From: Firmicutes bacterium HGW-Firmicutes-7
Lineage (GTDB): Bacteria > Bacillota > Clostridia > Lachnospirales > Vallitaleaceae
Direction: 5' to 3'
DNA length: 64,000 bases
Assembly: GCA_002841375.1 (NCBI GenBank)
Contig: PGZO01000017.1
Location: forward strand, 1 to 64,000
Shown: positions 1 through 64,000 of the stretch, piece by piece
Numbering within the stretch: the stretch's first letter is position 1
Layout of the letters: every line of letters starts with the position of its first letter
Notes under the pieces: model-generated
Databases searched by the model: none
Seen by the model: the letters and a program-made list of their open reading frames with translations, nothing else
What the model was told of the DNA's origin: nothing
Position numbers and translations under genes: made by a program

Positions 1-54
1 CCTTTAGTCTGACAGTGTGATGTAACCTATACCCGAAAAATTGACTGTAAGTCC

Positions 55-96
55 AAAAAAGGAACTGCTACACAACTTGCGTTGTGCAACAGCCCC
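55..96 (-). terminator. Strong hairpin terminator reading leftward
   Basis: On the minus strand the sequence forms a 16-bp stem (61-76 with 81-96, including G-U pairs) closed by a GCAA tetraloop and followed by six U residues (55-60). The tRNA-Pro gene at 6218-6290 also points left, and the element at 187-6235 is inserted directly behind it. This hairpin is therefore probably the original terminator of that tRNA transcript, now separated from it by about 6 kb. The 5' side also resembles ends of some insertion sequences, but no transposase or second end is visible. Confidence 0.6.
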
Positions 97-186
97 TTTG
101 CTTATTGCAATAATAACATATAAATAAAATGGCTTTCAAAATGGCTGTCAAGCATTAGGACAAAGCGTATTAAACCCTTGGTTATC

Positions 187-206
187 AACACAAGAGAAGG
201 GACTCG
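187..206 (+). repeat. Left attachment repeat of the tRNA-Pro island
   Basis: This 20-bp sequence (aacacaagagaagggactcg) is identical to 6216-6235, where it forms the last 18 nt of the tRNA-Pro gene plus 2 bp of flank. The flanks diverge at once on both sides. An exact copy of a tRNA 3' end about 6.03 kb away, with a tyrosine recombinase gene between, is the usual footprint of site-specific integration. It marks the outer end of the island. Confidence 0.9.
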
Positions 207-461
207 TTCTATAGAGGTATATATTTGAATAGGTTCTTTTGGGCGATTTTTTTGACTGCGGGTGCTCAGACGCCCAAGGCTTTTCTAGTTGCAAAATAAT
301 TTTATAGGATGTTTCCATTTCCATGGTGATTTCCGTTCATTTCCGTTTTATGAAATAAGGCTGAAAAAGAGGGTAATGCAGAGAAAATTAAGCCGCATTT
401 AAGTGCAACAGAAAAAAACAGTGATTAAGAATAAATATGCAAATGAAAGTGAGGTAATTAC
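207..461. other. Left end of island, non-coding with short repeats
   Basis: No credible gene is seen. There is a wide inverted repeat (tgggcg at 240-245 with cgccca at 271-276) and two copies of atttccgtt in direct orientation at 329-337 and 339-347, a 10-bp period. Further ttcc motifs lie at 312-322. Phased short repeats close to an att site could be arm-type binding sites for the recombinase or its accessory factor; this is inference. Confidence 0.35.
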
Positions 462-642
462 GTGAGCTACAATGCAATGAAGCTAAATAGTATTAGAAAA
501 AACGATCTAGAAAAGTGTTAGCTGATATAAAAAAATAAAAATAATCTTTGAAAAATATGAAAAAGAACAACCCCGAAGTATTGAAGAAGTAGCTTTAATC
601 CAATACATAAAGACTCAAAACCAAAAAAATACAGCGGAGTAT
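462..642 (+). pseudogene. Decayed 5' part of a small gene before the recombinase
   Basis: A good ribosome binding site (gaggt, 451-455) precedes GTG at 462, and an open frame runs to a TAG at 519-521. Coding-like sequence then continues in a second frame (about 515-538) and in a third frame from 526, which is the frame of the 643-867 ORF. The frame changes fall in and next to an A-rich run near 527-540, as expected for indels. Read through these shifts, the product would be about 130 residues, charged and helical, of unknown function. It may have been an accessory or regulatory protein of the element. Confidence 0.45.
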
Positions 643-867
643 ATGAATGATCAAGGGTACAATTTAAAAACCGATACATGTTTCAAGACAAAAAAGTATG
701 AATCTAAGGAAATTTCTGAATTAATTAAAGCTCCTTATAATCAAATAAATGCAAGAGAAGTTATCCATTGTTTAGCGAAGCACATTTATTATTTTAATAA
801 AGGTGAAAAAGGGTACAAGGCACTCATTAATGAGATGGAAAGAACTGAAAAAAGGATGGGATTGTAA
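643..867 (+). CDS. Hypothetical 74-residue protein, possibly a gene remnant
   Basis: I do not recognise the product. It is lysine/glutamate-rich and probably helical, with no membrane segment and no cysteine pair typical of zinc ribbons. Its stop codon overlaps the start of the recombinase (TAATG, 1-nt overlap), so the two are probably translationally coupled. The open frame continues upstream without an ATG to about 526, and no ribosome binding site is seen before 643. It is therefore best regarded as the surviving 3' part of the gene that began at 462. A role as accessory or directionality factor is possible from position alone. Confidence 0.4.
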   Translation: MNDQGYNLKTDTCFKTKKYESKEISELIKAPYNQINAREVIHCLAKHIYYFNKGEKGYKALINEMERTEKRMGL

Positions 868-1415
868 TGGCCAAAGTTGATCCTATAAGAGATTTAAACC
901 TATTAAAAGACATTTTAAATAATCTAAGAGAAACCAATATGAGAAATTATATTATGTTCTCTATGGGTGTACATACTGGGCTAAGGATAAGCGATATACT
1001 AACATTCAAGATAGGGGATGTATTAAACCGAGATAAAGTAATCATAAAAGAAAAGAAGACTCAAAAGCCTAAAGAGTTTTCCCTTAATAAGAGACTCCAA
1101 AAGGATATTAAAGAATATGCAGCTGGAAAATATAATGCCGAATATTTAATAAAATCTAGGACTGGTTTCAATAGTCCAATAACTAGAAACCAAGCTTATC
1201 AGATCATACAGAATGTTTCCAAAGAATTTAAAATTGAGAATGTGGGAACCCATACATTAAGAAAAACATTTGCATATCATTACTACATGAAAACAAAAGA
1301 TATAGCGGAGCTTCAAACGATATTAAATCATGCAAATCAAGCAGATACGCTAATGTATATTGGGATATTACAAGAAAAAATAAACAAGAATACATCTGAT
1401 TTTGATTTGTTTTAA
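867..1415 (+). CDS. Stand-alone tyrosine recombinase (YoeC-like integrase)
   Basis: This is a site-specific recombinase of the phage-integrase family reduced to its catalytic domain: 182 residues against 300-400 for full integrases. All catalytic residues are visible: R40 in TGLRISD, a Lys in the beta-hairpin (K62/K64), H129-x-x-R132 in THTLRK, H155 in LNHAN and the nucleophile Y164 in TLMYIG. There is no N-terminal arm- or core-binding domain, which matches the small clostridial and bacilli YoeC-type recombinases. The gene lies near the left att repeat and is the only mobility gene of the island. It most likely integrates the element at the tRNA-Pro 3' end. Confidence 0.9.
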   Translation: MAKVDPIRDLNLLKDILNNLRETNMRNYIMFSMGVHTGLRISDILTFKIGDVLNRDKVIIKEKKTQKPKEFSLNKRLQKDIKEYAAGKYNAEYLIKSRTGFNSPITRNQAYQIIQNVSKEFKIENVGTHTLRKTFAYHYYMKTKDIAELQTILNHANQADTLMYIGILQEKINKNTSDFDLF

Positions 1416-1613
1416 AAATTAGTTAGAAAAATATTGATATAATAAAAATAACCTTGGGTCTAGTTATAGAATAAGGTATAATTTTTAGGATTTACTTGTC
1501 ATATGTGACGTTATGATATAGTATAATATTGTACTTTATGTACTTTCTTAACAACATGATGCAACTTGAAATCCCATTATTTGAGGATAGTGTGGTGAGA
1601 GGAGAAGTATTTT

Positions 1614-4600
1614 ATGCTTACATTTTTAGGAGCAATAGTTACTAGCCTAAGTTTGAATATCGCTACAAGCTTGATTTGGGATGGAAAAATTAAACGTGAT
1701 AATAAAGAACTTATTGAAAAAATCAAACTTCAAATTAGCGAATTTAATCGGAACTATGATAACACAGAAGTAGATACAAACGCTTTTAAAGAGTTTTTTG
1801 ATTCATCTGATGTTATAGATAAAATATATACTAGAGTTTTTAAGACTTATATGGTAGATGCAACATCAATATACGATTTTAAAAAGGATATTGTTACATA
1901 TGCTGTAGATGAGATAAATGAATTTTACTCACAGTATAATAGAAGCATACAAGATGAAACTGTATTTTTTGAATATTTTTCTGACTTAGTGGACGCTTTA
2001 CTAATTATTAGAGAATCTTTGCTAACTCTTAAAGATTCGATTCAATTAGCTATAATAACTGAAAAGATTGATATTACAAAACTTGAACTTATGGAAGAAA
2101 TGAAAGCTGAATTTGAAAAGATGAGGGAAGATAATGTTTTTGCTGAGGATAGAATAAATAGGATAATAGATTTGGTTAGTCTTTATAGATTTTCTGAAGC
2201 AGAGAAAGAAATTTCTGAAATACTTGAGGCGCAAACCCAACTAAGCAAATCGCAAAGAGAATTAGTTTATTATCAGAGGGCGAGAATTTTTATAAATACG
2301 GGAAGACATTCAGAGCTAGAAATGGTATCAATGAAAATCAAAGGTATAAATAATAGTTCGAAATTTATTTCTGAAATTAATTATCATATAGCATGTGCAA
2401 GAAGAGATGATAAGTTATTATATGAGGTACTTGATAACTTCAAAGTACATAAATATTCAGCTGATAAGATATTTTTAAAACATACTAATTTTATTATGTT
2501 ATCAGGGGATTTTCATAAAGTTATTGAAATGATTACTGACGGAGGCGCGTTAAAAGAAGAATTACTTGAGTATCCAGAAGCACACTTTTATTTTGGCAAT
2601 GTATTTTTTAATAAGGGTGAATTTGAAAAGGCATATGAACAATTTAATATTGCATTTGAATTAGATAAGAATATTATTTATAAGTACAATTCGCTTATTT
2701 CTTTTTTTTATTATATTTTTAATAACAAGAATTTTATATCAGGCACGAAAGAATTTTTTGATCTAGTTAAAAGCACTATTGATGAGCTGAAAGAAATAAA
2801 ATATTTAATAGAATATCTTCCAGAAGAAAATATTGTTGGTTATTGGATATCAGTAATAAATCTAATTTCATTGGTTGATCCAAAACAAGCCCTATATGAA
2901 ATTACTGAAATTGATAGAAAGTTAGATAGTAATAGATTAATAAAAAGTATAAAAGCAGATGTTTATTTTAAGAATTATATGGATAATGAAGCTAAAGAAA
3001 TTCTAGAAGAATTATTGGATGATATACCAGTTAATATCATAAATTTATTTACTATTTACACTAAAGAAGAAAATTGGCATGGCATAATTTCAAAATTCGA
3101 ACAAATAGTTGACCAAGAATGTAAAAAACATCCTAGAATTATTATACTATATATTAAAGCTCAAAATATAATTAATGGGTATAAAAGTGTACGTGAGGAT
3201 ATTATTCGATTTTTTGAAATTTACAGCACTGAAATAGTATATACTAGAGATGCGCTTTCAATAGTTTTAGAAAATAGAGATTCTGAATCATTCACAATAA
3301 TATTTGATTACATAAAATTAAACAAAAATGAAATGTATGATTATGAATTGAAATTACATGCAGAAGTTTTAAATAAATACAGGAAGTTTGAAGAATCTAG
3401 AAATTTAATTGAAAATAAAATTCAAGAAAATGAATCGCTGCTAAATATATATATTCAGTCATTCGAAGAACTTGATGAACGATCGGAATATACCAGATAT
3501 GCATACGAAAAAGTTAAGTTTTTTTTTGATAATGGGTGTAGATACAAAAATTTATTGAAATTTAAAATACAATTAGAAATTTTATTAAAGATGCCAAGAA
3601 AAGTAATATCAACACTTGAAGAATATAGAAAAAAATATGGAAGTGATGAATACTTTGCTTATCACTATGTTTTATACAAGTTAGAAAAAAATGAGTATGA
3701 AGGAATTGAAAACGAGGCTGAATGTTTATTAAGCTCTCAAAATACTTCTCTTCATCACCTTGTTGCTGTTCTTAGAGCTAACCAAGGAAATTGGGAAGAG
3801 GCTAAGAGACTTGCATTAAGAGCCTTGTATCTTTCACATGAAAATTTAGGAAAAGAAAACTTAATAAATTATATATCAATATTTTTGTCAAATATTGATA
3901 AGGAACAAGATGAAAATACCGTAGATAGTGCAATTTTAAATTCTGTTATAACATTAAAGCGTAATGATAAAGTAAGAAATATAGCAATCCATAATAGTAA
4001 CATTATAAATGAATCAGGAGAAGTGAAATTTGATTGTGAGAATTTTGGCTCCAATGATTCAATAAGCCTTATTTTATTATCATTAGGAACTAAAGGGGAA
4101 AAAATTAAGATTGATGAAGAAGAATATGAAGTTATAAATATAGGGAATTTATATGCATATTTCCTTAATTTTTGTTATTCAAAATTGCTTGCAGACTTTC
4201 CAGACAATGGATATTTGATTACTAATACCATTCAAATAAACGATGAGGATCCCCTTGTAGAAATGAAAGAAACAATGGCATCGCTTAATGAAAACAAGTA
4301 TAAACAATTAGAAATGTATAATTTTGGAGTTGAGATTGGATTACCAATTTCTTACTTATCAGGCAAAAATATCGACAGTTATTCTGAGATGATAATTTCT
4401 CTTTTAAATCATAAGAATCAATATCTTTATGCTGGCGAAATATCCTTGTATAAAAACAAGAAGTATATTCTTTCATTAAGTGCTATTGTTATTTTAGCTA
4501 CTTTTGGATTACTAGATAAAATTGAACGTATAAAACAAAAATGTATGATAACTTGTGATGTTGAAAAGAGTATTAAAAAAGGTATGAAAGAATCTCAGAA

Positions 4601-5258
4601 ACATGCAAAAATAAACTCGGCAATTATGACACTAAATGAAGATGGCAATTTGAGTGGCTATTTTTACAATGAAAAAGATAAGTGGAATAAAAAAATATTT
4701 TGGACAAATATCTTTCATGCAATATCAAAAATTAATAAAGTTGAAGTTGAAATTGATGATAATAAAATGTATGAAATTCTGGCTGAATATATACTTGATG
4801 AGGATTTGTCATCTATTGAATTAAGTAAAAAAAATGGGGAAATACTTGTTTGCGATGACTTATTTATTAGGAAACTGCATCACACTGTTACTGAAACATT
4901 AAATAATACAAATAGTATTGGCTTTATCGTTTCTGAAGGTTTAGCAACATTAGAAGAGCTAATAGATATTATTTTAAAACTTGTTAGATGTAATTATCTG
5001 TATTCAATAAATGCATTAATAATATACGAATTTTATCAATGGATATTATCTATTAAAGATCAAAAAACTAGGGATATACAATTAGAAAAGCTTAAAGAGA
5101 TTTATAATAATATTCTTGATAGTTATTCAATTATACATTATAGAAACATTCATGAGGAATTTGTTAAAATGTGCATTGTAAATAAATTACCAATTAAATT
5201 GATTTATGAGTTAGTTAAAGAATCTTTTGAATTCAAACCCTTAAATAAGAATATTTAA
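1614..5258 (+). CDS. Membrane-anchored TPR protein with GreAB-C-like and PIN-like domains (predicted conflict effector)
   Basis: A 1214-residue protein with a short hydrophobic N-terminus (residues 1-22), a helical, partly coiled-coil region (25-175), and a long array of TPR-like helical hairpins (about 180-750). A beta-rich segment at 785-850 resembles the C-terminal domain of GreA/GreB factors. A C-terminal alpha/beta region (about 940-1110) has a PIN-like layout: a hydrophobic strand plus helix at 951-970, CDVEKS at 981-986 and VCDD at 1079-1082. This order fits the TPR-GreAB-C-PIN architecture predicted from comparative genomics to act in prokaryotic conflict systems. The first PIN aspartate appears replaced by Ser954, so nuclease activity is uncertain. 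It has its own ribosome binding site (gaggaga before 1614) and is followed by the PD-(D/E)XK gene. The domain calls are by eye. Confidence 0.7.
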   Translation: MLTFLGAIVTSLSLNIATSLIWDGKIKRDNKELIEKIKLQISEFNRNYDNTEVDTNAFKEFFDSSDVIDKIYTRVFKTYMVDATSIYDFKKDIVTYAVDEINEFYSQYNRSIQDETVFFEYFSDLVDALLIIRESLLTLKDSIQLAIITEKIDITKLELMEEMKAEFEKMREDNVFAEDRINRIIDLVSLYRFSEAEKEISEILEAQTQLSKSQRELVYYQRARIFINTGRHSELEMVSMKIKGINNSSKFISEINYHIACARRDDKLLYEVLDNFKVHKYSADKIFLKHTNFIMLSGDFHKVIEMITDGGALKEELLEYPEAHFYFGNVFFNKGEFEKAYEQFNIAFELDKNIIYKYNSLISFFYYIFNNKNFISGTKEFFDLVKSTIDELKEIKYLIEYLPEENIVGYWISVINLISLVDPKQALYEITEIDRKLDSNRLIKSIKADVYFKNYMDNEAKEILEELLDDIPVNIINLFTIYTKEENWHGIISKFEQIVDQECKKHPRIIILYIKAQNIINGYKSVREDIIRFFEIYSTEIVYTRDALSIVLENRDSESFTIIFDYIKLNKNEMYDYELKLHAEVLNKYRKFEESRNLIENKIQENESLLNIYIQSFEELDERSEYTRYAYEKVKFFFDNGCRYKNLLKFKIQLEILLKMPRKVISTLEEYRKKYGSDEYFAYHYVLYKLEKNEYEGIENEAECLLSSQNTSLHHLVAVLRANQGNWEEAKRLALRALYLSHENLGKENLINYISIFLSNIDKEQDENTVDSAILNSVITLKRNDKVRNIAIHNSNIINESGEVKFDCENFGSNDSISLILLSLGTKGEKIKIDEEEYEVINIGNLYAYFLNFCYSKLLADFPDNGYLITNTIQINDEDPLVEMKETMASLNENKYKQLEMYNFGVEIGLPISYLSGKNIDSYSEMIISLLNHKNQYLYAGEISLYKNKKYILSLSAIVILATFGLLDKIERIKQKCMITCDVEKSIKKGMKESQKHAKINSAIMTLNEDGNLSGYFYNEKDKWNKKIFWTNIFHAISKINKVEVEIDDNKMYEILAEYILDEDLSSIELSKKNGEILVCDDLFIRKLHHTVTETLNNTNSIGFIVSEGLATLEELIDIILKLVRCNYLYSINALIIYEFYQWILSIKDQKTRDIQLEKLKEIYNNILDSYSIIHYRNIHEEFVKMCIVNKLPIKLIYELVKESFEFKPLNKNI

Positions 5259-5417
5259 GAAAGTAGTATATTTAAAAAAATATCATTAAAAAAGGAGTTA
5301 AAAGTGATTCAATAAACATAATACCATTGAAAAAAGCGATTTTTGTATCGTTATTAAATTATGGGATTCACAAAACATAAGCTAACAAATAATGTGTAAT
5401 CTAAGAGAGGGATAATT
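5259..5417. other. Short gap between the two island cargo genes
   Basis: The gap of 159 bp holds an AAGGAG site (5292-5297) in front of a micro-ORF of three codons (GTG at 5304), then an AT-rich stretch with a weak hairpin near 5336-5352. No terminator with a U tract is visible, so the two cargo genes could be co-transcribed. Confidence 0.3.
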
Positions 5418-5984
5418 ATGAGAAATGAATTGATAGAGATATTTGAAAAAGCTAATAGAGACTTTCTAGCTCAAGAAATTGATCTATTTCATTCAAAAGT
5501 ATCTGAAAGAGCCTTATGTGGTTCGCTAATGATGCATCTAAAGGATGAAATTTGTAAAACCAGGTTTAGTAATTATAAAGTAGACGTTGAATACAACAGA
5601 AACAAAGGAGACAAGCTTAAAACTATTCAAAAGACTGTTTTAGGACCAGAAGAGAATATAATTCCAATCACCTGTGATTTAATAGTACATAGTCGAGGGA
5701 AAAATGTTAGTCTTGATAATTTAATTGCTGTGGAAATGAAAAAGTCAACGAGACCTCAAGAAGAAAAAGAAAGTGATCGAATGAGATTAAAGCTTCTTAC
5801 TAGTGACAGTTTTGATAATATTTGGTCATATGATGGGACAACTTTACCAGAACATGTCTGCAGATATATGCTAGGGATTTACTATGAAGTTGATTTCGCA
5901 ACCATGAATATTTTGCTTGAGTATTATAAGCAAGGTTCATTATTTTGTACGTATAGTGTCCAAATAGCAACAGAAAACATATGA
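5418..5984 (+). CDS. PD-(D/E)XK nuclease-like protein, second island cargo gene
   Basis: This 188-residue protein shows the core signature of restriction-endonuclease-fold nucleases in the right order and spacing: E30 in SERAL, D87 in CDLIVH after a beta strand, and E106-x-K108 in AVEMKKS. The helix with E30, the strand VDVEYNR (55-61), the D strand and the E-x-K strand make the usual alpha-beta-beta-beta core. Such proteins are mostly annotated as hypothetical. It starts 159 bp after the TPR/PIN-like gene, has its own ribosome binding site (gaggga) and is followed by the island terminator. Because it shares a small island with a predicted conflict protein, a role as nuclease effector is a reasonable inference. 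It could also act in DNA repair or as a modification-dependent nuclease. Confidence 0.65.
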   Translation: MRNELIEIFEKANRDFLAQEIDLFHSKVSERALCGSLMMHLKDEICKTRFSNYKVDVEYNRNKGDKLKTIQKTVLGPEENIIPITCDLIVHSRGKNVSLDNLIAVEMKKSTRPQEEKESDRMRLKLLTSDSFDNIWSYDGTTLPEHVCRYMLGIYYEVDFATMNILLEYYKQGSLFCTYSVQIATENI

Positions 5985-6112
5985 AAGTCAAATAATAATG
6001 TGTCCCCAATATATGATTTCTGTCACGCCTTTCGTGAAAGGTATAAATGGTATTTGGAATCGACGGATTAGAATTGTGAGAAATGTTTAATTAAATGATT
6101 GGGTGTAAGAAT

Positions 6113-6147
6113 AAATATAGGATAGCTTTTGAGCTATCCTATATTTT
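6113..6147 (+). terminator. Terminator of the island cargo operon
   Basis: A perfect 14-bp inverted repeat (6113-6126 with 6133-6146) with a 6-nt loop lies about 130 bp after the PD-(D/E)XK gene and just inside the right att repeat. Only a short T run follows, but the symmetric A/T ends would let it work in both directions, insulating the tRNA side from the cargo. Confidence 0.7.
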
Positions 6148-6165
6148 GGACAATTATTGGACAAT
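6146..6165. repeat. Pair of ttggacaat repeats near the right att site
   Basis: Two direct copies of ttggacaat (6146-6154 and 6157-6165) are spaced 11 bp, about one helical turn, and lie about 50 bp inside the right att repeat. This is a typical position for arm-type recombinase or accessory-factor sites. The same motif was not found at the left end. Confidence 0.35.
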
Positions 6166-6215
6166 ATTGTTTTTTTGAGAGTCATGTAATATATGCTAAA
6201 GCCCTTTAAATACTG

Positions 6216-6235
6216 AACACAAGAGAAGGGACTCG
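6216..6235 (+). repeat. Right attachment repeat inside the tRNA 3' end
   Basis: Identical 20-bp copy of 187-206. Positions 6218-6235 are the T-arm 3' half and acceptor 3' strand of the tRNA-Pro gene, so integration kept the tRNA complete at this junction. Confidence 0.9.
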
Positions 6236-6290
6236 AACCCTCGACCCCTAGACCCCCAGCCTAGTGCTCTACCAACTGAGCCACTCCTGT
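6218..6290 (-). tRNA. tRNA-Pro (anticodon GGG)
   Basis: The 73-nt minus-strand gene folds into a full cloverleaf. The acceptor stem acaggag pairs with ctcttgt, the D stem is gctc/gagc with a ttgg loop, the anticodon stem is ctagg/tctag with loop ctggggg (anticodon GGG), and the T arm has the ttcgagt loop. CCA is not encoded. It would read CCC/CCU. Oddities: the first pair is A-U and the discriminator is G, whereas bacterial tRNA-Pro usually has C1-G72 and A73. Firmicutes often rely on the UGG isoacceptor alone, so this gene may be dispensable and a tolerant integration site. Confidence 0.85.
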
Positions 6291-6335
6291 ATAATTCTAT
6301 CAACTATTAAACTAAATTTTCTGCGACTTGTCAAG

Positions 6336-6524
6336 TCATTTAAATTGATTTAAATGTGGATCATAAACATAACCAATAGATTTAAGCTGTTTATACAAGA
6401 TGTTAATATCTAGATTATAGTACTGACACAACTTATAAATATCCTTAAATTGGTTTCTAAGCTTCATGTTAATCGTACTTAATAAAATATATGGATCTTG
6501 TGGAAGTGAGTTATTGTTTATCAC
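6336..6524 (-). CDS. DUF4250 domain-containing protein
   Basis: This small 62-residue protein matches the DUF4250 pattern: PxDPYxLLSxxNxxLR near the start, a central helix with LCxxxxLD, and a C-terminal IGYxYDxxxNQF (residues 50-61). The function of the family is unknown; it is common in clostridia. The start codon is GTG, with a perfect AAGGAGG seven or eight bases upstream. It is transcribed toward the tRNA-Pro gene. Confidence 0.85.
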   Translation of the reverse strand: MINNNSLPQDPYILLSTINMKLRNQFKDIYKLCQYYNLDINILYKQLKSIGYVYDPHLNQFK

Positions 6525-6691
6525 GTTTTTACCTCCTTAGTCATTCCAGCTTTTCGCCGTCTAATCAAAAGGGTACTTGCTCTCCGTCTTGGTTGCGAGC
6601 TCGGTTAAATAGGTAAAACCTTCTTATATAGTGTACCATAAATAATTATGAATTGGTATGTTCAAATCGAATATGTATTATAATAAAAGTA

Positions 6692-6700
6692 TGGTATAAT
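6692..6700 (+). promoter_or_regulatory. Extended -10 promoter of the MFS gene
   Basis: TGGTATAAT at 6692-6700 is an extended -10 element (TGnTATAAT) 46 bp before the MFS start. The -35 region is weak, which is usual for this promoter type. Confidence 0.5.
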
Positions 6701-6745
6701 ATGTAAACGAAAAGAACTTAAAATTGACAGCATAGGTAGGAGGAA

Positions 6746-7927
6746 ATGGTGAAAATAAGAAGCAATTGTTTGTTATGGGGAAATTTTTACGGGTTTTTTG
6801 TTATGGGGATGATTACGCTTTTTTTAGGATCAAATATGCCTAATATTAGTGAGTTGTATAAGCTTTCATATGCGCAAAGTGGACTAGTACTGTCCTTTTT
6901 TGCAGCCGGGGCTTTGATTTGTGGGTTTATCAGTGGTGTGATGGGGGATGCAATTGGAATGAAACGGGTTCTAGTAATTTCTAATTGTTTGTATGTTATT
7001 GGTATGTTAATAGTTGCCTTGAGTAGCTCAGTTATATTTCTATATTTAGGTGTTTTTATTATTGGTTCAGGTGGTGGGGCATTTGGAACAAGCGTAAATC
7101 TCATTGTAAATGATTTTATTCATGGCGACGGTAGGATTATGAGTTTGTTGCATATGAGCTTTGGAGTTGGGGCATTTATTATACCAATCATTTCAAATAA
7201 AGCACTGGAATTAGGCTTAAATTGGAAGAGTGTTTTGATTTTACTTATTGTTTTAGAATTAGTGAGCTTGGTATTATCTTTAAATATGAAAATACACTTT
7301 CATCGCAAAACTTCTGAGAATAAGATTTTGAATAAGAAAATTTTTAAAAATAAAACGATCTATATTTTTGCAGCAATCTTATTTTTTTATGTTGGCGCAG
7401 AAAACTCAATTAATGGTTGGATTGTAACTTATTTAATAGATGGTCTTGAGTTATCTAAGAGTTTTGCAAATAACGCATTATCAGTATTTTGGATTATAAT
7501 GATGTTTGGTAGATTCATTAACAGCATTATTAGCCAGAAATTTCAAAAAGAAGATATACTATTGTGCTCAAGTATTGGGACTGTAGTAATGATTATAGCT
7601 TTTATTAATAGCACAAATCCTATTCTAATTGTACTTATAATTGCTTTACTTGGATTAATGCTTTCAGGTATCTATCCACTTGCATTTGCAAGTGCAAATC
7701 CTATTATTAAAGGCTCTGGATTGGTAGGGGCTGTGATTACTTCTGGTGGCGCTTTGGGTTCTGTTGCGGTTCCATATATTAGTGGGATCGTTTCTGAGTA
7801 TTCAGGTGTAAGAGGTGTTTTATTCACGATACTAATTGCACTAATTTTGATGACAGTGTTCATCGGAGTAAATAAAAAGTTAAGTACTAAAGCAATCGTT
7901 TCAGAAAATGTTAATTATTCTACGTAG
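6746..7927 (+). CDS. MFS transporter, fucose-permease-like
   Basis: A 393-residue membrane protein with about 12 hydrophobic segments in two halves and a central basic loop (residues 182-200). It shows the GD-x-x-G-x-KR loop 2-3 signature (GDAIGMKR, about residues 67-74) of the major facilitator superfamily. Overall it is closest in feel to the FHS/fucose permease branch, but the substrate cannot be told. The AGGAGG at 6738-6743 is only two bases before the ATG at 6746; the next codon, GTG at 6749, has better spacing and may be the true start. Confidence 0.8.
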   Translation: MVKIRSNCLLWGNFYGFFVMGMITLFLGSNMPNISELYKLSYAQSGLVLSFFAAGALICGFISGVMGDAIGMKRVLVISNCLYVIGMLIVALSSSVIFLYLGVFIIGSGGGAFGTSVNLIVNDFIHGDGRIMSLLHMSFGVGAFIIPIISNKALELGLNWKSVLILLIVLELVSLVLSLNMKIHFHRKTSENKILNKKIFKNKTIYIFAAILFFYVGAENSINGWIVTYLIDGLELSKSFANNALSVFWIIMMFGRFINSIISQKFQKEDILLCSSIGTVVMIIAFINSTNPILIVLIIALLGLMLSGIYPLAFASANPIIKGSGLVGAVITSGGALGSVAVPYISGIVSEYSGVRGVLFTILIALILMTVFIGVNKKLSTKAIVSENVNYST

Positions 7928-7987
7928 CAACTTAGATTTTGACACAATAATCATTAAGATAAAAAAAGTTATTATTATGGAGGCAGT

Positions 7988-8473
7988 ATGTTTGATTTAC
8001 CAAAAGTTAAATATCAGAAAAAAGAGGAACTGTATATACAGTTAATACAACATGTAAAAGGACTGATTGGTGGTGAAAAGGACCTTATAGCAAACCTAGC
8101 GAATATTTCATCATTAATTTTCAATAGTATGGAAGACATAAATTGGGCGGGGTTCTATTTGTATAAAGAGAACCAATTGGTATTAGGACCTTTCAACGGA
8201 AAGCCTGCATGTATACGGATTACACTGGGAAAAGGTGTGTGTGGTACAGCAGCTATTAAAAAACAAACAATATTTGTTGAAAATGTTCATGAATTTGAAG
8301 GGCATATTGCCTGCGATGGGGAAACACTATCAGAAATAGTTGTGCCGATGCTTGTTGATGGACAACTTATTGGGGTATTAGATATTGATAGTATTAAAAT
8401 CAGCAAGTTTGATGAAATAGATAAAATGTATTTAGAAGAAATAGTTGGTTTGATACGAACTGAATGTTTCTAG
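7988..8473 (+). CDS. msrC: Free methionine-(R)-sulfoxide reductase (GAF domain)
   Basis: This 161-residue GAF-domain enzyme reduces free methionine-R-sulfoxide to methionine in the cytoplasm with thioredoxin-type electron supply. The family signature is clear: INWAGFYLY (51-59), LVLGPFNGKPACIRI (64-78), GKGVCGTAA (81-89), GHIACD (105-110) and SEIVVP (115-120). The three redox cysteines C75, C85 and C109 have the same 10- and 24-residue spacing as in the E. coli enzyme. It lies 60 bp after the MFS gene and 20 bp before the threonine exporter genes. Confidence 0.92.
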   Translation: MFDLPKVKYQKKEELYIQLIQHVKGLIGGEKDLIANLANISSLIFNSMEDINWAGFYLYKENQLVLGPFNGKPACIRITLGKGVCGTAAIKKQTIFVENVHEFEGHIACDGETLSEIVVPMLVDGQLIGVLDIDSIKISKFDEIDKMYLEEIVGLIRTECF

Positions 8474-8492
8474 AATTTGTTTAGGAGAAGTT

Positions 8493-9269
8493 ATGGATCA
8501 CAAAAAATTATTTAATTATGCTATTTTAACAGGCGAAATTATGTTGAGGAGTGGGGCAGAAACATCTAGAGTTGAAGATACAATTAATAGAATACTAGCT
8601 ACCACGAAGTTTACAACAGTCGAGTCGTTTGTTACACCTACAGGAATATTTGCAACTTTAGATGATGATACAATTGATATGATAAGCTTTGTCAAAAGAG
8701 TGCATAGAAGAGAAATTCATTTAAATCGTGTAGCAATGGCGAATGATTTATCTAGAAGATTTTGTGCAGGAGTAATAGAACTTGAAGATGCGTATAACCA
8801 ACTTGAAGCTATTAAGGATGTGCCATCCTATCCTAATTGGATAATGGTGTTAGCTAAGGGTATAGGGGCTGGCAGCTTCGCAGTGGTTTTTGGCGGGGAC
8901 GTTATAGATATGTGTGTTACGATGATCATTGGATTTGCCCTTGCAATGATACAAGTATTTTTAAGGAAACTAGATACTTTGAAATTTTTCGAAGATATTA
9001 TTGGAGGTTCATTAATTGCAACGATCGCAATTGTCTCCTTTTATTATTTGAAGATCGGGTCAAACTTTGACTTAATTGTGATTGGTTCTATCATGCCGTT
9101 GGTTCCAGGTGTTGCGATAACCAACGCAATTAGAGATATTATTCAAGGAGATTTTATTTCAGGCATGTCTAGAGCTGCAGATGCCTTTATTATTGCAGCC
9201 TCTGTTGCTGTTGGCGTAGGAAGCATCCTTAAGTTATTTTATTTATATTTAGGAGGTGCACCTATATGA
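8493..9269 (+). CDS. Threonine/serine exporter, ThrE N-terminal-type subunit
   Basis: A 258-residue protein of the ThrE/DUF1212 family. The soluble N-terminal part has the conserved MLRSGAETSRVEDT (about residues 17-30), followed by about five membrane segments. In Corynebacterium ThrE both halves are one protein; here this half pairs with the next gene, which overlaps by 4 nt, so the two are translationally coupled and probably form one exporter. The family exports threonine and serine by proton antiport. Confidence 0.88.
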   Translation: MDHKKLFNYAILTGEIMLRSGAETSRVEDTINRILATTKFTTVESFVTPTGIFATLDDDTIDMISFVKRVHRREIHLNRVAMANDLSRRFCAGVIELEDAYNQLEAIKDVPSYPNWIMVLAKGIGAGSFAVVFGGDVIDMCVTMIIGFALAMIQVFLRKLDTLKFFEDIIGGSLIATIAIVSFYYLKIGSNFDLIVIGSIMPLVPGVAITNAIRDIIQGDFISGMSRAADAFIIAASVAVGVGSILKLFYLYLGGAPI

Positions 9270-9685
9270 TTATTGAAGTATTAGCAGCTTTTGTTGGAAC
9301 GCTAGCTTTTTCGGTTTTTTATAATGTATCAAAAAGAGAACTATTATTTTGTGGTACAGTTGGAGGCATTAGTTGGACTGTTTATCTTTTCGTAAATGCA
9401 TTCATTCATGACAGCATATTTTCATGCTTTTTTGCTGCAATTGTCATTAGTGTTATTTCTCATATTCTCTCAAGAGTACGAAAAAATCCGGTTACTATTT
9501 ATCAGATAGGGGGTATATTCCCTTTAGTCCCAGGTGCAGGCATGTATAAAACCCTTTACTATATTGTTAATGAAGATTATACCTTATCGACTTACTATTT
9601 GTATGAAAGCTTGCAAATTGCAGGTGGTATAGCAGTTGCAATGATATTAATAGCATCTCTTAATAACTTACTAATCAAAAGATGA
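9266..9685 (+). CDS. Threonine/serine exporter, small membrane subunit (DUF3815 type)
   Basis: A 139-residue all-membrane protein with about four to five segments and the conserved GGIFPLVPGAGMY motif (about residues 82-94), which is repeated in related form in the larger partner (IMPLVPGVA). It corresponds to the C-terminal half of fused ThrE proteins. Its ATG overlaps the stop of the upstream gene, supporting co-expression in one complex. A T-rich stretch follows before the convergent exonuclease gene. Confidence 0.88.
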   Translation: MIIEVLAAFVGTLAFSVFYNVSKRELLFCGTVGGISWTVYLFVNAFIHDSIFSCFFAAIVISVISHILSRVRKNPVTIYQIGGIFPLVPGAGMYKTLYYIVNEDYTLSTYYLYESLQIAGGIAVAMILIASLNNLLIKR

Positions 9686-9716
9686 ATGTCCTTTTATGTA
9701 AGGTATCTTTTGGTTT

Positions 9717-10496
9717 TTAAGTATTTAATTTTTCTTGACCTACTTCCACTTCGAATTGACAAGTTTTTCCCATTACATAAGCTAGTTTAATTATAGCCTG
9801 TTCTTCGAGCGTAAATTCTCTGTCATACATTTTTTCGAATTGTTGAATTAAACTTTTGATATCTGTTCTTTTTTTCTTTGGTCTACTAGTATGATTTGGT
9901 TGATTAAAATTCAAGTTATATAGTTCAGATTGCATCGTTTGGGAATAGATTTTTTTGAATATTTCAGTAGTGTAATACGCATCATTAAAAGCATCGTGTA
10001 TAGGCTGAATAAAGGGTATGTTTAAAAAATCGATACTATTACGTAGGCTTAAGTTAATACCTTTTGGAAGGTCTAAAAATAAAGATGCATAAGGCTGTAG
10101 ATTAATATAACTTTTTGGCACCTGCAAGGTATCCATTTCATGAAAATGTAGATTCCTAAATAATTCCTTCATATCGGACATTCCCCAAACACATAAAATG
10201 GCATCTTCCGTACCAATAAAATCTATAAAATCGCTTACCACTTCAGTGAAAAGTTGTTCTTTTTCTAATTGCTCCATTGTAATTCGAGTAAGCCTAGATA
10301 CAAATGGATTCATCGTATGATAAATAGTAGGCTTCACCATACGATTGAAGGTAGAAATCGTTTCAAAAGAACTATCGACTTTAACTGCACCTATTTGAAT
10401 TATTTCAAATGGGCATTTTAAGGCCTTTTCTTTGATTTCTTCTGTTTTGGGTGGACACACCTGATTGTATTCAAGGTCAAAAATAATATAATGCAT
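9717..10496 (-). CDS. DEDDh 3'-5' exonuclease domain protein
   Basis: Exonuclease of the DnaQ-like fold, about 259 residues. Metal ligands are visible in FDLEYNQ (D and E near the N-terminus), a central SDMKEL and the C-terminal HDAFNDA (H and D). This type (KapD-like) acts on RNA or DNA ends; the true substrate is unknown. I prefer the ATG at 10496 (MHYIIFDLEY), because a GGGAG site lies 8 bases upstream. A possible start at 10511 would add five residues without a better site. It is transcribed convergently with the ThrE pair. Confidence 0.8.
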   Translation of the reverse strand: MHYIIFDLEYNQVCPPKTEEIKEKALKCPFEIIQIGAVKVDSSFETISTFNRMVKPTIYHTMNPFVSRLTRITMEQLEKEQLFTEVVSDFIDFIGTEDAILCVWGMSDMKELFRNLHFHEMDTLQVPKSYINLQPYASLFLDLPKGINLSLRNSIDFLNIPFIQPIHDAFNDAYYTTEIFKKIYSQTMQSELYNLNFNQPNHTSRPKKKRTDIKSLIQQFEKMYDREFTLEEQAIIKLAYVMGKTCQFEVEVGQEKLNT

Positions 10497-10623
10497 TGGA
10501 ACATCTCCCATTCATTAAGATAGTGTTAGTATAACACGAAATTAAGCAGGATAAACAAGCATAATAAAAAGATAATATTAATTAAGAAGCCAATGATTTA
10601 CTAAGGTGAAAGATATATTATAA

Positions 10624-10664
10624 TATATAAAAAACGACTTTTCACATACGTGAATCGTCGCTTC
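10624..10664 (-). terminator. Terminator after the ROK kinase
   Basis: On the minus strand an interrupted stem (GTCG at 10657-10660 with CGAC at 10635-10638, GTGAA with TTCAC inside) with a 4-nt loop runs into a U tract, 15 bp past the kinase stop codon. Confidence 0.75.
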
Positions 10665-10676
10665 TGATTTTTAGAC

Positions 10677-11552
10677 TTATTTATTTAGTGCTTGTAGTGC
10701 TAATGCTAAGGCACCATATGTTCCGGCATTTTCACCAAGCTGAGGGCTTACAATGAAGTGATCAATATCTATTTCCAATGCAGGCACTTTAATATATTCC
10801 TTCAACAATTCTTGGACTTTTTTTCTTATCATAGGGTATAAATGCTTTTGCCCCATTACGCCCCCACCTAATATGATTCTTTCAGGAGATAGGATCATAA
10901 TGTAATTAAGAATACCTTGGGCTAAGTAATAGGCTTCCATTTCCCATGCAGGGTGAGAAGGATCAAGAAGATAAGCTTTTTGACCCCAGCGTTTTTCAAT
11001 GGCTGGACCTGCTGCCATGCCTTCAAGACAATTACCATGGAAAGGACATACGCCTTCAAATTGATCATCAGGATGACGTGGTACTAGGATATGTCCCATT
11101 TCTGGATGTAGTAAGCCGTGAAGCAATTTTCCGTTAACAAAGGCGCCACCACCAATACCTGTTCCTACCGTAATATAAATACAAGAATGAACATCTTTCG
11201 CACTGCCCCATTGATGTTCGGCTAGCGCAGCACCATTTACATCTGTATCAAAGTTCATGGGTATAGAAAATTGCTCCTGAAGTGTACCCAGGAAGTTGAA
11301 ATGCGCCCAAGGGAGCTTTGGGGTATCTAAAATATAACCATAATTTGTAGCTTCAGGATTCACACCTGCGGGACCAAAGGTTCCGATGCCTATACTTTCA
11401 ACAGAATTTTCCTTAAAATATTCAATGATTTTAGGCATAGTCACATCTGGTGTTAATGTGTCAATTCTAATAAGATCCAGAATTTCGCCTTCTTCATTTC
11501 CAACTGCACAAATAATTTTTGTTCCGCCAGCTTCAATAGCACCGTATAGCAT
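10677..11552 (-). CDS. scrK: ROK-family fructokinase
   Basis: A 291-residue sugar kinase of the ROK family. The N-terminal phosphate-binding motif GAIEAGGTK (4-12), the catalytic DTDVNGAAL (102-110), TVGTGIGGG (128-136) and the zinc-binding segment with GVCPFHGNCLEGMAAGPAI are all present. This matches the fructokinase branch (ScrK/GmuE type) that phosphorylates fructose or related hexoses. It is a single-gene unit with its own terminator. The exact hexose is inferred from family resemblance. Confidence 0.85.
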   Translation of the reverse strand: MLYGAIEAGGTKIICAVGNEEGEILDLIRIDTLTPDVTMPKIIEYFKENSVESIGIGTFGPAGVNPEATNYGYILDTPKLPWAHFNFLGTLQEQFSIPMNFDTDVNGAALAEHQWGSAKDVHSCIYITVGTGIGGGAFVNGKLLHGLLHPEMGHILVPRHPDDQFEGVCPFHGNCLEGMAAGPAIEKRWGQKAYLLDPSHPAWEMEAYYLAQGILNYIMILSPERIILGGGVMGQKHLYPMIRKKVQELLKEYIKVPALEIDIDHFIVSPQLGENAGTYGALALALQALNK

Positions 11553-11820
11553 AAATACACCTCTTTCTTATTGGATTGACTGCTTTTTCTTATATATTAA
11601 TATAACAGCATTGAGAGGAGAAAACAATGGACATTATTAATTTTGGATATCACAATATTCGTATAAGCTTCTTTATAAGAACAGTTGTCATAAAGAAAAA
11701 GTTCATGTATAGTAAAGTATATATTAGTCGACTTAATAAGATTTGAAAATAATGAAAACGAGTAATAAATTATTAAATACAGAATTAAATGAGAAAGAGA
11801 AGAAAGGAAAAATTCCATTC

Positions 11821-13215
11821 ATGAAAAGAATAACGGTTATATTTATTGTAGTATCAATATTATTTAATTCTGTATTTGCAGAAGAAAAAGTGGCCAACAC
11901 AGAAAGTCAAATGCAAACATTTACACAAAATAGAGACGATTTTTCTGTGAACCAAAAGAATATTATTTATGGTGACGATAGCTATTTTTTTGTTCGTAGA
12001 ATTGATTATAAGTGCAACAAGGACTATTATGTTACCAGTTTTTACATACCTGGAGAAAGTGGTAGCATTCAGTGGTTTGATAGCAAAAAGCAGCTCATTA
12101 CTTCTGAGCTTACAGCTGGAAATCTACCGATGAACTCTAACCTTTATATACAAACGGAAGAATATAGTTTTCTACTTGGACAAGCATATAACTATAAGGA
12201 CATGGGAAAGGGTACTAGAACAAGTATCGAAAAAGATAGAGCTCCTCTTAATATTAAAAAAGAGGGTGATAAATGGTTAATTACTTACACCTATAAGCAA
12301 AATGAAGCACATCATGGTATTTTGTGGGGGGCAGGTTCAAAAGATCAACTAATAGATTTCTCTAATGAAAGCTTGGTTAAAATATGGGCTGGTTATGATT
12401 TATGTAACAATGCTAGATTTTGCGAAGATGGATACTACTATAAAAGCCCTAGCGTATATAGCCCAACAGGGCCGGATGCCTTTTGGAGAATTCCATCGAT
12501 GTATCTTATTAATGCTTTTGTTAAGACGGGAGGAAGCTTAGCCTCTGAAGTGATTTCAAATGCTATGTTGGTTATTGCTTCTGATAATTTAAATGAACAA
12601 GGATTTTTCCCGACACTTCCTCAAAATGATTGGCTTAAAAAGGACTACGACATTAGTAGTGGTTACTTTGATACGCGATTTAATGCAGATACCGGCGAAA
12701 CATATCTATTAGCTTATCGAGAATTTAACAACCCTATTTTTAGGGAGATATATATAAAGATGGCTGATTATTATATATACCATGCTCTTAGCAATCACTA
12801 TACAATCAGGTCACCAGGCTTAAAGAAGGGTTGGCTTGTTCAAGACTTTGCACATCCCCAAGCTATAGATAACCATGTTGCCCTCAATCATCAATTACAG
12901 GCGATTCATTGGTTTTACCTATTGTATGAGACTGAACAAGATAATCAATATTTATACATTGCTAATTTAATGCTCCAAGGAATAAAAAACACGAAAGAGC
13001 TATGGGTCATGAGTAATAACAACCTAGAATATGCCTATATGCCTAATGGAACCATGGGATTGGTTGACTATCCTTATCTTACCTATAATGATTTATTCAA
13101 TGTGCAGCTAGATTTACAAAGAATTAAGGGTGAAAGAGATGTAGACTTAGATTATTTAATGGCGCATAAAAAGAAATGGATGGATGAGAATGGTATTACA
13201 AATTACAAGAAATGA
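11821..13215 (+). CDS. Secreted protein of unknown function, possibly alpha/alpha-barrel
   Basis: From the ATG at 11821 the 464-residue product begins with a clean signal peptide (MKRITVIFIVVSIL, with A-E-E as probable cleavage region near residue 20). An in-frame ATG at 11752 and TTG at 11743 would add a charged N-terminal extension that is less likely. The mature protein has a beta-rich first third and a helical remainder with aromatic and His-rich motifs (NHVALNHQLQ, YLTYND), reminiscent of the C-terminal fold of glucuronyl C5-epimerases and other alpha/alpha-barrel enzymes acting on glycans. I do not recognise a specific family. No close terminator is seen. Confidence 0.6.
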   Translation: MKRITVIFIVVSILFNSVFAEEKVANTESQMQTFTQNRDDFSVNQKNIIYGDDSYFFVRRIDYKCNKDYYVTSFYIPGESGSIQWFDSKKQLITSELTAGNLPMNSNLYIQTEEYSFLLGQAYNYKDMGKGTRTSIEKDRAPLNIKKEGDKWLITYTYKQNEAHHGILWGAGSKDQLIDFSNESLVKIWAGYDLCNNARFCEDGYYYKSPSVYSPTGPDAFWRIPSMYLINAFVKTGGSLASEVISNAMLVIASDNLNEQGFFPTLPQNDWLKKDYDISSGYFDTRFNADTGETYLLAYREFNNPIFREIYIKMADYYIYHALSNHYTIRSPGLKKGWLVQDFAHPQAIDNHVALNHQLQAIHWFYLLYETEQDNQYLYIANLMLQGIKNTKELWVMSNNNLEYAYMPNGTMGLVDYPYLTYNDLFNVQLDLQRIKGERDVDLDYLMAHKKKWMDENGITNYKK

Positions 13216-13273
13216 TTCCTGAGAGATGAAATTAAAACAAATAAAATAAAGATGTTTTTTAAACAAATATCAT

Positions 13274-13302
13274 TTGACACCGGTCATAATCTATGGTAAA
13301 AT
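13274..13302 (+). promoter_or_regulatory. pyr operon promoter
   Basis: TTGACA at 13274-13279 and TAAAAT at 13297-13302, separated by 17 bp, with a TGn extension before the -10. This is one of the best vegetative promoters in the window. Transcription would start near 13309, giving a leader of about 340 nt before pyrB. Confidence 0.85.
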
Positions 13303-13308
13303 CATAAC

Positions 13309-13570
13309 AATTTGAGCAACAATATTTCCGCAAACATAGCGACCTTTAAATTGGTTCAGAGAGACCAGCAAGGGAGGATTTATCATGGGACACATTTATG
13401 AGTTCTTTTATTATGTAAAAAAGCACTATAAGAATATAAGAAATTCAATAGGACTAATGCGCAAGAAACATTTGTCCGCCTTCGTGATTATTAAAAAAAG
13501 CAACCATAATTTAAAAGCAATAAGTACAATTAACTATTTGGGATAGTTAATGTATTTGTTGCTTTTTTTA
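13309..13570 (+). promoter_or_regulatory. PyrR-type attenuator leader of the pyr operon
   Basis: Within 13343-13373 lies a PyrR-binding loop: a lower stem CCTT/AAGG, an internal bulge, an upper stem TGGT/ACCA and the conserved loop TCAGAGAG. The terminator at the end is 13513-13569: attaactat (13529-13537) pairs with atagttaat (13543-13551), extended by aaaagcaa/ttgctttt and a T7 run. PyrR-UMP binding would lower transcription when pyrimidines are plentiful. Unlike the Bacillus arrangement, the binding loop also contains the ribosome binding site of a leader ORF that fills the space up to the terminator. pyrR itself is not in the window. Confidence 0.88.
13385..13546 (+). CDS. pyr leader peptide, 53 codons
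   Basis: An ATG at 13385 follows AAGGGAGG (13370-13377) at ideal spacing, and the frame stays open for 53 codons to a TAG at 13544-13546, which lies in the 3' arm of the operon terminator. The predicted product is basic and aromatic-rich at the N-terminus (MGHIYEFFYYVKKHYK) and resembles no known protein. A ribosome finishing this ORF would cover the terminator stem. This is the geometry of the enterobacterial pyrBI leader peptide, here placed behind a PyrR-binding loop that could hide the ribosome binding site. Function as a control ORF rather than a peptide gene is inferred. Confidence 0.7.
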   Translation: MGHIYEFFYYVKKHYKNIRNSIGLMRKKHLSAFVIIKKSNHNLKAISTINYLG

Positions 13571-13651
13571 ACTTAACGAATGAAGATGTTATAATTTGAA
13601 ATAAGATTTTCGTGTATACTATAAATGGCAAAGCCATTAGGAGGAAAAGCA

Positions 13652-14575
13652 ATGTGGACAAGAAAAGATATGCTAGGACTTAATGATTTAACAAAAGAAG
13701 AAATATTGCAAATACTAACACTTGCTAATGAAATGAAACCAATTATTGATAATAGAGCGCTAAGTACCAATTCATTAAAGGACACTAGTATCGTATCCCT
13801 GTTCTATGAAAACTCAACAAGAACAAAAATGTCCTTTGCCCTAGCAAGTAAATATTTAGGTGCGACATTTTCAGATCTTGGAATAAATACAAGTAGTGTA
13901 GCTAAAGGTGAAAGCTTAATTGATACAGGTGTTACACTTGATCAAATGGGAACAGATATTATTATTATGCGACATGGTATGACGGGTGCACCACATATAT
14001 TAGCAAAAAACGTGAAGGCTTCAGTTGTAAGTGGAGGAGATGGAACAAATGAGCATCCGACACAAGGGCTACTAGATTTATTTACAATCATGGAGAGTAA
14101 GAAAAACTTTGAAGGCTTAAAAGTAGCAATTATTGGAGACATTATGCACAGTAGAGTTGCTAGAAGCAATATATTTGGTCTTACGAAGCTTGGAGCCAAG
14201 GTTGTACTGTCAGGACCAACAACGTTAGTATCAAAAGGCCTTGAAGTTCTCGGAGCAGAAGTTAATAACAATGTAAAAGCAGCAGTGAAGGACGCGGACG
14301 TAGTAATGGGTCTTAGAGTGCAGCTTGAGCGACAAAAGGGCGGCATGTTTCCAGATCTTAGAGAATATGCGCAACTCTTTGGGGTTGACAAAAAGGTACT
14401 TGATCTTGCTAAGGAAGATGCATTGTTGATGCATCCAGGCCCAGTAAATAGAGGTGTAGAACTAACCTCAGAAATTATCGATGGTAAACAGTCAGCTATA
14501 AATATCCAAGTTAAAAACGGTGTCGCAGTAAGAATGGCGCTGCTCACTTTACTAGCTCAGGCAAGAAAAATATAA
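13652..14575 (+). CDS. pyrB: Aspartate carbamoyltransferase
   Basis: Catalyses carbamoyl phosphate plus aspartate to carbamoyl-aspartate, step two of UMP synthesis. From the ATG at 13652 (AGGAGG upstream) the protein has 307 residues, the usual catalytic-chain length. The carbamoyl-phosphate loop STRTKMSF (55-62), HPTQGLLD (135-142) and the C-terminal MHPGPVNRG aspartate-binding loop are intact. An in-frame ATG at 13625 lies before the ribosome binding site and is not favoured. No pyrI regulatory subunit follows, as in Gram-positive operons controlled at the RNA level. First gene of the operon. Confidence 0.96.
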   Translation: MWTRKDMLGLNDLTKEEILQILTLANEMKPIIDNRALSTNSLKDTSIVSLFYENSTRTKMSFALASKYLGATFSDLGINTSSVAKGESLIDTGVTLDQMGTDIIIMRHGMTGAPHILAKNVKASVVSGGDGTNEHPTQGLLDLFTIMESKKNFEGLKVAIIGDIMHSRVARSNIFGLTKLGAKVVLSGPTTLVSKGLEVLGAEVNNNVKAAVKDADVVMGLRVQLERQKGGMFPDLREYAQLFGVDKKVLDLAKEDALLMHPGPVNRGVELTSEIIDGKQSAINIQVKNGVAVRMALLTLLAQARKI

Positions 14576-14602
14576 TATGAGATGAATAAGGAGGATATTA
14601 AG

Positions 14603-15877
14603 ATGAAACTACTAATAAAAAATGGACGAATTATCAATCCAGCAACAAAAAAAGATCAGATACAAGATCTTTATGTTGAAGAGGGGATCATTACACAAAT
14701 AGAGGATACAATTGATAAAAAAGATGTGCAAATAATTGATGCAAATAACTGTTGGGTCGTTCCTGGGTTAATTGATGTACATGTACATTTAAGAGAACCA
14801 GGTTATGAATATAAAGAAACAATAGCATCTGGTTCTAGAAGTGCAGCAAAGGGTGGATTTACAACGATATGCCCAATGCCAAACACGAATCCAGTAGTTG
14901 ATAATGAAATTCTTGTGGAATATATCCTGCTAAAAGCAGAAAAGCAAGCTGTAATAAATGTGTTACCAGTCGGAGCCATTACGAAGGGCCAAAAAGGTGA
15001 AGAACTTGCTAATATTGGAAAAATGAAAGAGGCGGGTATATGTGCTATCAGTGAAGATGGACGATCTGTGTTAAACGCATCCTTATTAAAAAAAGCAATG
15101 ATTTATTCTAAAATGTTTGACCTACCCATACTATCTCATTGCGAAGATGATTCTTTAGCAGGAAGTGGTAGCATGAATGCTGGTGAAACAGCAACAATTC
15201 TTGGGCTTAAAGGTATCCCAGATGAAGCAGAGGAGATTATTGTTGCTAGAGATATCATGCTTGCTGAAAAAACAGGTGCAAAGCTTCATATATGTCATGT
15301 AAGTACAGCAGGTAGTGTGGAAATAATTAAAAGGGCAAAGGAAAAAAACATTCATGTAACAGCAGAGGTCACGCCCCATCACTTTACCCTTACGGAAGAA
15401 GCCGTAAAAGGTTTTGATGCAAATGCAAAGATGAACCCACCCCTTAGAACGAAAAAAGATGTTGAGATAATGAAAAGTGCACTTAAAGATGGTACAATAG
15501 ATATTATTGCAACGGACCATGCACCCCATCATATTGATGAGAAAAATTGTGAATTTGAAAAGGCTGCAAATGGCATTGTCGGTTTTGAAACTTCAGTCGC
15601 CTTAACGATAACAGAGTTAGTCGATAAAGGGTTTTTGACACCAATGGAAATGATAGAAAAAATGAGCTATAACCCAGCCAAGCTAATAGGGATAGATAAA
15701 GGAAACCTTGATATAGGCAAGGTTGCAGATATAACCATAATTGATCCTGAGAAGGTATATAAGGTAGATGCAAGTACATTTCTATCTAAGAGTAAAAATA
15801 CACCTTTTGATGGTAGAGAAGTGAAAGGACAAGTCAAGTACACAATCGTAAATGGCGTTATAAAATATCAGTTATAA
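14603..15877 (+). CDS. pyrC: Dihydroorotase, class I
   Basis: Cyclises carbamoyl-aspartate to dihydroorotate. The 424-residue protein from ATG 14603 (AAGGAGG upstream) carries the amidohydrolase metal motif DVHVHLREPG (59-68), later histidines in LSHCEDD, HICHVST and HVTAEVTPHH, and the metal aspartate in IATDHAPH. An ATG at 14582 would start before the ribosome binding site. It is 27 bp from pyrB within one operon. Confidence 0.96.
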   Translation: MKLLIKNGRIINPATKKDQIQDLYVEEGIITQIEDTIDKKDVQIIDANNCWVVPGLIDVHVHLREPGYEYKETIASGSRSAAKGGFTTICPMPNTNPVVDNEILVEYILLKAEKQAVINVLPVGAITKGQKGEELANIGKMKEAGICAISEDGRSVLNASLLKKAMIYSKMFDLPILSHCEDDSLAGSGSMNAGETATILGLKGIPDEAEEIIVARDIMLAEKTGAKLHICHVSTAGSVEIIKRAKEKNIHVTAEVTPHHFTLTEEAVKGFDANAKMNPPLRTKKDVEIMKSALKDGTIDIIATDHAPHHIDEKNCEFEKAANGIVGFETSVALTITELVDKGFLTPMEMIEKMSYNPAKLIGIDKGNLDIGKVADITIIDPEKVYKVDASTFLSKSKNTPFDGREVKGQVKYTIVNGVIKYQL

Positions 15878-15878
15878 C

Positions 15879-15905
15879 ATGGTTATAGTGTCACACTACA
15901 ACCAT
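15879..15905 (+). other. Hairpin between pyrC and pyrF
   Basis: atggttatagtg pairs with cactacaaccat across a 3-nt loop (one mismatch). No U tract follows, so it is not a terminator. It may mark an RNA processing or stability point inside the operon. Confidence 0.4.
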
Positions 15906-15949
15906 AACAAAATTAAATCAATAAATGAGCATACCACAGGAGGGAAAGC

Positions 15950-16882
15950 ATGATAGATTCTTTAATCAGTAAAATAAAAGCAACAAGTAATCCAACAGTA
16001 GTAGGTCTTGATCCAAGATTGGATTTTGTACCTAGTCATATAAAAGAAGAAGCATTTGATTTATATGGTAAAACGCTAGAGGGCGCATCAAAAGCGTTTT
16101 TAGCCTTTAACAAAGCAATTATCGATGCCACCTATGATTTGATTCCAGCAGTTAAGCCTCAAGTTGCAATGTATGAGCAATATGGCTCAGTAGGAATGCA
16201 AGCTTATATTGATTCTATTGCCTATGCAAAATCAAAAGGTTTAGTAATCATTGGAGATATAAAAAGAAGTGATATCGCATCAACTGCAACATCGTATTCT
16301 GACGGCCACATTGGTAGAGTAGAGATTGAAGGCGAAAAAATTGAAGTATATAAAGAAGACTTTGTTACGCTGAATCCATACCTTGGGTATGATTCTATAG
16401 CGCCTTATATGAACAACTGCACACAGTATGATAAGGGGATGTTTGTACTAGTTAAGACCTCTAACCCAAACAGTGGTGAAGTTCAAGATATCCTTGTTGG
16501 CGAAAAGGGTGAAAGGTTATACGAATATATGGGTAGGTTAGTCGCCAAATGGGGCGAGGAAGTTATGGGAAATGAAGGATATAGTAGAATAGGTGCTGTA
16601 GTAGGCGCAACACATAAGGAGCAAGGAATTAGACTTAGAGCGCTAATGCCAAAAACTTATTTTCTAGTACCAGGCTATGGTGCGCAGGGTGCAACAGCGA
16701 GTGATCTTGCAGGCTGTTTTAATAAAGATGGGCTTGGCGCAATCGTGAATTCTTCCAGAGGCATTATAGCAGCTTATACACTTAAAGCGTATAAGGAAAA
16801 CTTTACAGAGAAAGAATTTGCACAAGCAGCAAGACAAGCCGTAATTGACATGAGAGAGGATTTAGGTAAATGCTTCAAATAA
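15950..16882 (+). CDS. pyrF: Orotidine-5'-phosphate decarboxylase, type 2
   Basis: Last step of UMP synthesis. The 310-residue length and motifs VVGLDPRLDF, GDIKRSDIASTA and VVGATHKEQ place it in the longer type 2 (mycobacterial-like) PyrF branch, not the 230-residue Bacillus type. The catalytic Lys/Asp set is within the DIKRSD motif. Ribosome binding site AGGAGGG. Here pyrF precedes carAB, different from the B. subtilis order in which pyrF lies next to pyrE. Confidence 0.95.
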   Translation: MIDSLISKIKATSNPTVVGLDPRLDFVPSHIKEEAFDLYGKTLEGASKAFLAFNKAIIDATYDLIPAVKPQVAMYEQYGSVGMQAYIDSIAYAKSKGLVIIGDIKRSDIASTATSYSDGHIGRVEIEGEKIEVYKEDFVTLNPYLGYDSIAPYMNNCTQYDKGMFVLVKTSNPNSGEVQDILVGEKGERLYEYMGRLVAKWGEEVMGNEGYSRIGAVVGATHKEQGIRLRALMPKTYFLVPGYGAQGATASDLAGCFNKDGLGAIVNSSRGIIAAYTLKAYKENFTEKEFAQAARQAVIDMREDLGKCFK

Positions 16883-16916
16883 TCACGTTAAAACACGCAA
16901 TAGGAGGACAATATAA

Positions 16917-17972
16917 ATGAAAGCAAAACTCATCCTTGAAAATGGAATAATTTTTGAAGGAAAAGCTTTTGGACATCTAAAAGAAACTGTTGGAGAAGTC
17001 GTATTTAATACAAGCATGACGGGTTACCAAGAAGTTTTAACAGATCCATCGTATTATGGTCAAATCGTAACAATGACGTATCCATTAATCGGTAATTATG
17101 GTATTAATTTAGATGATTTAGAGTCAGATCAAGCAAAGGTAAGAGGCTTTATAGTTAGAGAAAAATGCAACAATCCCAACAATTGGCGTTGTGAATTTGA
17201 ACTTGAAGAGTATTTACAAAAAAATAGAATTATTGGACTAGAGGGTATCGATACAAGGGCATTGACAAAAATAATTAGAAATTATGGTACGATGAGAGGC
17301 ATAATCGCCGTTAGAGATTTAACTGAAAGTCAAATAAAGAGTAAATTAGACAGCTTCAATAACACCTTTGCAGTGAAAGAAGTATCAACCAAAGAAGTTA
17401 AGGTGCATGAAGGTGCTGGACAACATATAGCAGTAATGGATTTTGGAATTAAAAACAATATTATTAGATCTTTTAAAAAAAGAGGTTGTAAACTTACTAT
17501 TTTCCCAGCCATGGCCAAGTCAGAAGAAATACTAGCAAGTAACCCTGATGGAATTTTCCTTTCAAATGGACCAGGTGATCCAAAGGATCTTGGAGAAGTA
17601 ATCAATGAGCTTAAAAAATTAATCGGCCAAAAGCCAATTACTGGTATATGTTTGGGCCATCAATTATTAGCCCTTGCCTTAGGCGGAGATACAGAAAAAT
17701 TAAAATTTGGTCACAGAGGTGCGAATCATCCGGTAAAGGATTTGAAAACCAATCGTGTGATGATTACATCACAAAATCATGGTTATGTGGTTAAAGAAGA
17801 TGGACTACCAAAAGAGCTAGAAGTAACCCATATTAATTTGAATGATCATACAGTTGAAGGTATGAGACATAATGAATATCGAATTTATAGCATTCAATTT
17901 CATCCAGAGGCGAGCCCTGGACCACATGATACAGACGGTATATTCGATGAATTTATAGAGGCGATGAAATAG
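16917..17972 (+). CDS. carA: Carbamoyl-phosphate synthase small subunit
   Basis: Glutamine amidotransferase subunit, 351 residues, that passes ammonia to CarB. N-terminal CPSase small-chain domain with TGYQEVLTDPSY, then a class I glutaminase domain with SNGPGDP, the nucleophile in GICLGHQ and the His/Glu in QFHPEASPGP. It is 35 bp upstream of carB. Confidence 0.96.
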   Translation: MKAKLILENGIIFEGKAFGHLKETVGEVVFNTSMTGYQEVLTDPSYYGQIVTMTYPLIGNYGINLDDLESDQAKVRGFIVREKCNNPNNWRCEFELEEYLQKNRIIGLEGIDTRALTKIIRNYGTMRGIIAVRDLTESQIKSKLDSFNNTFAVKEVSTKEVKVHEGAGQHIAVMDFGIKNNIIRSFKKRGCKLTIFPAMAKSEEILASNPDGIFLSNGPGDPKDLGEVINELKKLIGQKPITGICLGHQLLALALGGDTEKLKFGHRGANHPVKDLKTNRVMITSQNHGYVVKEDGLPKELEVTHINLNDHTVEGMRHNEYRIYSIQFHPEASPGPHDTDGIFDEFIEAMK

Positions 17973-18007
17973 AGAAAAATAGACGATTAAAAAGGAAGGT
18001 GACCTAA

Positions 18008-21000
18008 GTGCCAAGAGATAATAGTATAAAAAAGGTTTTGGTAATTGGTTCAGGGCCAATAGTAATAGGACAGGCAGCCGAATTTGATTATTCTGGAACA
18101 CAGTGTTGTCAAGCGTTAAGAGAAGAAGGCGTGGAAACAGTTCTTATAAATAGCAATCCTGCAACCATTATGACAGATAAAGAAATTGCGGATCAAATAT
18201 ATATTGAACCATTAACGATTAAGTATTTGGAAAAAGTAATTGCAAAGGAACGACCAGATAGCTTAATAGCAGGCATGGGTGGACAAACAGGTCTTAACTT
18301 AGCCGTTGAGCTACACGATGAAGGTGTTTTAGAGAAATATAATGTAAGAGTAATCGGAACGCAAATTGAAGCAATTAAAGAAGGGGAAGACCGTGAAGAT
18401 TTTAAAAAGCTTATGGAAAGAATTGGTCAACCTGTTATAGAAAGTAAGATTGTAATAACGATGGAAGAAGGCGTTGAGTTTGCAGCGCAGATTGGATATC
18501 CAGTCGTTGTAAGGCCAGCTTATACCCTTGGTGGTTCAGGTGGTGGAATTGCAGAAGACCGTGAAGAACTCAAACAAATTTTAGCACAAGGTTTACAGTT
18601 AAGTCGAGTCGGTCAAGTATTACTTGAAAAATCAATCAAAGGCTGGAAAGAAGTTGAATACGAAGTAATGAGAGATAGCTTCGGTAATTGTATTACGGTT
18701 TGTAATATGGAAAATATCGATCCTGTAGGGGTACATACTGGAGATAGCATTGTTGTAGCCCCATCTCAAACGCTTTCTGATGTAGAATATCAAATGCTTA
18801 GAAAAGCATCCATTGACATTATAAATGCAATTAAAATCGAAGGAGGCTGTAATGTACAGCTTGCACTTCATCCACAATCTTTTGAATATGCAGTCATTGA
18901 AATTAACCCAAGAGTGAGTCGATCCTCGGCACTTGCATCAAAGGCAACAGGATATCCAATTGCAAAGGTGGCAACAAAAATTGCACTTGGGTACGGACTT
19001 GATGAAATTCAAAATGCCGTAACAAAGAAAACTACCGCGTGTTTTGAGCCTACATTAGACTATTGTGTAGTTAAAATTCCTAAGTGGCCCTTTGATAAGT
19101 TTAGAAGAGCTAAAAAAACCCTTGGAACAAAAATGATGGCTACTGGCGAGGTAATGGCTATAGGAAACACTTTTGAAGCAGCGCTTTTAAAGGCAGTACG
19201 ATCTTTGGAAATTGGACAATACTCCTTATACCATCCAAAGGCTGTTCTAAGAGATATGGACGAGCTAAAGAGACGTGTTCAAGTGCCAGATGATGAAAGA
19301 TTATTTGATCTTGCAGAAATGCTTAGAAGAAATTATAGAATTGACAAAGTATGTAGAATAACCGGAATGGATCCTTTTTTTGTAGACAAGATCAAAGGTA
19401 TTGTTGATGAAGAGGAACGATTAAGAGCAGTTTCCATAACAGATGTAAATAGAGAATGGATGTTAGATCTTAAAAAGAAGGGCTTTTCTGACAAAGCAAT
19501 AGCCGATTTTGTAGGATGCCTTCCAGTTGAAGTATACAATCTTAGAAGAGCTTATCAAATAAAAGCCGTGTTTAAAATGGTAGACACTTGTGGTGGTGAA
19601 TTTGAAGCAGTTTCTCCTTACTACTACTCAACTTATGATGAATACGATGAGGTTGAGGTAACAGATAAAAAGAAAGTTATGGTTATAGGTTCAGGACCCA
19701 TTCGAATTGGTCAAGGTATAGAATTTGATTATTGTTCAGTACACGGTATTATGGCACTGAAAAAAGCAGGGCTTGAAACAATCATTGTTAATAACAACCC
19801 TGAAACTGTAAGTACTGACTTTGATATAGCAGATAAGTTGTATTTTGAGCCATTAACGGAAGAAGATGTCCTTAACATTATTGAAAAAGAAAACCCTAGT
19901 GGCGTAATATTACAATTTGGTGGGCAAACAGCAATAAAATTGGCAAGTTTCCTAAGTGAAATGAAGGTTCCAATACTTGGAACAAAGCCTGAGCAAATAG
20001 ATGAAGCTGAAGATAGAGAAAAATTCGATGACCTAATGGAAAGGTTAGATATAAAGAGACCGAAGGGGAAAGCTGTTTGGAATCTTGAAGAAGGCTTACA
20101 GGAAGCGAAAAATCTTGGCTATCCTGTGCTCGTAAGACCCTCTTATGTACTTGGCGGGCAAGGAATGGAAATTACTTATAATGAAATTGAGTTAGAAAGA
20201 TATTTGGTTCAAGCGTTTGAAAGAGACCGCAAAAACCCAGTTCTAATTGACCGTTACTTAACTGGAAAAGAAATTGAAGTAGATGCGATTTGTGATGGCG
20301 AAAACATTCTAATACCTGGAATAATGGAACATTTAGAACGAGCTGGAATTCACTCGGGAGATAGCATATCAATTTATCCATCTCAAAATATTTCTCAGGA
20401 AATTAAGGATAAAATTTTAGTTCAGACAGAAAAAATAGCAGTCGCCTTAAAGGTCATTGGCATGATTAATATACAATATATTGAGTTTGAAGGGGAACTT
20501 TATATTATCGAGGTAAACCCTAGATCCTCAAGAACAGTACCTTATATTAGTAAGGTAACTGGTGTTCCAATGATTGAATTAGCTACAAGAATTATGTTAG
20601 GTGAGAAGCTTGTAAATCTAGGTTATGGAACTGGAACTTACAAGGAATCAGAACTAGTTGCCATTAAGGTGCCCGTATTTTCAACACAAAAGCTACCTGA
20701 TGTAGAAGTGAGCTTAGGCCCAGAAATGAGATCGACTGGAGAAGTTTTAGGGGTGGGAAAAACCTTTGAAGAGGCGCTATATAAAGGGTTTATAGCATCA
20801 GGAATGGGTGTTCTTAAAGGCGGCGGAACAATTCTCGCTACCATTAAGCCTTATGACCAAGCAGAATTTTTGCCGATCGCTAAAAGGTTTATTGAAATGG
20901 GCTATAGATTCGTTGCAACGGAAGGCACAGCAAAAATGCTTAATGAAAATGGAATAAAAGTGCAACAAGTTAAGAAAATTAGTGAAGGTGTTCCCAATAT

Positions 21001-21229
21001 ATTAGATATGATTAGAAGTGGTCTTATAGATATGGTTATCAATACACCAACAAAGGTGAATGATGTTACAAGAGATGGTTTTATAATAAGACGAGCTGCA
21101 ATTGAGGCTTCGGTGCCAGTACTCACCTCCTTAGATACTGCTAAAGGTATGCTTGGGATTATATGTACAAATATGACGGAAGAAGACACAGATATATATA
21201 ATTTGGGTATTCATAAAGAGGGGTATTAA
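18008..21229 (+). CDS. carB: Carbamoyl-phosphate synthase large subunit
   Basis: The 1073-residue protein has the two homologous ATP-grasp halves (first from [15 protein letters not shown], second from [15 protein letters not shown] near residue 560), the linker oligomerisation domain, and the C-terminal MGS-like allosteric domain (from about residue 935) that would bind regulatory nucleotides. It starts with GTG after an AAGGAAGG site. Only this carAB copy is seen, so it may serve both arginine and pyrimidine synthesis. Confidence 0.97.
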
Positions 21230-21230
21230 A

Positions 21231-22007
21231 ATGTGCGTAGATAAAAATGTGGGTAGGTCAAGTTGTAAAATAATTTATAATAATCAAATAGCTGAAGGCG
21301 TATACGAAATAGTATTTGAAAGCGCATCTATTTCGTCACTAGCTCAGCCAGGGCAATTTGTAAACTTATATAGTAGTATAGGTAGTAGGTTGCTGCCTAG
21401 ACCAATAAGTATATGTGAAGTTAATACGAAGGAACAATGGGTAAAGCTTGTTTATGCAGTGGTTGGAGATGGCACCAAGGAATTTTCAATGCTAGGAAAG
21501 GGTCAGACAATTGATGTGTTAGGGCCTGTAGGTAATGGATATGAGGTAGAGGCTTGCGAGACGAGTATTTTAGTTGGTGGAGGGGTAGGAACGCCACCGC
21601 TACTTGAGCTTGCAAAGAGGATAGAGGGCAAAAAGTTAATATATCTTGGTTTCAGAACGGGGTCCTATCTTGTAGAAGAGTTTAAGAAATATGGAGAAGT
21701 TCAAGTCGCTACTGACGATGGAAGTGAAGGTCATCATGGTACAGTGATCACGCTGATGAACCAAAATAATGCCGATGGTCAAAGAATTTATGCATGTGGG
21801 CCAAAGCCAATGCTAAAAGCACTTCAACAATGGGCAGGAGAAAGAAATATCCGGGCGCAGCTTTCTTTGGAAGAAAGAATGGGATGTGGATTTGGCGCTT
21901 GTGTTGGTTGTGTTTGTAAAATTAAAGCTAAAAATGAGCTGGGGTATACTTATAAAAAGGTTTGTAAGGATGGACCCGTATTTGATGCTAAGGAGGTGCT
22001 CTTTTGA
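21231..22007 (+). CDS. pyrK: Dihydroorotate dehydrogenase electron-transfer subunit
   Basis: A 258-residue FAD and [2Fe-2S] protein that carries electrons from PyrD to NAD. FAD-binding RPISI and NAD-binding GGGVGTPPL are visible, and the cluster cysteines lie in MGCGFGACVGCVC with a fourth in KKVCKDG. It starts one base after the carB stop and overlaps pyrD by 4 nt, ensuring balanced subunits. Confidence 0.95.
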   Translation: MCVDKNVGRSSCKIIYNNQIAEGVYEIVFESASISSLAQPGQFVNLYSSIGSRLLPRPISICEVNTKEQWVKLVYAVVGDGTKEFSMLGKGQTIDVLGPVGNGYEVEACETSILVGGGVGTPPLLELAKRIEGKKLIYLGFRTGSYLVEEFKKYGEVQVATDDGSEGHHGTVITLMNQNNADGQRIYACGPKPMLKALQQWAGERNIRAQLSLEERMGCGFGACVGCVCKIKAKNELGYTYKKVCKDGPVFDAKEVLF

Positions 22008-22909
22008 TGAATTTAAGTGTAAATATTGCAGGAGTGGAACTGAAGAATCCTGTTATGACGGCATCCGGTACCTTCGGTTCTGGAAAAGAATTTGAACAAT
22101 ATATTGATATAAATAGGTTAGGCGGAGTGATTGTAAAGGGCGTGGCAAATAAAGAGTGGCTAGGTAATCCGTCTCCAAGAATTGCCGAAACCTACGGTGG
22201 AATGCTAAATGCAGTTGGGCTGCAAAACCCTGGAATGGAAGTATTTATTAAGGAGGATATTCCTTTTTTAAGAAAATTTGACACGAAAATTATCGTAAAT
22301 GTTGTTGGTAGAACGATTTCGGATTATTGTGAGGTCGCTGAGAGGCTACAAAATGAAGATGTTGATTTATTAGAGTTAAATATTTCCTGCCCAAATGTAA
22401 AAGAGGGCGGCGTGGCCTTTGGGATTAGCCCACAAATGGCTGAGAAGATAACGAACGAAGTAAAGAAATATGCCAAGCAACCATTAATAGTTAAGTTAAG
22501 TCCTAATGTTACAGATATAGCAGAAATTGCAAGAGCTGTTGAAGCTGGAGGTGCAGATGCTGTTTCATTAATTAATACCTTAATAGGCATGAAAGTTGAT
22601 GTTCATAAGAGACAACCGGTTATAGCAAATAAGATTGCTGGCTTATCAGGACCTGCTATTAAGCCTGTTGCAGTTAGAATGGTATATCAAGTTGCTAAGG
22701 CTATACGTATTCCAATTATCGGCTTGGGCGGCATAATGACAGGTGAAGATGCGATTGAATTTTTAATGGTTGGTGCATCAGCAATTGCCGTTGGTACAGC
22801 TAATCTGTTGAATCCTAGAGCTACAATGAACATATTAGATGAGATAGAAACTTTTATGAAAACTAAAAAAATTCGTGACATTAAAGAAATAATTGGTATA
22901 ATAGAATAG
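22004..22909 (+). CDS. pyrD: Dihydroorotate dehydrogenase, catalytic subunit (class 1B)
   Basis: FMN enzyme, 301 residues, oxidising dihydroorotate to orotate. The N-terminal MTASGTFGSGKEF, the active-site NISCPNVKEGG with catalytic Cys, and the FMN phosphate-binding GLGGIMTGEDA are present. With PyrK it forms the NAD-dependent heterotetramer typical of anaerobic Gram-positives. ATG overlaps the pyrK stop (ATGA). Confidence 0.96.
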   Translation: MMNLSVNIAGVELKNPVMTASGTFGSGKEFEQYIDINRLGGVIVKGVANKEWLGNPSPRIAETYGGMLNAVGLQNPGMEVFIKEDIPFLRKFDTKIIVNVVGRTISDYCEVAERLQNEDVDLLELNISCPNVKEGGVAFGISPQMAEKITNEVKKYAKQPLIVKLSPNVTDIAEIARAVEAGGADAVSLINTLIGMKVDVHKRQPVIANKIAGLSGPAIKPVAVRMVYQVAKAIRIPIIGLGGIMTGEDAIEFLMVGASAIAVGTANLLNPRATMNILDEIETFMKTKKIRDIKEIIGIIE

Positions 22910-22980
22910 TGACATATGCGTGGGGGCGCATTATAGAGATACATAGAGGATTAAACTAATTGAAGAAAGGGAATGTTAAA

Positions 22981-23655
22981 ATGGAGCAATACAAGAAAGA
23001 TTTTATTGAGTTTATGGTAGGGTGTCAAGTTCTTACTTTTGGTGATTTCACAACAAAAAGTGGGAGGAAAACACCTTTTTTTGTAAACACAGGAAACTAT
23101 AAAACAGGAAGACAATTAAGCCAACTTGGCGACTATTATGCAAAGGCGATCAAAGAAAACTTCGGTACAGATTTTGAAGTGCTTTACGGCCCAGCTTATA
23201 AAGGAATACCATTAAGCGTTGCTACTTCAATTGCATTAGCTAATTCCTATGGTGCTGATGTTGCGTACTGTTCTAATAGAAAAGAAGCAAAGGACCATGG
23301 CGAAACGGGTGTGCTTTTAGGAAGCAAGCTTAAAGATGGTGACAGGGTAATTATAATAGAAGACGTAACTACAGCAGGAACTTCTATTTATGAAACGATG
23401 CCATTGTTAAAAGAAGCTGCAAACGTAGAGGTGTTGGGACTTATTATTTCAGTAGATAGAATGGAAAAAGGTAAGGCAGAAATAAGCGCATTAAATGAAT
23501 TAGCAGAAACCTTCAAGTTTAAAACCTGTTCAATTGTAACGATGGAGGAAGTAATTGGATATTTATATAACCGTAAAATTGATGGGATATGTTATATCGA
23601 TGATGAAATAAAAGAAAGAATTGTTGAATACTACAACCAATATGGTGCGAAATAG
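22981..23655 (+). CDS. pyrE: Orotate phosphoribosyltransferase
   Basis: Makes orotidine-5'-phosphate from orotate and PRPP. The 224-residue protein has the PRPP motif VIIIEDVTTAGTS and the flexible loop NRKEAKDHGETG. ATG 22981 follows a GAAAGGGA site; a TTG at 22960 is less likely. Last gene of the pyr operon, followed by two REP-like repeats. Confidence 0.95.
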   Translation: MEQYKKDFIEFMVGCQVLTFGDFTTKSGRKTPFFVNTGNYKTGRQLSQLGDYYAKAIKENFGTDFEVLYGPAYKGIPLSVATSIALANSYGADVAYCSNRKEAKDHGETGVLLGSKLKDGDRVIIIEDVTTAGTSIYETMPLLKEAANVEVLGLIISVDRMEKGKAEISALNELAETFKFKTCSIVTMEEVIGYLYNRKIDGICYIDDEIKERIVEYYNQYGAK

Positions 23656-23660
23656 GGGAG

Positions 23661-23718
23661 AAATAGGGGACAGGCACTTTTGTCCTGTGGAAATAGGGGA
23701 CAGTCCCCTTTGTCCTGA
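23661..23718. repeat. Two REP-like GGGGACAG...TGTCCT units
   Basis: Units at 23661-23688 and 23691-23718 each read aaatagggGACAG, a variable pyrimidine-rich spacer, then TTTGTCCTG. A partial copy precedes them at about 23649. The second unit contains the palindrome GGGGACAGTCCCC. Very similar short repeats are scattered in many clostridial genomes and are sometimes linked to REP-associated Y1 transposases. They sit where a pyrE terminator would be expected, and may act as one. Confidence 0.6.
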
Positions 23719-23743
23719 GCTATTAAGGAAAGGATGGTATATT

Positions 23744-24133
23744 ATGTCAAAATACGCATGGAGTAATGATTATTCGGTTGGTAATGAAATACTTGACCAA
23801 CACCATCGTAATTTAATTAAACTTTTTAATGATGCATATGAAACGATAAAAGAAAACAAGCCATTTACAGAAACAAATAAAATTCTTAGTGAGTTAACAA
23901 CCTATTCAATTTTTCATTTTTATGAAGAAGAGAAGATAATGAAGAATGTAGGTTACGCGGAATTAGAAAATCACAAAAAACAGCATAGCGAATTTATTTC
24001 AAAAATTAATGAATTTAAGAATAATATTTCAGCTGAAAATAGCACTTTAAATGAAGAGATTTTTTTGTTTTTGTATAATTGGTTGGTTAATCATATTTGC
24101 ATATCGGATAAAAAGTATGTTTCGGTAATTTAA
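23744..24133 (+). CDS. Bacteriohemerythrin
   Basis: A 129-residue four-helix protein with a di-iron oxygen-binding site. The ligand pattern is complete: WSNDYSVGNEILDQHH (5-20), FHFYEEEKIM (64-73), HKKQHSEF (83-90) and a C-terminal WLVNHICISD. In anaerobes such proteins bind or sense oxygen. The start at 23744 has an AAGGA site; the longer open frame reaching back into pyrE is not coding. Confidence 0.9.
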   Translation: MSKYAWSNDYSVGNEILDQHHRNLIKLFNDAYETIKENKPFTETNKILSELTTYSIFHFYEEEKIMKNVGYAELENHKKQHSEFISKINEFKNNISAENSTLNEEIFLFLYNWLVNHICISDKKYVSVI

Positions 24134-24155
24134 GAATTAATAGATCTATTAATAG

Positions 24156-24194
24156 AAAAGACAACTATTGTGTGTAAATAGTTGTCTTTTTATT
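24156..24194. terminator. Bidirectional terminator
   Basis: A perfect 13-bp stem (24156-24168 with 24178-24190) with A and T tracts on its two sides lies between the bacteriohemerythrin gene and the convergent cyclase gene. A separate 18-bp palindrome, attaatagatctattaat, lies just before it at 24136-24153. Confidence 0.85.
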
Positions 24195-24213
24195 AGTTAA
24201 ATGATGTAGCAAG

Positions 24214-26784
24214 CTAATTGTCCTTTTCTCTATACAGCCTTTTATTTTTATACATTTCTATGTCCGCTTGTTCAATTAAAGCATCAATGTTGTTACAGTT
24301 TTCCTTATTATATTGTGAAAATCCAGAACTAATTCCAATCACATAAGGTTTATTGCTATGTTGATTATATAGCGTAATGGCTTCATTAATTTTATTTAAT
24401 GTTTGTGTGACTTCTTCCATACTAATATTGTTAAATATAATTAAAAATTCATCTCCACCAAATCTACATAACATATCCACGCTACGCAGACTTGACGTTA
24501 CAAGTCGACATATTTCTTTAATTACATCATCTCCTGATCTATGACCAAACGTGTCATTAATCATTTTAAGATTATTAATATCAATAAAACAAACCGTTAC
24601 TTGCGACTTATCGTTACTTGGGTTCTCTAAAAGTGCAGCTAAATGTTCCATTCCAGCGCGTCTATTCGGAATTTTAGTTAGCGGATCCGTTAATGCATAG
24701 AGTCGTTCTTTTTCCTCAGCGACTTTTCTGATTCTAATGTTCTTATACATTAGGGATACAATGATACATAGCGCAGAAAATATGTAAATAAAGGCGATCA
24801 ATAGTTTTTTGTTATTATTATAAAAATCCGAGATGGTGCTAGGGGTATTAATGATGTTGCTTCCTATTGGTAAACTGTTGCTATTTATATTGAACTTTTT
24901 TAACATATTATAATCAAACATATATATATTTGGACTGTTTATTACTACGGGTATATCTGACGGGTTTTTCCCTTCAAGTATTTGTAATGCCATTTGCCCT
25001 ACTGTCTCACCATGCGTAACACCAGAAGTAAGTACACCTCCTAAGAGACCTTTTCCAAGATAAAAGTCCCATACGCCATAGATTGGTACACTAGCATGGG
25101 CTGAGATCATTTGTATGCTTTCATCATAGGAAAAGTTATTATTTGATTTATCTCTGTTGAAGGATAAAAGCAATATAATGCTGTCATCCTTGAGTGTCTC
25201 AACCTTTTTTTGAACCTCGGACATATTTATATCATCCCAAATTTCAAAGATCACCCTATCGCTATAATCGGGTATGAGTAAATGAAGATTTTTTATGTTT
25301 GCTTGTCCAGTCACAGAAGTATCATTTATAACTATAATTTTATTAATGGAAGGATTGATCTTAATGGCAACGTCTATTGTTCCCCTTAAATCATAAGATT
25401 CTACAACACCAGTAAAATTTTCTTTGTGCGCAAGCATTGATTCTTCAAAAAAATTAACCCCGCAGAAGATTGTTGGAACAGTCGCATAAATAGTATTATG
25501 ATATGTTTTAATAAAATTAAAAGCAACATCATCAGTAGTAATGATTAAATCAAAGTGCTTATTTTTGTATTTCCTAACGAGTAGTTCATATAAATTTTGT
25601 AGATACACCGGGTCGGTATTTTTTTGTACATCCATGAATTCATAAGTAAATTCAATATTATCAAGATTATCTTTTAGTGCAGACTTAATTCCTATTTCTA
25701 AGTCATCAGTCCACTTTAAACCTTTATTATAAGAGTTTAAAATTAAAATTTGCCTTTTTGACGTTTTTTCAAGATTTATGATTATACTGTTGAGAGGAAG
25801 CTCGTCTACTTTAATTCCAAATTTTTTTAGTTGGACGTAATCAAATTGATAGTGGGTAGTTTTTTCGGTTATAACAGGTATTTGAGAAGGGGCTACGCCA
25901 TTTAATACGCTAACAGCAATGGTTGCAGCAGTTTCACCTTGATAAAAACCACTTGTAAGTTTACCACCAATGATTCCATATCCTAAAGTGAAATCCCATA
26001 CACCATAAATAGGTGTCAAACTAGTATAACTTATTATGGAGGAGGCTTGGTTATATTCATAATGATTGCCTTCATTATCTTTGAAGTAAACCAGATATAA
26101 AATAATACTACCAGCTGGTAGATTTTGCGCTTTTTTAGTGATTTCATCAAGGTTAACGCCATCTAACTTTATAAAGTTCAATTGATCTTTATATTCGGGC
26201 ATTACCTTTGAGAATTCTTTCATAATAGAAGTGCCTGTGGTCGTATCATCATTAACGTAGTATATCGTGTTCGTATTTGGCTGATGTTCCAAAGCAATAT
26301 CAATTGTGGCACTAATATCAAAACCCTCTACGACTCCAGTAAACAACTTATTTTCGTTAAGCATATTCTGTTCAAAATAATTAACACCACAAAATACAAC
26401 AGGAGTATCTGGAAACAATACTTCACCATACGCTAAAAGAAAATTAAACGCAGGTTCGTCAGAGGATATAATTAAATCAAAATGTCTATTTTTGAATTTA
26501 TACTTATAGGTATCAAAAAGCGATTGAAGGTATTGATTATCAGTTACGCGTTGTGTATCCATAAATTCAACTTGAAGTTCAAGATTTATATCATTAGAGT
26601 TAAGTATTGATTTAATACCATCGTATATATCATCGCTCCATTTGTAACCTTTATGATAAGAATTAAGAAATAAGACAGTTTTCATTTCCGAAGAATCATC
26701 ATCGGCATGTACAACTTTTATTGAAGAACCAATAATAGATAATAACACTAAAGTTAATAGGAGGATCTGATAGTTCTTTTTCAT
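24214..26784 (-). CDS. Diguanylate cyclase with two tandem ABC-type substrate-binding sensor domains
   Basis: An 856-residue membrane protein: signal peptide (1-27), two copies of an ABC_sub_bind-like (PF04392-type) extracellular domain starting at LFLNSYHKGYKWSDD and ILNSYNKGLKWTDD (about 35-335 and 345-645), a membrane segment (about 660-682), and a GGDEF domain (about 700-850). The cyclase signature RFGGDEF is intact, and an RSVD inhibitory site lies five residues before it, so it should make c-di-GMP with feedback control. The sensor halves are clearly an internal duplication. They would bind a small ligand outside the cell and signal inward. Single gene unit. Confidence 0.88.
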   Translation of the reverse strand: MKKNYQILLLTLVLLSIIGSSIKVVHADDDSSEMKTVLFLNSYHKGYKWSDDIYDGIKSILNSNDINLELQVEFMDTQRVTDNQYLQSLFDTYKYKFKNRHFDLIISSDEPAFNFLLAYGEVLFPDTPVVFCGVNYFEQNMLNENKLFTGVVEGFDISATIDIALEHQPNTNTIYYVNDDTTTGTSIMKEFSKVMPEYKDQLNFIKLDGVNLDEITKKAQNLPAGSIILYLVYFKDNEGNHYEYNQASSIISYTSLTPIYGVWDFTLGYGIIGGKLTSGFYQGETAATIAVSVLNGVAPSQIPVITEKTTHYQFDYVQLKKFGIKVDELPLNSIIINLEKTSKRQILILNSYNKGLKWTDDLEIGIKSALKDNLDNIEFTYEFMDVQKNTDPVYLQNLYELLVRKYKNKHFDLIITTDDVAFNFIKTYHNTIYATVPTIFCGVNFFEESMLAHKENFTGVVESYDLRGTIDVAIKINPSINKIIVINDTSVTGQANIKNLHLLIPDYSDRVIFEIWDDINMSEVQKKVETLKDDSIILLLSFNRDKSNNNFSYDESIQMISAHASVPIYGVWDFYLGKGLLGGVLTSGVTHGETVGQMALQILEGKNPSDIPVVINSPNIYMFDYNMLKKFNINSNSLPIGSNIINTPSTISDFYNNNKKLLIAFIYIFSALCIIVSLMYKNIRIRKVAEEKERLYALTDPLTKIPNRRAGMEHLAALLENPSNDKSQVTVCFIDINNLKMINDTFGHRSGDDVIKEICRLVTSSLRSVDMLCRFGGDEFLIIFNNISMEEVTQTLNKINEAITLYNQHSNKPYVIGISSGFSQYNKENCNNIDALIEQADIEMYKNKRLYREKDN

Positions 26785-26897
26785 AGGGTCACCTCACAGC
26801 AGGTTAATATATATGCGCTTGTACTCAATATTATAGCATTATTATACATCGTTTTCAATATATTACCAACCATCTAGGTGCCTGTTTCGTTCAACGC

Positions 26898-26925
26898 TAT
26901 ATACCAGTTTCTAAATTGGTATATA
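26898..26925. promoter_or_regulatory. Inverted repeat between cyclase and glmM
   Basis: tatatacca (26898-26906) and tggtatata (26917-26925) form a perfect 9-bp inverted repeat with a 10-bp spacer, and ataccag recurs right after it. It lies between the divergent cyclase and glmM genes and could be an operator. No matching regulator is known. Confidence 0.4.
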
Positions 26926-26963
26926 CCAGAAGTGAAAAAAGTCATATTTTTACTTATTTTTCA

Positions 26964-26992
26964 TTGATGCCCCAATGCCCTAATGATATAAT
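26964..26992 (+). promoter_or_regulatory. glmM-glmS promoter
   Basis: TTGATG at 26964-26969 and TATAAT at 26987-26992 with a 17-bp spacer, about 90 bp before glmM. Confidence 0.65.
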
Positions 26993-27082
26993 CAATCCAG
27001 ACAGCATGTGAATCATACTGCCTTAGTAAAGTAATAGCACGACAAAAGCTTCATATTACATAAAGTTTGGAAGGAGTTCGTA

Positions 27083-28432
27083 ATGGGGAATTTATTTGGA
27101 ACAGATGGTGTTAGAGGTATTGCCAACAAGGAATTAACAGTAGAACTAGCGTACAGATTAGGTCAAGCAGGTGCATATGTGCTTACAAAAGAGAACAAGC
27201 ATAAACCAACAATTTTAATTGGTAGAGATACAAGGTTATCAGGAGAAATGCTAACAGCAGCAATGCTTGCTGGAATTTGCTCAGTAGGGGCAGATACCGT
27301 ATCAGTAGGCGTAGTGCCAACGCCGGCAGTTTCTTATTTAACAAGAGAATATGGTGCAGATGCTGGGGTAGTCATTTCAGCTTCACATAATCCAGTAGAA
27401 TACAATGGAATTAAATTCTTCAATAAGGATGGTTACAAGCTATCAGATGCCTTAGAGGAAGAGATTGAAGAATTACTAGCAAATAACAACAAAGATATTG
27501 AACTACCAGTAGGTACAGATATTGGTAGAGTTATATATAGAACAGAATGTATTTACGATTATATACGATATGCAAAAAGACAAATTAATACGAAGCTAGA
27601 AGGATTAAAGGTTGTTATTGATTGTGCGAATGGGGCATCTTATGTGTCTGCTCCTGAAGCGTTAAGACAGCTTGGGGCTGAGGTAATTATAATCCACAAC
27701 GAACCTGATGGAACCAATATTAATAAAAAATGTGGTTCAACGCATATGAAGGATTTACAACAATATGTTCAACAGGTAGAAGCGAATATTGGGATCGCCT
27801 TTGATGGTGATGCAGATAGATGTCTTGCAGTTGATGAAAAAGGTAATTTGGTAGATGGAGATCAAATTATGGCTATTTGTGGGCTATATATGAAAGAGCA
27901 AGGACGCCTTAAAAAAGATACAGTAGTTGCAACCGTAATGAGCAACCTAGGATTTTTCATTATGGGAAAAGAACAAGGATTAAACATTGAGCAAACAAAA
28001 GTTGGTGACAGGTATGTTTTAGAGAAAATGCTCGAAGAGGGTTACAATCTCGGTGGAGAACAATCTGGACATATTATATTTTTAGATGAAAATACGACAG
28101 GAGATGGATTGCTCACCGCGCTTCATCTACTTGAAGTAATAAAAATGACGGGTAAAAGCTTATCAGAGCTTACTTCTGTAATGGAAGTTTTACCACAAGT
28201 ACTTGTAAATGCAAAAATTAAGAATGAGAAAAAAGATTTATATGAAACAGATGAAGTCATTGTTAAAGCAATCAAAGATGTAGAGGCAAAGTTCTCAGGT
28301 CATGGGAGAGTACTTATTAGACCATCAGGCACTGAGCCACTTGTTAGAGTGATGATTGAAGGGAAAAATCAACAAGAGTTATTAATTGAAGCGACAGGGT
28401 TAGCAAAATTAATGGAAGACAGATTAAATTAG
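27083..28432 (+). CDS. glmM: Phosphoglucosamine mutase
   Basis: Converts glucosamine-6-phosphate to glucosamine-1-phosphate for cell-wall precursor synthesis. The 449-residue protein has the N-terminal GTDGVRG (6-12), the phosphoserine loop ISASHNP with S101, the magnesium loop DGDADR and the C-terminal RPSGTEP. Thirteen bases separate it from glmS, so the two steps from fructose-6-phosphate are made from one transcript. Confidence 0.96.
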
Positions 28433-28444
28433 GAGGCAATTATT

Positions 28445-30277
28445 ATGTGTGGAATAGTTGGTTATATTGGTCAGCAAGAAGCTACGCCTATTCTTATTGA
28501 AGGGCTAAGAAGCTTAGAGTATAGAGGTTATGATTCAGCAGGCGTTGCAGTATTTAAGGATGGATTAAATCTTGTAAAGGCAAAGGGAAGACTTGCTAAT
28601 CTTGAAGAAAAATTAGTTGATAATGCTTCAACTGGATTGATGGGAATCGGGCATACGAGATGGGCTACCCACGGAGAACCTTCCGATGTGAATTCACATC
28701 CTCATATGAATGAAAGCAATACGATCGCATTGGTGCATAATGGAATTATAGAAAATTATTTATCTTTAAAAGATGAACTAGAATTTGAAGGGTATACATT
28801 CTTATCAGAAACAGATACTGAAGTAGGTCTTATGCTGGTTGATTATTATTATAATCAAGTTGGGAACTTACTCGACGCGGTAATAATGGCTACAGATAGA
28901 ATAGAAGGTTCCTACGCACTTGCAGTAGTTTGTAAAGATGATCCTACGCAAATTATTGCAACAAGAAAAGATAGTCCATTAATTATTGGACTTGGAAATG
29001 GCGAAAATTTTGTTGCATCAGATATTCCAGCAATATTAAAATATACAAGAGATATTTATTTGCTTGAAGACGCTGAAATAGCAGTTGTAACAAAAGATGG
29101 TGTTACGATTTTAAATGAAAAGAAAGAAGTCATTAATAGAGATATATTTAAAGTAACCTGGGATATTGCAGCAGCTGAAAAAGGCGGCTATGAACATTTT
29201 ATGTTAAAAGAGATTTTTGAACAACCTAAGGTTATTAAAGATACATTAATTCCAAGATTGCCTTTAAATCAAGATGTAATTGAGCTAGATCAGATTAAGC
29301 TATCAAAAAAAGAGTTAGCTAATATCAATAAAATCTATATTATTGCTTGTGGTACTGCCTTTTATAGTGGATTTGTAGGCAAGTATTTGATTGAACGAAT
29401 ATCTAGAATCCCAGTAGTAGCTGAAACAGCTTCCGAGTTTAGATATAGAGAACCAATCATAGATAAAAATACGCTACTTATAGTAGTATCTCAATCAGGA
29501 GAAACTGCTGATACGGTTGCAGCGCTTAGAATGGGTAAGAAGGCAGGGGCGCATGTTATTGGTGTAGTAAATGTAGTAGGCTCAACAATTGCTAGAGAGG
29601 CTACAGAAGTACTCTATACTTGGGCTGGTCCTGAAATTGCCGTTGCATCTACGAAGGCTTATTCTGCACAGTTATGTGCTATGTATTTGATCTCTACTAA
29701 GATTGCCATGGAGCTTGGGGAAATCACTGACGAAGAATTTTCTGAAATTAAAGAAGAACTATATAGCTTGCCATCAAAAGTAGAGTCTATCTTACAACAG
29801 GCAGATTATATTAAGTCCTTAGCAAATAAGTATATTAACATGAAGAACGTGTTCTACATTGGAAGAGGCATGGACTTTGCAGTAGCGATGGAAGGTGCCT
29901 TAAAGATTAAAGAAATTGCTTATTTACATGCTGAACCATATGCAGCTGGTGAGTTGAAACATGGACCGATTGCATTAATTGAAAAAGGTTCATTATTGGT
30001 TGGATTAGTGGCGCAAGAAGAGTTATTTGACAAAACCGTAAGTAATATTAAGGAAGTAAAATCAAGAGGTGCAAGTATTCTAGCAATTGCCCTTGAAGGA
30101 AATACAGAGATTGAAAAGGTTGCAGATGATGTGATTTATGTCCCAAGCACTCATTGGATGTTCACATCTGTACTTGAAAATATACCTCAACAGTTATTTG
30201 CTTATTACATTGCTTGTGGGTTGGGCCATGACGTTGATAAACCAAGGAACTTGGCGAAAAGCGTGACTGTGGAGTAA
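28445..30277 (+). CDS. glmS: Glutamine-fructose-6-phosphate aminotransferase (isomerising)
   Basis: Makes glucosamine-6-phosphate. The 610-residue protein begins MCGIVGYIG, giving the catalytic N-terminal Cys after Met removal. The glutaminase domain has HTRWATHG and HNGIIENY; two SIS domains follow, with the C-terminal KSVTVE. Many Firmicutes place a glmS ribozyme before this gene. Here the 12-nt gap excludes one, and none is recognisable upstream of glmM. Confidence 0.97.
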   Translation: MCGIVGYIGQQEATPILIEGLRSLEYRGYDSAGVAVFKDGLNLVKAKGRLANLEEKLVDNASTGLMGIGHTRWATHGEPSDVNSHPHMNESNTIALVHNGIIENYLSLKDELEFEGYTFLSETDTEVGLMLVDYYYNQVGNLLDAVIMATDRIEGSYALAVVCKDDPTQIIATRKDSPLIIGLGNGENFVASDIPAILKYTRDIYLLEDAEIAVVTKDGVTILNEKKEVINRDIFKVTWDIAAAEKGGYEHFMLKEIFEQPKVIKDTLIPRLPLNQDVIELDQIKLSKKELANINKIYIIACGTAFYSGFVGKYLIERISRIPVVAETASEFRYREPIIDKNTLLIVVSQSGETADTVAALRMGKKAGAHVIGVVNVVGSTIAREATEVLYTWAGPEIAVASTKAYSAQLCAMYLISTKIAMELGEITDEEFSEIKEELYSLPSKVESILQQADYIKSLANKYINMKNVFYIGRGMDFAVAMEGALKIKEIAYLHAEPYAAGELKHGPIALIEKGSLLVGLVAQEELFDKTVSNIKEVKSRGASILAIALEGNTEIEKVADDVIYVPSTHWMFTSVLENIPQQLFAYYIACGLGHDVDKPRNLAKSVTVE

Positions 30278-30313
30278 CGGGTAGTTGTAGAAAAAAGAAT
30301 ATGTGGGATTAAA

Positions 30314-30356
30314 AAAAAGATTGGCCAAACTATATATAGATTGGCCAATCTTTTTT
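30314..30356. terminator. Bidirectional terminator after glmS
   Basis: A perfect 15-bp stem (aaaaagattggccaa at 30314-30328 with its complement at 30341-30355) has A and T tracts on both sides. It serves glmS and the convergent ArsR-rhodanese gene. Confidence 0.9.
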
Positions 30357-30380
30357 ATGTTACTCACTTAACCTAGGCTT

Positions 30381-31040
30381 TTAATCATTACCATTCAATG
30401 AAAACCAGTCTTGTACACTTTCCTCTAATCGAACTGCTTTAAATCCATGTGATCTTAATAGCTCGACAGCGTCCACCGATAACAAACAATATCGCCCACG
30501 ACAATAGGCAACAATCTCTTGATTTATTGGTAGAGATGCGAGGTGTTGTTCTAATTCCTCTATTGGTATTGAATTTGCACCAGGAATGTGCATAAGTTCA
30601 TACTCTTCTTTAGGTCTTACATCAATTAAAGTAATATTCTCTTTTTTTATTCGATCCATTAGCTGATGCATTGGAATGGGTTCCATATTATCCTTTGAAG
30701 AATACATCGCTTCTCTCAGTTTTTGAATCTCTGCAATACGCTTTTCTGCCAAAAGCTGTAATGATAAGATGAAATTTACCACAGTTTTATCAGCTAACTT
30801 GTAATAGCTATAAATTCCTTGTTTTTGATACTCTACAAATTTAGATTCGAGTAGTGTTTGAAGATGCTGGGACGTATTTGCCACACTCATTTCTGCTTCT
30901 CTTGCTATTGATTCAACGGTTTTGGGACCTTGAGTCAGAATATCTAAAATCTCCAACCTTTTTGGGCTTGATATGGCCTTACCAATTCTTGCAAGTTGCG
31001 TATACGTACTATTTTTAAAATTTCTAGATTCTTGGAACAT
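30381..31040 (-). CDS. ArsR-family regulator fused to a rhodanese domain
   Basis: A 219-residue protein: ArsR-type winged helix (about 14-95; SPKRLEILDIL, SVANTSQHLQTL), then a rhodanese domain (about 125-215) with the active-site loop VAYCRGRYC (C180, C185). The family is thought to sense sulfane or persulfide sulfur, with the rhodanese cysteine as the sensing residue. It is divergent from a cysteine desulfurase, a CGGC protein and a DsrE protein, so it probably controls that sulfur-handling cluster and itself. Confidence 0.9.
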   Translation of the reverse strand: MFQESRNFKNSTYTQLARIGKAISSPKRLEILDILTQGPKTVESIAREAEMSVANTSQHLQTLLESKFVEYQKQGIYSYYKLADKTVVNFILSLQLLAEKRIAEIQKLREAMYSSKDNMEPIPMHQLMDRIKKENITLIDVRPKEEYELMHIPGANSIPIEELEQHLASLPINQEIVAYCRGRYCLLSVDAVELLRSHGFKAVRLEESVQDWFSLNGND

Positions 31041-31056
31041 GTTAGGACCTCCCTAG

Positions 31057-31199
31057 TATTCAATCATTCAATTAATCTATTGACTAATATAATGTGAGTG
31101 TGATAATATTAAAAAGTAAACTTAGTTTTCAAAGGAATTGTTTATTTAACCGAATGTGGAGGTTTTGTTCATTGACAAAACATTCCTAATAACTATAAC
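31057..31199. promoter_or_regulatory. Divergent control region with nifS promoter and ArsR-type operator candidate
   Basis: For nifS, TTGACA (31172-31177) and TATAAC (31194-31199) are separated by 16 bp. Near the regulator start, tattcaat...attgactaata (about 31057-31090) forms an imperfect inverted repeat of the ATTCAAT type seen at ArsR operators. Binding there would block the regulator's own promoter and could reach the nifS side. Confidence 0.55.
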
Positions 31200-31238
31200 A
31201 TCGTATTGCAATTATACTCAATAAAAAGGAGAATCGCA

Positions 31239-32357
31239 ATGATATATTTAGATTATAATGCTACAACTCCGATAGATAAAGCAGTTACTGATGCAATGCT
31301 TCCCTTTATTTATGAAAACTATGGTAATCCGTCTAGTAGTCATCAATTAGGAACAAAAGCTAAAAGTGCGGTTGAAGAAGCTAGAGAAAAGATTGCAGAA
31401 CTATTAAATTGTAACGCCAAAGAAATTATATTTACTAGTGGAGGAAGTGAAGCAAATAATACCGTAATAAAAGGTGTTGCTTATACTTATAGATACAAAG
31501 GAGATCACATTATAACGTCTCAAATCGAACATCCTGCTGTTCTAAATCCTTGCAAGCATTTAGAACAGCTCGGTTATAAAATATCATATTTGCCAGTAGA
31601 TGAATATGGAGTGGTTATAATATCTGAACTTGAAAAACTTATTACAAACAAAACCATATTAGTGACGATTATGCATGCTAATAATGAAACAGGTTCTATT
31701 CAACCAATAGAGGACATATCAAAAATTTGTCGTAAAAATAATATATTATTTCATACAGACGCAGCTCAATCAATAGGTAAAATCCCTACGAATGTTGAAG
31801 AGCTTGGAGTAGACTTTTTAACAATAGCGGGGCATAAACTATATGCACCAAAGGGTATAGGCGCACTGTATATAAGAAAAGGTATTGCAGTTGAGCCTTT
31901 GATACACGGTGCTAATCATGAAAGTGGTCAACGTGCAGGAACTGAAAATGTAATTTTTGATGTTGCATTAGGTAAAGCATGTGAGATCGCAAAAGAAACG
32001 CTTACCATCGAAAGAGTTAAACAATTAACTGATGATCTATATCTAAATCTAAAAAGTTTGTTTGGAGATCAGATTATATTGAACGGACATCCTGACAAAA
32101 GACTGCCAAATACATTGAATGTTAGTTTTTTAGGGTATCAGGGTGCAGAAATACTCGCTAGATTGGGTGATGATGTTGCTGCCTCAACTGGCTCAGCGTG
32201 TCATTCCGGTTCTATAGCTATATCTCCAGTTTTAAAGGCTATGAAAGTCTCAGAAGACGTTGGACGTGGAGCTATTAGATTTAGCCTTGGTAGATATACA
32301 ACTGAAGACGAGATTAACATTGTTATTAATAGATTCAAAAGCATGGCAATAAATTGA
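31239..32357 (+). CDS. Cysteine desulfurase, NifS/IscS type
   Basis: PLP enzyme of 372 residues that takes sulfur from cysteine and holds it as a persulfide. LDYNATTP (4-11), the HTDAAQS motif, the PLP lysine in AGHKLYAPKG and the catalytic Cys in STGSACHSG are present. ATG 31239 follows AAAAGGAG; an earlier in-frame start lies before this site. Its neighbours suggest it feeds a sulfur relay, not general Fe-S assembly, since no iscU-type scaffold follows. Confidence 0.92.
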   Translation: MIYLDYNATTPIDKAVTDAMLPFIYENYGNPSSSHQLGTKAKSAVEEAREKIAELLNCNAKEIIFTSGGSEANNTVIKGVAYTYRYKGDHIITSQIEHPAVLNPCKHLEQLGYKISYLPVDEYGVVIISELEKLITNKTILVTIMHANNETGSIQPIEDISKICRKNNILFHTDAAQSIGKIPTNVEELGVDFLTIAGHKLYAPKGIGALYIRKGIAVEPLIHGANHESGQRAGTENVIFDVALGKACEIAKETLTIERVKQLTDDLYLNLKSLFGDQIILNGHPDKRLPNTLNVSFLGYQGAEILARLGDDVAASTGSACHSGSIAISPVLKAMKVSEDVGRGAIRFSLGRYTTEDEINIVINRFKSMAIN

Positions 32358-32379
32358 AGGTAAAAAAGGAGAATAGTTC

Positions 32380-32712
32380 ATGAAGGTAGGATTAATTAGG
32401 TGTATGCAAACTGAAGATATGTGTCCTGGAAAGACCTGCCTTAAAGTAATGAGTGAAAAGAAGTGTGCTTTTAAGGAAATCTCTGAGGATGTTGAAGTGG
32501 TAGGTTTTATTTCATGTGGTGGTTGTCCAGGGAAAAAAACTGTGACGAGAGCAGCCGAAATGGTTAAAAGGGGAGCTGATACAATTGCTATGGCTTCTTG
32601 TATTACTAAAGGTGCACCTATTGGGTTTCCGTGTCCCCATGTACAACTAATGAAGGAAGCAATTGCAAAAAAGCTTGGTGAAAATATCCGATTTATCGAT
32701 TATACACATTAG
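32380..32712 (+). CDS. CGGC domain-containing protein
   Basis: A 110-residue cysteine-rich protein with the family-defining SCGGCPGKK near the middle, plus a Cys triad at the N-terminus (C8, C15, C20), a SCITKG segment and PCPH. It probably binds metal or carries sulfur; the exact role is unknown. It lies 22 bp after nifS with its own AAGGAG site. Confidence 0.85.
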   Translation: MKVGLIRCMQTEDMCPGKTCLKVMSEKKCAFKEISEDVEVVGFISCGGCPGKKTVTRAAEMVKRGADTIAMASCITKGAPIGFPCPHVQLMKEAIAKKLGENIRFIDYTH

Positions 32713-32751
32713 ATTATGACACAATCAATTTGAAAATAGGAGGATGGATTT

Positions 32752-33072
32752 ATGAAACTTGGAATTATTCTTGAAACAAAAGAGTTTGAAAAATCATGGA
32801 ATGCCTTTAGGTTTGCTAATGCAGCAAAGAATAAAGGGCATGAAGTAAAAGCGTTCCTTATGGGTGAAGCTGTCGAGGTAGAAGGACTGTCACATGAGAA
32901 ATTCGATGTGTCTAGTCAAGTTGATTTATTTATTGAAGCAGGTGGAGAGGTTTTGGCATGTGGTACCTGTCTCAAATCACGAAATATGGAAGGTACTGAT
33001 GTTTGTCCTTTGTCAACCATGTTTGATTGTGTTGAGATGATTGAATGGGCTGATAAAATAGTTACTTTTTAG
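32752..33072 (+). CDS. DsrE-family sulfur-carrier-like protein
   Basis: A 106-residue protein of the DsrE/YchN fold with a likely active cysteine pair in ACGTCLKSR (about residues 64-72) and another Cys in DVCPLS. DsrE-type proteins accept and pass persulfide sulfur. As third gene after nifS and the CGGC protein, under a rhodanese-ArsR regulator, it probably completes a small sulfur relay. Confidence 0.85.
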   Translation: MKLGIILETKEFEKSWNAFRFANAAKNKGHEVKAFLMGEAVEVEGLSHEKFDVSSQVDLFIEAGGEVLACGTCLKSRNMEGTDVCPLSTMFDCVEMIEWADKIVTF

Positions 33073-33161
33073 AGATGTGAAATTTCTAGACATTGTAAGA
33101 TTGTTAATGAAATGAGGTTTTTATAAAATTGAATCTTCCTGAAAATTTATGTTGATGAGCT

Positions 33162-33187
33162 ATTATATAGTGTTCATACTATATAAT
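33162..33187. other. AT-rich hairpin after the sulfur cluster
   Basis: attatatagt (33162-33171) pairs perfectly with actatataat (33178-33187) over a 6-nt loop. There is no clear T tract. Its role is unknown; it may be part of the transcript end of the DsrE gene. Confidence 0.35.
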
Positions 33188-33226
33188 TAATAAATCCTTT
33201 CACTATTTTATATGAGGATATTCGCT

Positions 33227-33272
33227 AAGACACGTATATGAGGTTAAATACCCTCATTATGTGTCTTTTTTA
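33227..33272 (+). terminator. Terminator of the nifS operon
   Basis: AGACAC (33228-33233) with GTGTCT (33261-33266) and TGAGG with CCTCA inside form an interrupted stem followed by a T-rich tail. It is about 155 bp downstream of the DsrE stop. Confidence 0.75.
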
Positions 33273-33429
33273 TTTTTGAATATTAGGATAATTTCAAGGA
33301 TATTTCCTCTAGATTCGAATGAGTAAAAGTCTATTCTAAACATTAGGTTGCAAAAAACAGTTTCGGATGTAACAAACACCTATACCTATAATTTCTTAAA
33401 TTAATTAACAAGTTCGAGTGAAAATGATA

Positions 33430-33710
33430 TAATGACATCATATATTTATGACCTTAATGGAAATATGATGAAAGAAACTGCTGAGAGTGAAATAACTACC
33501 AATATTTATGATGCTTTAACCATCTAAAAGAGACTCCAAATGCTGAGGGTAGTTGGAAAAAGAATTATTATAATGCCCTTGAATTAAGAAGTGCAGTTGA
33601 GAAAAATGGTATTTATCGTTTATGACGAAGGCATTATTAGAAGGTGAAGACTATAATAGGATGAAGATGGTACAAGGATATTTTTCTGGCAATCTAGATT
33701 ATAGTTAAAT
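33430..33710 (+). pseudogene. Remnant of an RHS/YD-repeat protein
   Basis: Short stretches in different frames match YD-repeat sequence: TSYIYDLNGNMMKETAE and NIYDAL (33432-33520), then KNYYNALELRSAVEKNG (about 33555-33615) and FIVYDEGIIRR (about 33615-33652). Stops and frame changes separate them, so no intact gene is left. The rest of the 33273-33795 interval shows nothing else. RHS proteins carry C-terminal toxins delivered to competitors, and small immunity genes follow them. Confidence 0.7.
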
Positions 33711-33795
33711 CACATATTTAGTTAATATAATCAAGGAAAACATTGAAAAGTTAAGAACTTTAAAATAATTGATGAAGTTAGGAGATAATAATTAT

Positions 33796-34212
33796 ATGAA
33801 GGCTAAGTATTATATATTGAGTTCTATATTTGTAGTTTTAAGTATAATAATCATTGCGTTTACTAATGAAAAGGAAGTCTCACTTGAGTTTGAAAGAGAA
33901 TTATGGGTAAATGATATTTCTATAAGACTAAGCATGATTGAGAGTTTGTTAGAAAGTTATTATTTTGAAGGAATGAGTAGACACGAAATTGAAAACATAT
34001 TAGGAAATCCTTCTAAGAAGCTTCCAAGTAATATGGCAGTAACAACTGATCTAGCAGGAAAGGAAAAAGAACCAGTTGACTTGGATGATTCCAATTACTA
34101 TGTTTATTTTATAACTGAATTTGAGAGGCCGGAAGATGCCATGGCTATATATTTTAATTTTGACAGTGAAGACAAAGTTGAGGAATATCATATTATTCGA
34201 TTCCAAACATAA
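33796..34212 (+). CDS. Small membrane-anchored protein, possible orphan immunity gene
   Basis: A 138-residue product from ATG 33796 (AGGAGA site), with one N-terminal membrane segment (about 5-21) and an acidic soluble part. The segment GMSRHEIENILGNP recalls the helical start of SmpA/BamE-like small folds, but I do not recognise a family. Its position directly after an RHS remnant suggests immunity or another accessory role. The in-frame ATG at 33769 lies before the ribosome binding site. Confidence 0.5.
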   Translation: MKAKYYILSSIFVVLSIIIIAFTNEKEVSLEFERELWVNDISIRLSMIESLLESYYFEGMSRHEIENILGNPSKKLPSNMAVTTDLAGKEKEPVDLDDSNYYVYFITEFERPEDAMAIYFNFDSEDKVEEYHIIRFQT

Positions 34213-34284
34213 CTTGAGTTTAAAATTTGAATAAACATTAGAAACTAAATTTTTCTCTTATTGAATTAATTTTAGGAGGTAATA

Positions 34285-34551
34285 ATGTTAGAATTACGAG
34301 AAGGAATTTTAGATGCTTTAGTAGATGATGATGAAAGTATAGTTCAAATTGAAGAGTACTTAACATATCTAAAGATTGACTTTAGTAGAACCAGCGTTCT
34401 TGAGCTATTACAGCAATTGTTGGATGAAAATAAAATTAAAATTGAATACCCTCCGGAGTTTAAAACGCTTAAAAAATTAAACATAAGTAATTTAGAAGAG
34501 TATTGGTTCGAATTAACTCAAGAAGGTCATAAAGAATGGGGGAAAATATAA
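34285..34551 (+). CDS. Hypothetical 88-residue acidic protein
   Basis: It has a strong AGGAGG site and is probably translated. The sequence looks like a small winged-helix or helical protein (IVQIEEYLTYLKIDFSRTSVLELLQQLLDE region, then an ELTQEGHKEW C-terminus). Proteins of this size and acidity often sit after polymorphic toxins as immunity proteins, and an RHS remnant lies upstream. This role is inferred from context only. Confidence 0.5.
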   Translation: MLELREGILDALVDDDESIVQIEEYLTYLKIDFSRTSVLELLQQLLDENKIKIEYPPEFKTLKKLNISNLEEYWFELTQEGHKEWGKI

Positions 34552-34557
34552 AGAAAT

Positions 34558-34791
34558 TAGACAAAATTATGTTAATATAGCAAATGGAGATGCTGTAATA
34601 ATATCAAAAGATGGTAGAAGTAATATATAAAGAAAGTGAATACTTTAAAAATGTCAATTTAAATAAGAAAGGATGATATTGTGAGCATACAAGCATGGGG
34701 AAGGTTTGAGCTATTTACCAAGGGATTGAAAACTAACAACTTGTTGCTGTTCCAATGATTTTATCAAATTTTACATGGAGGGTGGTCAAGC
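34558..34791 (+). other. Possible toxin-domain fragment and non-coding gap
   Basis: From 34558 an in-frame string (QNYVNIANGDAVIISKDGR) ends in TAA at 34627-34629 without a start codon or ribosome binding site, as expected for the tail of a lost gene. The rest up to 34791 holds no convincing gene apart from a strong GGAGGG site for the next small ORF. Confidence 0.3.
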
Positions 34792-34977
34792 ATGCAAGTG
34801 ATTAACGAGTACATTTTATTTGTTGTAGTTTTTGAAATTGCATTGACTATAAGAATATTTATGTATAGAAGGAATTCAACTTTTAATAACATTGTCAAAG
34901 AAATGATCATAACCAATATATTATTTGCTGTAGTGTTTGGCATTGTTTATTTGATAAAGTATAGGTGGAAAAGTTAA
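34792..34977 (+). CDS. Small membrane protein, two segments
   Basis: A 61-residue protein with two hydrophobic helices (about 5-23 and 38-56) and a positively charged loop and tail. Its ribosome binding site (GGAGGGTGG) is strong. No family recognised. It may be another leftover of the RHS-linked region. Confidence 0.45.
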   Translation: MQVINEYILFVVVFEIALTIRIFMYRRNSTFNNIVKEMIITNILFAVVFGIVYLIKYRWKS

Positions 34978-35150
34978 GGATACATAATATCGTTGTTGAA
35001 ATTCTAGGTTACTTAATGTAACTATGGAACTTACTAATAAAATAATGAACGCAATTAGAGATTAAAATGCCCATAAGCCAGTATCCAATCTCTGATTGAA
35101 GCTTAAACCGATTTGAAATTTAGTTCGTTGATATAAAATAAAATCAATTT

Positions 35151-35180
35151 AAAAAAGCTATCAAAGTCTAGTTGATAGCT
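35151..35180 (-). terminator. Terminator of the HMA-like gene
   Basis: A perfect 9-bp stem (agctatcaa, 35156-35164, with 35172-35180) followed on the minus strand by a T6 tail. Confidence 0.8.
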
Positions 35181-35201
35181 GGATAATCTACTTATATTAA
35201 C

Positions 35202-35405
35202 TTACATTATTTTATATCCATTGTTTTGCAAATGATTATTAATCTCTGCTTCTGATGTATGCTCGTCATAATATACAGCTACAGATGATTCATCCATACT
35301 TAAACAAACATCTTGTACGCCGATCATGCCTTCTAATTGGTTTCTAACTTTATCTTGTGTCTCTTTTTGATCTAATCCATCGATATTAAGATTTATACTC
35401 TTCAT
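35202..35405 (-). CDS. Heavy-metal-associated-like small protein lacking the CxxC motif
   Basis: A 67-residue protein with the ferredoxin-like beta-alpha-beta-beta-alpha-beta pattern of HMA/CopZ copper chaperones (INLNIDGL..., GVQDVCLSMDESSVAVYYDE, NNGYKIM). The usual metal-binding CxxC in loop 1 is missing (sequence DGLDQKET) and only one cysteine remains (in DVCLS). It therefore probably does not bind copper in the usual way. Single-gene unit with promoter side toward the AraC gene and its own terminator. Confidence 0.7.
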   Translation of the reverse strand: MKSINLNIDGLDQKETQDKVRNQLEGMIGVQDVCLSMDESSVAVYYDEHTSEAEINNHLQNNGYKIM

Positions 35406-35552
35406 ATGTCTGTTCCTCTCTTCTTTTGTGGACTATAAATAAGGTGCAATAATATTATTTGCAACAACCAATATTTCATACCAGCAATCTCAATGTTAAC
35501 ATAACATTTAATTTGAATATATAACTTACTAGCTCCGTCAAATATCAATCAA

Positions 35553-35581
35553 TTGTTTCACATTCAATCTTATGATATAAT
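35553..35581 (+). promoter_or_regulatory. Promoter of the AraC-family gene
   Basis: TTGTTT at 35553-35558 and TATAAT at 35576-35581 with a 17-bp spacer, 40 bp before the start codon. Confidence 0.65.
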
Positions 35582-35620
35582 ATTAAAATAAGTTCATTTT
35601 CCTACTAGGGGGGCCATAGG

Positions 35621-36634
35621 ATGAATGCAAACCAATTAGATAGAATGCTGCACCAACTGAATGAAATTGAAGAAAAATTTAAAGATATCGCCAATTTGCC
35701 TGACACGCAAAAGTCCTTGAAGGATGTTTTTTCTCGAGAAGCTATAGATGCCAATTGGATTATCAATATTGATAAGCTGGTCAAGGAAGATGAATTGGTT
35801 TCCATCCATAGACATGACCGCTTTATGGAATTTGATTTGCATAGCCATGATTACATAGAACTGATTTTCGTTTATTCTGGTACCATTAAACAAGTGATTG
35901 AAAGAAAAGATATTGAACTTAAAAAGGGCGAAATACTGCTACTAGATATGAATGTCAAACATAAGATTTCAGTAGCAGGTGAAGAAGATATTGCTATTAA
36001 TATTCTCCTAAAAAAGGAGTTTTTTGATTGGGTTTTTATGTCTCATTTTTCAAAGAATGATATTATATTTGACTTTATTGCTAAAGCTATATATGATAAT
36101 AAAAAAACAAAACAGTACCTTCTCTTTAGAACCTCGGAAAATAACATTATTTGGGATATGATGATTAAAATTCTTATGGAGTACTATGAACCAAAAATTG
36201 GTATGGATACAGCAATTCGTAGCTATATAGCACTTTTATTTACAGAACTTTTTAGAGATTATAGGCATAATCTGAATCAAAAGATTGTTAGCCAGATTGA
36301 CATAACCATTAACAGCGAGGTTGTTAATTTTATTGATAAAAATTATAAAACAATTACTTTAGCAGAAACAGCAGAACATTTTAACTTTAATGTGGATTAC
36401 ATGGGGAAATTGATCAAAAATATCACAGGCAATAGCTTCACAAGTTTTATTAAAGACAGAAAGTTTGAACAAGCCTGCTGCTTACTTAGACACAGCCAGG
36501 ACTCCGTTACAGAGATAGTCAATAATACAGGATATTCCAATGTGAGCTATTTCTATAAACAATTTAAGCAAAAATATGGGGTGACTCCTGATGAGTACCG
36601 TAACAAGGCTGCGTTTCAAACGACTTATGAATAA
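35621..36634 (+). CDS. AraC-family transcriptional regulator
   Basis: A 337-residue regulator with a central cupin-like sugar-sensing domain (about 60-130; HSHDYIELIFVYSG, ELKKGEILLLDMNVKHKI) and a C-terminal double helix-turn-helix (about 230-328; LAETAEHFNFNVDYMGKLIK, VTEIVNNTGYSNVSYFYKQFKQKYG, TPDEYR). It lies next to the convergent rhaA-rhaB genes and is a likely activator of rhamnose or other sugar genes, though the DeoR gene at 39727 is the other candidate. A strong terminator separates it from rhaA. Confidence 0.88.
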   Translation: MNANQLDRMLHQLNEIEEKFKDIANLPDTQKSLKDVFSREAIDANWIINIDKLVKEDELVSIHRHDRFMEFDLHSHDYIELIFVYSGTIKQVIERKDIELKKGEILLLDMNVKHKISVAGEEDIAINILLKKEFFDWVFMSHFSKNDIIFDFIAKAIYDNKKTKQYLLFRTSENNIIWDMMIKILMEYYEPKIGMDTAIRSYIALLFTELFRDYRHNLNQKIVSQIDITINSEVVNFIDKNYKTITLAETAEHFNFNVDYMGKLIKNITGNSFTSFIKDRKFEQACCLLRHSQDSVTEIVNNTGYSNVSYFYKQFKQKYGVTPDEYRNKAAFQTTYE

Positions 36635-36645
36635 TAAATATAGCC

Positions 36646-36690
36646 AAAAGCCCCGAATTGCATGAAAACTGCAATCGGGGCTTTTGTAAT
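36646..36690. terminator. Bidirectional terminator between araC-type gene and rhaA
   Basis: aaaagccccga...ttgca pairs with tgcaa...tcggggctttt (36646-36662 with 36670-36685), with A and T tracts on the two sides. Confidence 0.9.
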
Positions 36691-36721
36691 GGTGAGTATT
36701 AATCTATCTGGGAGGAGGATT

Positions 36722-37981
36722 TTATCGAGTTTTTTGTACTAAGGTTTCATAGGTTTTAACCTCTTCGAGCCAGTTTAAACCAACGGGAATGCCGTTTTTA
36801 TGACAATAATAATCCCAAACTGCGTGCCATGGGAAGGATTTCAGTTCTTCTAATAGAGCAAGACGTGTTGTGAAATCAAAAGCTTGTTCTGCTTCAACTA
36901 ATATCTTAGTAGGTTCGAGTAGTGCTAGAAGAAGTGCCTTTCTCATATTTCTTGTACCAATAGCCCAGGCTGCTATTCGATTGATACTGCCATCAAAAAA
37001 GTCAAGGCCAATGTTTATACGATTGAAAAGGTTATGGCGAACGATTTCTTGTGCAATAGCAAGTAATTCATCATCTAAAACAACAACGTGATCACTATCC
37101 CAACGAACAGGACGACTGACGTGAAGTAGTAATTCATCTAAATAAAGAGATAGTGCAGAAATTTTATTTGAAATCACTTCAGTTGGATGGAAATGTCCAG
37201 AATCTAAGCAAAGAAGTGTCTTCTTTTCTAGGGCATAACCCATATAAAATTCATGGGATCCAACTACATAGCTTTCAGAGCCGATACCAAAGAGTTTGCT
37301 TTCAACTGCGTCTTTGTGGTACTTGGGATCGATTCTTTCTTCTAGGCAAGCATCTAAGGATTCTTTTAAGCGTTTTCTTGGGCCTAAGCGATCAGCTGGA
37401 AGGTCTTTGAACCCATCAGGAATCCAAATATTCATTATAGATGAAATGCCTAATTCCTTGCCAAAGTATTCGCTAATTTTTCTTGAACGTTTCACATGTT
37501 CAATCCAAAAGTTCCTAATAGATGCATCAGGATGACTTAAAGAAAGACCATCATCAAAGTTTTTATGGGAGAAGATGGTTGGGTTAAAATCAAGACCAAT
37601 GCCCTGCTCTTTTGCCCATGCGACCCAATTTGCAAAATGTTTAGGTTCAATTTGGTCACGATCTACAAAAGTCCCTTCATTTTCAAGATAGATGGCATGT
37701 AGATTGACTTTTATTTTGCCAGGAATTAATGAAAAGGCTTTTTCAAGATCTTGACGAAGCTCCTGAGCATTTCTTGCTTTACCAGGATAAGAACCTGTGG
37801 AGGCAATACCACCTGTTAACTCTTTGGAATCGCTTTCGAAACCGCCAACGTCATCGCCCTGCCAGCAATGTAACGAGATTGGAATTAGATCCAGTTTTTC
37901 TAGCGCAAGATCCACATCTACACCAAGTTTTGTGTAAGCTTCTTTTGCTATTTGAAAGGACTGTTCAATATTTTTAAACAT
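36722..37981 (-). CDS. rhaA: L-rhamnose isomerase
   Basis: Interconverts L-rhamnose and L-rhamnulose. From ATG 37981 (AAGGAGG upstream) the protein has 419 residues, the usual length. [27 protein letters not shown], the metal-binding [10 protein letters not shown] and [11 protein letters not shown] are present. The earlier frame start at 38026 would lie inside rhaB. It is the second gene of a rhaB-rhaA transcript, 13 bp after rhaB. Confidence 0.95.
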
Positions 37982-37994
37982 GTAGATAGCCTCC

Positions 37995-39440
37995 TTAAGG
38001 TAATTGAGTGAATCTTTTCCACTCACATATCATCGATGGTGTAGGATTTGGTTTGTATGTTTTGTTTTCAAAGGATTGAAGAACTATTTTTCTGCCTTCT
38101 TCCAGATTGCTAATATCTCCAAGGGCAATATGTTGTAATAAGACGTTGCCAATGGCGGTGGCTTCAATCGGTCCAGCAAAGACCATACACTGAGTGAGGT
38201 CAGCACATAGCTGGTTAAGAAGTTCGTTTTGGCATCCGCCACCAGCTATATGTATTTTGCTAAGAGGTTTCAAGCTGATTTCGCGAAGCTTTTCAAGGAC
38301 ATCGCGATATTGGAAAGCCAAGCTTTCAAATATACAACGTGCAATTTCACCTGGTTTTGTAGGTACGCCTTGTTTGGTTTCCTCGCAATAACACTGAATT
38401 TCTTCAATCATATTGGGTGGATTCATAAATCTGATATGGTTGGGATTAATTAAGTATTTAAAAGGTTCTGCTTGATTGGCTAAATCAACCAATTCAGCAA
38501 AGGTGTAGTGCTCATCATAAAGTCTTTGGACCTCTTGTATTAACCAAAGGCCCATAATGTTTTTAAGAACCCTAACGGTATTAAATACACCACCTTCGTT
38601 GGTGAAATTGTATTCTAAAGACTTTTCAGTGCAAATAGGCATTTGACTTTCAATACCCATTAAAGACCAAGTGCCAGAGCTGATATAGACAAAATCTTCA
38701 TCGATTGCTGGAATAGCTGCTATGGCGGAAGCTGTATCATGGGTGCCAGGTGCTATGACTTGAGGTCTATAGGTTTGGTTAAGGCTAATCTCTGCCTTTA
38801 ATTCACCAATAATCGTTCCCGGCATAATCACTTTTGAAAAAAGAGAAGATGGAACTTGTAATAAGGTAATAAGATCTTCATCCCAAGCTTTCGTATGAAT
38901 ATTTAGAAGCTGTGTAGAAGTGCTATTGGTAAACTCATTGGTTATTTGACCTGTTAAACGGTAATTCAAGTAGTCTGGAACCAATAAGAGGTTGCTTGCG
39001 TGCTTAAAATGCTCGGGATATTCCAATACGTGTTCATAGAGTTGATACAGTGTGTTAAACGGTAAAAACTGAATACCTGTTTTAGCATAAATTTTACTTT
39101 TCTCATAAATACGTTCAAATTTTTCTAAGGTCTCATCTGTTCTATGATCCCTATAGGCAAAAACATCGGAGATCCGCTTGCCATTCTCATCAATTATGAC
39201 ATAATCTACAGCCCAAGTATCTATACCTATACTATCATAGGGGAAATCAATTTTAGATAATCCAAGAATGATTTCTTCGAATAAAGCTTCTATGTCCCAA
39301 TAATAATGGTGGTATTTTAACTTAATTTGATTTTTAAAACGGTGAATTTCATTTAATATTAGTTTGCCTTTTTCAAAATGACTACTTATTAGACGACCGC
39401 TGGAAGCGCCGATATCAACGGCAATACAAGTCTTGGGCAT
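37995..39440 (-). CDS. rhaB: Rhamnulokinase
   Basis: Phosphorylates L-rhamnulose at C1. FGGY-family kinase of 481 residues with the N-terminal [13 protein letters not shown], the sugar-binding [20 protein letters not shown], and the ATP-site [14 protein letters not shown] near the C-terminus. It is transcribed before rhaA and divergent from the DeoR gene; the 286-bp gap between them carries structured repeats. Confidence 0.95.
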
Positions 39441-39469
39441 GGTAAGGCTCCTTTCGCTAGCTATAGTAC

Positions 39470-39577
39470 GCGTGCGTGTAGCACGCTCTTATTGGGGCAT
39501 TTAGAAAGTTTTGAAGAACTTTCCTAGCCTTATAAGTTTGCTATCGCAAAACGCGTACGTGTAGTACGCTCTTATTG
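39470..39577. repeat. Two hairpin repeats with compensatory changes
   Basis: Copy 1 (39470-39494) reads gcgtgc-gtgta-gcacgc-tcttattg and copy 2 (39553-39577) reads gcgtac-gtgta-gtacgc-tcttattg. The only differences between the copies are a G-to-A in the left arm and the matching C-to-T in the right arm, so the 6-bp stem is kept. A third small hairpin, gaaagtt/aactttc, lies between (39504-39522). They lie in the leader region of rhaB and upstream of the DeoR gene. Confidence 0.7.
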
Positions 39578-39656
39578 AGTATAGTATACGAAAGGATATC
39601 GTAAAAAGCATTAACCCTAGACGTTATAGCCATTGTCAAAAAAAGATAACTTCAAT

Positions 39657-39685
39657 TTGACATTTTAAGGGTGAGGTGGTAGAAT
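39657..39685 (+). promoter_or_regulatory. Promoter of the first DeoR gene
   Basis: TTGACA at 39657-39662 and TAGAAT at 39680-39685, 17-bp spacer, with a TGn extension. Confidence 0.75.
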
Positions 39686-39726
39686 CGTGACAACAATGCT
39701 AATAGAGACGGAGAGGATTTGAGTCA

Positions 39727-40494
39727 ATGCTACCCTTAGAGCGAAAGCAAGAAATTGTAAAACTCATTATAAATAATAAGTCAATTAAGGTCAATGAGAT
39801 GAGTTCGCTATTTAACGTAACAGAAGAGACCATCAGACGTGACTTGGAAAAGTTAGAAAAAGAGAACATATTAAAACGCACATATGGTGGTGCTGTCGTT
39901 ATTGAAACACCTGGAGAAGACTTGTCTTTTTTCGAACGTGTTAGAGAGCATATGGATGAAAAGAAGAAGCTCGCTAAATATGTGGCCGAGTTTATCAAAG
40001 ATGGTGATACAATCATGCTTGATTCCAGTACAACAGCGCTTGAGGTTGGAAAAACGATTCAAGATGATCGTCAGGTCACCATAATAACCAATTCATTAAA
40101 TGCTTGTTTAGAGCTTTCTGCTAATAGTCATTTGAAAATCATTTCAATAGGTGGTATTTTAAATACGAGAAATATGTCTTTTGAAGGACCTGCAGCGGTT
40201 AAAAATCTAAATAATTATTACGCCGACAAAGTTATTTTCTCATGTAAAGGCGTAGACTTTGAAAGAGGTATTATGGAGTCTAGCGAATATGTTGCCGAAA
40301 TTAAGCAAGGGATGATTCAATCGGCTAAGCAAGTCATACTTGTAGTCGACCAAAGTAAGTTTGATAAAACATCTCTAGTGCGCATAGATGACTTTTGTAA
40401 AGTTGATGTTTTGATTACAAATCTAAAAATAGATGAACGATGGATGAGTCAATTAGAAAAATATGATATTCAAGTCATTGTAATAGAAGAATAA
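39727..40494 (+). CDS. DeoR-family transcriptional regulator of the rhamnose region
   Basis: A 255-residue repressor: N-terminal winged helix (about 1-57; VNEMSSLFNVTEETIRRDLEKLE, the family signature) and a C-terminal sugar-phosphate sensor domain (about 75-230; DGDTIMLDSSTT, ITNSLNACLEL, DQSKFDK). It lies between rhaBA and the large aldolase-ABC cluster, like RhaR of rhizobia, and probably senses a phosphorylated rhamnose intermediate. Targets may be the 10-bp repeats at 40701-40740. Confidence 0.88.
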   Translation: MLPLERKQEIVKLIINNKSIKVNEMSSLFNVTEETIRRDLEKLEKENILKRTYGGAVVIETPGEDLSFFERVREHMDEKKKLAKYVAEFIKDGDTIMLDSSTTALEVGKTIQDDRQVTIITNSLNACLELSANSHLKIISIGGILNTRNMSFEGPAAVKNLNNYYADKVIFSCKGVDFERGIMESSEYVAEIKQGMIQSAKQVILVVDQSKFDKTSLVRIDDFCKVDVLITNLKIDERWMSQLEKYDIQVIVIEE

Positions 40495-40506
40495 AAGAAC
40501 AAAGAT

Positions 40507-40543
40507 AAAAAGACGTTTTCGAGAAATCGGAAGCGTCTTTTTT
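40507..40543 (+). terminator. Terminator after the DeoR gene
   Basis: aaaagacg and cgtctttt close an interrupted stem (ttttcg against tcggaag inside) followed by T7, 12 bp past the stop codon. Confidence 0.8.
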
Positions 40544-40646
40544 TACCTAACGAAGGAAGTCCCCTGCTTCTGGTAACTTACTTCTAAAATCAGACGGGAT
40601 AAATCTTTTATTGTGTTGATTTGTCTTTGTTAGTGTTGAAAATACC

Positions 40647-40675
40647 GTTGACACATTAAAAAATTTATGATATTG
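40647..40675 (+). promoter_or_regulatory. Promoter of the aldolase cluster
   Basis: TTGACA at 40647-40652 and TATTGT at 40670-40675 with a 17-bp spacer. The start of transcription would be just before the phased repeats at 40701-40740. Confidence 0.6.
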
Positions 40676-40700
40676 TTTAAAATAGAAGAGGAAAACCAAT

Positions 40701-40740
40701 AAAACAAACACAAACAAACAGAAACAAACAAAAACAAGCA
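40701..40740 (+). promoter_or_regulatory. Four phased 10-bp NAAACAAACA repeats
   Basis: The run is aaaacaaaca, caaacaaaca, gaaacaaaca, aaaacaagca: four tandem 10-bp units, the last with one change. The period is close to one DNA helical turn, so a protein bound to each would line up on one face. DeoR-family regulators use direct-repeat operators, and a DeoR gene lies immediately upstream. It lies in the predicted 5' UTR, about 45 bp before the aldolase start, so an RNA-level role is also possible. Confidence 0.6.
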
Positions 40741-40785
40741 ATGCATCATATTTTATCCAGTATTCATAGATTAGGAGGATTATCG

Positions 40786-41844
40786 ATGTTTCAAAAGGAA
40801 TTATTTGAATTAGAAACCATATCTAAAGGGGTAGGAAATCTACCTGAATATGTTCAGGGTGGAGGAGGAAATACCTCTGTTAAACTTAATGATGAGTTAA
40901 TGGCTGTTAAAGCTTCAGGCTTTAAATTAAATCAGATTACTTCTAAAGAGGGTTATGTTGTTATTAATTATAAAAACATTAAAAACTATTATGAAAATGT
41001 TGATATAAGTAGTCACACCGATTTTGAGAAAGAAAGTGTTGAATTTGCCAAGAATAATGTAGTAGAGATGGAAGGATTTAAAATACTTAGACCTTCAGTT
41101 GAGGCGGGGTTTCATTCAATTATGAAGAAGTACGTGGTACATACTCATCCAGTTTATGCAAATATGCTTTGCTGCAGCTTTAAGGGCAAGGACATAGTTG
41201 AAGAAATTTTTAGAGACATGAAATACAAGTGTATTTGGATACCCTATATTAATCCTGGATTTTGTTTGACTTTGAAAATAAAAGAAGGAATTGAGAAGTG
41301 CATAACCGATACGGGTGTGTTTCCGGAAGTTATTTTTATGGAAAATCATGGCTTGGTTGTCACGACTGACGATTATATGTACGCCTTGGCACTCCATGAT
41401 GAAGTGAATGATTTAATTAAAAATTATCTTGAAATAAAAACCTTATTTCCAGAAATAAAACTTGAAAACATAGGAGAAGCTCATTATAGAAGCAATACAA
41501 GATATATTTTGGATAGCTTTAGTAGGGGTAAAATAGATAATGATTACATAGATAAAGTGGCCTTATATCCAGATCAACTTGTTTATTTAAATAAGAATAT
41601 ATCCATCAATGGGGCAAAGAATAAACTAAATGTAAATACAACAACAAAAGAAATAATATATGATGCTAGTTATGCAGAAGCCTTGACCATTGAAGAAACC
41701 TTATTAGGGTATTTATATGTTATTAATAATATTGAAGAGGCAGGATTACCATTAAAAACAATGTCAGCTAAGGAAATTGATTTTATTAACAATTGGGAAA
41801 GTGAGGCTTATAGAAAAAGCCTAGTGAAGGATTTGACTAAATAA
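40786..41844 (+). CDS. Class II aldolase, RhaE/YuxG aldolase-domain type
   Basis: A 352-residue aldolase, probably splitting L-rhamnulose-1-phosphate into dihydroxyacetone phosphate and lactaldehyde. The motif QGGGGNTSVKLNDELMAVKASG (about 24-45), the zinc histidines in VVHTHPVYANML and the later ENHGLVV match the aldolase half of the bifunctional YuxG/RhaEW proteins more than short E. coli RhaD. The SDR half is missing here but a separate SDR gene follows at 43222. ATG 40786 has an AGGAGG site; the upstream in-frame ATG at 40741 has none. Confidence 0.8.
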   Translation: MFQKELFELETISKGVGNLPEYVQGGGGNTSVKLNDELMAVKASGFKLNQITSKEGYVVINYKNIKNYYENVDISSHTDFEKESVEFAKNNVVEMEGFKILRPSVEAGFHSIMKKYVVHTHPVYANMLCCSFKGKDIVEEIFRDMKYKCIWIPYINPGFCLTLKIKEGIEKCITDTGVFPEVIFMENHGLVVTTDDYMYALALHDEVNDLIKNYLEIKTLFPEIKLENIGEAHYRSNTRYILDSFSRGKIDNDYIDKVALYPDQLVYLNKNISINGAKNKLNVNTTTKEIIYDASYAEALTIEETLLGYLYVINNIEEAGLPLKTMSAKEIDFINNWESEAYRKSLVKDLTK

Positions 41845-41927
41845 TGTGATTATAAGTCACTTAATATCATTAAGATGTTAATAACTATCCTATAAACCAC
41901 TTAAGTTGATGAAAGGAATGCAAAATC

Positions 41928-43193
41928 ATGAAAACAAGTGCGGTCAGATTATACGGCAAAAAAGATTTAAGACTTGAAACTTTTGACTTACCTCCAATTA
42001 AGGAGGATGAAATTCTAGCTCATATTATTTCAGATAGTATTTGTATGTCTTCTTATAAGGCAGCTGAACAAGGCAGTGACCACAAACGTGTTCCAAACGA
42101 TGTAGATCAAAACCCAACTATTATAGGACATGAATTTTGCGGTGTACTTGTAGAGGTCGGCGACAAATGGAAGAACCAGTTTAAGGCTGGTATGAAGTTT
42201 TCTATTCAGCCTGCACTGAATCTCAAGGAAGATCCGTATGCAGCACCAGGATATAGCTTTAAATATATTGGTGGTGATGCGACATATATCATTATCCCTA
42301 AGGAAGTTATGGAAAATGATTGCTTATTGGAGTACACAGGGGATGCATTTTTTTATGGGTCCATTTCAGAGCCTATGTCTTGTATCGTAGGTGCTTTTAA
42401 TGCTAGCTATCACACAACCCAAGGCTCATATGTACATAAAATGGGAATCGCCCCCGGGGGCAACATGGCAATACTCGCAGGGGCAGGTCCTATGGGTTTG
42501 GGTGCAATTGATTATGCCATTCATGCAGATAGAAAGCCTAGTTTGCTGGTTGTAACGGATATTGATAATGCAAGATTAAAAAGAGCCAGTGAAGTCTATA
42601 CTGTAGAAGATGCAGAGATGAATGGTGTTACATTGAAATATATTAATACAGCAGAATTAGAAAACCCTGTTCAAGCGCTCAAGGCGTTGACAGGTGGTAA
42701 AGGTTATGACGATGTTTTTGTTCTTGCACCTGTGAAACCTGTAGTTGAGCTGGGGGATGAAATCCTGGGTCATGATGGTTGTCTAAATTTCTTTGCAGGT
42801 CCAACCAATACGGAATTTTCAGCTAGCTTCAATTTCTATAATGTACATTATAATGCAACCCATATAGTAGGCACCAGTGGTGGAAATACAAATGACTTAA
42901 AACTCTCTTTATCTGCTATGGCAAATGGTAAGATTAATCCCGCTTCGATGATTACGCATGTGGGAGGATTAGATTGTGTCATAGAAACTACTTTGAATCT
43001 TCCTAAAATTCCAGGAGGGAAAAAGCTGATTTATACAAATGTATCTATGCCTTTAACAGCTATTAATGATTTTGAGGAAAAAGGTAAGGATAATCTAGTA
43101 TTCAAAATGCTCGCAGAAATTGTGGCGAGGCATAATGGGTTATGGTCACTTGAAGCTGAGCAATATTTGCTCGAGAATTCAAAAAGTATTTAA
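41928..43193 (+). CDS. Zinc-type alcohol dehydrogenase, sorbose-1-phosphate-reductase-like
   Basis: A 421-residue medium-chain dehydrogenase with GHEFCGVLVEVG (zinc-binding GHE motif), a Rossmann segment GNMAILAGAGPMGLGAIDY and a long C-terminal part. The length and motifs resemble L-sorbose-1-phosphate reductase (SorE) proteins. In this cluster it may reduce or oxidise a sugar phosphate or lactaldehyde; the substrate is not determined. It is third from the cluster promoter, 83 bp after the aldolase. Confidence 0.75.
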   Translation: MKTSAVRLYGKKDLRLETFDLPPIKEDEILAHIISDSICMSSYKAAEQGSDHKRVPNDVDQNPTIIGHEFCGVLVEVGDKWKNQFKAGMKFSIQPALNLKEDPYAAPGYSFKYIGGDATYIIIPKEVMENDCLLEYTGDAFFYGSISEPMSCIVGAFNASYHTTQGSYVHKMGIAPGGNMAILAGAGPMGLGAIDYAIHADRKPSLLVVTDIDNARLKRASEVYTVEDAEMNGVTLKYINTAELENPVQALKALTGGKGYDDVFVLAPVKPVVELGDEILGHDGCLNFFAGPTNTEFSASFNFYNVHYNATHIVGTSGGNTNDLKLSLSAMANGKINPASMITHVGGLDCVIETTLNLPKIPGGKKLIYTNVSMPLTAINDFEEKGKDNLVFKMLAEIVARHNGLWSLEAEQYLLENSKSI

Positions 43194-43221
43194 CCTAACG
43201 AAGAAGAATGGAGGAAGAAAT

Positions 43222-44001
43222 ATGCGTATAAAAACATTGGAAGGTCAAGTTGCTGTGATCACAGGAGCAGCACAAGGACTTGGAGAAGCGCTAGCCCATA
43301 GATTAGATCAAGAAGGTTGTAAAGTAGTAGTTTGTGATATTAATTTTGAGGCAGCACAAATAGTCGCAAGCACCTTAACAGATGCGATTGCAGTATCTGT
43401 AGATGTGTGTGACGAAGAGCAGGTTAAGCATGTTTTTAAAACAGCTCTCGATTGTTTTGGCAAGGTGGATATTTTTGTTTCTAATGCAGCCATTCTCCTA
43501 GCAGATGCTGTGGTAGATTTTGATGCAGTAAAATGGCGTAAAATGATCGATGTCAATTTAACAGGATATTTCTTATCTGCAAAACATGCGTGTATTGCGA
43601 TGCAACCCAATAAAAAAGGTAGCATCATTCAAATTAACTCAAAATCAGGTAAAAAAGGTTCTTTCAAAAATTCTGCCTATGCAGCATCAAAGTTTGGCGG
43701 CATAGGGTTTACACAAAGTCTTGCGCTTGAGATGGCAGAAAGTGGCATTCGTGTTAATTCTATTTGCCCAGGAAATCTGTTGGATTCTCCCCTTTGGGTC
43801 AATAGCCTTTATAAACAATATGCTAAAAACCAAGGGATTACTGAAGAAGAGGTTAGACAAAAGTATCTTAATCAAGTACCAATGAAGCGTGGATGTACAT
43901 ATGACGATGTGGCTAATGTTATGGTGTTTTTAGCTTCTGACCAATCCAACTATATGACGGGTCAAGCTATAAACGTCACTGGCGGTCAGGAAATGAGATA
44001 A
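43222..44001 (+). CDS. Short-chain dehydrogenase, sorbitol-6-phosphate-dehydrogenase-like
   Basis: A 259-residue SDR: VAVITGAAQGLG nucleotide site, VSNAAIL, catalytic Ser and YAASK, and the C-terminal INVTGGQEM. It resembles SrlD, and also the SDR half of YuxG/RhaEW, which oxidises lactaldehyde. Because the aldolase half is encoded nearby, it could be the second half of a split rhamnulose-phosphate aldolase/lactaldehyde dehydrogenase. ATG 43222 follows GGAGGA. Confidence 0.8.
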   Translation: MRIKTLEGQVAVITGAAQGLGEALAHRLDQEGCKVVVCDINFEAAQIVASTLTDAIAVSVDVCDEEQVKHVFKTALDCFGKVDIFVSNAAILLADAVVDFDAVKWRKMIDVNLTGYFLSAKHACIAMQPNKKGSIIQINSKSGKKGSFKNSAYAASKFGGIGFTQSLALEMAESGIRVNSICPGNLLDSPLWVNSLYKQYAKNQGITEEEVRQKYLNQVPMKRGCTYDDVANVMVFLASDQSNYMTGQAINVTGGQEMR

Positions 44002-44014
44002 GCTGGAGGTAATC

Positions 44015-45295
44015 ATGATAAAACAATTGATACAGGATTTAAATGCAGGAACTGCCATTGAAAGATTGAAAGCATTGACTTCTCTCGTCCAATATGTTCA
44101 AAATGGAGAGATGTCCTTTGACGAAGGTAAGGATTATGTCAATAACCATATTCATACGATCTATTCCTTTTCCCCATACTCACCGTCCAAAGCGATATGG
44201 ATGGCAAAATTGGCAGGGCTGCGGACTGCGGGCATCATCGACCATGATTCCATCAATGGGGCAGAAGAATTTATAGTGGCAGGTAAGCTTTTGGATATGC
44301 CTACTACAATTGGTATTGAGTGTCGTGTCAGTATGAAGCATACACCCTTTCATAACAGAAGAATCAATCATACAGATCAAACAGGTATTGCTTATGTTGC
44401 AATGCATGGCATTCCCCACACAAAGATTCAAGAGATTGAGGTGTTTATGAGGCCATATCTAGAAAAGAGAAACCTACGAAATAGAAAAATGATTGATAAA
44501 ATCAATGCCCTATTTCCAGAAAAGATAGTAGATTTTGATGCGGATGTCAGACCAATTTCGCAAAGTCATGAGGGGGGCAGTATTACGGAACGTCATCTAC
44601 TTTTTGCGCTTTCCATCAATCTCATGAAAAAATATGGTAAGGGACAAGGTTTGGTCACCTTTTTAGTGGAACAATTTGGCTTGGAAATAAAGGGTAAAGC
44701 GCTTGATTATTTACTTGATTTAGATAATCCACATTACAGTTATGACTTATTGGGCGTTTTAAAGGGTCATTTTGTATCCAAATTCTACATAGATGCGGAT
44801 GAGGAATGTTTAGATGTGACAGAGTTTATTGCAAAGGCAAAAGAGGTAGGTGCGATATCTGCATACGCTTATTTGGGTGATTTAAAAAACTCCGTGACAG
44901 GCGATAAGAGAGATGATCAGTTCGAGGACGATTATATCGACGAGTTGTTTGACTATCTTAAGAAAATCGGGTTTAATGCCGTTACTTATATGCCTTCACG
45001 TAATACGCCAGAGCAACTAGAACGTGTAAGAAAGCTTTGTAATCAGCATAAGTTCTTTGAAATTAGCGGGGAAGATATTAATTCACCAAGACAATCCTTT
45101 ATTTGTGAAGCCTTATTAAAGGAGGAATTTAACAATTTAATTACTGCGACATGGGCGATGATTGGACATGAAGTTGCTTCAACAGAAGACGCATCAGAAG
45201 GATTGTTTAGTCATAAGATGATTGAAAAATATCCGATGCTCGGGGATAGAGTCACCTATTACTTTGAAATAGGAAAGAAGCAAGAAACCTTTTGA
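44015..45295 (+). CDS. PHP-domain metal-dependent phosphoesterase-like protein
   Basis: A 426-residue protein with PHP motifs: NNHIHTIYSFSPYSP (about 43-57), GIIDHDSINGAEEF (about 73-86), and later acidic and His ligands. PHP proteins are metal phosphohydrolases; the substrate here is unknown, but it is often encoded with sugar catabolic genes. It is 13 bp after the SDR gene, so a role on a sugar phosphate or phosphate repair product is plausible. Confidence 0.75.
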   Translation: MIKQLIQDLNAGTAIERLKALTSLVQYVQNGEMSFDEGKDYVNNHIHTIYSFSPYSPSKAIWMAKLAGLRTAGIIDHDSINGAEEFIVAGKLLDMPTTIGIECRVSMKHTPFHNRRINHTDQTGIAYVAMHGIPHTKIQEIEVFMRPYLEKRNLRNRKMIDKINALFPEKIVDFDADVRPISQSHEGGSITERHLLFALSINLMKKYGKGQGLVTFLVEQFGLEIKGKALDYLLDLDNPHYSYDLLGVLKGHFVSKFYIDADEECLDVTEFIAKAKEVGAISAYAYLGDLKNSVTGDKRDDQFEDDYIDELFDYLKKIGFNAVTYMPSRNTPEQLERVRKLCNQHKFFEISGEDINSPRQSFICEALLKEEFNNLITATWAMIGHEVASTEDASEGLFSHKMIEKYPMLGDRVTYYFEIGKKQETF

Positions 45296-45608
45296 TTATT
45301 TGTGAATATCGTGATTATTCGTACAAGATGGAATTAATGACAATTATTGATGAAAAATATTACCTGTATTAGGTAAAAAAGTGGGTTAATTGAAATCATT
45401 GATGATGAAGCTTGGATACAATACACAGTTATTTTAAGAAAACAACTCTTTTTTTGATAATACAGACAGCGTATTTGGTCAATGAAAAAGAGGAAGAATA
45501 TTTGTATAATAAACGTATAGGCATTACGAATATGAACAATTTTTATATAATCAATAATAAGAGATTATTGCAGAAGCCGAATTATGATTAAGAAGGGAGA
45601 TTTATTAA
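45296..45608. other. Intergenic region before the sugar ABC operon
   Basis: The region is 313 bp and AT-rich. A small hairpin (ttacct/aggtaa, 45360-45376) and a TATAAT at 45505-45510 are the only signals. The matching -35 is weak, so the ABC genes may have their own promoter or be read from the upstream genes. No terminator is evident. Confidence 0.35.
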
Positions 45609-47114
45609 GTGTCTGAATACATATTAGAACTTAAAGGTATTACAAAAATATTCCCCGGAGTTAAAGCGCTTGATCGTGTAGAGTTTAAGCTTAAACGTGG
45701 ACAAATCCATGCCTTAATGGGTGAGAACGGTGCGGGCAAATCTACCTTTATCAAGGTTATTACAGGAGTACTCACGCCTAATGAAGGTGAAATCTACTTG
45801 GATGGCCAAAAGATCAGCTTTAAGAATCCAAAAGAAGCTCAACATATGGGTATTGCGGCTATTTACCAACACGTTACCTGTTATCCAGATTTAACAGTAA
45901 CTGAAAATATTTTTATGGGCCATGAGAAAGTGCAAAAGAGAACTAAAAGGATTTTGTGGAAAGAAATGCATGAAGAAGCAAAGGTGCTTCTTGATGAACT
46001 TTGTGCTAATTTTGAACCTAAAGTGCTAATGGGCTCATTGAGTGTTGCTCAGCAACAAATTGTTGAGATCGCTAAGGCATTATCTACAAATGCTAAAATC
46101 ATCATTATGGATGAACCAACAGCAGCTTTAACAAAAAAAGAAAGCGAAGAGCTTTATAGAATTACTGAAAAACTAAGAGATCAGGGTGCCGCCATCATAT
46201 TTATATCTCATCGATTTGAAGATATGTATCGCCTAGCAAGCGAAGTAACCGTTTTTAGAGATGCCAAATACATAGGCACTTGGCTTGTTAATGAAATCAC
46301 TAATGAAAATCTTATTGTTGCAATGGTGGGTCGTGAAATTACTCAACTCTATCCTAAAAAGGAAGCGATAATTGGTGAAGAGATACTTCGATTAGAAGGA
46401 CTTTCTAAAACCGGGTACTTCAAGGATATCTCTTTTTCAGTAAAAAAAGGTGAGATTGTAGGCTTAACCGGACTTGTAGGCGCAGGTCGTAGTGAAGTTA
46501 TTCAAGCGATGACTGGGCTTATGTCATATGACAGTGGTAAAATTTACTTTGAAAATAAAGAAGTTGAAATTAAAAATCCTCTAACTGCAATGCAACTCGG
46601 AATTGGTTATTTGCCAGAAGACAGACAAAAACAAGGGTTAATTTTAGAATGGGGAATAGGTAGGAATATCACCTTACCAACACTTGATAGATGTAGCACC
46701 AAAGGCTGGATGAATGAAGGCGTAGAGGCAGTTATGGCGAAAGAGTTGCTAGAAAAAGTGGAAGTAAAAGCTAATAGTGTTTTTGATTTAGCGAGTTCTT
46801 TGTCTGGTGGTAACCAACAAAAAGTAGTAGTTGCAAAATTACTATCAGCAGATTTAAAGGTGATCATTTTAGATGAACCTACCAAAGGTGTGGATGTAGG
46901 TTCGAAGTCAGCCATTCATGAAATCATTAATGACTTAGCTTGTAAAGGCTATGGTGTAATCATGATTTCATCAGAAATGCCTGAAATCCTTGGTATGAGT
47001 GATAAAGTTGTGATTATGCGGGAAGGTAAAGTGACTGCCATTATGGACCGCGAACAAACAACACAAGAACTTATTCTTGAATCAGCTATGATGAATCAAG
47101 CAGATTTTTCATAA
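45609..47114 (+). CDS. Sugar ABC transporter, duplicated ATPase (RhaT/RbsA type)
   Basis: A 501-residue ATPase with two nucleotide-binding domains. The first has Walker A GENGAGKST (about 39-47) and Walker B IIIMDEPTAAL; the second has a degenerate Walker A (GLVGAGRSE), signature LSGGNQQK and Walker B VIILDEPTKGVD. This asymmetry is normal for the RbsA/MglA carbohydrate family. The start is GTG. Context (rhaM downstream, rhaBA nearby) points to rhamnose uptake. Confidence 0.92.
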   Translation: MSEYILELKGITKIFPGVKALDRVEFKLKRGQIHALMGENGAGKSTFIKVITGVLTPNEGEIYLDGQKISFKNPKEAQHMGIAAIYQHVTCYPDLTVTENIFMGHEKVQKRTKRILWKEMHEEAKVLLDELCANFEPKVLMGSLSVAQQQIVEIAKALSTNAKIIIMDEPTAALTKKESEELYRITEKLRDQGAAIIFISHRFEDMYRLASEVTVFRDAKYIGTWLVNEITNENLIVAMVGREITQLYPKKEAIIGEEILRLEGLSKTGYFKDISFSVKKGEIVGLTGLVGAGRSEVIQAMTGLMSYDSGKIYFENKEVEIKNPLTAMQLGIGYLPEDRQKQGLILEWGIGRNITLPTLDRCSTKGWMNEGVEAVMAKELLEKVEVKANSVFDLASSLSGGNQQKVVVAKLLSADLKVIILDEPTKGVDVGSKSAIHEIINDLACKGYGVIMISSEMPEILGMSDKVVIMREGKVTAIMDREQTTQELILESAMMNQADFS

Positions 47115-47201
47115 CAAAAATCCCATGAGGCAAATTCGGTTTTTCGTAAAATAAGCAACAAAACTATTATATGAAGTACAAAACAAAGAAAGGGAAGGCA
47201 T

Positions 47202-48209
47202 ATGACAGAAAATAAAGTGATAAAGCAAATAAAAGGATTAGACATTGCTAAATTTAGAGAGCTTGGTTTAGTCATCTTCATTATCATTCTTTCGCTTGCC
47301 GTTCAAATAAGAAATCCAAGGTTTTTAACTCTTGAAAATCTGAACGACATGTTAACAAATACGGCTATTTTAGGAATTTTGGCAGTAGGCATGATGTTGG
47401 TTATCATTACGAGGGGAATTGATCTATCCGTTGGATCGACAATAGCATTATCAGGTATGATTACTGCCCTCACAGTCAGTACGTATCCCGATATGAATCC
47501 AATATTAGCGGTATTACTTGGCACCTTGATTGGCCTTGTATGTGGTAGTGTTGTAGGTTTATTAATTTCTAAGGTCGGGATTTTACCCATTATAGCGTCG
47601 TTAGGTTTTATGAATATTTTTAGAGGTCTTACCTTTATGACAAGTGGTGGAAAGTGGATTAGTGCCCATCAAATGCCGGTTAGTTTTAAGGCTATTGCAA
47701 CCAGTAAAGTATTAGGTATTAATACGTTAATTGTAATAGCGATCGTGACTTACATAGTAGCTTATTATTTCATTAATCATACACGGACAGGTCGACAAAT
47801 CTATGCGGTAGGTAGTAATCCCGAGTCTGCAAAAATTAGTGGGATCAATACTGATAAAATACTTTGGATGGTTTATGCCATTATGGGTGCGCTTTCAGGT
47901 TTGGCAGGTGTTTTGTGGGTTTCAAAATTCGCCTCTGCGCAGGGAGATACAGCAGAAGGTTATGTAATGAATGTCATTGCAGCTTGTGTGCTAGGGGGTG
48001 TAAGTATTTCAGGTGGTTCCGGTAAGATTTCTGGCATTATCTTAGGCACTTTGCTTCTTGGTATTTTAAATAATGCGTTACCACTTATGCTGGTTTCACC
48101 TTTTTGGCAGAATGCCATTCAAGGGTTTATTATCCTTATAGCGGTTCTTGTAAATGCACTTGTAAAACGAAACATTACAAAACAAAATCTCATGAGGAGG
48201 AAAATATAG
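47202..48209 (+). CDS. Sugar ABC transporter permease 1
   Basis: A 335-residue BPD_transp_2 permease with about 8-10 membrane segments and the family motif DLSVGSTIALSGMITAL (about 68-84), RQIYAVGSNPESAKISGI and VLGGVSISGG. It pairs with the next gene, as RhaP with RhaQ in rhizobial rhamnose transporters. Two bases separate them. Confidence 0.92.
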   Translation: MTENKVIKQIKGLDIAKFRELGLVIFIIILSLAVQIRNPRFLTLENLNDMLTNTAILGILAVGMMLVIITRGIDLSVGSTIALSGMITALTVSTYPDMNPILAVLLGTLIGLVCGSVVGLLISKVGILPIIASLGFMNIFRGLTFMTSGGKWISAHQMPVSFKAIATSKVLGINTLIVIAIVTYIVAYYFINHTRTGRQIYAVGSNPESAKISGINTDKILWMVYAIMGALSGLAGVLWVSKFASAQGDTAEGYVMNVIAACVLGGVSISGGSGKISGIILGTLLLGILNNALPLMLVSPFWQNAIQGFIILIAVLVNALVKRNITKQNLMRRKI

Positions 48210-48211
48210 CC

Positions 48212-49207
48212 ATGGCACAAAGAAACATATTAGCTAAGAAACAATTTAGCATAAAGAGCTTCTTCTTCCAATGGGAATGGTTACTTGTTATTGTATTTAT
48301 CTTAATTAACGTAATGAATGCAAATATATCAGATTATTATTTGAATCCAACACTATTATTGGATGCAACAATGACCTTTTTAGACAAAGCGTTATTAGTA
48401 CTTCCTATGGTCTTTATCTTGGTCCTAGGTGATATTGATATATCTGTTGCCTCGACAATTGCGTTATCTTCAGTCGTTATGGCAGTGCTCTATAATCTCG
48501 GTGTACCAATGCCAGTAGCTATATTGTTTTGTCTACTTGTAGGAACACTTTGTGGTTATATCAATGGAATTTTATTGACAAAATTCAAAGAGCTTTCAGC
48601 AGTTATAGTAACACTTTCAACTATGATTATCTTCAGAGGGATTGCTTACATCATTTTAGAAGATCAAGCAGCTGGAAAATTCCCGAAATGGTTTAACTTC
48701 TTAAGCTGGGGATATATGGGGAAAATACCTTTTATCTTAATTGTATTTGTCATTTTGGCCATTATCTTTGGTCTGTTATTGCATAAAACTACATTTGGTA
48801 GACGTATTTTTGCCATGGGTAATAATATTGAAGCTTGCCGTTTTTCAGGCGTTCAAGTAGATAAAATAAAGGTTATCGTTTTTACCTTAACGGGCTTAAT
48901 GGCTGGTGTTACCGCAATATTTTTAACTTCTAGAATGGGTAGCACTAGACCCAATGTGGCAATGGGATATGAACTAGATATTATTGCGATGGCTGTTTTG
49001 GGTGGTGTTAGTACTGCAGGTGGAAAAGGTCGTATGATCGGTGCCATTCTAGCCATCTTCATTATAGGATTTTTGAGATATGGCTTAGGCTTAATTAATA
49101 TACCAGCACAAGCACTGCTCATTATATTAGGACTTTTATTAATTGTTTCAGTTATGATTCCAAATCTAAAGGGTCGATTTCAAACGCTTCGTAAAGTAAA
49201 GTCATAA
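48212..49207 (+). CDS. Sugar ABC transporter permease 2
   Basis: A 331-residue second permease of the same family (DIDISVASTIALSSVVMAV, RRIFAMGNNIEACRFSGV, VLGGVSTAGG). The start at ATG 48212 is preceded by AGGAGG and lies directly after the first permease. Two different permeases per transporter are usual for RhaSTPQ-like systems. Confidence 0.92.
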   Translation: MAQRNILAKKQFSIKSFFFQWEWLLVIVFILINVMNANISDYYLNPTLLLDATMTFLDKALLVLPMVFILVLGDIDISVASTIALSSVVMAVLYNLGVPMPVAILFCLLVGTLCGYINGILLTKFKELSAVIVTLSTMIIFRGIAYIILEDQAAGKFPKWFNFLSWGYMGKIPFILIVFVILAIIFGLLLHKTTFGRRIFAMGNNIEACRFSGVQVDKIKVIVFTLTGLMAGVTAIFLTSRMGSTRPNVAMGYELDIIAMAVLGGVSTAGGKGRMIGAILAIFIIGFLRYGLGLINIPAQALLIILGLLLIVSVMIPNLKGRFQTLRKVKS

Positions 49208-49283
49208 ATTAATATATGTTATAGAACGGGGAACTGTTTTATATAGATTCATTAATCTTTCGACAAATAAAAGGAGAATGGAA

Positions 49284-50345
49284 ATGAAAAAATTAATATC
49301 ATTGTTATTATCACTCATGCTTGTAGCAACTTTAATTACTGCTTGTGGGGAAAAAAAGGTTGAAGAACCAGTAACATCAACTGAAAAAGAAACAAAAACT
49401 GAAACGGAGACAAAAGGGGAAAAAGTAAAATTTGCAATTATCGTTAAAAACACAGGTAATCCATACAATGAGAAAGAAATGGAAGGCTTTGTAAAAGCAA
49501 TTGAAGAACTTGGTGGCGAAGTAATATTAAAGGCACCTGATCAACCAACTGCTGAAGCTCAAATTCAAATGATCGAAGAATTAATTGCTCAAAATGTAGC
49601 AGCTATCGCAATTGCTGCGAATGATCCAGACGCATTACAACCTGCACTACAAAAAGCTATGGATAAAGGAATCAAAGTATTATCTTTAGACTCAGCAGTT
49701 AATGCAGATAGTAGAATGGTACACGTTAACCAAGCTGATCCGACAGCTATAGGAACTAGCTTAGTTGCTGGTATTTCAGAAATGATGGGTGGAACAGGCC
49801 AATTTGCAATTTTAAGTGCGACTTCTCAAGCTACTAACCAAAACGCTTGGATTGAAGTTATGAAAGATGACTTAGTTAATTATCCCGACATCGAACTAGT
49901 TAAAGTAGCTTATGGTGATGATTTAAGAGACAAATCTGTTTCCGAAACAGAAGCTTTATTACAATCATACCCAAATCTTAAAGGTATTGTTGCTCCTACA
50001 ACTGTAGGTGTTGCTGCAGCTGGAAAAGTATTAACAGACAAAGGTCTTAAGGGCACAGTACAATTAACTGGTCTTGGTTTGCCAAGTGAAATGGCTGAAT
50101 ACATTGAAAGTGGAGTTTGTGAATGGATGTACTTATGGAATCCAATTGATGTAGGATACCTTGCTGGTTATGCAGCCGCTGCACTTGTAGACGGAACAAT
50201 CACCGGCGCTGAAGGCGACAAATTTAAAGCTGGTACGCTAGGCGAAAAATCTATTATCACAGTTGGCGACGGTACAGAAATCATGTTAGGCGATCCTTTC
50301 AAATTCGACGCAGGTAACATTGGAGAATGGAAAGCTGTATACTAA
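49284..50345 (+). CDS. Sugar-binding lipoprotein of the ABC transporter (RhaS-like)
   Basis: A 353-residue solute-binding protein of the periplasmic-binding-protein-like fold type 1. The signal peptide ends in the lipobox LITAC with lipidated C21, then an acidic linker and the ligand domain from FAIIVKNTGNPYNEKE. It is the last part of the transporter and is followed by rhaM. ATG 49284 has the better spaced AAGGAG; ATG 49278 is two codons earlier. Confidence 0.92.
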   Translation: MKKLISLLLSLMLVATLITACGEKKVEEPVTSTEKETKTETETKGEKVKFAIIVKNTGNPYNEKEMEGFVKAIEELGGEVILKAPDQPTAEAQIQMIEELIAQNVAAIAIAANDPDALQPALQKAMDKGIKVLSLDSAVNADSRMVHVNQADPTAIGTSLVAGISEMMGGTGQFAILSATSQATNQNAWIEVMKDDLVNYPDIELVKVAYGDDLRDKSVSETEALLQSYPNLKGIVAPTTVGVAAAGKVLTDKGLKGTVQLTGLGLPSEMAEYIESGVCEWMYLWNPIDVGYLAGYAAAALVDGTITGAEGDKFKAGTLGEKSIITVGDGTEIMLGDPFKFDAGNIGEWKAVY

Positions 50346-50373
50346 AATAAAGATATAACTATTAATAGAAAGA

Positions 50374-50404
50374 AAATACCTCCAGCTGTTACTGGGGGTA
50401 TTTG
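50374..50404 (+). terminator. Terminator after the binding protein
   Basis: aaatacctccag (50374-50385) pairs with ctgggggtattt (50392-50403) through G-U and Watson-Crick pairs. The T run is short, so partial read-through into rhaM is likely; this would also explain high expression of the binding protein. Confidence 0.7.
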
Positions 50405-50438
50405 ACTCTAATATGTTAATGGATTGGAGACTTGAATT

Positions 50439-50765
50439 ATGAATAGAAGTAATAAATTTGCTTGGACTTGGAAGGTTAAACAAGAATGCCTAGAGGAATA
50501 TGTGAAGATGCATTTAGATCCTTGGGATGAAATCATGGTAGAGCACAGCAAAGCCGGTATAAAAAATTACTCGATTTTTAGAAATGACAATCAATTTTTT
50601 TACTGTTTTGAGTGTGATGATGTTCCAAGTGCCTTTACCTATATTGAAAAAAGTGAGGCTTGTAATAGGTGGAATGCCATTACTTCAAAAATGGTTGAAG
50701 GTTCTTTTGATTTTAATGAAGCAGAATCAATTAAACCAATGAAAGAAATATTCTACTTAGCCTAA
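50439..50765 (+). CDS. rhaM: L-rhamnose mutarotase
   Basis: A 108-residue dimeric alpha/beta barrel protein that speeds exchange between alpha and beta L-rhamnose. The family pattern is visible: FAWTWKVKQECLEEYVKMH with the N-terminal strand, KNYSIFRNDNQFFYCFE, and CNRWNAITSKM. It strongly supports rhamnose as the sugar of this transporter and cluster. Confidence 0.88.
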   Translation: MNRSNKFAWTWKVKQECLEEYVKMHLDPWDEIMVEHSKAGIKNYSIFRNDNQFFYCFECDDVPSAFTYIEKSEACNRWNAITSKMVEGSFDFNEAESIKPMKEIFYLA

Positions 50766-50855
50766 TAAAGTCGTCATAAAAGAAGGATTTAGTCTGCTAG
50801 CCTCTTTGTTTGGGTTTTGGCTGAAGGGGTATAACTGATAAAGATGGAGGAAAAC

Positions 50856-52616
50856 ATGAAGAAAAAAAGCATGGTACAAGACGCACAAGGAAGTATAGGG
50901 TCTATGAAATGGTTAAATAATTTTAAGATGATACAAAAACTACTTAGTGCGTTTATATTAATTTCCATTCTTATTGCAGTTATTAGCGTGATTGGTATCT
51001 TGAATATGAATAAAATCAATAACAATGCGATCAGGATGTATGAGCAAAATCTACTTGCAGTAGATAAAATCCATATGATCAGAGGAAGTGTAACAAGTGT
51101 GAAATTCGATTTACTTACATTAATTGATGAAGGAAACAAGTCTTCAGTAAAAGAAACTACAGATCGAATTCTTCAAGGTTTTACTGATAATGCTAAGGAT
51201 ATGACACAGCTTGAGGATATGCAGCTTAGTACATCATCAAGAGAAATTATTAATGATCTTAAAACGAATATGGATGAATATCAAGCTATTCATGAACAGA
51301 TTTCTTCTTTAGTTCGAGACGGTAGATATTATGAAGCGAAGGGTATGTATCCGAGAACCGCTAAGAATAGTGAAAAGATGTATATAGCTCTAGATGAGCT
51401 CTTAAACTATAGCGTGCAAGAAGCCTATGATTCTAACGAAATGAATAAAACAACATACAAGAGTTCCTCAAAAATAATGATAATGATTAGTGTTTTTTCG
51501 CTTATTCTAGGTATTTCACTTGGTTTAATTATTTCCTTTAATACTTCAAAAAGATTGAAACAACTTGTACGGTTTGCACATACCTTTGGGGATGGAGATT
51601 TGTCGCATCAGCTGAAATTTGCAGGTAAGGATGAACTGACTGAGCTCGGGTCAGCCATGAATAAAGCAATTACTAATAACAGAGATCTTCTATCGGAAAT
51701 CATAATGGGTTCTGAAGATATCAGTGCTTCAAGTCAAGAACTATCTTCGACAATAGAAGAAGTTGCCTCTACAATGGAAACAATTCATATATCCGCCATT
51801 GAAATATCGAAAGGTGCCCAAGATTTGAGCATCACGACTGAAGAGGTTAGCGCTGCTGCTGAAGAAATCAATACAACCACCTCCCAATTAGATCTTAAAG
51901 CAAAAGATGGAAGTAAATCAGCAGAACAGATAGCAATACGTGCTAAGGAAACTAAGGATAGAGGCGCAAGTTCATTTGAACGCGCTAATAGTATTTACAT
52001 AGAAAGACATCGTAAGATTATTGAAGCTATAAAAGCAGGTGAAATTGTTGGAGAAGTTCAGACGATGGCATTATCTATTGGTTCAATAGCAGATCAAACC
52101 AATTTATTGGCTCTCAATGCAACGATAGAAGCAGCCCGAGCTGGCGAATATGGCAAAGGGTTTTCAGTAGTAGCAGATGAGATTAGAAAGCTAGCTGAAC
52201 AATCTACTACAGCAGTTACACGCATCACGAATATTGTTCAACAGGTTCAGTTGGCCTTTAATCATTTATCGGATAATGCCCATGAGATATTGAACTTTAT
52301 TGAGAAAAGTGTAAAGCCTGACTATCAATTGCTCATGGAAACGGGGCTACAATATGAAAAAGATGCCCGTTTTATTAACAATATGACCGAAGAAATTGAA
52401 GTTTCCACAAAAACAATGATGGAAACAATCAATCAAGTTGCTGCAGCAATGCAAAGTGTATCTGCTACAGCGGGAGAATCTGCTGCTGGTTCAGATGGTA
52501 TTGTACTCGGCATAAAAGAAACAACTATAGCTGTCGATGAGATGGCAAAGATGGCGCTAAACCAAGCGGACCTGGCAGAAAAGCTGAATCAAATGGTACA
52601 AAGGTTTAAAGTATAG
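50856..52616 (+). CDS. Methyl-accepting chemotaxis protein
   Basis: A 586-residue chemoreceptor: first membrane segment (about 29-49), an extracellular four-helix-bundle-type sensor (50-195), second membrane segment (about 200-220), HAMP (221-275) and a signalling domain with the hairpin [27 protein letters not shown]. The tip is standard. It lies between rhaM and an isomerase gene, so it may direct movement toward the sugar or its binding protein. ATG 50856 follows GGAGGA. Confidence 0.9.
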
Positions 52617-52693
52617 AGCGATACAAAAAAGGCTGCTAATAAAGATTAGGTAAACTTAAAATAATCGTATTACAGTCTAAAGGAGGCAATCAA

Positions 52694-54208
52694 ATGGTAG
52701 AAAGAATTTTTGAATCTATTAAGGCATTGCATAAAGCAAAAGTAGGTTTATATACAATTGGACATCCAACCTATTGGGTTCAATTTGATGGTTTAGAGGA
52801 TCGATTAATTCAATATGGAAAATTTATTGAAACACAACTCAGTCAGTGGGGTGAGGTGTTCAATTATGGCATGATCGATAGTAGAGATAAAAGTGAGGCG
52901 GCAGGTAGATGGTTCAACGAGAACAATGTAGACTTACTCATTTGCTTTGCTGGAACCTACGCCATGAGTGCAGATCACATTGCGACACCGCAAATATGTA
53001 AAAAGCCAGTCATTGTTCTTAATTTACAGCCAGCTGCAAGCATTAATTATGAGAAGACGACAACAGGAGAATGGTTAGCGAATTGTGGCGCATGCTGTGT
53101 TCCCGAGATCTCCAATGCATTTGAAAGAACGGGTATTGATTTTAGAGTGGTGTCAGGACTACTTGGCCTGAAAGAAACGCCAGAAATTTCTTTAGCAGAT
53201 GAAGTCACTTATAATCATCCTGATGCTATAGAAGCATGGCATGAAATTGAAGAGTGGTTGAGAGCAGCGTCGGTTATGAGGACTTTACAATATAGTAAAA
53301 TGGGCTTTATAGGTCATACCTACCCTGGCATGTTGGATATGTACAGTGACTTTACGATGCTTCAGGGGCAAACAGGTATGCATGTAGAAATTCTTGAAAT
53401 GTGTGATTTGGAAAAATTAGTTAAAGAAGTAACAGTGGAAGAAAGGGCAAAGAAACTAGATGAAGTCAAAAAGATGTTCATTATCAGTGAGGATTCTCCA
53501 GCAGATCCTTTGGCAAAGAAACCAACGGAGAAGCAATTAGATTGGGCCTGCACAATGGCAGTAGCACAAGAAAAAATGGTTCGAAAATTTAATCTAGATG
53601 CCCTCACTTATTATTATAGAGGTTTAGATGGAAACAATCTTCAACATATTCAAGAAGGTTTTATACTAGGTCATTCACTTCTGACAGCACAAGGTATTCC
53701 TTGCGCAGGGGAAGGCGATATGAAAACGGCTATTGCTATGAAAATATGTGACATACTAGATGTAGGTGGTAGCTTCTGTGAAATTGTTGTAGGTGACTTT
53801 AAGGACCAAACAATATTATTAGGACATGATGGACCTTTTCATATTGCCATATCAGATGGAAAGCCAGTACTTCGAGGACTCGGTTTATTCCATGGTAAAA
53901 GTGGATCAGGCATTTCCATAGAGGCAACGGTTAAAAAAGGAGATATCACCACCTTAGGTATTACACAGACAAATGAAGGTAAACTCAAGATGATCGTGAG
54001 TCAAGGTGTAGCAACTCATGGACCCGTTATGAGAATTGGGAACACCATGACACCTGTTCAGTTCTCCCTTGGACCAAGATTATTTATGAATAAATGGTTT
54101 AAGGAAGCGCCAACCCATCACTGCGCAATGTCTATTGGGAAAAATGGTAGACTTTTTGAAAAGGTGGCAGACCTCATGGGTATGGAGTTTCAAATTATAT
54201 GTGAGTAA
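52694..54208 (+). CDS. L-arabinose/L-fucose isomerase-family protein
   Basis: A 504-residue protein of the AraA/FucI fold. The N-terminal part has KVGLYTIGHPTYWVQFDGL, NVDLLICFAGTYAMS and GFIGHTYPGMLDMYSDF; later acidic and His segments give the metal site (GEGDMKTAIAM, HDGPFHIAI). It is not close to known AraA motifs over the whole length, so the substrate is unclear. As a second isomerase next to a rhamnose region with rhaA elsewhere, it may act on another pentose or deoxyhexose. Confidence 0.78.
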   Translation: MVERIFESIKALHKAKVGLYTIGHPTYWVQFDGLEDRLIQYGKFIETQLSQWGEVFNYGMIDSRDKSEAAGRWFNENNVDLLICFAGTYAMSADHIATPQICKKPVIVLNLQPAASINYEKTTTGEWLANCGACCVPEISNAFERTGIDFRVVSGLLGLKETPEISLADEVTYNHPDAIEAWHEIEEWLRAASVMRTLQYSKMGFIGHTYPGMLDMYSDFTMLQGQTGMHVEILEMCDLEKLVKEVTVEERAKKLDEVKKMFIISEDSPADPLAKKPTEKQLDWACTMAVAQEKMVRKFNLDALTYYYRGLDGNNLQHIQEGFILGHSLLTAQGIPCAGEGDMKTAIAMKICDILDVGGSFCEIVVGDFKDQTILLGHDGPFHIAISDGKPVLRGLGLFHGKSGSGISIEATVKKGDITTLGITQTNEGKLKMIVSQGVATHGPVMRIGNTMTPVQFSLGPRLFMNKWFKEAPTHHCAMSIGKNGRLFEKVADLMGMEFQIICE

Positions 54209-54244
54209 TAATCCTAGATCATAAGTATATTCATTGTTTTTCTT

Positions 54245-54350
54245 AGAGGCTATACCATGTGTTCACTAACGCAGCAGGATGCGAAGCGACCCGAATTACG
54301 CGCAAAACGCGCGTCTGAGGCAAGAGAACACATTGTATAGTCTCTTTTTT
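54245..54350 (+). ncRNA. Structured intergenic RNA element ending in a terminator
   Basis: A 20-bp outer stem (54245-54264 with 54326-54345, one mismatch and one G-U) runs into T6. The 61-nt interior holds two more hairpins: cgca/tgcg (54270-54273, 54280-54283) and acgcgc/gcgcgt (54298-54303, 54309-54314) with small loops. This three-way-junction shape is much larger than a simple terminator and its interior is markedly GC-rich against an AT-rich background. It matches no RNA family I know; it could be a mobile palindromic unit, a small RNA or a 3' UTR element of the isomerase mRNA. Confidence 0.5.
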
Positions 54351-54561
54351 GACAGTGAAATTAGTATATATCCTATTAATGGAGAAACTGTCACACAAAT
54401 GCCATAATAATTTCTTGGAAATTACTTTACAAATATTATGAATTTTGGTAAACTTAATCAAGTTGTTACAAAAGTGTTTCGATAGTATTTACAAATGATT
54501 ACGAAATGATAAATAAAGATGAAAGTACAGCATCAAACATAGACTTGCGGAGGAAATAACA
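54351..54561. other. Gap before the M23 endopeptidase
   Basis: No gene is seen. AT-rich sequence with the ribosome binding site GAGGAAA before 54562. No strong promoter hexamers were recognised with confidence. Confidence 0.3.
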
Positions 54562-55953
54562 ATGATAAGTTTTGGGTCATCAATTTTAAACAATAGCAAA
54601 AAGGTGCATATTGGAGTTGGCATCCTTTTCCTTACAATAATTCTAGTGGTATTTGTAGGAATAAGCGTAAACGCTTCCAAAGATAAGACGATATATGGAA
54701 TTTATTTAGGAAATAAAGAAATAGGTTATGTAAAAAATCAAGATATAATTGAATTAGCAGTACAGGATGCAATAGATCAGCTAGAAGATAAGTTGGGAAC
54801 TAAGATTTTAATAGAGAGTAAACTTATGATTGAGCCGATTCAACAGATTCAACACAACCTTAAAGATGATAAAGAATTAGCAGATAAATTGTTCAACACG
54901 TTATTAGCGAATGAGGATTATTATAAGATACAAGCGTATGAGATATTAATTGATAATGCCACAAAAGTTATTGTTAATGATCAAGTGACAGCTACGCTAG
55001 TTCTAGAAGAAATAAAAGATTCATATATACCAACTGAAAACAAAGAAAATATTCAGGAAGTAAGTATTATAGAAAGCGTAACAAAGACGCCCGAATATGC
55101 ATTAAAAGCTGATATTATGACTAAAGACGAGGCTAAAACGAAGCTACTTGAAACCACAGAGGAAAAAAAAGTGTATGCCATAAATGAAGGAGATACTTTG
55201 TCCGAGATTGCGTATGCGAATAAAATACAATTAGAAGAATTATTGAAGTTAAACCCTGAACTGAAGGACGATAATGTTTTGAAAATTGGACAAGAAATAA
55301 ACTTAATGATACCAAAATCTAAGGTATCTGTTCGTACAAAAGAAACAACTGTATATGTGGAGCCCATTGAAAAAGCAGTAGAATATCAATATGATGCCAA
55401 CCAGTATACAAATTATAGTGATACTATTCAGCAGGGAAAAGAGGGTGTAAAAGAAGTTACAGCTACGGTTACGCGCATTAATGGCTTAGAAGAGAGAATA
55501 GATATCGATGCAGAGAAAGTGTTAGAAGAACCGCTTAACATAATTATTGTAGTTGGAACAAAAAAAATACCACTTAAGCAGGCAACAGGTAGTTATCAAA
55601 TGCCTGTAAAGGGTGTGATTACATCCACATTTGGTCCAAGGTGGGGAACGTTTCATGAAGGGCTTGACATTGCTGCACCAACGGGCACTCGAATAAGTGC
55701 AGCTGATGGAGGTACAGTAATATATTCTGGTTGGAATAATGGTGGGTATGGATACTTAGTAAAAGTTGATCATGGAAAAGGATTTGTTACATACTATGCG
55801 CATAACAGTAAGCTTTTAGTTGAAGTTGGTCAGAAAGTTGCAAAGGGCGAAGTGATAGCTGCTGTAGGAAGCACCGGAAACAGTACCGGTCCCCACTTAC
55901 ACTTTGAAATTCGCAAAAATGGAAATCCACAAAATCCTTATAACTACTTATAA
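54562..55953 (+). CDS. Membrane-anchored M23 endopeptidase with LysM and G5 domains
   Basis: A 463-residue cell-wall enzyme: N-terminal membrane anchor (16-36), an extended region, LysM (about 203-250; INEGDTLSEIAYANKI), G5 (about 260-334) and a peptidase M23 domain (about 355-460). Zinc ligands are seen in HEGLD (H365, D369) and HLHFE near the C-terminus. It cuts peptide cross-links in peptidoglycan during growth or division. Single gene with its own terminator. Confidence 0.92.
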   Translation: MISFGSSILNNSKKVHIGVGILFLTIILVVFVGISVNASKDKTIYGIYLGNKEIGYVKNQDIIELAVQDAIDQLEDKLGTKILIESKLMIEPIQQIQHNLKDDKELADKLFNTLLANEDYYKIQAYEILIDNATKVIVNDQVTATLVLEEIKDSYIPTENKENIQEVSIIESVTKTPEYALKADIMTKDEAKTKLLETTEEKKVYAINEGDTLSEIAYANKIQLEELLKLNPELKDDNVLKIGQEINLMIPKSKVSVRTKETTVYVEPIEKAVEYQYDANQYTNYSDTIQQGKEGVKEVTATVTRINGLEERIDIDAEKVLEEPLNIIIVVGTKKIPLKQATGSYQMPVKGVITSTFGPRWGTFHEGLDIAAPTGTRISAADGGTVIYSGWNNGGYGYLVKVDHGKGFVTYYAHNSKLLVEVGQKVAKGEVIAAVGSTGNSTGPHLHFEIRKNGNPQNPYNYL

Positions 55954-55990
55954 AAAACTATACAAAGGTTAATTCCTCTTTTTTGAATGG

Positions 55991-56031
55991 TTCCTGCAAG
56001 TCTAATAATGAGACTATGCAGGAATTTTTAT
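55991..56031 (+). terminator. Terminator of the endopeptidase gene
   Basis: ttcctgca (55991-55998) pairs with tgcaggaa (56017-56024) with agtct/agact inside, followed by T5. Confidence 0.85.
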
Positions 56032-56193
56032 TAGGATCTTCTGAAAAATATTACAGATTTAACTATATTTGTAAGTTCAAGTTGAGTGTTTTGTTATTTG
56101 CATATAATAACTGCGTATGTTAATTGATTATAGTAATTTTTTGTTAATTGCTATATAATAAGTACAAGTAATTATTAGGTTAGGAGGAATAGC

Positions 56194-56961
56194 ATGATTT
56201 ACATAGATAGGCGTAAAGAAATATTAGATTTAATTATGAGAAATGGATCTGTCAAGGTTATTGAATTATCTCAGAAATATGATGTCGGTGAAGTAACCAT
56301 AAGAAGAGATCTTAAATATCTTGCTCAAAATTATGGCATTCAATTGACCTATGGGGGTGCTTTAGCAGGAGATATTGGTGGCTATAAAAGTATTATTGAG
56401 ACAGATTTAACTAAAAAACGTACTTTGAATCTTGAAGCAAAAAAAATAATTGCAAGAAAAGCAGCAAGCTTAATTGAAGATGGAGATACGATTGCCTTAA
56501 ATGCTGGAAGTACAGTAGAACTTATTATCGATTATCTTGAAGATTTTAAGTCGCTTAATGTAATTACTTTGTCTTTAAACGTAGCGGCGAAGGCGTCTGC
56601 AAAGCCATTTATAGATGTTTATATGCCTGGAGGAAAGCTAAGAAGCGTATCTGGCGCTTTTTATGGATCTGACGCGGAGGCGTTTTTGGAAAAGTTTAGT
56701 GTTGACAAGGCTTTTTTTGGAGTTGTTGCAGCCTGTGTTAAGAATGGTATTACTCATCCTGTACTTGAAGAGGTGCATATCAATAAGGTGCTATCACAGA
56801 TTAGTAGAAACAATTATTTGGTTGCAGATAGTTCCAAATTTGATAAGGTGTCGTTAATAAAAATGATGGATTTAGATGCCTTCGATATTTTTATTACAGA
56901 TGATGAACTACAAGAAGTATATAAAAGTTACGCCGAGTTGAATGATATTAAAATTATTTAG
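56194..56961 (+). CDS. DeoR-family transcriptional regulator of the glycerol cluster
   Basis: A 255-residue repressor with the DeoR helix-turn-helix (VIELSQKYDVGEVTIRRDLKYLA, about 22-44) and sensor domain (EDGDTIALNAGSTVELI, LVADSSKFDKVSL). It heads the glpK region in the manner of GlpR, so glycerol-3-phosphate is a likely inducer. A -10-like TATAAT lies at 56154-56159 with a weak -35. Confidence 0.85.
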   Translation: MIYIDRRKEILDLIMRNGSVKVIELSQKYDVGEVTIRRDLKYLAQNYGIQLTYGGALAGDIGGYKSIIETDLTKKRTLNLEAKKIIARKAASLIEDGDTIALNAGSTVELIIDYLEDFKSLNVITLSLNVAAKASAKPFIDVYMPGGKLRSVSGAFYGSDAEAFLEKFSVDKAFFGVVAACVKNGITHPVLEEVHINKVLSQISRNNYLVADSSKFDKVSLIKMMDLDAFDIFITDDELQEVYKSYAELNDIKII

Positions 56962-56974
56962 TAAACATATGTGA

Positions 56975-57019
56975 AAAAGGTTTGTATGAAAGTAAATTCT
57001 TTCATACAAACCTTTTTTT
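56975..57019 (+). terminator. Terminator after the second DeoR gene
   Basis: A perfect 18-bp stem (56975-56992 with 56999-57016) and T7, 13 bp past the stop. The strongest intrinsic terminator in the window. Confidence 0.95.
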
Positions 57020-57119
57020 GTTTTTATTTTGGAAATTTTGTTTTATATTTTGAAAAAAGCTTAACTTAGTTTTGGATATCAGTTACACAAAAAAACAAAT
57101 AACACCATAAATATAACAT

Positions 57120-57225
57120 GAAGTGAATACGAATTGAATATAATGTACACATATAATTTGAAAAAGGATTGACATTTGTCAGAAAAGTATTATAATATAG
57201 TCATAAACATAATACGAAGTGAATA
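57120..57225. promoter_or_regulatory. glp promoter with two gaagtgaata operator candidates
   Basis: TTGACA at 57169-57174 and TATAAT at 57191-57196 with a 16-bp spacer. Two identical 10-bp motifs, gaagtgaata at 57120-57129 and 57216-57225, flank the promoter 96 bp apart, and a related attgaata lies at 57133-57140. DeoR proteins repress by binding repeats around a promoter, and the DeoR gene is just upstream. Confidence 0.6.
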
Positions 57226-57445
57226 AAAATGTTATACAAAACGATCATGGACTCAATTAAAGGATTTCGATGTGAATATACATACATATTTATTGGGTGT
57301 AAATGAATCCATTATCAAAAAAATAATTAATAAGGAGGTTGATTATGTAACACAGACCATAATGGATTGTTTAATAAATGCTAAACCGAAGTCCTTCAAA
57401 TAAATGATGGAATGGGTTTAGAACAAAATTTAAGGAGGATTTACG
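57226..57445 (+). other. Long glp leader with a start-stop element
   Basis: The leader between promoter and first gene is about 240 nt. It contains AAGGAGG at 57332-57338 followed at 6 bp by ATG-TAA (57345-57350), a start codon directly followed by a stop. The rest holds no ORF of note. It could hold a ribosome in place and affect the transcript or the downstream gene. Confidence 0.45.
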
Positions 57446-58450
57446 ATGGATCTATTAGTGTTATTTTTGTCTTTTTGTGGTGGAATACTAGGGGCAGCTA
57501 TCGGTGGATTAGCATCATTTATTTTATGTGGTGTAGCAGGGTTGATTGGAATTGCTCTATCAAGTGCAGGCGTGCAATTTGACTGGCTAGGGATCGTATC
57601 CTTTGGTCCAGTGTTTGGTCCACACATAGCCTTTGCGGGTGGAGTTGGGGCGGCAGCCTTTGCAAAGAAAATTAAGGTACTAGAAACGGGGAAAGATACT
57701 GTTACAGCGCTGATCAGTATCAAAAAGATCAGCGTACTACTTGTGGGTGGAGTATTTGGCGCATTTGGCTACGTATGTGCGTTTGTGATTGGGAAAATAT
57801 TACCTGGTAGGATTGATGGAGTTGCACTAACAGTTATGATTTCAGCTATTATAGCTAAATTGGTGTTTACAGGCGAATTATTTGGAAAAGTCGGCGAGGA
57901 AGACAAGAAGTTGGGTGGAAGATTTAGCCCATTAGCTAAAAGTGCATGGGTAGATTATATGACAACAGCAGCGCAAAAAACGATTCTTGCCGTAGCATTT
58001 GGTGGACTATCAGCATATATTACACACCTAATGTTGCTCAATGAACAAACAGCTGCAGCAGCAGTATTTTTCGGATTTTGTATTTCTGCTACGTCTTTGA
58101 TTTTTCTTCAATTTGGAACAGCGGTACCAGTTACACATCATATAACATTATGTGCAGCTTATGGAGTAGTAGCTAGTGGTGGTAATATATTATGGGGTAT
58201 TGCAGCTGCAATCATTGCTGCATTTTTAGGAGATTTTCTTGCAAGGTTATTCTGTTGTTATGGAGATGTACATATAGATCCACCAGCAATGTCAATTGCT
58301 GCAACGTCACTTATCCTACTGGGTATATTACCTAATACAGGAATATTTAATCTTCAACCAGCAATAATTGTACTTCCTGTTATTGCAATTGCACTTGTTT
58401 ATAGCTTTTTAGAGTATAATTGGATTAATAAGAAAAGTTTGCAGTCATAG
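57446..58450 (+). CDS. Multi-pass membrane protein of unknown function in the glycerol operon
   Basis: A 334-residue protein with about ten hydrophobic segments, many Gly and Ala residues and a cytoplasmic stretch GKVGEEDKKLGGRFSP (about 147-162). Conserved-looking polar points are HHITLCAAYG and CCYGDVHIDPPAMS. It is not an aquaporin (no NPA motifs) or an MFS protein. It is 18 bp before glpK in one operon, so uptake of glycerol or a related polyol, or glycerol-3-phosphate, is the simplest inference. Confidence 0.6.
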   Translation: MDLLVLFLSFCGGILGAAIGGLASFILCGVAGLIGIALSSAGVQFDWLGIVSFGPVFGPHIAFAGGVGAAAFAKKIKVLETGKDTVTALISIKKISVLLVGGVFGAFGYVCAFVIGKILPGRIDGVALTVMISAIIAKLVFTGELFGKVGEEDKKLGGRFSPLAKSAWVDYMTTAAQKTILAVAFGGLSAYITHLMLLNEQTAAAAVFFGFCISATSLIFLQFGTAVPVTHHITLCAAYGVVASGGNILWGIAAAIIAAFLGDFLARLFCCYGDVHIDPPAMSIAATSLILLGILPNTGIFNLQPAIIVLPVIAIALVYSFLEYNWINKKSLQS

Positions 58451-58468
58451 ACTGAAGGAGGCAATAAG

Positions 58469-59965
58469 ATGAAGAATTATATAATGGTTATTGATGAGGG
58501 GACTACCGGAACAAGAGCGCTCATATTTGACAAAAATTTTAATATTGTATCTCAAAGCTATAGCGAGTTCACGCAATATACACCGAGTGAAGACAAAGTA
58601 GAACATGATGCGAATGAAATATATGATAAGAGCATTGAGATGTGTAAGTTTGCACTAAAACAGGCAAATGTTACTGCGGATGAAATTGATACTATTGGAA
58701 TAACGAATCAAAGAGCAACTTGCCTTGTTTGGGATAAGAATACCGGAGAACCTCTATATAACGCTATTGTTTGGCAAGACAATAGAACGGCTGATCTCGC
58801 GCAAAAAATTAACTCCTGTGAATGGGGGCAAAAGGCGAGACAAGCAACGGGGTGGACAGTTGCACCTGTATACTCTTCGCTAATGCTTAATTGGTATATT
58901 GAAAATGTACCAACAATAAAAGAAAAAATTGATAGCGGTGAAGCGTTATTTGGAACAATTGATACTTGGTTAATATGGAAATTGACGAATAGAAAAGTGC
59001 ACGCTACAAGTTTTTCTAATGCATCTGTTATGGGTAGTTTAGATTTAAAAACAGGAAAATGGTACGAAGAATTCTTGGATTATTTAGGCGTTCCAGTGAC
59101 AATTTATCCAAATGTTATTGAAGACTCAGGTGATTTTGGAGCAACCGCTTCTGAGATATTTGGCGCTAGTATTCCTATTACAGGTGTAATTGCAGATCAA
59201 CATGCTGCATTATTTGCTCAAGGTTGTATTGAAGCAGGTATGGGAAAATGTACAAATGGAACAGGTACTTTTATTGATGTTAATATAGGTAATAAGTGTG
59301 TTATATCAGAAAAGGGATTAAGTACTGTTATTGCATGGAAAATTGGAAAAGACATTACATATGCTGTTGAAGGGTATTCAGCTGTAACAGGTTCTGCCAT
59401 ACAATGGCTTAGAGATGGACTTGGTATCATAAAAAGCTCAGAAGAAACTGAAAATATGGCGAATTCTGTAGAGGATTCTAATGGTGTATATTTTGTACCA
59501 GCGTTAGCGGGTCTTAGTGCACCTTATTGGGATGCATTTGCTAGAGGTATGATTATTGGAATCACAAGAGGTACTACAAGTGCGCATATAGTAAGAGCAA
59601 CTTTAGAAGCAATCGCGTATTTAAGTAAAGATATATTTGATGCAATTACAGATGAGGCTGGAGTGAAAATGAAATCCATCAATATAGATGGTGGTGCTTC
59701 AAAAAACAACTTCTTGGCACAATTCCTATCTGACATGATAAATGCGACGGTACAAAGGCCAGTATCTATAGAAGCAACGAGCTTGGGTGCGGCTCAAATG
59801 GCAGGCTTGTACACAGGCTTTTGGAATATGGAAGATTTGAATAATACTGTAGTGAATGAAAGAATCTTCAATCCAATGCTTGAAGCAGGCAAAAGAGAAC
59901 TTCTATATAGTAACTGGCAAGAAGCTGTAAAGAGATCTTCAGGATGGATTAAGGTAAATGTATAA
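58469..59965 (+). CDS. glpK: Glycerol kinase
   Basis: FGGY-family kinase of 498 residues. DEGTTGTRALIFD (about 6-18), the glycerol-binding GITNQRATCLVWDKNTG and WQDNRT, IADQHAALFAQGC and the C-terminal IDGGASKNNFLAQFLSD are present. It makes glycerol-3-phosphate for the oxidases encoded downstream. The usual Gram-positive EI/HPr phosphorylation site is not evident by eye. Confidence 0.9.
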   Translation: MKNYIMVIDEGTTGTRALIFDKNFNIVSQSYSEFTQYTPSEDKVEHDANEIYDKSIEMCKFALKQANVTADEIDTIGITNQRATCLVWDKNTGEPLYNAIVWQDNRTADLAQKINSCEWGQKARQATGWTVAPVYSSLMLNWYIENVPTIKEKIDSGEALFGTIDTWLIWKLTNRKVHATSFSNASVMGSLDLKTGKWYEEFLDYLGVPVTIYPNVIEDSGDFGATASEIFGASIPITGVIADQHAALFAQGCIEAGMGKCTNGTGTFIDVNIGNKCVISEKGLSTVIAWKIGKDITYAVEGYSAVTGSAIQWLRDGLGIIKSSEETENMANSVEDSNGVYFVPALAGLSAPYWDAFARGMIIGITRGTTSAHIVRATLEAIAYLSKDIFDAITDEAGVKMKSINIDGGASKNNFLAQFLSDMINATVQRPVSIEATSLGAAQMAGLYTGFWNMEDLNNTVVNERIFNPMLEAGKRELLYSNWQEAVKRSSGWIKVNV

Positions 59966-60064
59966 TTTTATTGTGTAGTAAATTAGTTCCTTTTAAAATT
60001 CCTTTGGTTTTTTGATAGATCCAACCTTAATGAAAATGTACCTTTTATTAAGCATGTTTCATGT

Positions 60065-60088
60065 ATGATCAAATATTTGAAGATCATG
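60065..60088. promoter_or_regulatory. Palindrome before the G3P oxidase genes
   Basis: atgatc and gatcat (60065-60070, 60083-60088 approximately) form a spaced inverted repeat in the gap after glpK. It may be an operator or the tail of a weak hairpin. Confidence 0.25.
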
Positions 60089-60094
60089 AACTAT

Positions 60095-60178
60095 CTTAAC
60101 CATACTTTTTGCTTTAGGGTGAAGAGGAAACAATGCGGTACAAATGAATGCAGTGTTACGCTTCAAAGTGTGGTTAAG
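60095..60178 (+). ncRNA. Candidate structured leader RNA upstream of the G3P oxidase operon
   Basis: A 14-bp outer stem (60095-60108 with 60165-60178, one A/U-to-G wobble) encloses a nested inner arm: GAAG/CTTC (60121-60124, 60161-60164), ACA/TGT (60130-60132, 60154-60156) and TGC/GCA (60134-60136, 60150-60152), with internal loops aggaa/tacg and a 13-nt apical loop. It lies 45 nt before the start of 60224 with no terminator. The architecture, a long closing stem with an inner arm carrying internal loops, is like a riboswitch aptamer, but the sequence matches none I know. Confidence 0.5.
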
Positions 60179-60223
60179 ACTCCCTTTAAAAATTGTTTTT
60201 AAGAAAAGATGTAGGAGGTTACA

Positions 60224-61924
60224 ATGTTAAATCATTTTTATTCCTTAATAAATGAAAATAATGAACTAAAAAAATATGAAATTAATGCAGAACGAACAGA
60301 TCAAAATGTTATTCATTTGAGTGGAGAAGTAGATGTTTGGCAGCATGTAATTGATATTGGACACATTGCAGGGAGTATTAAAGGTATTAAAGGTGTCGTC
60401 AATCATATAACTGCTCAAAATATTAAACCACAAAAGAAAGATAACGCATCACTTATTTCAGGAGCAAAACAAATTGGTATCATCGATACGATGGATGTTG
60501 TAATTGTTGGTGCTGGTGTTATAGGGACAGGTATTGCAAGGGAGCTTGCTAAGTATGATCTGAAAATTGCACTTATAGAAAAGAACTCAGATATTTCTGA
60601 AGGAACAACAAAAGCGAATAATGGTATGATTCACTCGGGCTATGACTCTAAAACAGGAACTTTGAAAGCTGAAATGAATGTCAAAGGAAATGCAATGTAT
60701 TCTAAGTGGGCAGAGGAATTAAACTTTCCCTTTAATCGAACAGGTTCATTTGTCGCTGGTTTTAGTGAAGAAGATGATGAATATCTAGAAATGTATTATG
60801 AAAGAGGTAAAGCAAACGGCGTTCCAGGCATAGAAATAATCAGTGCCCAAAAGGCAAGAGAATTTGAACCCAATTTACATCATACAATTACAAAGCTATT
60901 ATGGACACCAAGTGCAGGTTATGTTGAACCCTATGAAGTTACTGAAGCATTAGCAGAAAATGCAGTTGATAATGGTGTTTCAATTATGCTTTCAACGGAA
61001 GTATTAAATATTATAACAAAAGAAAATAACGTTCAAAGTGTTGTTACGAACAAGGGGATTATTCAAACAAGTTGGGTCATTAACGCAGCAGGGCTTTATG
61101 CAGATGAAATTGCTGAAATGGTAGGGGATTGCTTTTATACCATTCATCCAAGAAGAGGAACTCTAGTCTTATTTGATAAAAGTAACAAAGGCATTATTGA
61201 AAGGTTTATTGGAACACCACCTAAGAATTTTACCAAAGGCGGAGGTCCGATGCAAACGCCAGAAGGAAATCCAATTTGGGGACCATCAGCCATTGAAGTG
61301 CCAGATAAAGAAAATGTTGATGTAGATCAACAAGATTTAGATTTTATTATTAACAAATCCGCTCATTTAGTAGAAGGAATTAGTAGACAAAGCGTTATTA
61401 CATTTTTTAGTGGACTTAGAGCCTGTACATATACAGAAGATTTTATTATTGAAGCATCTGAAAAGGTTAAAGGTTTTATACATGTTTCTGGCATTCAATC
61501 TCCGGGATTAGCTTCTGCACCAGCTATAGCCCAACGAGTTGAGAATATATTTATCGAATTAAACCCATCAACAGGTAAAAAAGAAAATTTTAATCCAATT
61601 CGAGAAAAACCAATCCACTTCAGGGAATGTACTTTCAAAGAAAAGGATGAATTGATTAAAAAAGATCCTAAATACGCCCATGTTATTTGTAGATGTGAAA
61701 CGATAACAGAAGCCGAAATTATTCGTGCAATTAGAGGCAAGATACCTGCCAGAACGTTAGATGCAGTAAAAAGAAGAACAAGAGCAGGTATGGGAAGATG
61801 TCAAGGTGGATTTTGTGGGCCAAGAGTTGTAGAAATTATTTCAAGAGAGCTTGGGATTGATCCAACAGAGGTTACCTTAAAAGGAAATACTTCAAATGTT
61901 TTGATAAGTCATTCGAGAAAATAA
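60224..61924 (+). CDS. glpA: BON-domain fused glycerol-3-phosphate dehydrogenase/oxidase flavoprotein with C-terminal BFD [2Fe-2S] domain
   Basis: A 566-residue protein. Residues 5-70 resemble a BON domain (VIHLSGEVDVW, IKGIKGVVNHI). The FAD site VVIVGAGVIGTGIARE (about 89-104) and the DAO-type domain follow, with a C-terminal BFD-like segment (about 485-545) whose Cys pairs lie in ICRCE and RCQGGFCG. This matches the anaerobic GlpA-type G3P dehydrogenase, with GlpB-like and DUF1667 proteins encoded next. The N-terminal BON fusion is unusual. The redox partner would be the neighbour flavoprotein. Confidence 0.82.
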   Translation: MLNHFYSLINENNELKKYEINAERTDQNVIHLSGEVDVWQHVIDIGHIAGSIKGIKGVVNHITAQNIKPQKKDNASLISGAKQIGIIDTMDVVIVGAGVIGTGIARELAKYDLKIALIEKNSDISEGTTKANNGMIHSGYDSKTGTLKAEMNVKGNAMYSKWAEELNFPFNRTGSFVAGFSEEDDEYLEMYYERGKANGVPGIEIISAQKAREFEPNLHHTITKLLWTPSAGYVEPYEVTEALAENAVDNGVSIMLSTEVLNIITKENNVQSVVTNKGIIQTSWVINAAGLYADEIAEMVGDCFYTIHPRRGTLVLFDKSNKGIIERFIGTPPKNFTKGGGPMQTPEGNPIWGPSAIEVPDKENVDVDQQDLDFIINKSAHLVEGISRQSVITFFSGLRACTYTEDFIIEASEKVKGFIHVSGIQSPGLASAPAIAQRVENIFIELNPSTGKKENFNPIREKPIHFRECTFKEKDELIKKDPKYAHVICRCETITEAEIIRAIRGKIPARTLDAVKRRTRAGMGRCQGGFCGPRVVEIISRELGIDPTEVTLKGNTSNVLISHSRK

Positions 61925-61956
61925 TCTTAGCTTTTTTTTAAGATAAGGAGGGAAAC

Positions 61957-63225
61957 ATGAAAAAATTAAATATAGATTTGATTATTATTGGCGGAGGACC
62001 TGCTGGAATGGCGGCAGCTACACAAGCGAATGATAATGGATTAGAGAAAGTGTTGATTATTGAAAGAGATTGCGAGTTAGGTGGGATTCTTCAACAATGT
62101 ATACATGATGGCTTTGGGCTTATTAGCTTCAAAGAACGATTAACGGGTGGCCAATATGCACAACGTTACATCAATCAAGTTGAAGCAAAAGGCATTCAAG
62201 TAAAGTTAAATACAATGGTGTTAGAAATCACAAGTGATAAAAAGGTTTACGCCGTAAATGAAGAAGATGGATTGCTAGAGATCAGTGCTAAAGCCATTAT
62301 TTTGGCTATGGGGTGTAGAGAACGAACGAGAGCGCAAGTATTTATTAATGGTGCTAGACCAGCAGGTGTATTTACAGCAGGTGCAGTACAAAGATATATC
62401 AATATGGAAGGGTTTTTACCGGGTAAAAAAGCTGTAATTCTGGGATCTGGTGATATTGGACTCATTATGGCTAGAAGAATGACGCTAGAGGGCATTAAGG
62501 TTGAAGGCGTCTATGAAATCATGAAAACAGAAGGTGGATTAACACGTAATATTGAACAATGCCTCAATGATTATGGTATTGTGTTGAATCTTTCTACAAC
62601 GATAACTAAGATCCATGGAAACAAAAGAGTAGAAGGTGTAACTGTTTCTCAAGTAGATGCGTCTATGAAACCAATTGAAGGAACAGATCGTTATATTGAA
62701 TGTGATATGGTTGTACTATCAGTTGGACTCATTCCTGAAAATGAATTGTCTAAAAATGTAGGTATTGAACTCGATTCGTTAACAAAAGGTCCTATAGTAG
62801 ATGAAAATATGATGACTTCAATACCGGGGGTGTTTGCAGCTGGTAATGTTGTTGCAGTATTTGACCTTGTAGATTATGTATCTCAAACTGGTGTTATCGC
62901 AGCAAAGGGTGCTATGAAATATATTAACGGCACCTTAGATTTAACCAATACATACATATCCGTAAATTCAGGTGAAAATGTTTCGGTATTAATACCACAA
63001 AAAATCAGAAAAAGTAATTTAGATAATAAGCAAGATTTTTTCCTAAGAGTTCGTGAGGAAAATGAAAAAATGAAGCTTGAAACTGAGTGGTCAGATAAAT
63101 TGGTTCAGGCAGGTAAATTTAGTATGGTTAAGCCTCCAGAGATGATTCATATAACACTTGGGGAAAAAGAACTTGCACAATTCACGGATGAAGACATTTG
63201 TTTTCATATGAGAAAGGAGTCATAG
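61957..63225 (+). CDS. FAD/NAD-dependent oxidoreductase, partner of the G3P dehydrogenase
   Basis: A 422-residue flavoprotein with IIGGGPAGMAAA (8-19), the GCRERTR segment, a second nucleotide site AVILGSGDIGLIMAR (about 165-180) and a C-terminal FAD-binding VFAAGNVV. It belongs to the pyridine-nucleotide-disulfide-like family often encoded after GlpA-like genes and with DUF1667 proteins. It probably passes electrons from the dehydrogenase to NAD or another carrier. Confidence 0.82.
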   Translation: MKKLNIDLIIIGGGPAGMAAATQANDNGLEKVLIIERDCELGGILQQCIHDGFGLISFKERLTGGQYAQRYINQVEAKGIQVKLNTMVLEITSDKKVYAVNEEDGLLEISAKAIILAMGCRERTRAQVFINGARPAGVFTAGAVQRYINMEGFLPGKKAVILGSGDIGLIMARRMTLEGIKVEGVYEIMKTEGGLTRNIEQCLNDYGIVLNLSTTITKIHGNKRVEGVTVSQVDASMKPIEGTDRYIECDMVVLSVGLIPENELSKNVGIELDSLTKGPIVDENMMTSIPGVFAAGNVVAVFDLVDYVSQTGVIAAKGAMKYINGTLDLTNTYISVNSGENVSVLIPQKIRKSNLDNKQDFFLRVREENEKMKLETEWSDKLVQAGKFSMVKPPEMIHITLGEKELAQFTDEDICFHMRKES

Positions 63226-63229
63226 GCTT

Positions 63230-63598
63230 ATGGAGAAGATTTCGTATACTTGTATCGTATGTCCCAAAAGCTGTAAGGGAGAACTCATTGTCAAGGACAA
63301 TAATGAATTTGAAACGTCAGGTTATATTTGTAAAAGAGGAATTGAATATGCAATTAATGAGTATAGGTCTCCAAAAAGAATGCTCACTACTACAGTTAAG
63401 ATGCTAAATGGTACATTTTCAAATTTACCTGTAGTAAGTGACAACGAAGTGGATAAAGATAAGCTATTTGCATGTTTGAACTATCTTTATAGTACGAAGC
63501 TTGAAGCACCAATCAAAGAGGGCGACATCATTGTAGCAAATATATTAAATACAGGTGTTAATATCATAGCAGCAAGAGACATGAAAATAAAATCTTAG
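63230..63598 (+). CDS. DUF1667 cysteine-rich protein
   Basis: A 122-residue protein with CIVCPKSCKGEL near the N-terminus (C8, C11, C15) and a further Cys in GYICKRG, then SPKRMLTTTV. DUF1667 proteins accompany GlpA/GlpB-like flavoproteins and probably bind an Fe-S cluster for electron transfer to the membrane or a flavoprotein. Four bases separate it from the upstream gene. Confidence 0.88.
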   Translation: MEKISYTCIVCPKSCKGELIVKDNNEFETSGYICKRGIEYAINEYRSPKRMLTTTVKMLNGTFSNLPVVSDNEVDKDKLFACLNYLYSTKLEAPIKEGDIIVANILNTGVNIIAARDMKIKS

Positions 63599-63608
63599 GA
63601 GGTAAGGC

Positions 63609-64000
63609 ATGAAAGAAAATACAAAAGCATTTATAGATAAAATCAGAAAAGACTTACCAGCAGTGGAAATATTAGATAGAGAAGAAGAATGTTTAATTTA
63701 TGCCCATGGCTGTTATCCGGTCGAGTATAAGTGGATTTTACAAGGAAAATATAAATATTTACCTAGTGCAATACTGGTTCCAAGCTGTACAGAAGAATTA
63801 AGTAATATTATGAAGCTTGCAAATGAATATAAGGTAGGAATTATTCCCTTTGGTGGTGGATCAGGTATTGTAGGGGGTACGATTGCTGAAAACGAAGAAG
63901 TGATGATTGATATGAAGAAGTTCCAAGAATTTTCTGTTAATCCGATCAATTGCACAGCTACAGGAGGTGCAGGAGTTACAGGGGCTGACTTTGAGAATAT
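63609..64000 (+). CDS. FAD-binding oxidase, GlcD/alkyl-DHAP-synthase-like (cut by window end)
   Basis: An open frame with GGAGGT before ATG 63609 runs off the window after about 130 codons. The visible part has the PCMH/FAD_binding_4 motif ILVPSCTEELSNIMKLANEY (about 58-77) and PFGGGSGIVGGT (about 81-92), followed by a Gly-rich GATGADFE-like segment. Family members oxidise hydroxy acids or ether-lipid precursors. With glycerol genes upstream it may handle a hydroxy-acid or G3P-related substrate. Start and N-terminus are certain; substrate is not. Confidence 0.75.
   Translation, partial: MKENTKAFIDKIRKDLPAVEILDREEECLIYAHGCYPVEYKWILQGKYKYLPSAILVPSCTEELSNIMKLANEYKVGIIPFGGGSGIVGGTIAENEEVMIDMKKFQEFSVNPINCTATGGAGVTGADFEN

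Follow-up and report, generated by a model that had tools for sequence, protein, structure and literature searches.

How a pyrimidine operon is controlled when its leader combines a PyrR-binding loop with an open reading frame (ORF) that runs into the terminator is the question raised by a locus of Firmicutes bacterium HGW-Firmicutes-7. It lies in the window, the whole stretch of 64,000 nucleotides that was analysed (contig PGZO01000017.1, positions 1 to 64,000). The first-pass annotation had proposed a hybrid attenuator, in which PyrR-UMP hides the ribosome binding site of the leader ORF, so that no ribosome follows the polymerase and the terminator forms. On direct reading, its coordinates for the loop, the ribosome binding site, the 53-codon ORF and the stop at 13546 were correct.

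Elements of the pyr leader and its operon

The features of the leader and of the genes that follow it are:

13274..13302, + strand: promoter-like site TTGACA-17-TAAAAT (11/12, with TG before the -10); leader start expected at about 13309
13343..13373, + strand: PyrR-binding loop, CCTTTAAATTGGTTCAGAGAGACCAGCAAGG; pattern match, RF00515 alignment of 31.1 bits (gathering score 54)
13370..13377, + strand: Shine-Dalgarno sequence (SD) AAGGGAGG, overlapping the 3' strand of the loop; its GGAGG core is able to pair with the loop CCUUU
13385..13546, + strand: leader ORF of 53 codons, ATG at 13385 and stop TAG at 13544-13546; no Pfam or NCBIfam match
13403..13414, + strand: U-rich tract, +18 to +29 from the ATG, holding TTCTTT, which fits the NusG pause motif TTNTTT; candidate pause site
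13513..13566, + strand: intrinsic terminator hairpin with a T run after it, up to 13569; the ORF stop codon is in its 3' arm
13568..13595, + strand: second promoter-like site (10/12) in the gap between terminator and pyrB; putative, could give basal expression
13652..14575, + strand: pyrB, which opens the controlled operon (NF002032, 365.6 bits, over cut-off)
14582..23655, + strand: pyrC, pyrF, carA, carB, pyrK, pyrD and pyrE, by profile matches, with pyrD and pyrE by reading of the ORFs

The overlap of the ribosome binding site with the PyrR loop, described in the first-pass annotation, stands with one refinement: in the canonical register of the loop, the SD contributes just its first four bases (AAGG) to the stem. 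In the minimum-energy fold of the loop, CCUUU is paired instead with GGAGG, the SD core. Because its RF00515 score is below the gathering score, the window site is unlisted at Rfam's own threshold. Folding of 13513-13566 gave a terminator hairpin of 25 pairs (-24.6 kcal/mol) in which all three bases of the stop codon are paired within the 3' arm, with partners at 13534-13536, and this bears out the earlier claim that the ORF stops inside that arm. The entire leader folds more stably than 200/200 shuffles (z -3.05), and a mid-leader hairpin in which CTCC faces the SD appears in some folds. Direct reading of a second leader from the same genus (L008) showed that the -35/-10 pair and its 17-base spacing are retained.

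Within the operon, pyrC, pyrF, carA, carB and pyrK were each named by their best profile match; for pyrK the best models are under their own cut-offs, and for pyrC several models are below and TIGR00857 is above cut-off. The 490-residue ORF just upstream of the leader (11743-13215) had no NCBIfam match at E 1e-20. The genome encodes PyrR away from the leader (G000:C10, 233 bits, cut-off 138). In both genomes of the genus, a second pyrB, with 48-49% identity to the pyrB of the window, adjoins pyrR (G000:C10:56171-57681, locus L027, and G001:C2, locus L028). The pattern search detected no PyrR loop near this second pyrB in either genome, and the long ORF that follows it has a start resembling a second pyrC.

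Distribution of the layout and conservation of the frame

The loop pattern was searched in 295 genomes of the order, 391 of the class and 398 of the phylum. It gave 47 sites in 40/295 genomes of the order, where the reversed control pattern had no match, and matches in 106/391 genomes of the class and 256/398 of the phylum, with one reversed match in each (G608 and G936, respectively). The class was sampled through 80 regions and 30 loci among the matches listed. After counting sites with an identical loop plus 150 bases once, and dropping loops with fewer than 300 bases downstream, the comparison set held 181 distinct PyrR-loop sites. Three layouts were observed: the classic leader with a near terminator, the loop placed directly on a gene, and a window-like leader ORF plus terminator. 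The direct layout comprises 20 sites, 19 on pyrB (recognised by the ATCase motif) and one on a gene reading as a uracil permease; L156, L176 and L219, included in a first pass of 23, were rejected, as their frames run through the leader into an apparent pyrR. A first-pass count of 63 sites with a leader ORF plus terminator was left unused, since it allowed GTG and TTG starts and included chance cases.

Related pyr leaders carry the combination described at this locus in the first-pass annotation: 15 of the 17 loop-carrying genomes of the window's family have the loop, the leader ORF and the terminator. The exceptions are G004, whose only loop (L148) is directly on pyrB, and G005, whose loop (L134) has neither. 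The leader of the same genus, L008, has a 53-codon ORF with 25/53 identical residues and no gap, while Defluviitalea phaphyphila (L029) has the same layout with a 52-codon ORF and a different peptide. Across lineages, the ORFs range from 14 to 76 codons, and the distance to the terminator also varies. At the Rfam gathering score, none of the 20 submitted leader-ORF loops was reached, the sole match in L226 being its other, classic loop; 20 other loci, classic and direct, gave 12 matches.

Outside the class, we read 29 loci among the matches listed (L267-L295, two of which, L285 and L286, belong to the class) and a further 20 regions picked for reading. Most of these looked classic, and in none was there clearly an SD and an ATG whose frame extends to a distant terminator. 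Six of them (the second loop of L283, L287 and L303-L306), in which the ATG frame stays open as far as a nearby terminator or beyond it, were left unclassified, so that the layout may also occur outside the class.

Two PyrR loops in tandem were seen at nine sites of family f45 (L228, L231, L232, L233, L235 and L239-L242) and one of f15 (L143). The first loop has no pyrB, and the second, 88-182 bases on, is directly on the pyrB start. Through such tandem loops, a single protein may exert two successive controls.

Presence of the loop followed that of the protein. Among 41 relatives, the loop was present in 21/22 with PyrR over the curated cut-off and in 0/19 without (Fisher 8e-11). In 32 further genomes with the loop, nearly all of the leader-ORF layout, PyrR was over the cut-off in 30; G175 and G207, which have the leader and no PyrR over the cut-off, are drafts that are 92 and 73% complete. 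The ATG lies 5-12 bases past AAGG in leader-ORF sites and 7-11 bases past it in the 20 direct sites. Given this matching geometry, the effect of PyrR on translation in the direct layout should also be possible in the leader-ORF layout.

To judge whether the frame is conserved or open by chance, sites were selected for a loop with three purines behind it and an ATG at a distance of 5-14 bases, a choice that is blind to where short ORFs end; 21 long ORFs were set aside. This gave 47 sites, of which five with no called terminator were dropped (L151, L189, L225, L229 and L246; L151 does display a strong hairpin), leaving 42 to be scored, from 21 genera and 10 families (L029 being counted in the genus of G044, which has an identical leader). 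The frame of the ATG was open to the terminator in 40/42, and the other two frames in 4/42 and 3/42. The stop fell within the hairpin, allowing 5 bases either side, in 33/42 leaders, and in 19/21 genera every member was open. One of the two misses is L008, for which the script took an out-of-frame upstream ATG; its true 53-codon ORF is open. The other, L112 (G155), is a true exception, with an ORF of just 7 codons. L120, of the same family as L112, retains 67 codons, which makes L112 a natural broken case.

The ORF of the window stays open in 1.1% of dinucleotide shuffles, and about 1% is typical at a length near 50 codons. The chance rises to 7-42% for the short ORFs of 14-25 codons (f47, f45, f54 and one of f64), so that these lineages say little alone. 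The +1 frame of the ATG often begins with TGA and is therefore a somewhat easy control; the dinucleotide shuffle test is unaffected by this. A weaker control, sites with an ATG and no purine triplet, was open to the terminator in 14/25, of which 5 are themselves leader-ORF sites, and its terminators are nearer (median 49 bases vs 120). The frame count is the only independent test, because the other set of 47 leader-ORF sites, used below for antiterminator pairing, U tracts and gene gaps, was chosen partly by where the ORF ends.

Proposed control and alternative readings

The leader is probably a PyrR-gated, translation-coupled transcription attenuator, in which translation of the leader controls the terminator. 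When UMP is scarce, the RNA would be free of PyrR and a ribosome would initiate on the leader ORF through the SD at the 3' edge of the loop. It would trail RNA polymerase to the stop codon inside the terminator, covering the hairpin, and polymerase would continue into the pyr operon. When UMP is plentiful, PyrR-UMP on the loop would close the SD and, with no trailing ribosome, the terminator would form and the operon would be off. The leader peptide would have no role of its own. A U-rich tract close behind the start codon, seen in several families, may delay polymerase and give PyrR or the ribosome time to act. The hybrid of the first-pass annotation thus gains computational support from the presence of the ORF in most loop-carrying genomes of the window's family, from the open frames and, for these leaders as a group, from the lack of antiterminator pairing; PyrR binding at this loop, repression of the ORF, the coupling itself and the pause are what we infer.

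Classic PyrR leaders allow pairing between the loop's 3' strand and the 5' arm of the terminator. If the window leader were an attenuator of this Bacillus type, PyrR would stabilise an anti-antiterminator and the leader ORF would be incidental; the loop, the terminator and pyrR are all present, as this reading expects. Pairing was scored as duplex energy against shuffles. Between loop and terminator arm, the median z was -0.03 at 47 leader-ORF sites vs -1.28 at 70 other sites, not all of them proven classic (Mann-Whitney p 1.5e-6), and with the whole leader as partner it was -0.01 (n=47) vs -1.69 at classic sites (n=42; p 4e-7). No antiterminator was found in the window, where pairing was no better than in shuffles with either the loop (z 0.05) or the whole leader (z 1.09) as partner, in a test that is weak for a single site. 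Because so few sites singly reach a shuffle p of 0.01 (12/70 others and 2/47 leader-ORF sites), missing pairing at one site proves little, and three leader-ORF sites do have loop-terminator complementarity (L120, p 0.01; L199, p 0.01; L201, p 0.02). The other PyrR sites nevertheless pair as a group, and an incidental ORF leaves the open frames unexplained, which makes the Bacillus-type reading unlikely. The genus g187, to which L199 and L201 belong together with L204 (p 0.07), combines the leader-ORF layout with this complementarity, and its leaders are perhaps intermediate between two mechanisms.

The peptides themselves are poorly kept. Pooled pN/pS was 0.82 over 23 non-independent pairs. 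Retention of the open frame alongside peptide drift is expected where the act of translation counts and its product does not, which seems to be the case here. A small-protein function was considered and rejected, six leader peptides having no Pfam or NCBIfam match over cut-off and pN/pS being near 0.8. Gaps in the ORFs had no overall excess of multiples of three (18/47); in four close pairs, a subset picked afterwards, 6/6 were multiples of three.

In families f1, f24 and f8, the opening codons of the ORF show conservation of their bases (13385-13402 in the window; L135, L149, L126, L121, L130 and others). CGA is found as codon 2 in 19 of 23 sites, GAC as codon 3 in 16, ATC as codon 4 in 20 and GCG as codon 6 in 22. 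A small start-codon hairpin can form from GAUG and CAUC, or from CAUG and CAUG in L130; the window keeps only AUG with CAU.

Little peptide conservation and the lack of family matches also speak against an ordinary small gene repressed by PyrR, with a terminator near its stop and the pyr genes served by a downstream promoter. A passage of PMC7858274 reports, for B. subtilis, terminators placed within a few bases downstream of stop codons, and the window has its promoter-like site at 13568-13595, within a searched region that gave 5 promoter-like sites in all vs a mean of 3.1 in shuffles. However, the gap between terminator and first gene is 45 bases or less in 19/47 leaders (18 if L188, with its uncertain gene call, is left out), and is therefore too small for a separate promoter plus SD; moreover, the first downstream gene reads as pyrB, pyrC or carA in 46/47 leader-ORF sites. 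An ordinary small gene is thus very unlikely. In the window this gap is larger and contains the promoter-like site, which may give basal expression there.

For the translation-coupled attenuator, timing is a concern. Excerpts of PMC7858274 and PMC9226507 describe B. subtilis polymerase as running ahead of ribosomes, and a polymerase that outruns the ribosome would defeat coupling unless it pauses. The U fraction at +18 to +29 is 0.71 in f1, 0.80 in f24, 0.67 in f8 and 0.69 in f92, and further on 0.31-0.36; the tract is absent in f2, f15, f64 and f45 (0.22-0.33), and f47 and f54 are intermediate (0.40 and 0.50). TTNTTT starts at +18 or +19 in 17/47 leader-ORF sites. This motif is a NusG-dependent pause motif that acts in vmlR, as an excerpt of PMC9226507 has it, and a passage of PMC12288461 states that NusG-dependent pausing buys time for leader translation in tlrB, and that only a small fraction of TTNTTT motifs pause strongly in B. 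subtilis. We propose as a hypothesis that the U-rich tract may act as a polymerase pause in these leaders.

A UTP sensor like that of pyrBI, in which low UTP would pause polymerase in the U-rich tract, the ribosome would catch up and PyrR would add little, agrees with the U fractions of 0.67-0.80 in f1, f24, f8 and f92 and with an ORF terminating inside the terminator, yet it is a very unlikely account of the layout, as f2, f15, f64 and f45 have no U tract and do have the PyrR loop (by selection), and loops track pyrR.

More tentatively, and with some doubt on our part, these leaders could form a dedicated clostridial class of PyrR attenuators that enforces coupling in relatives of B. subtilis, a setting in which polymerase would otherwise run ahead of ribosomes. 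In this view, a conserved TTNTTT pause just past the start would hold polymerase back during a contest between PyrR-UMP and the 30S subunit for one set of bases. As the proposed pause falls in a U run, UTP may also be read directly, and both UMP and UTP would then be sensed ahead of a single terminator that governs entry into the entire UMP operon.

Related systems and significance

The closest parallel is a proposal for Thermus strain ZO5, where Van de Casteele and colleagues reportedly described, in 1997, a pyr leader with PyrR and a terminator and no antiterminator, in which a ribosome was proposed to prevent the terminator. The logic appears to be essentially the same, and the window leader shares the feature of a leader ORF running into a terminator. 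Thermus ZO5, however, is of another phylum, and the proposal reportedly concerned one sequence, whereas the leaders described here come from many families, with frame statistics and a possible pause. In Mycobacterium smegmatis, PyrR is said to repress translation through a loop at the ribosome binding site (work of Fields and Switzer, 2007), and the window loop likewise overlaps an SD; in that species PyrR acts on the ORF of a structural gene, whereas in the window the ORF is a leader ORF with a terminator before pyrB, through which the effect would be passed to transcription. The 20 direct sites of the comparison set are of the M. smegmatis kind.

In enterobacterial pyrBI, termination is avoided when a ribosome translates a leader ORF whose end lies in the terminator, and UTP-dependent pausing is the sensor. 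The window has a leader ORF ending in the terminator and a U-rich tract (13403-13414), a candidate pause site, before it; it differs in that sensing in pyrBI is by UTP-dependent pausing and does not involve PyrR. The Bacillus PyrR attenuator consists of a PyrR loop and an intrinsic terminator before the pyr operon, and is off at high uridine nucleotide (PMC4347634, in excerpt). A PyrR loop with the conserved core, an intrinsic terminator, a pyr operon and a PyrR encoded in the genome are common to both, but in the window leader no antiterminator was found, a leader ORF stands in that position, and the loop is below the Rfam gathering score. The vmlR and tlrB leaders of B. subtilis also combine a leader ORF with attenuation and a NusG-dependent pause, which here is only proposed; in them the signal is antibiotic stalling, and vmlR has an antiterminator (excerpts of PMC9226507 and PMC12288461).

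The titles and abstract openings of the open-access literature searched hold no description of a PyrR-controlled leader ORF, and the excerpts of PMC2753549 and PMC2965389 contain background only and nothing on such ORFs. What appears new is a conserved clostridial class that is invisible to Rfam. The novelty would lie in how widely it occurs in Clostridia, in the frame statistics, in the invisibility of the submitted loops at the gathering score and in the possible pause; the principle itself, as reportedly proposed for Thermus in 1997, is not new.

For the submitted loops, RNA annotation at the Rfam threshold misses the leader-ORF class. The control proposed here, if true, would account for the short ORFs that precede pyr operons and have no conserved product, and would offer a clean natural test of coupling-based gene regulation in Firmicutes despite runaway transcription. 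It would also mean that PyrR has three outputs in one bacterial class: one works through an antiterminator, one represses a gene directly, and one acts on transcription by way of the leader ribosome. The loop-to-start geometry common to the direct and leader-ORF modes suggests an evolutionary route between them.
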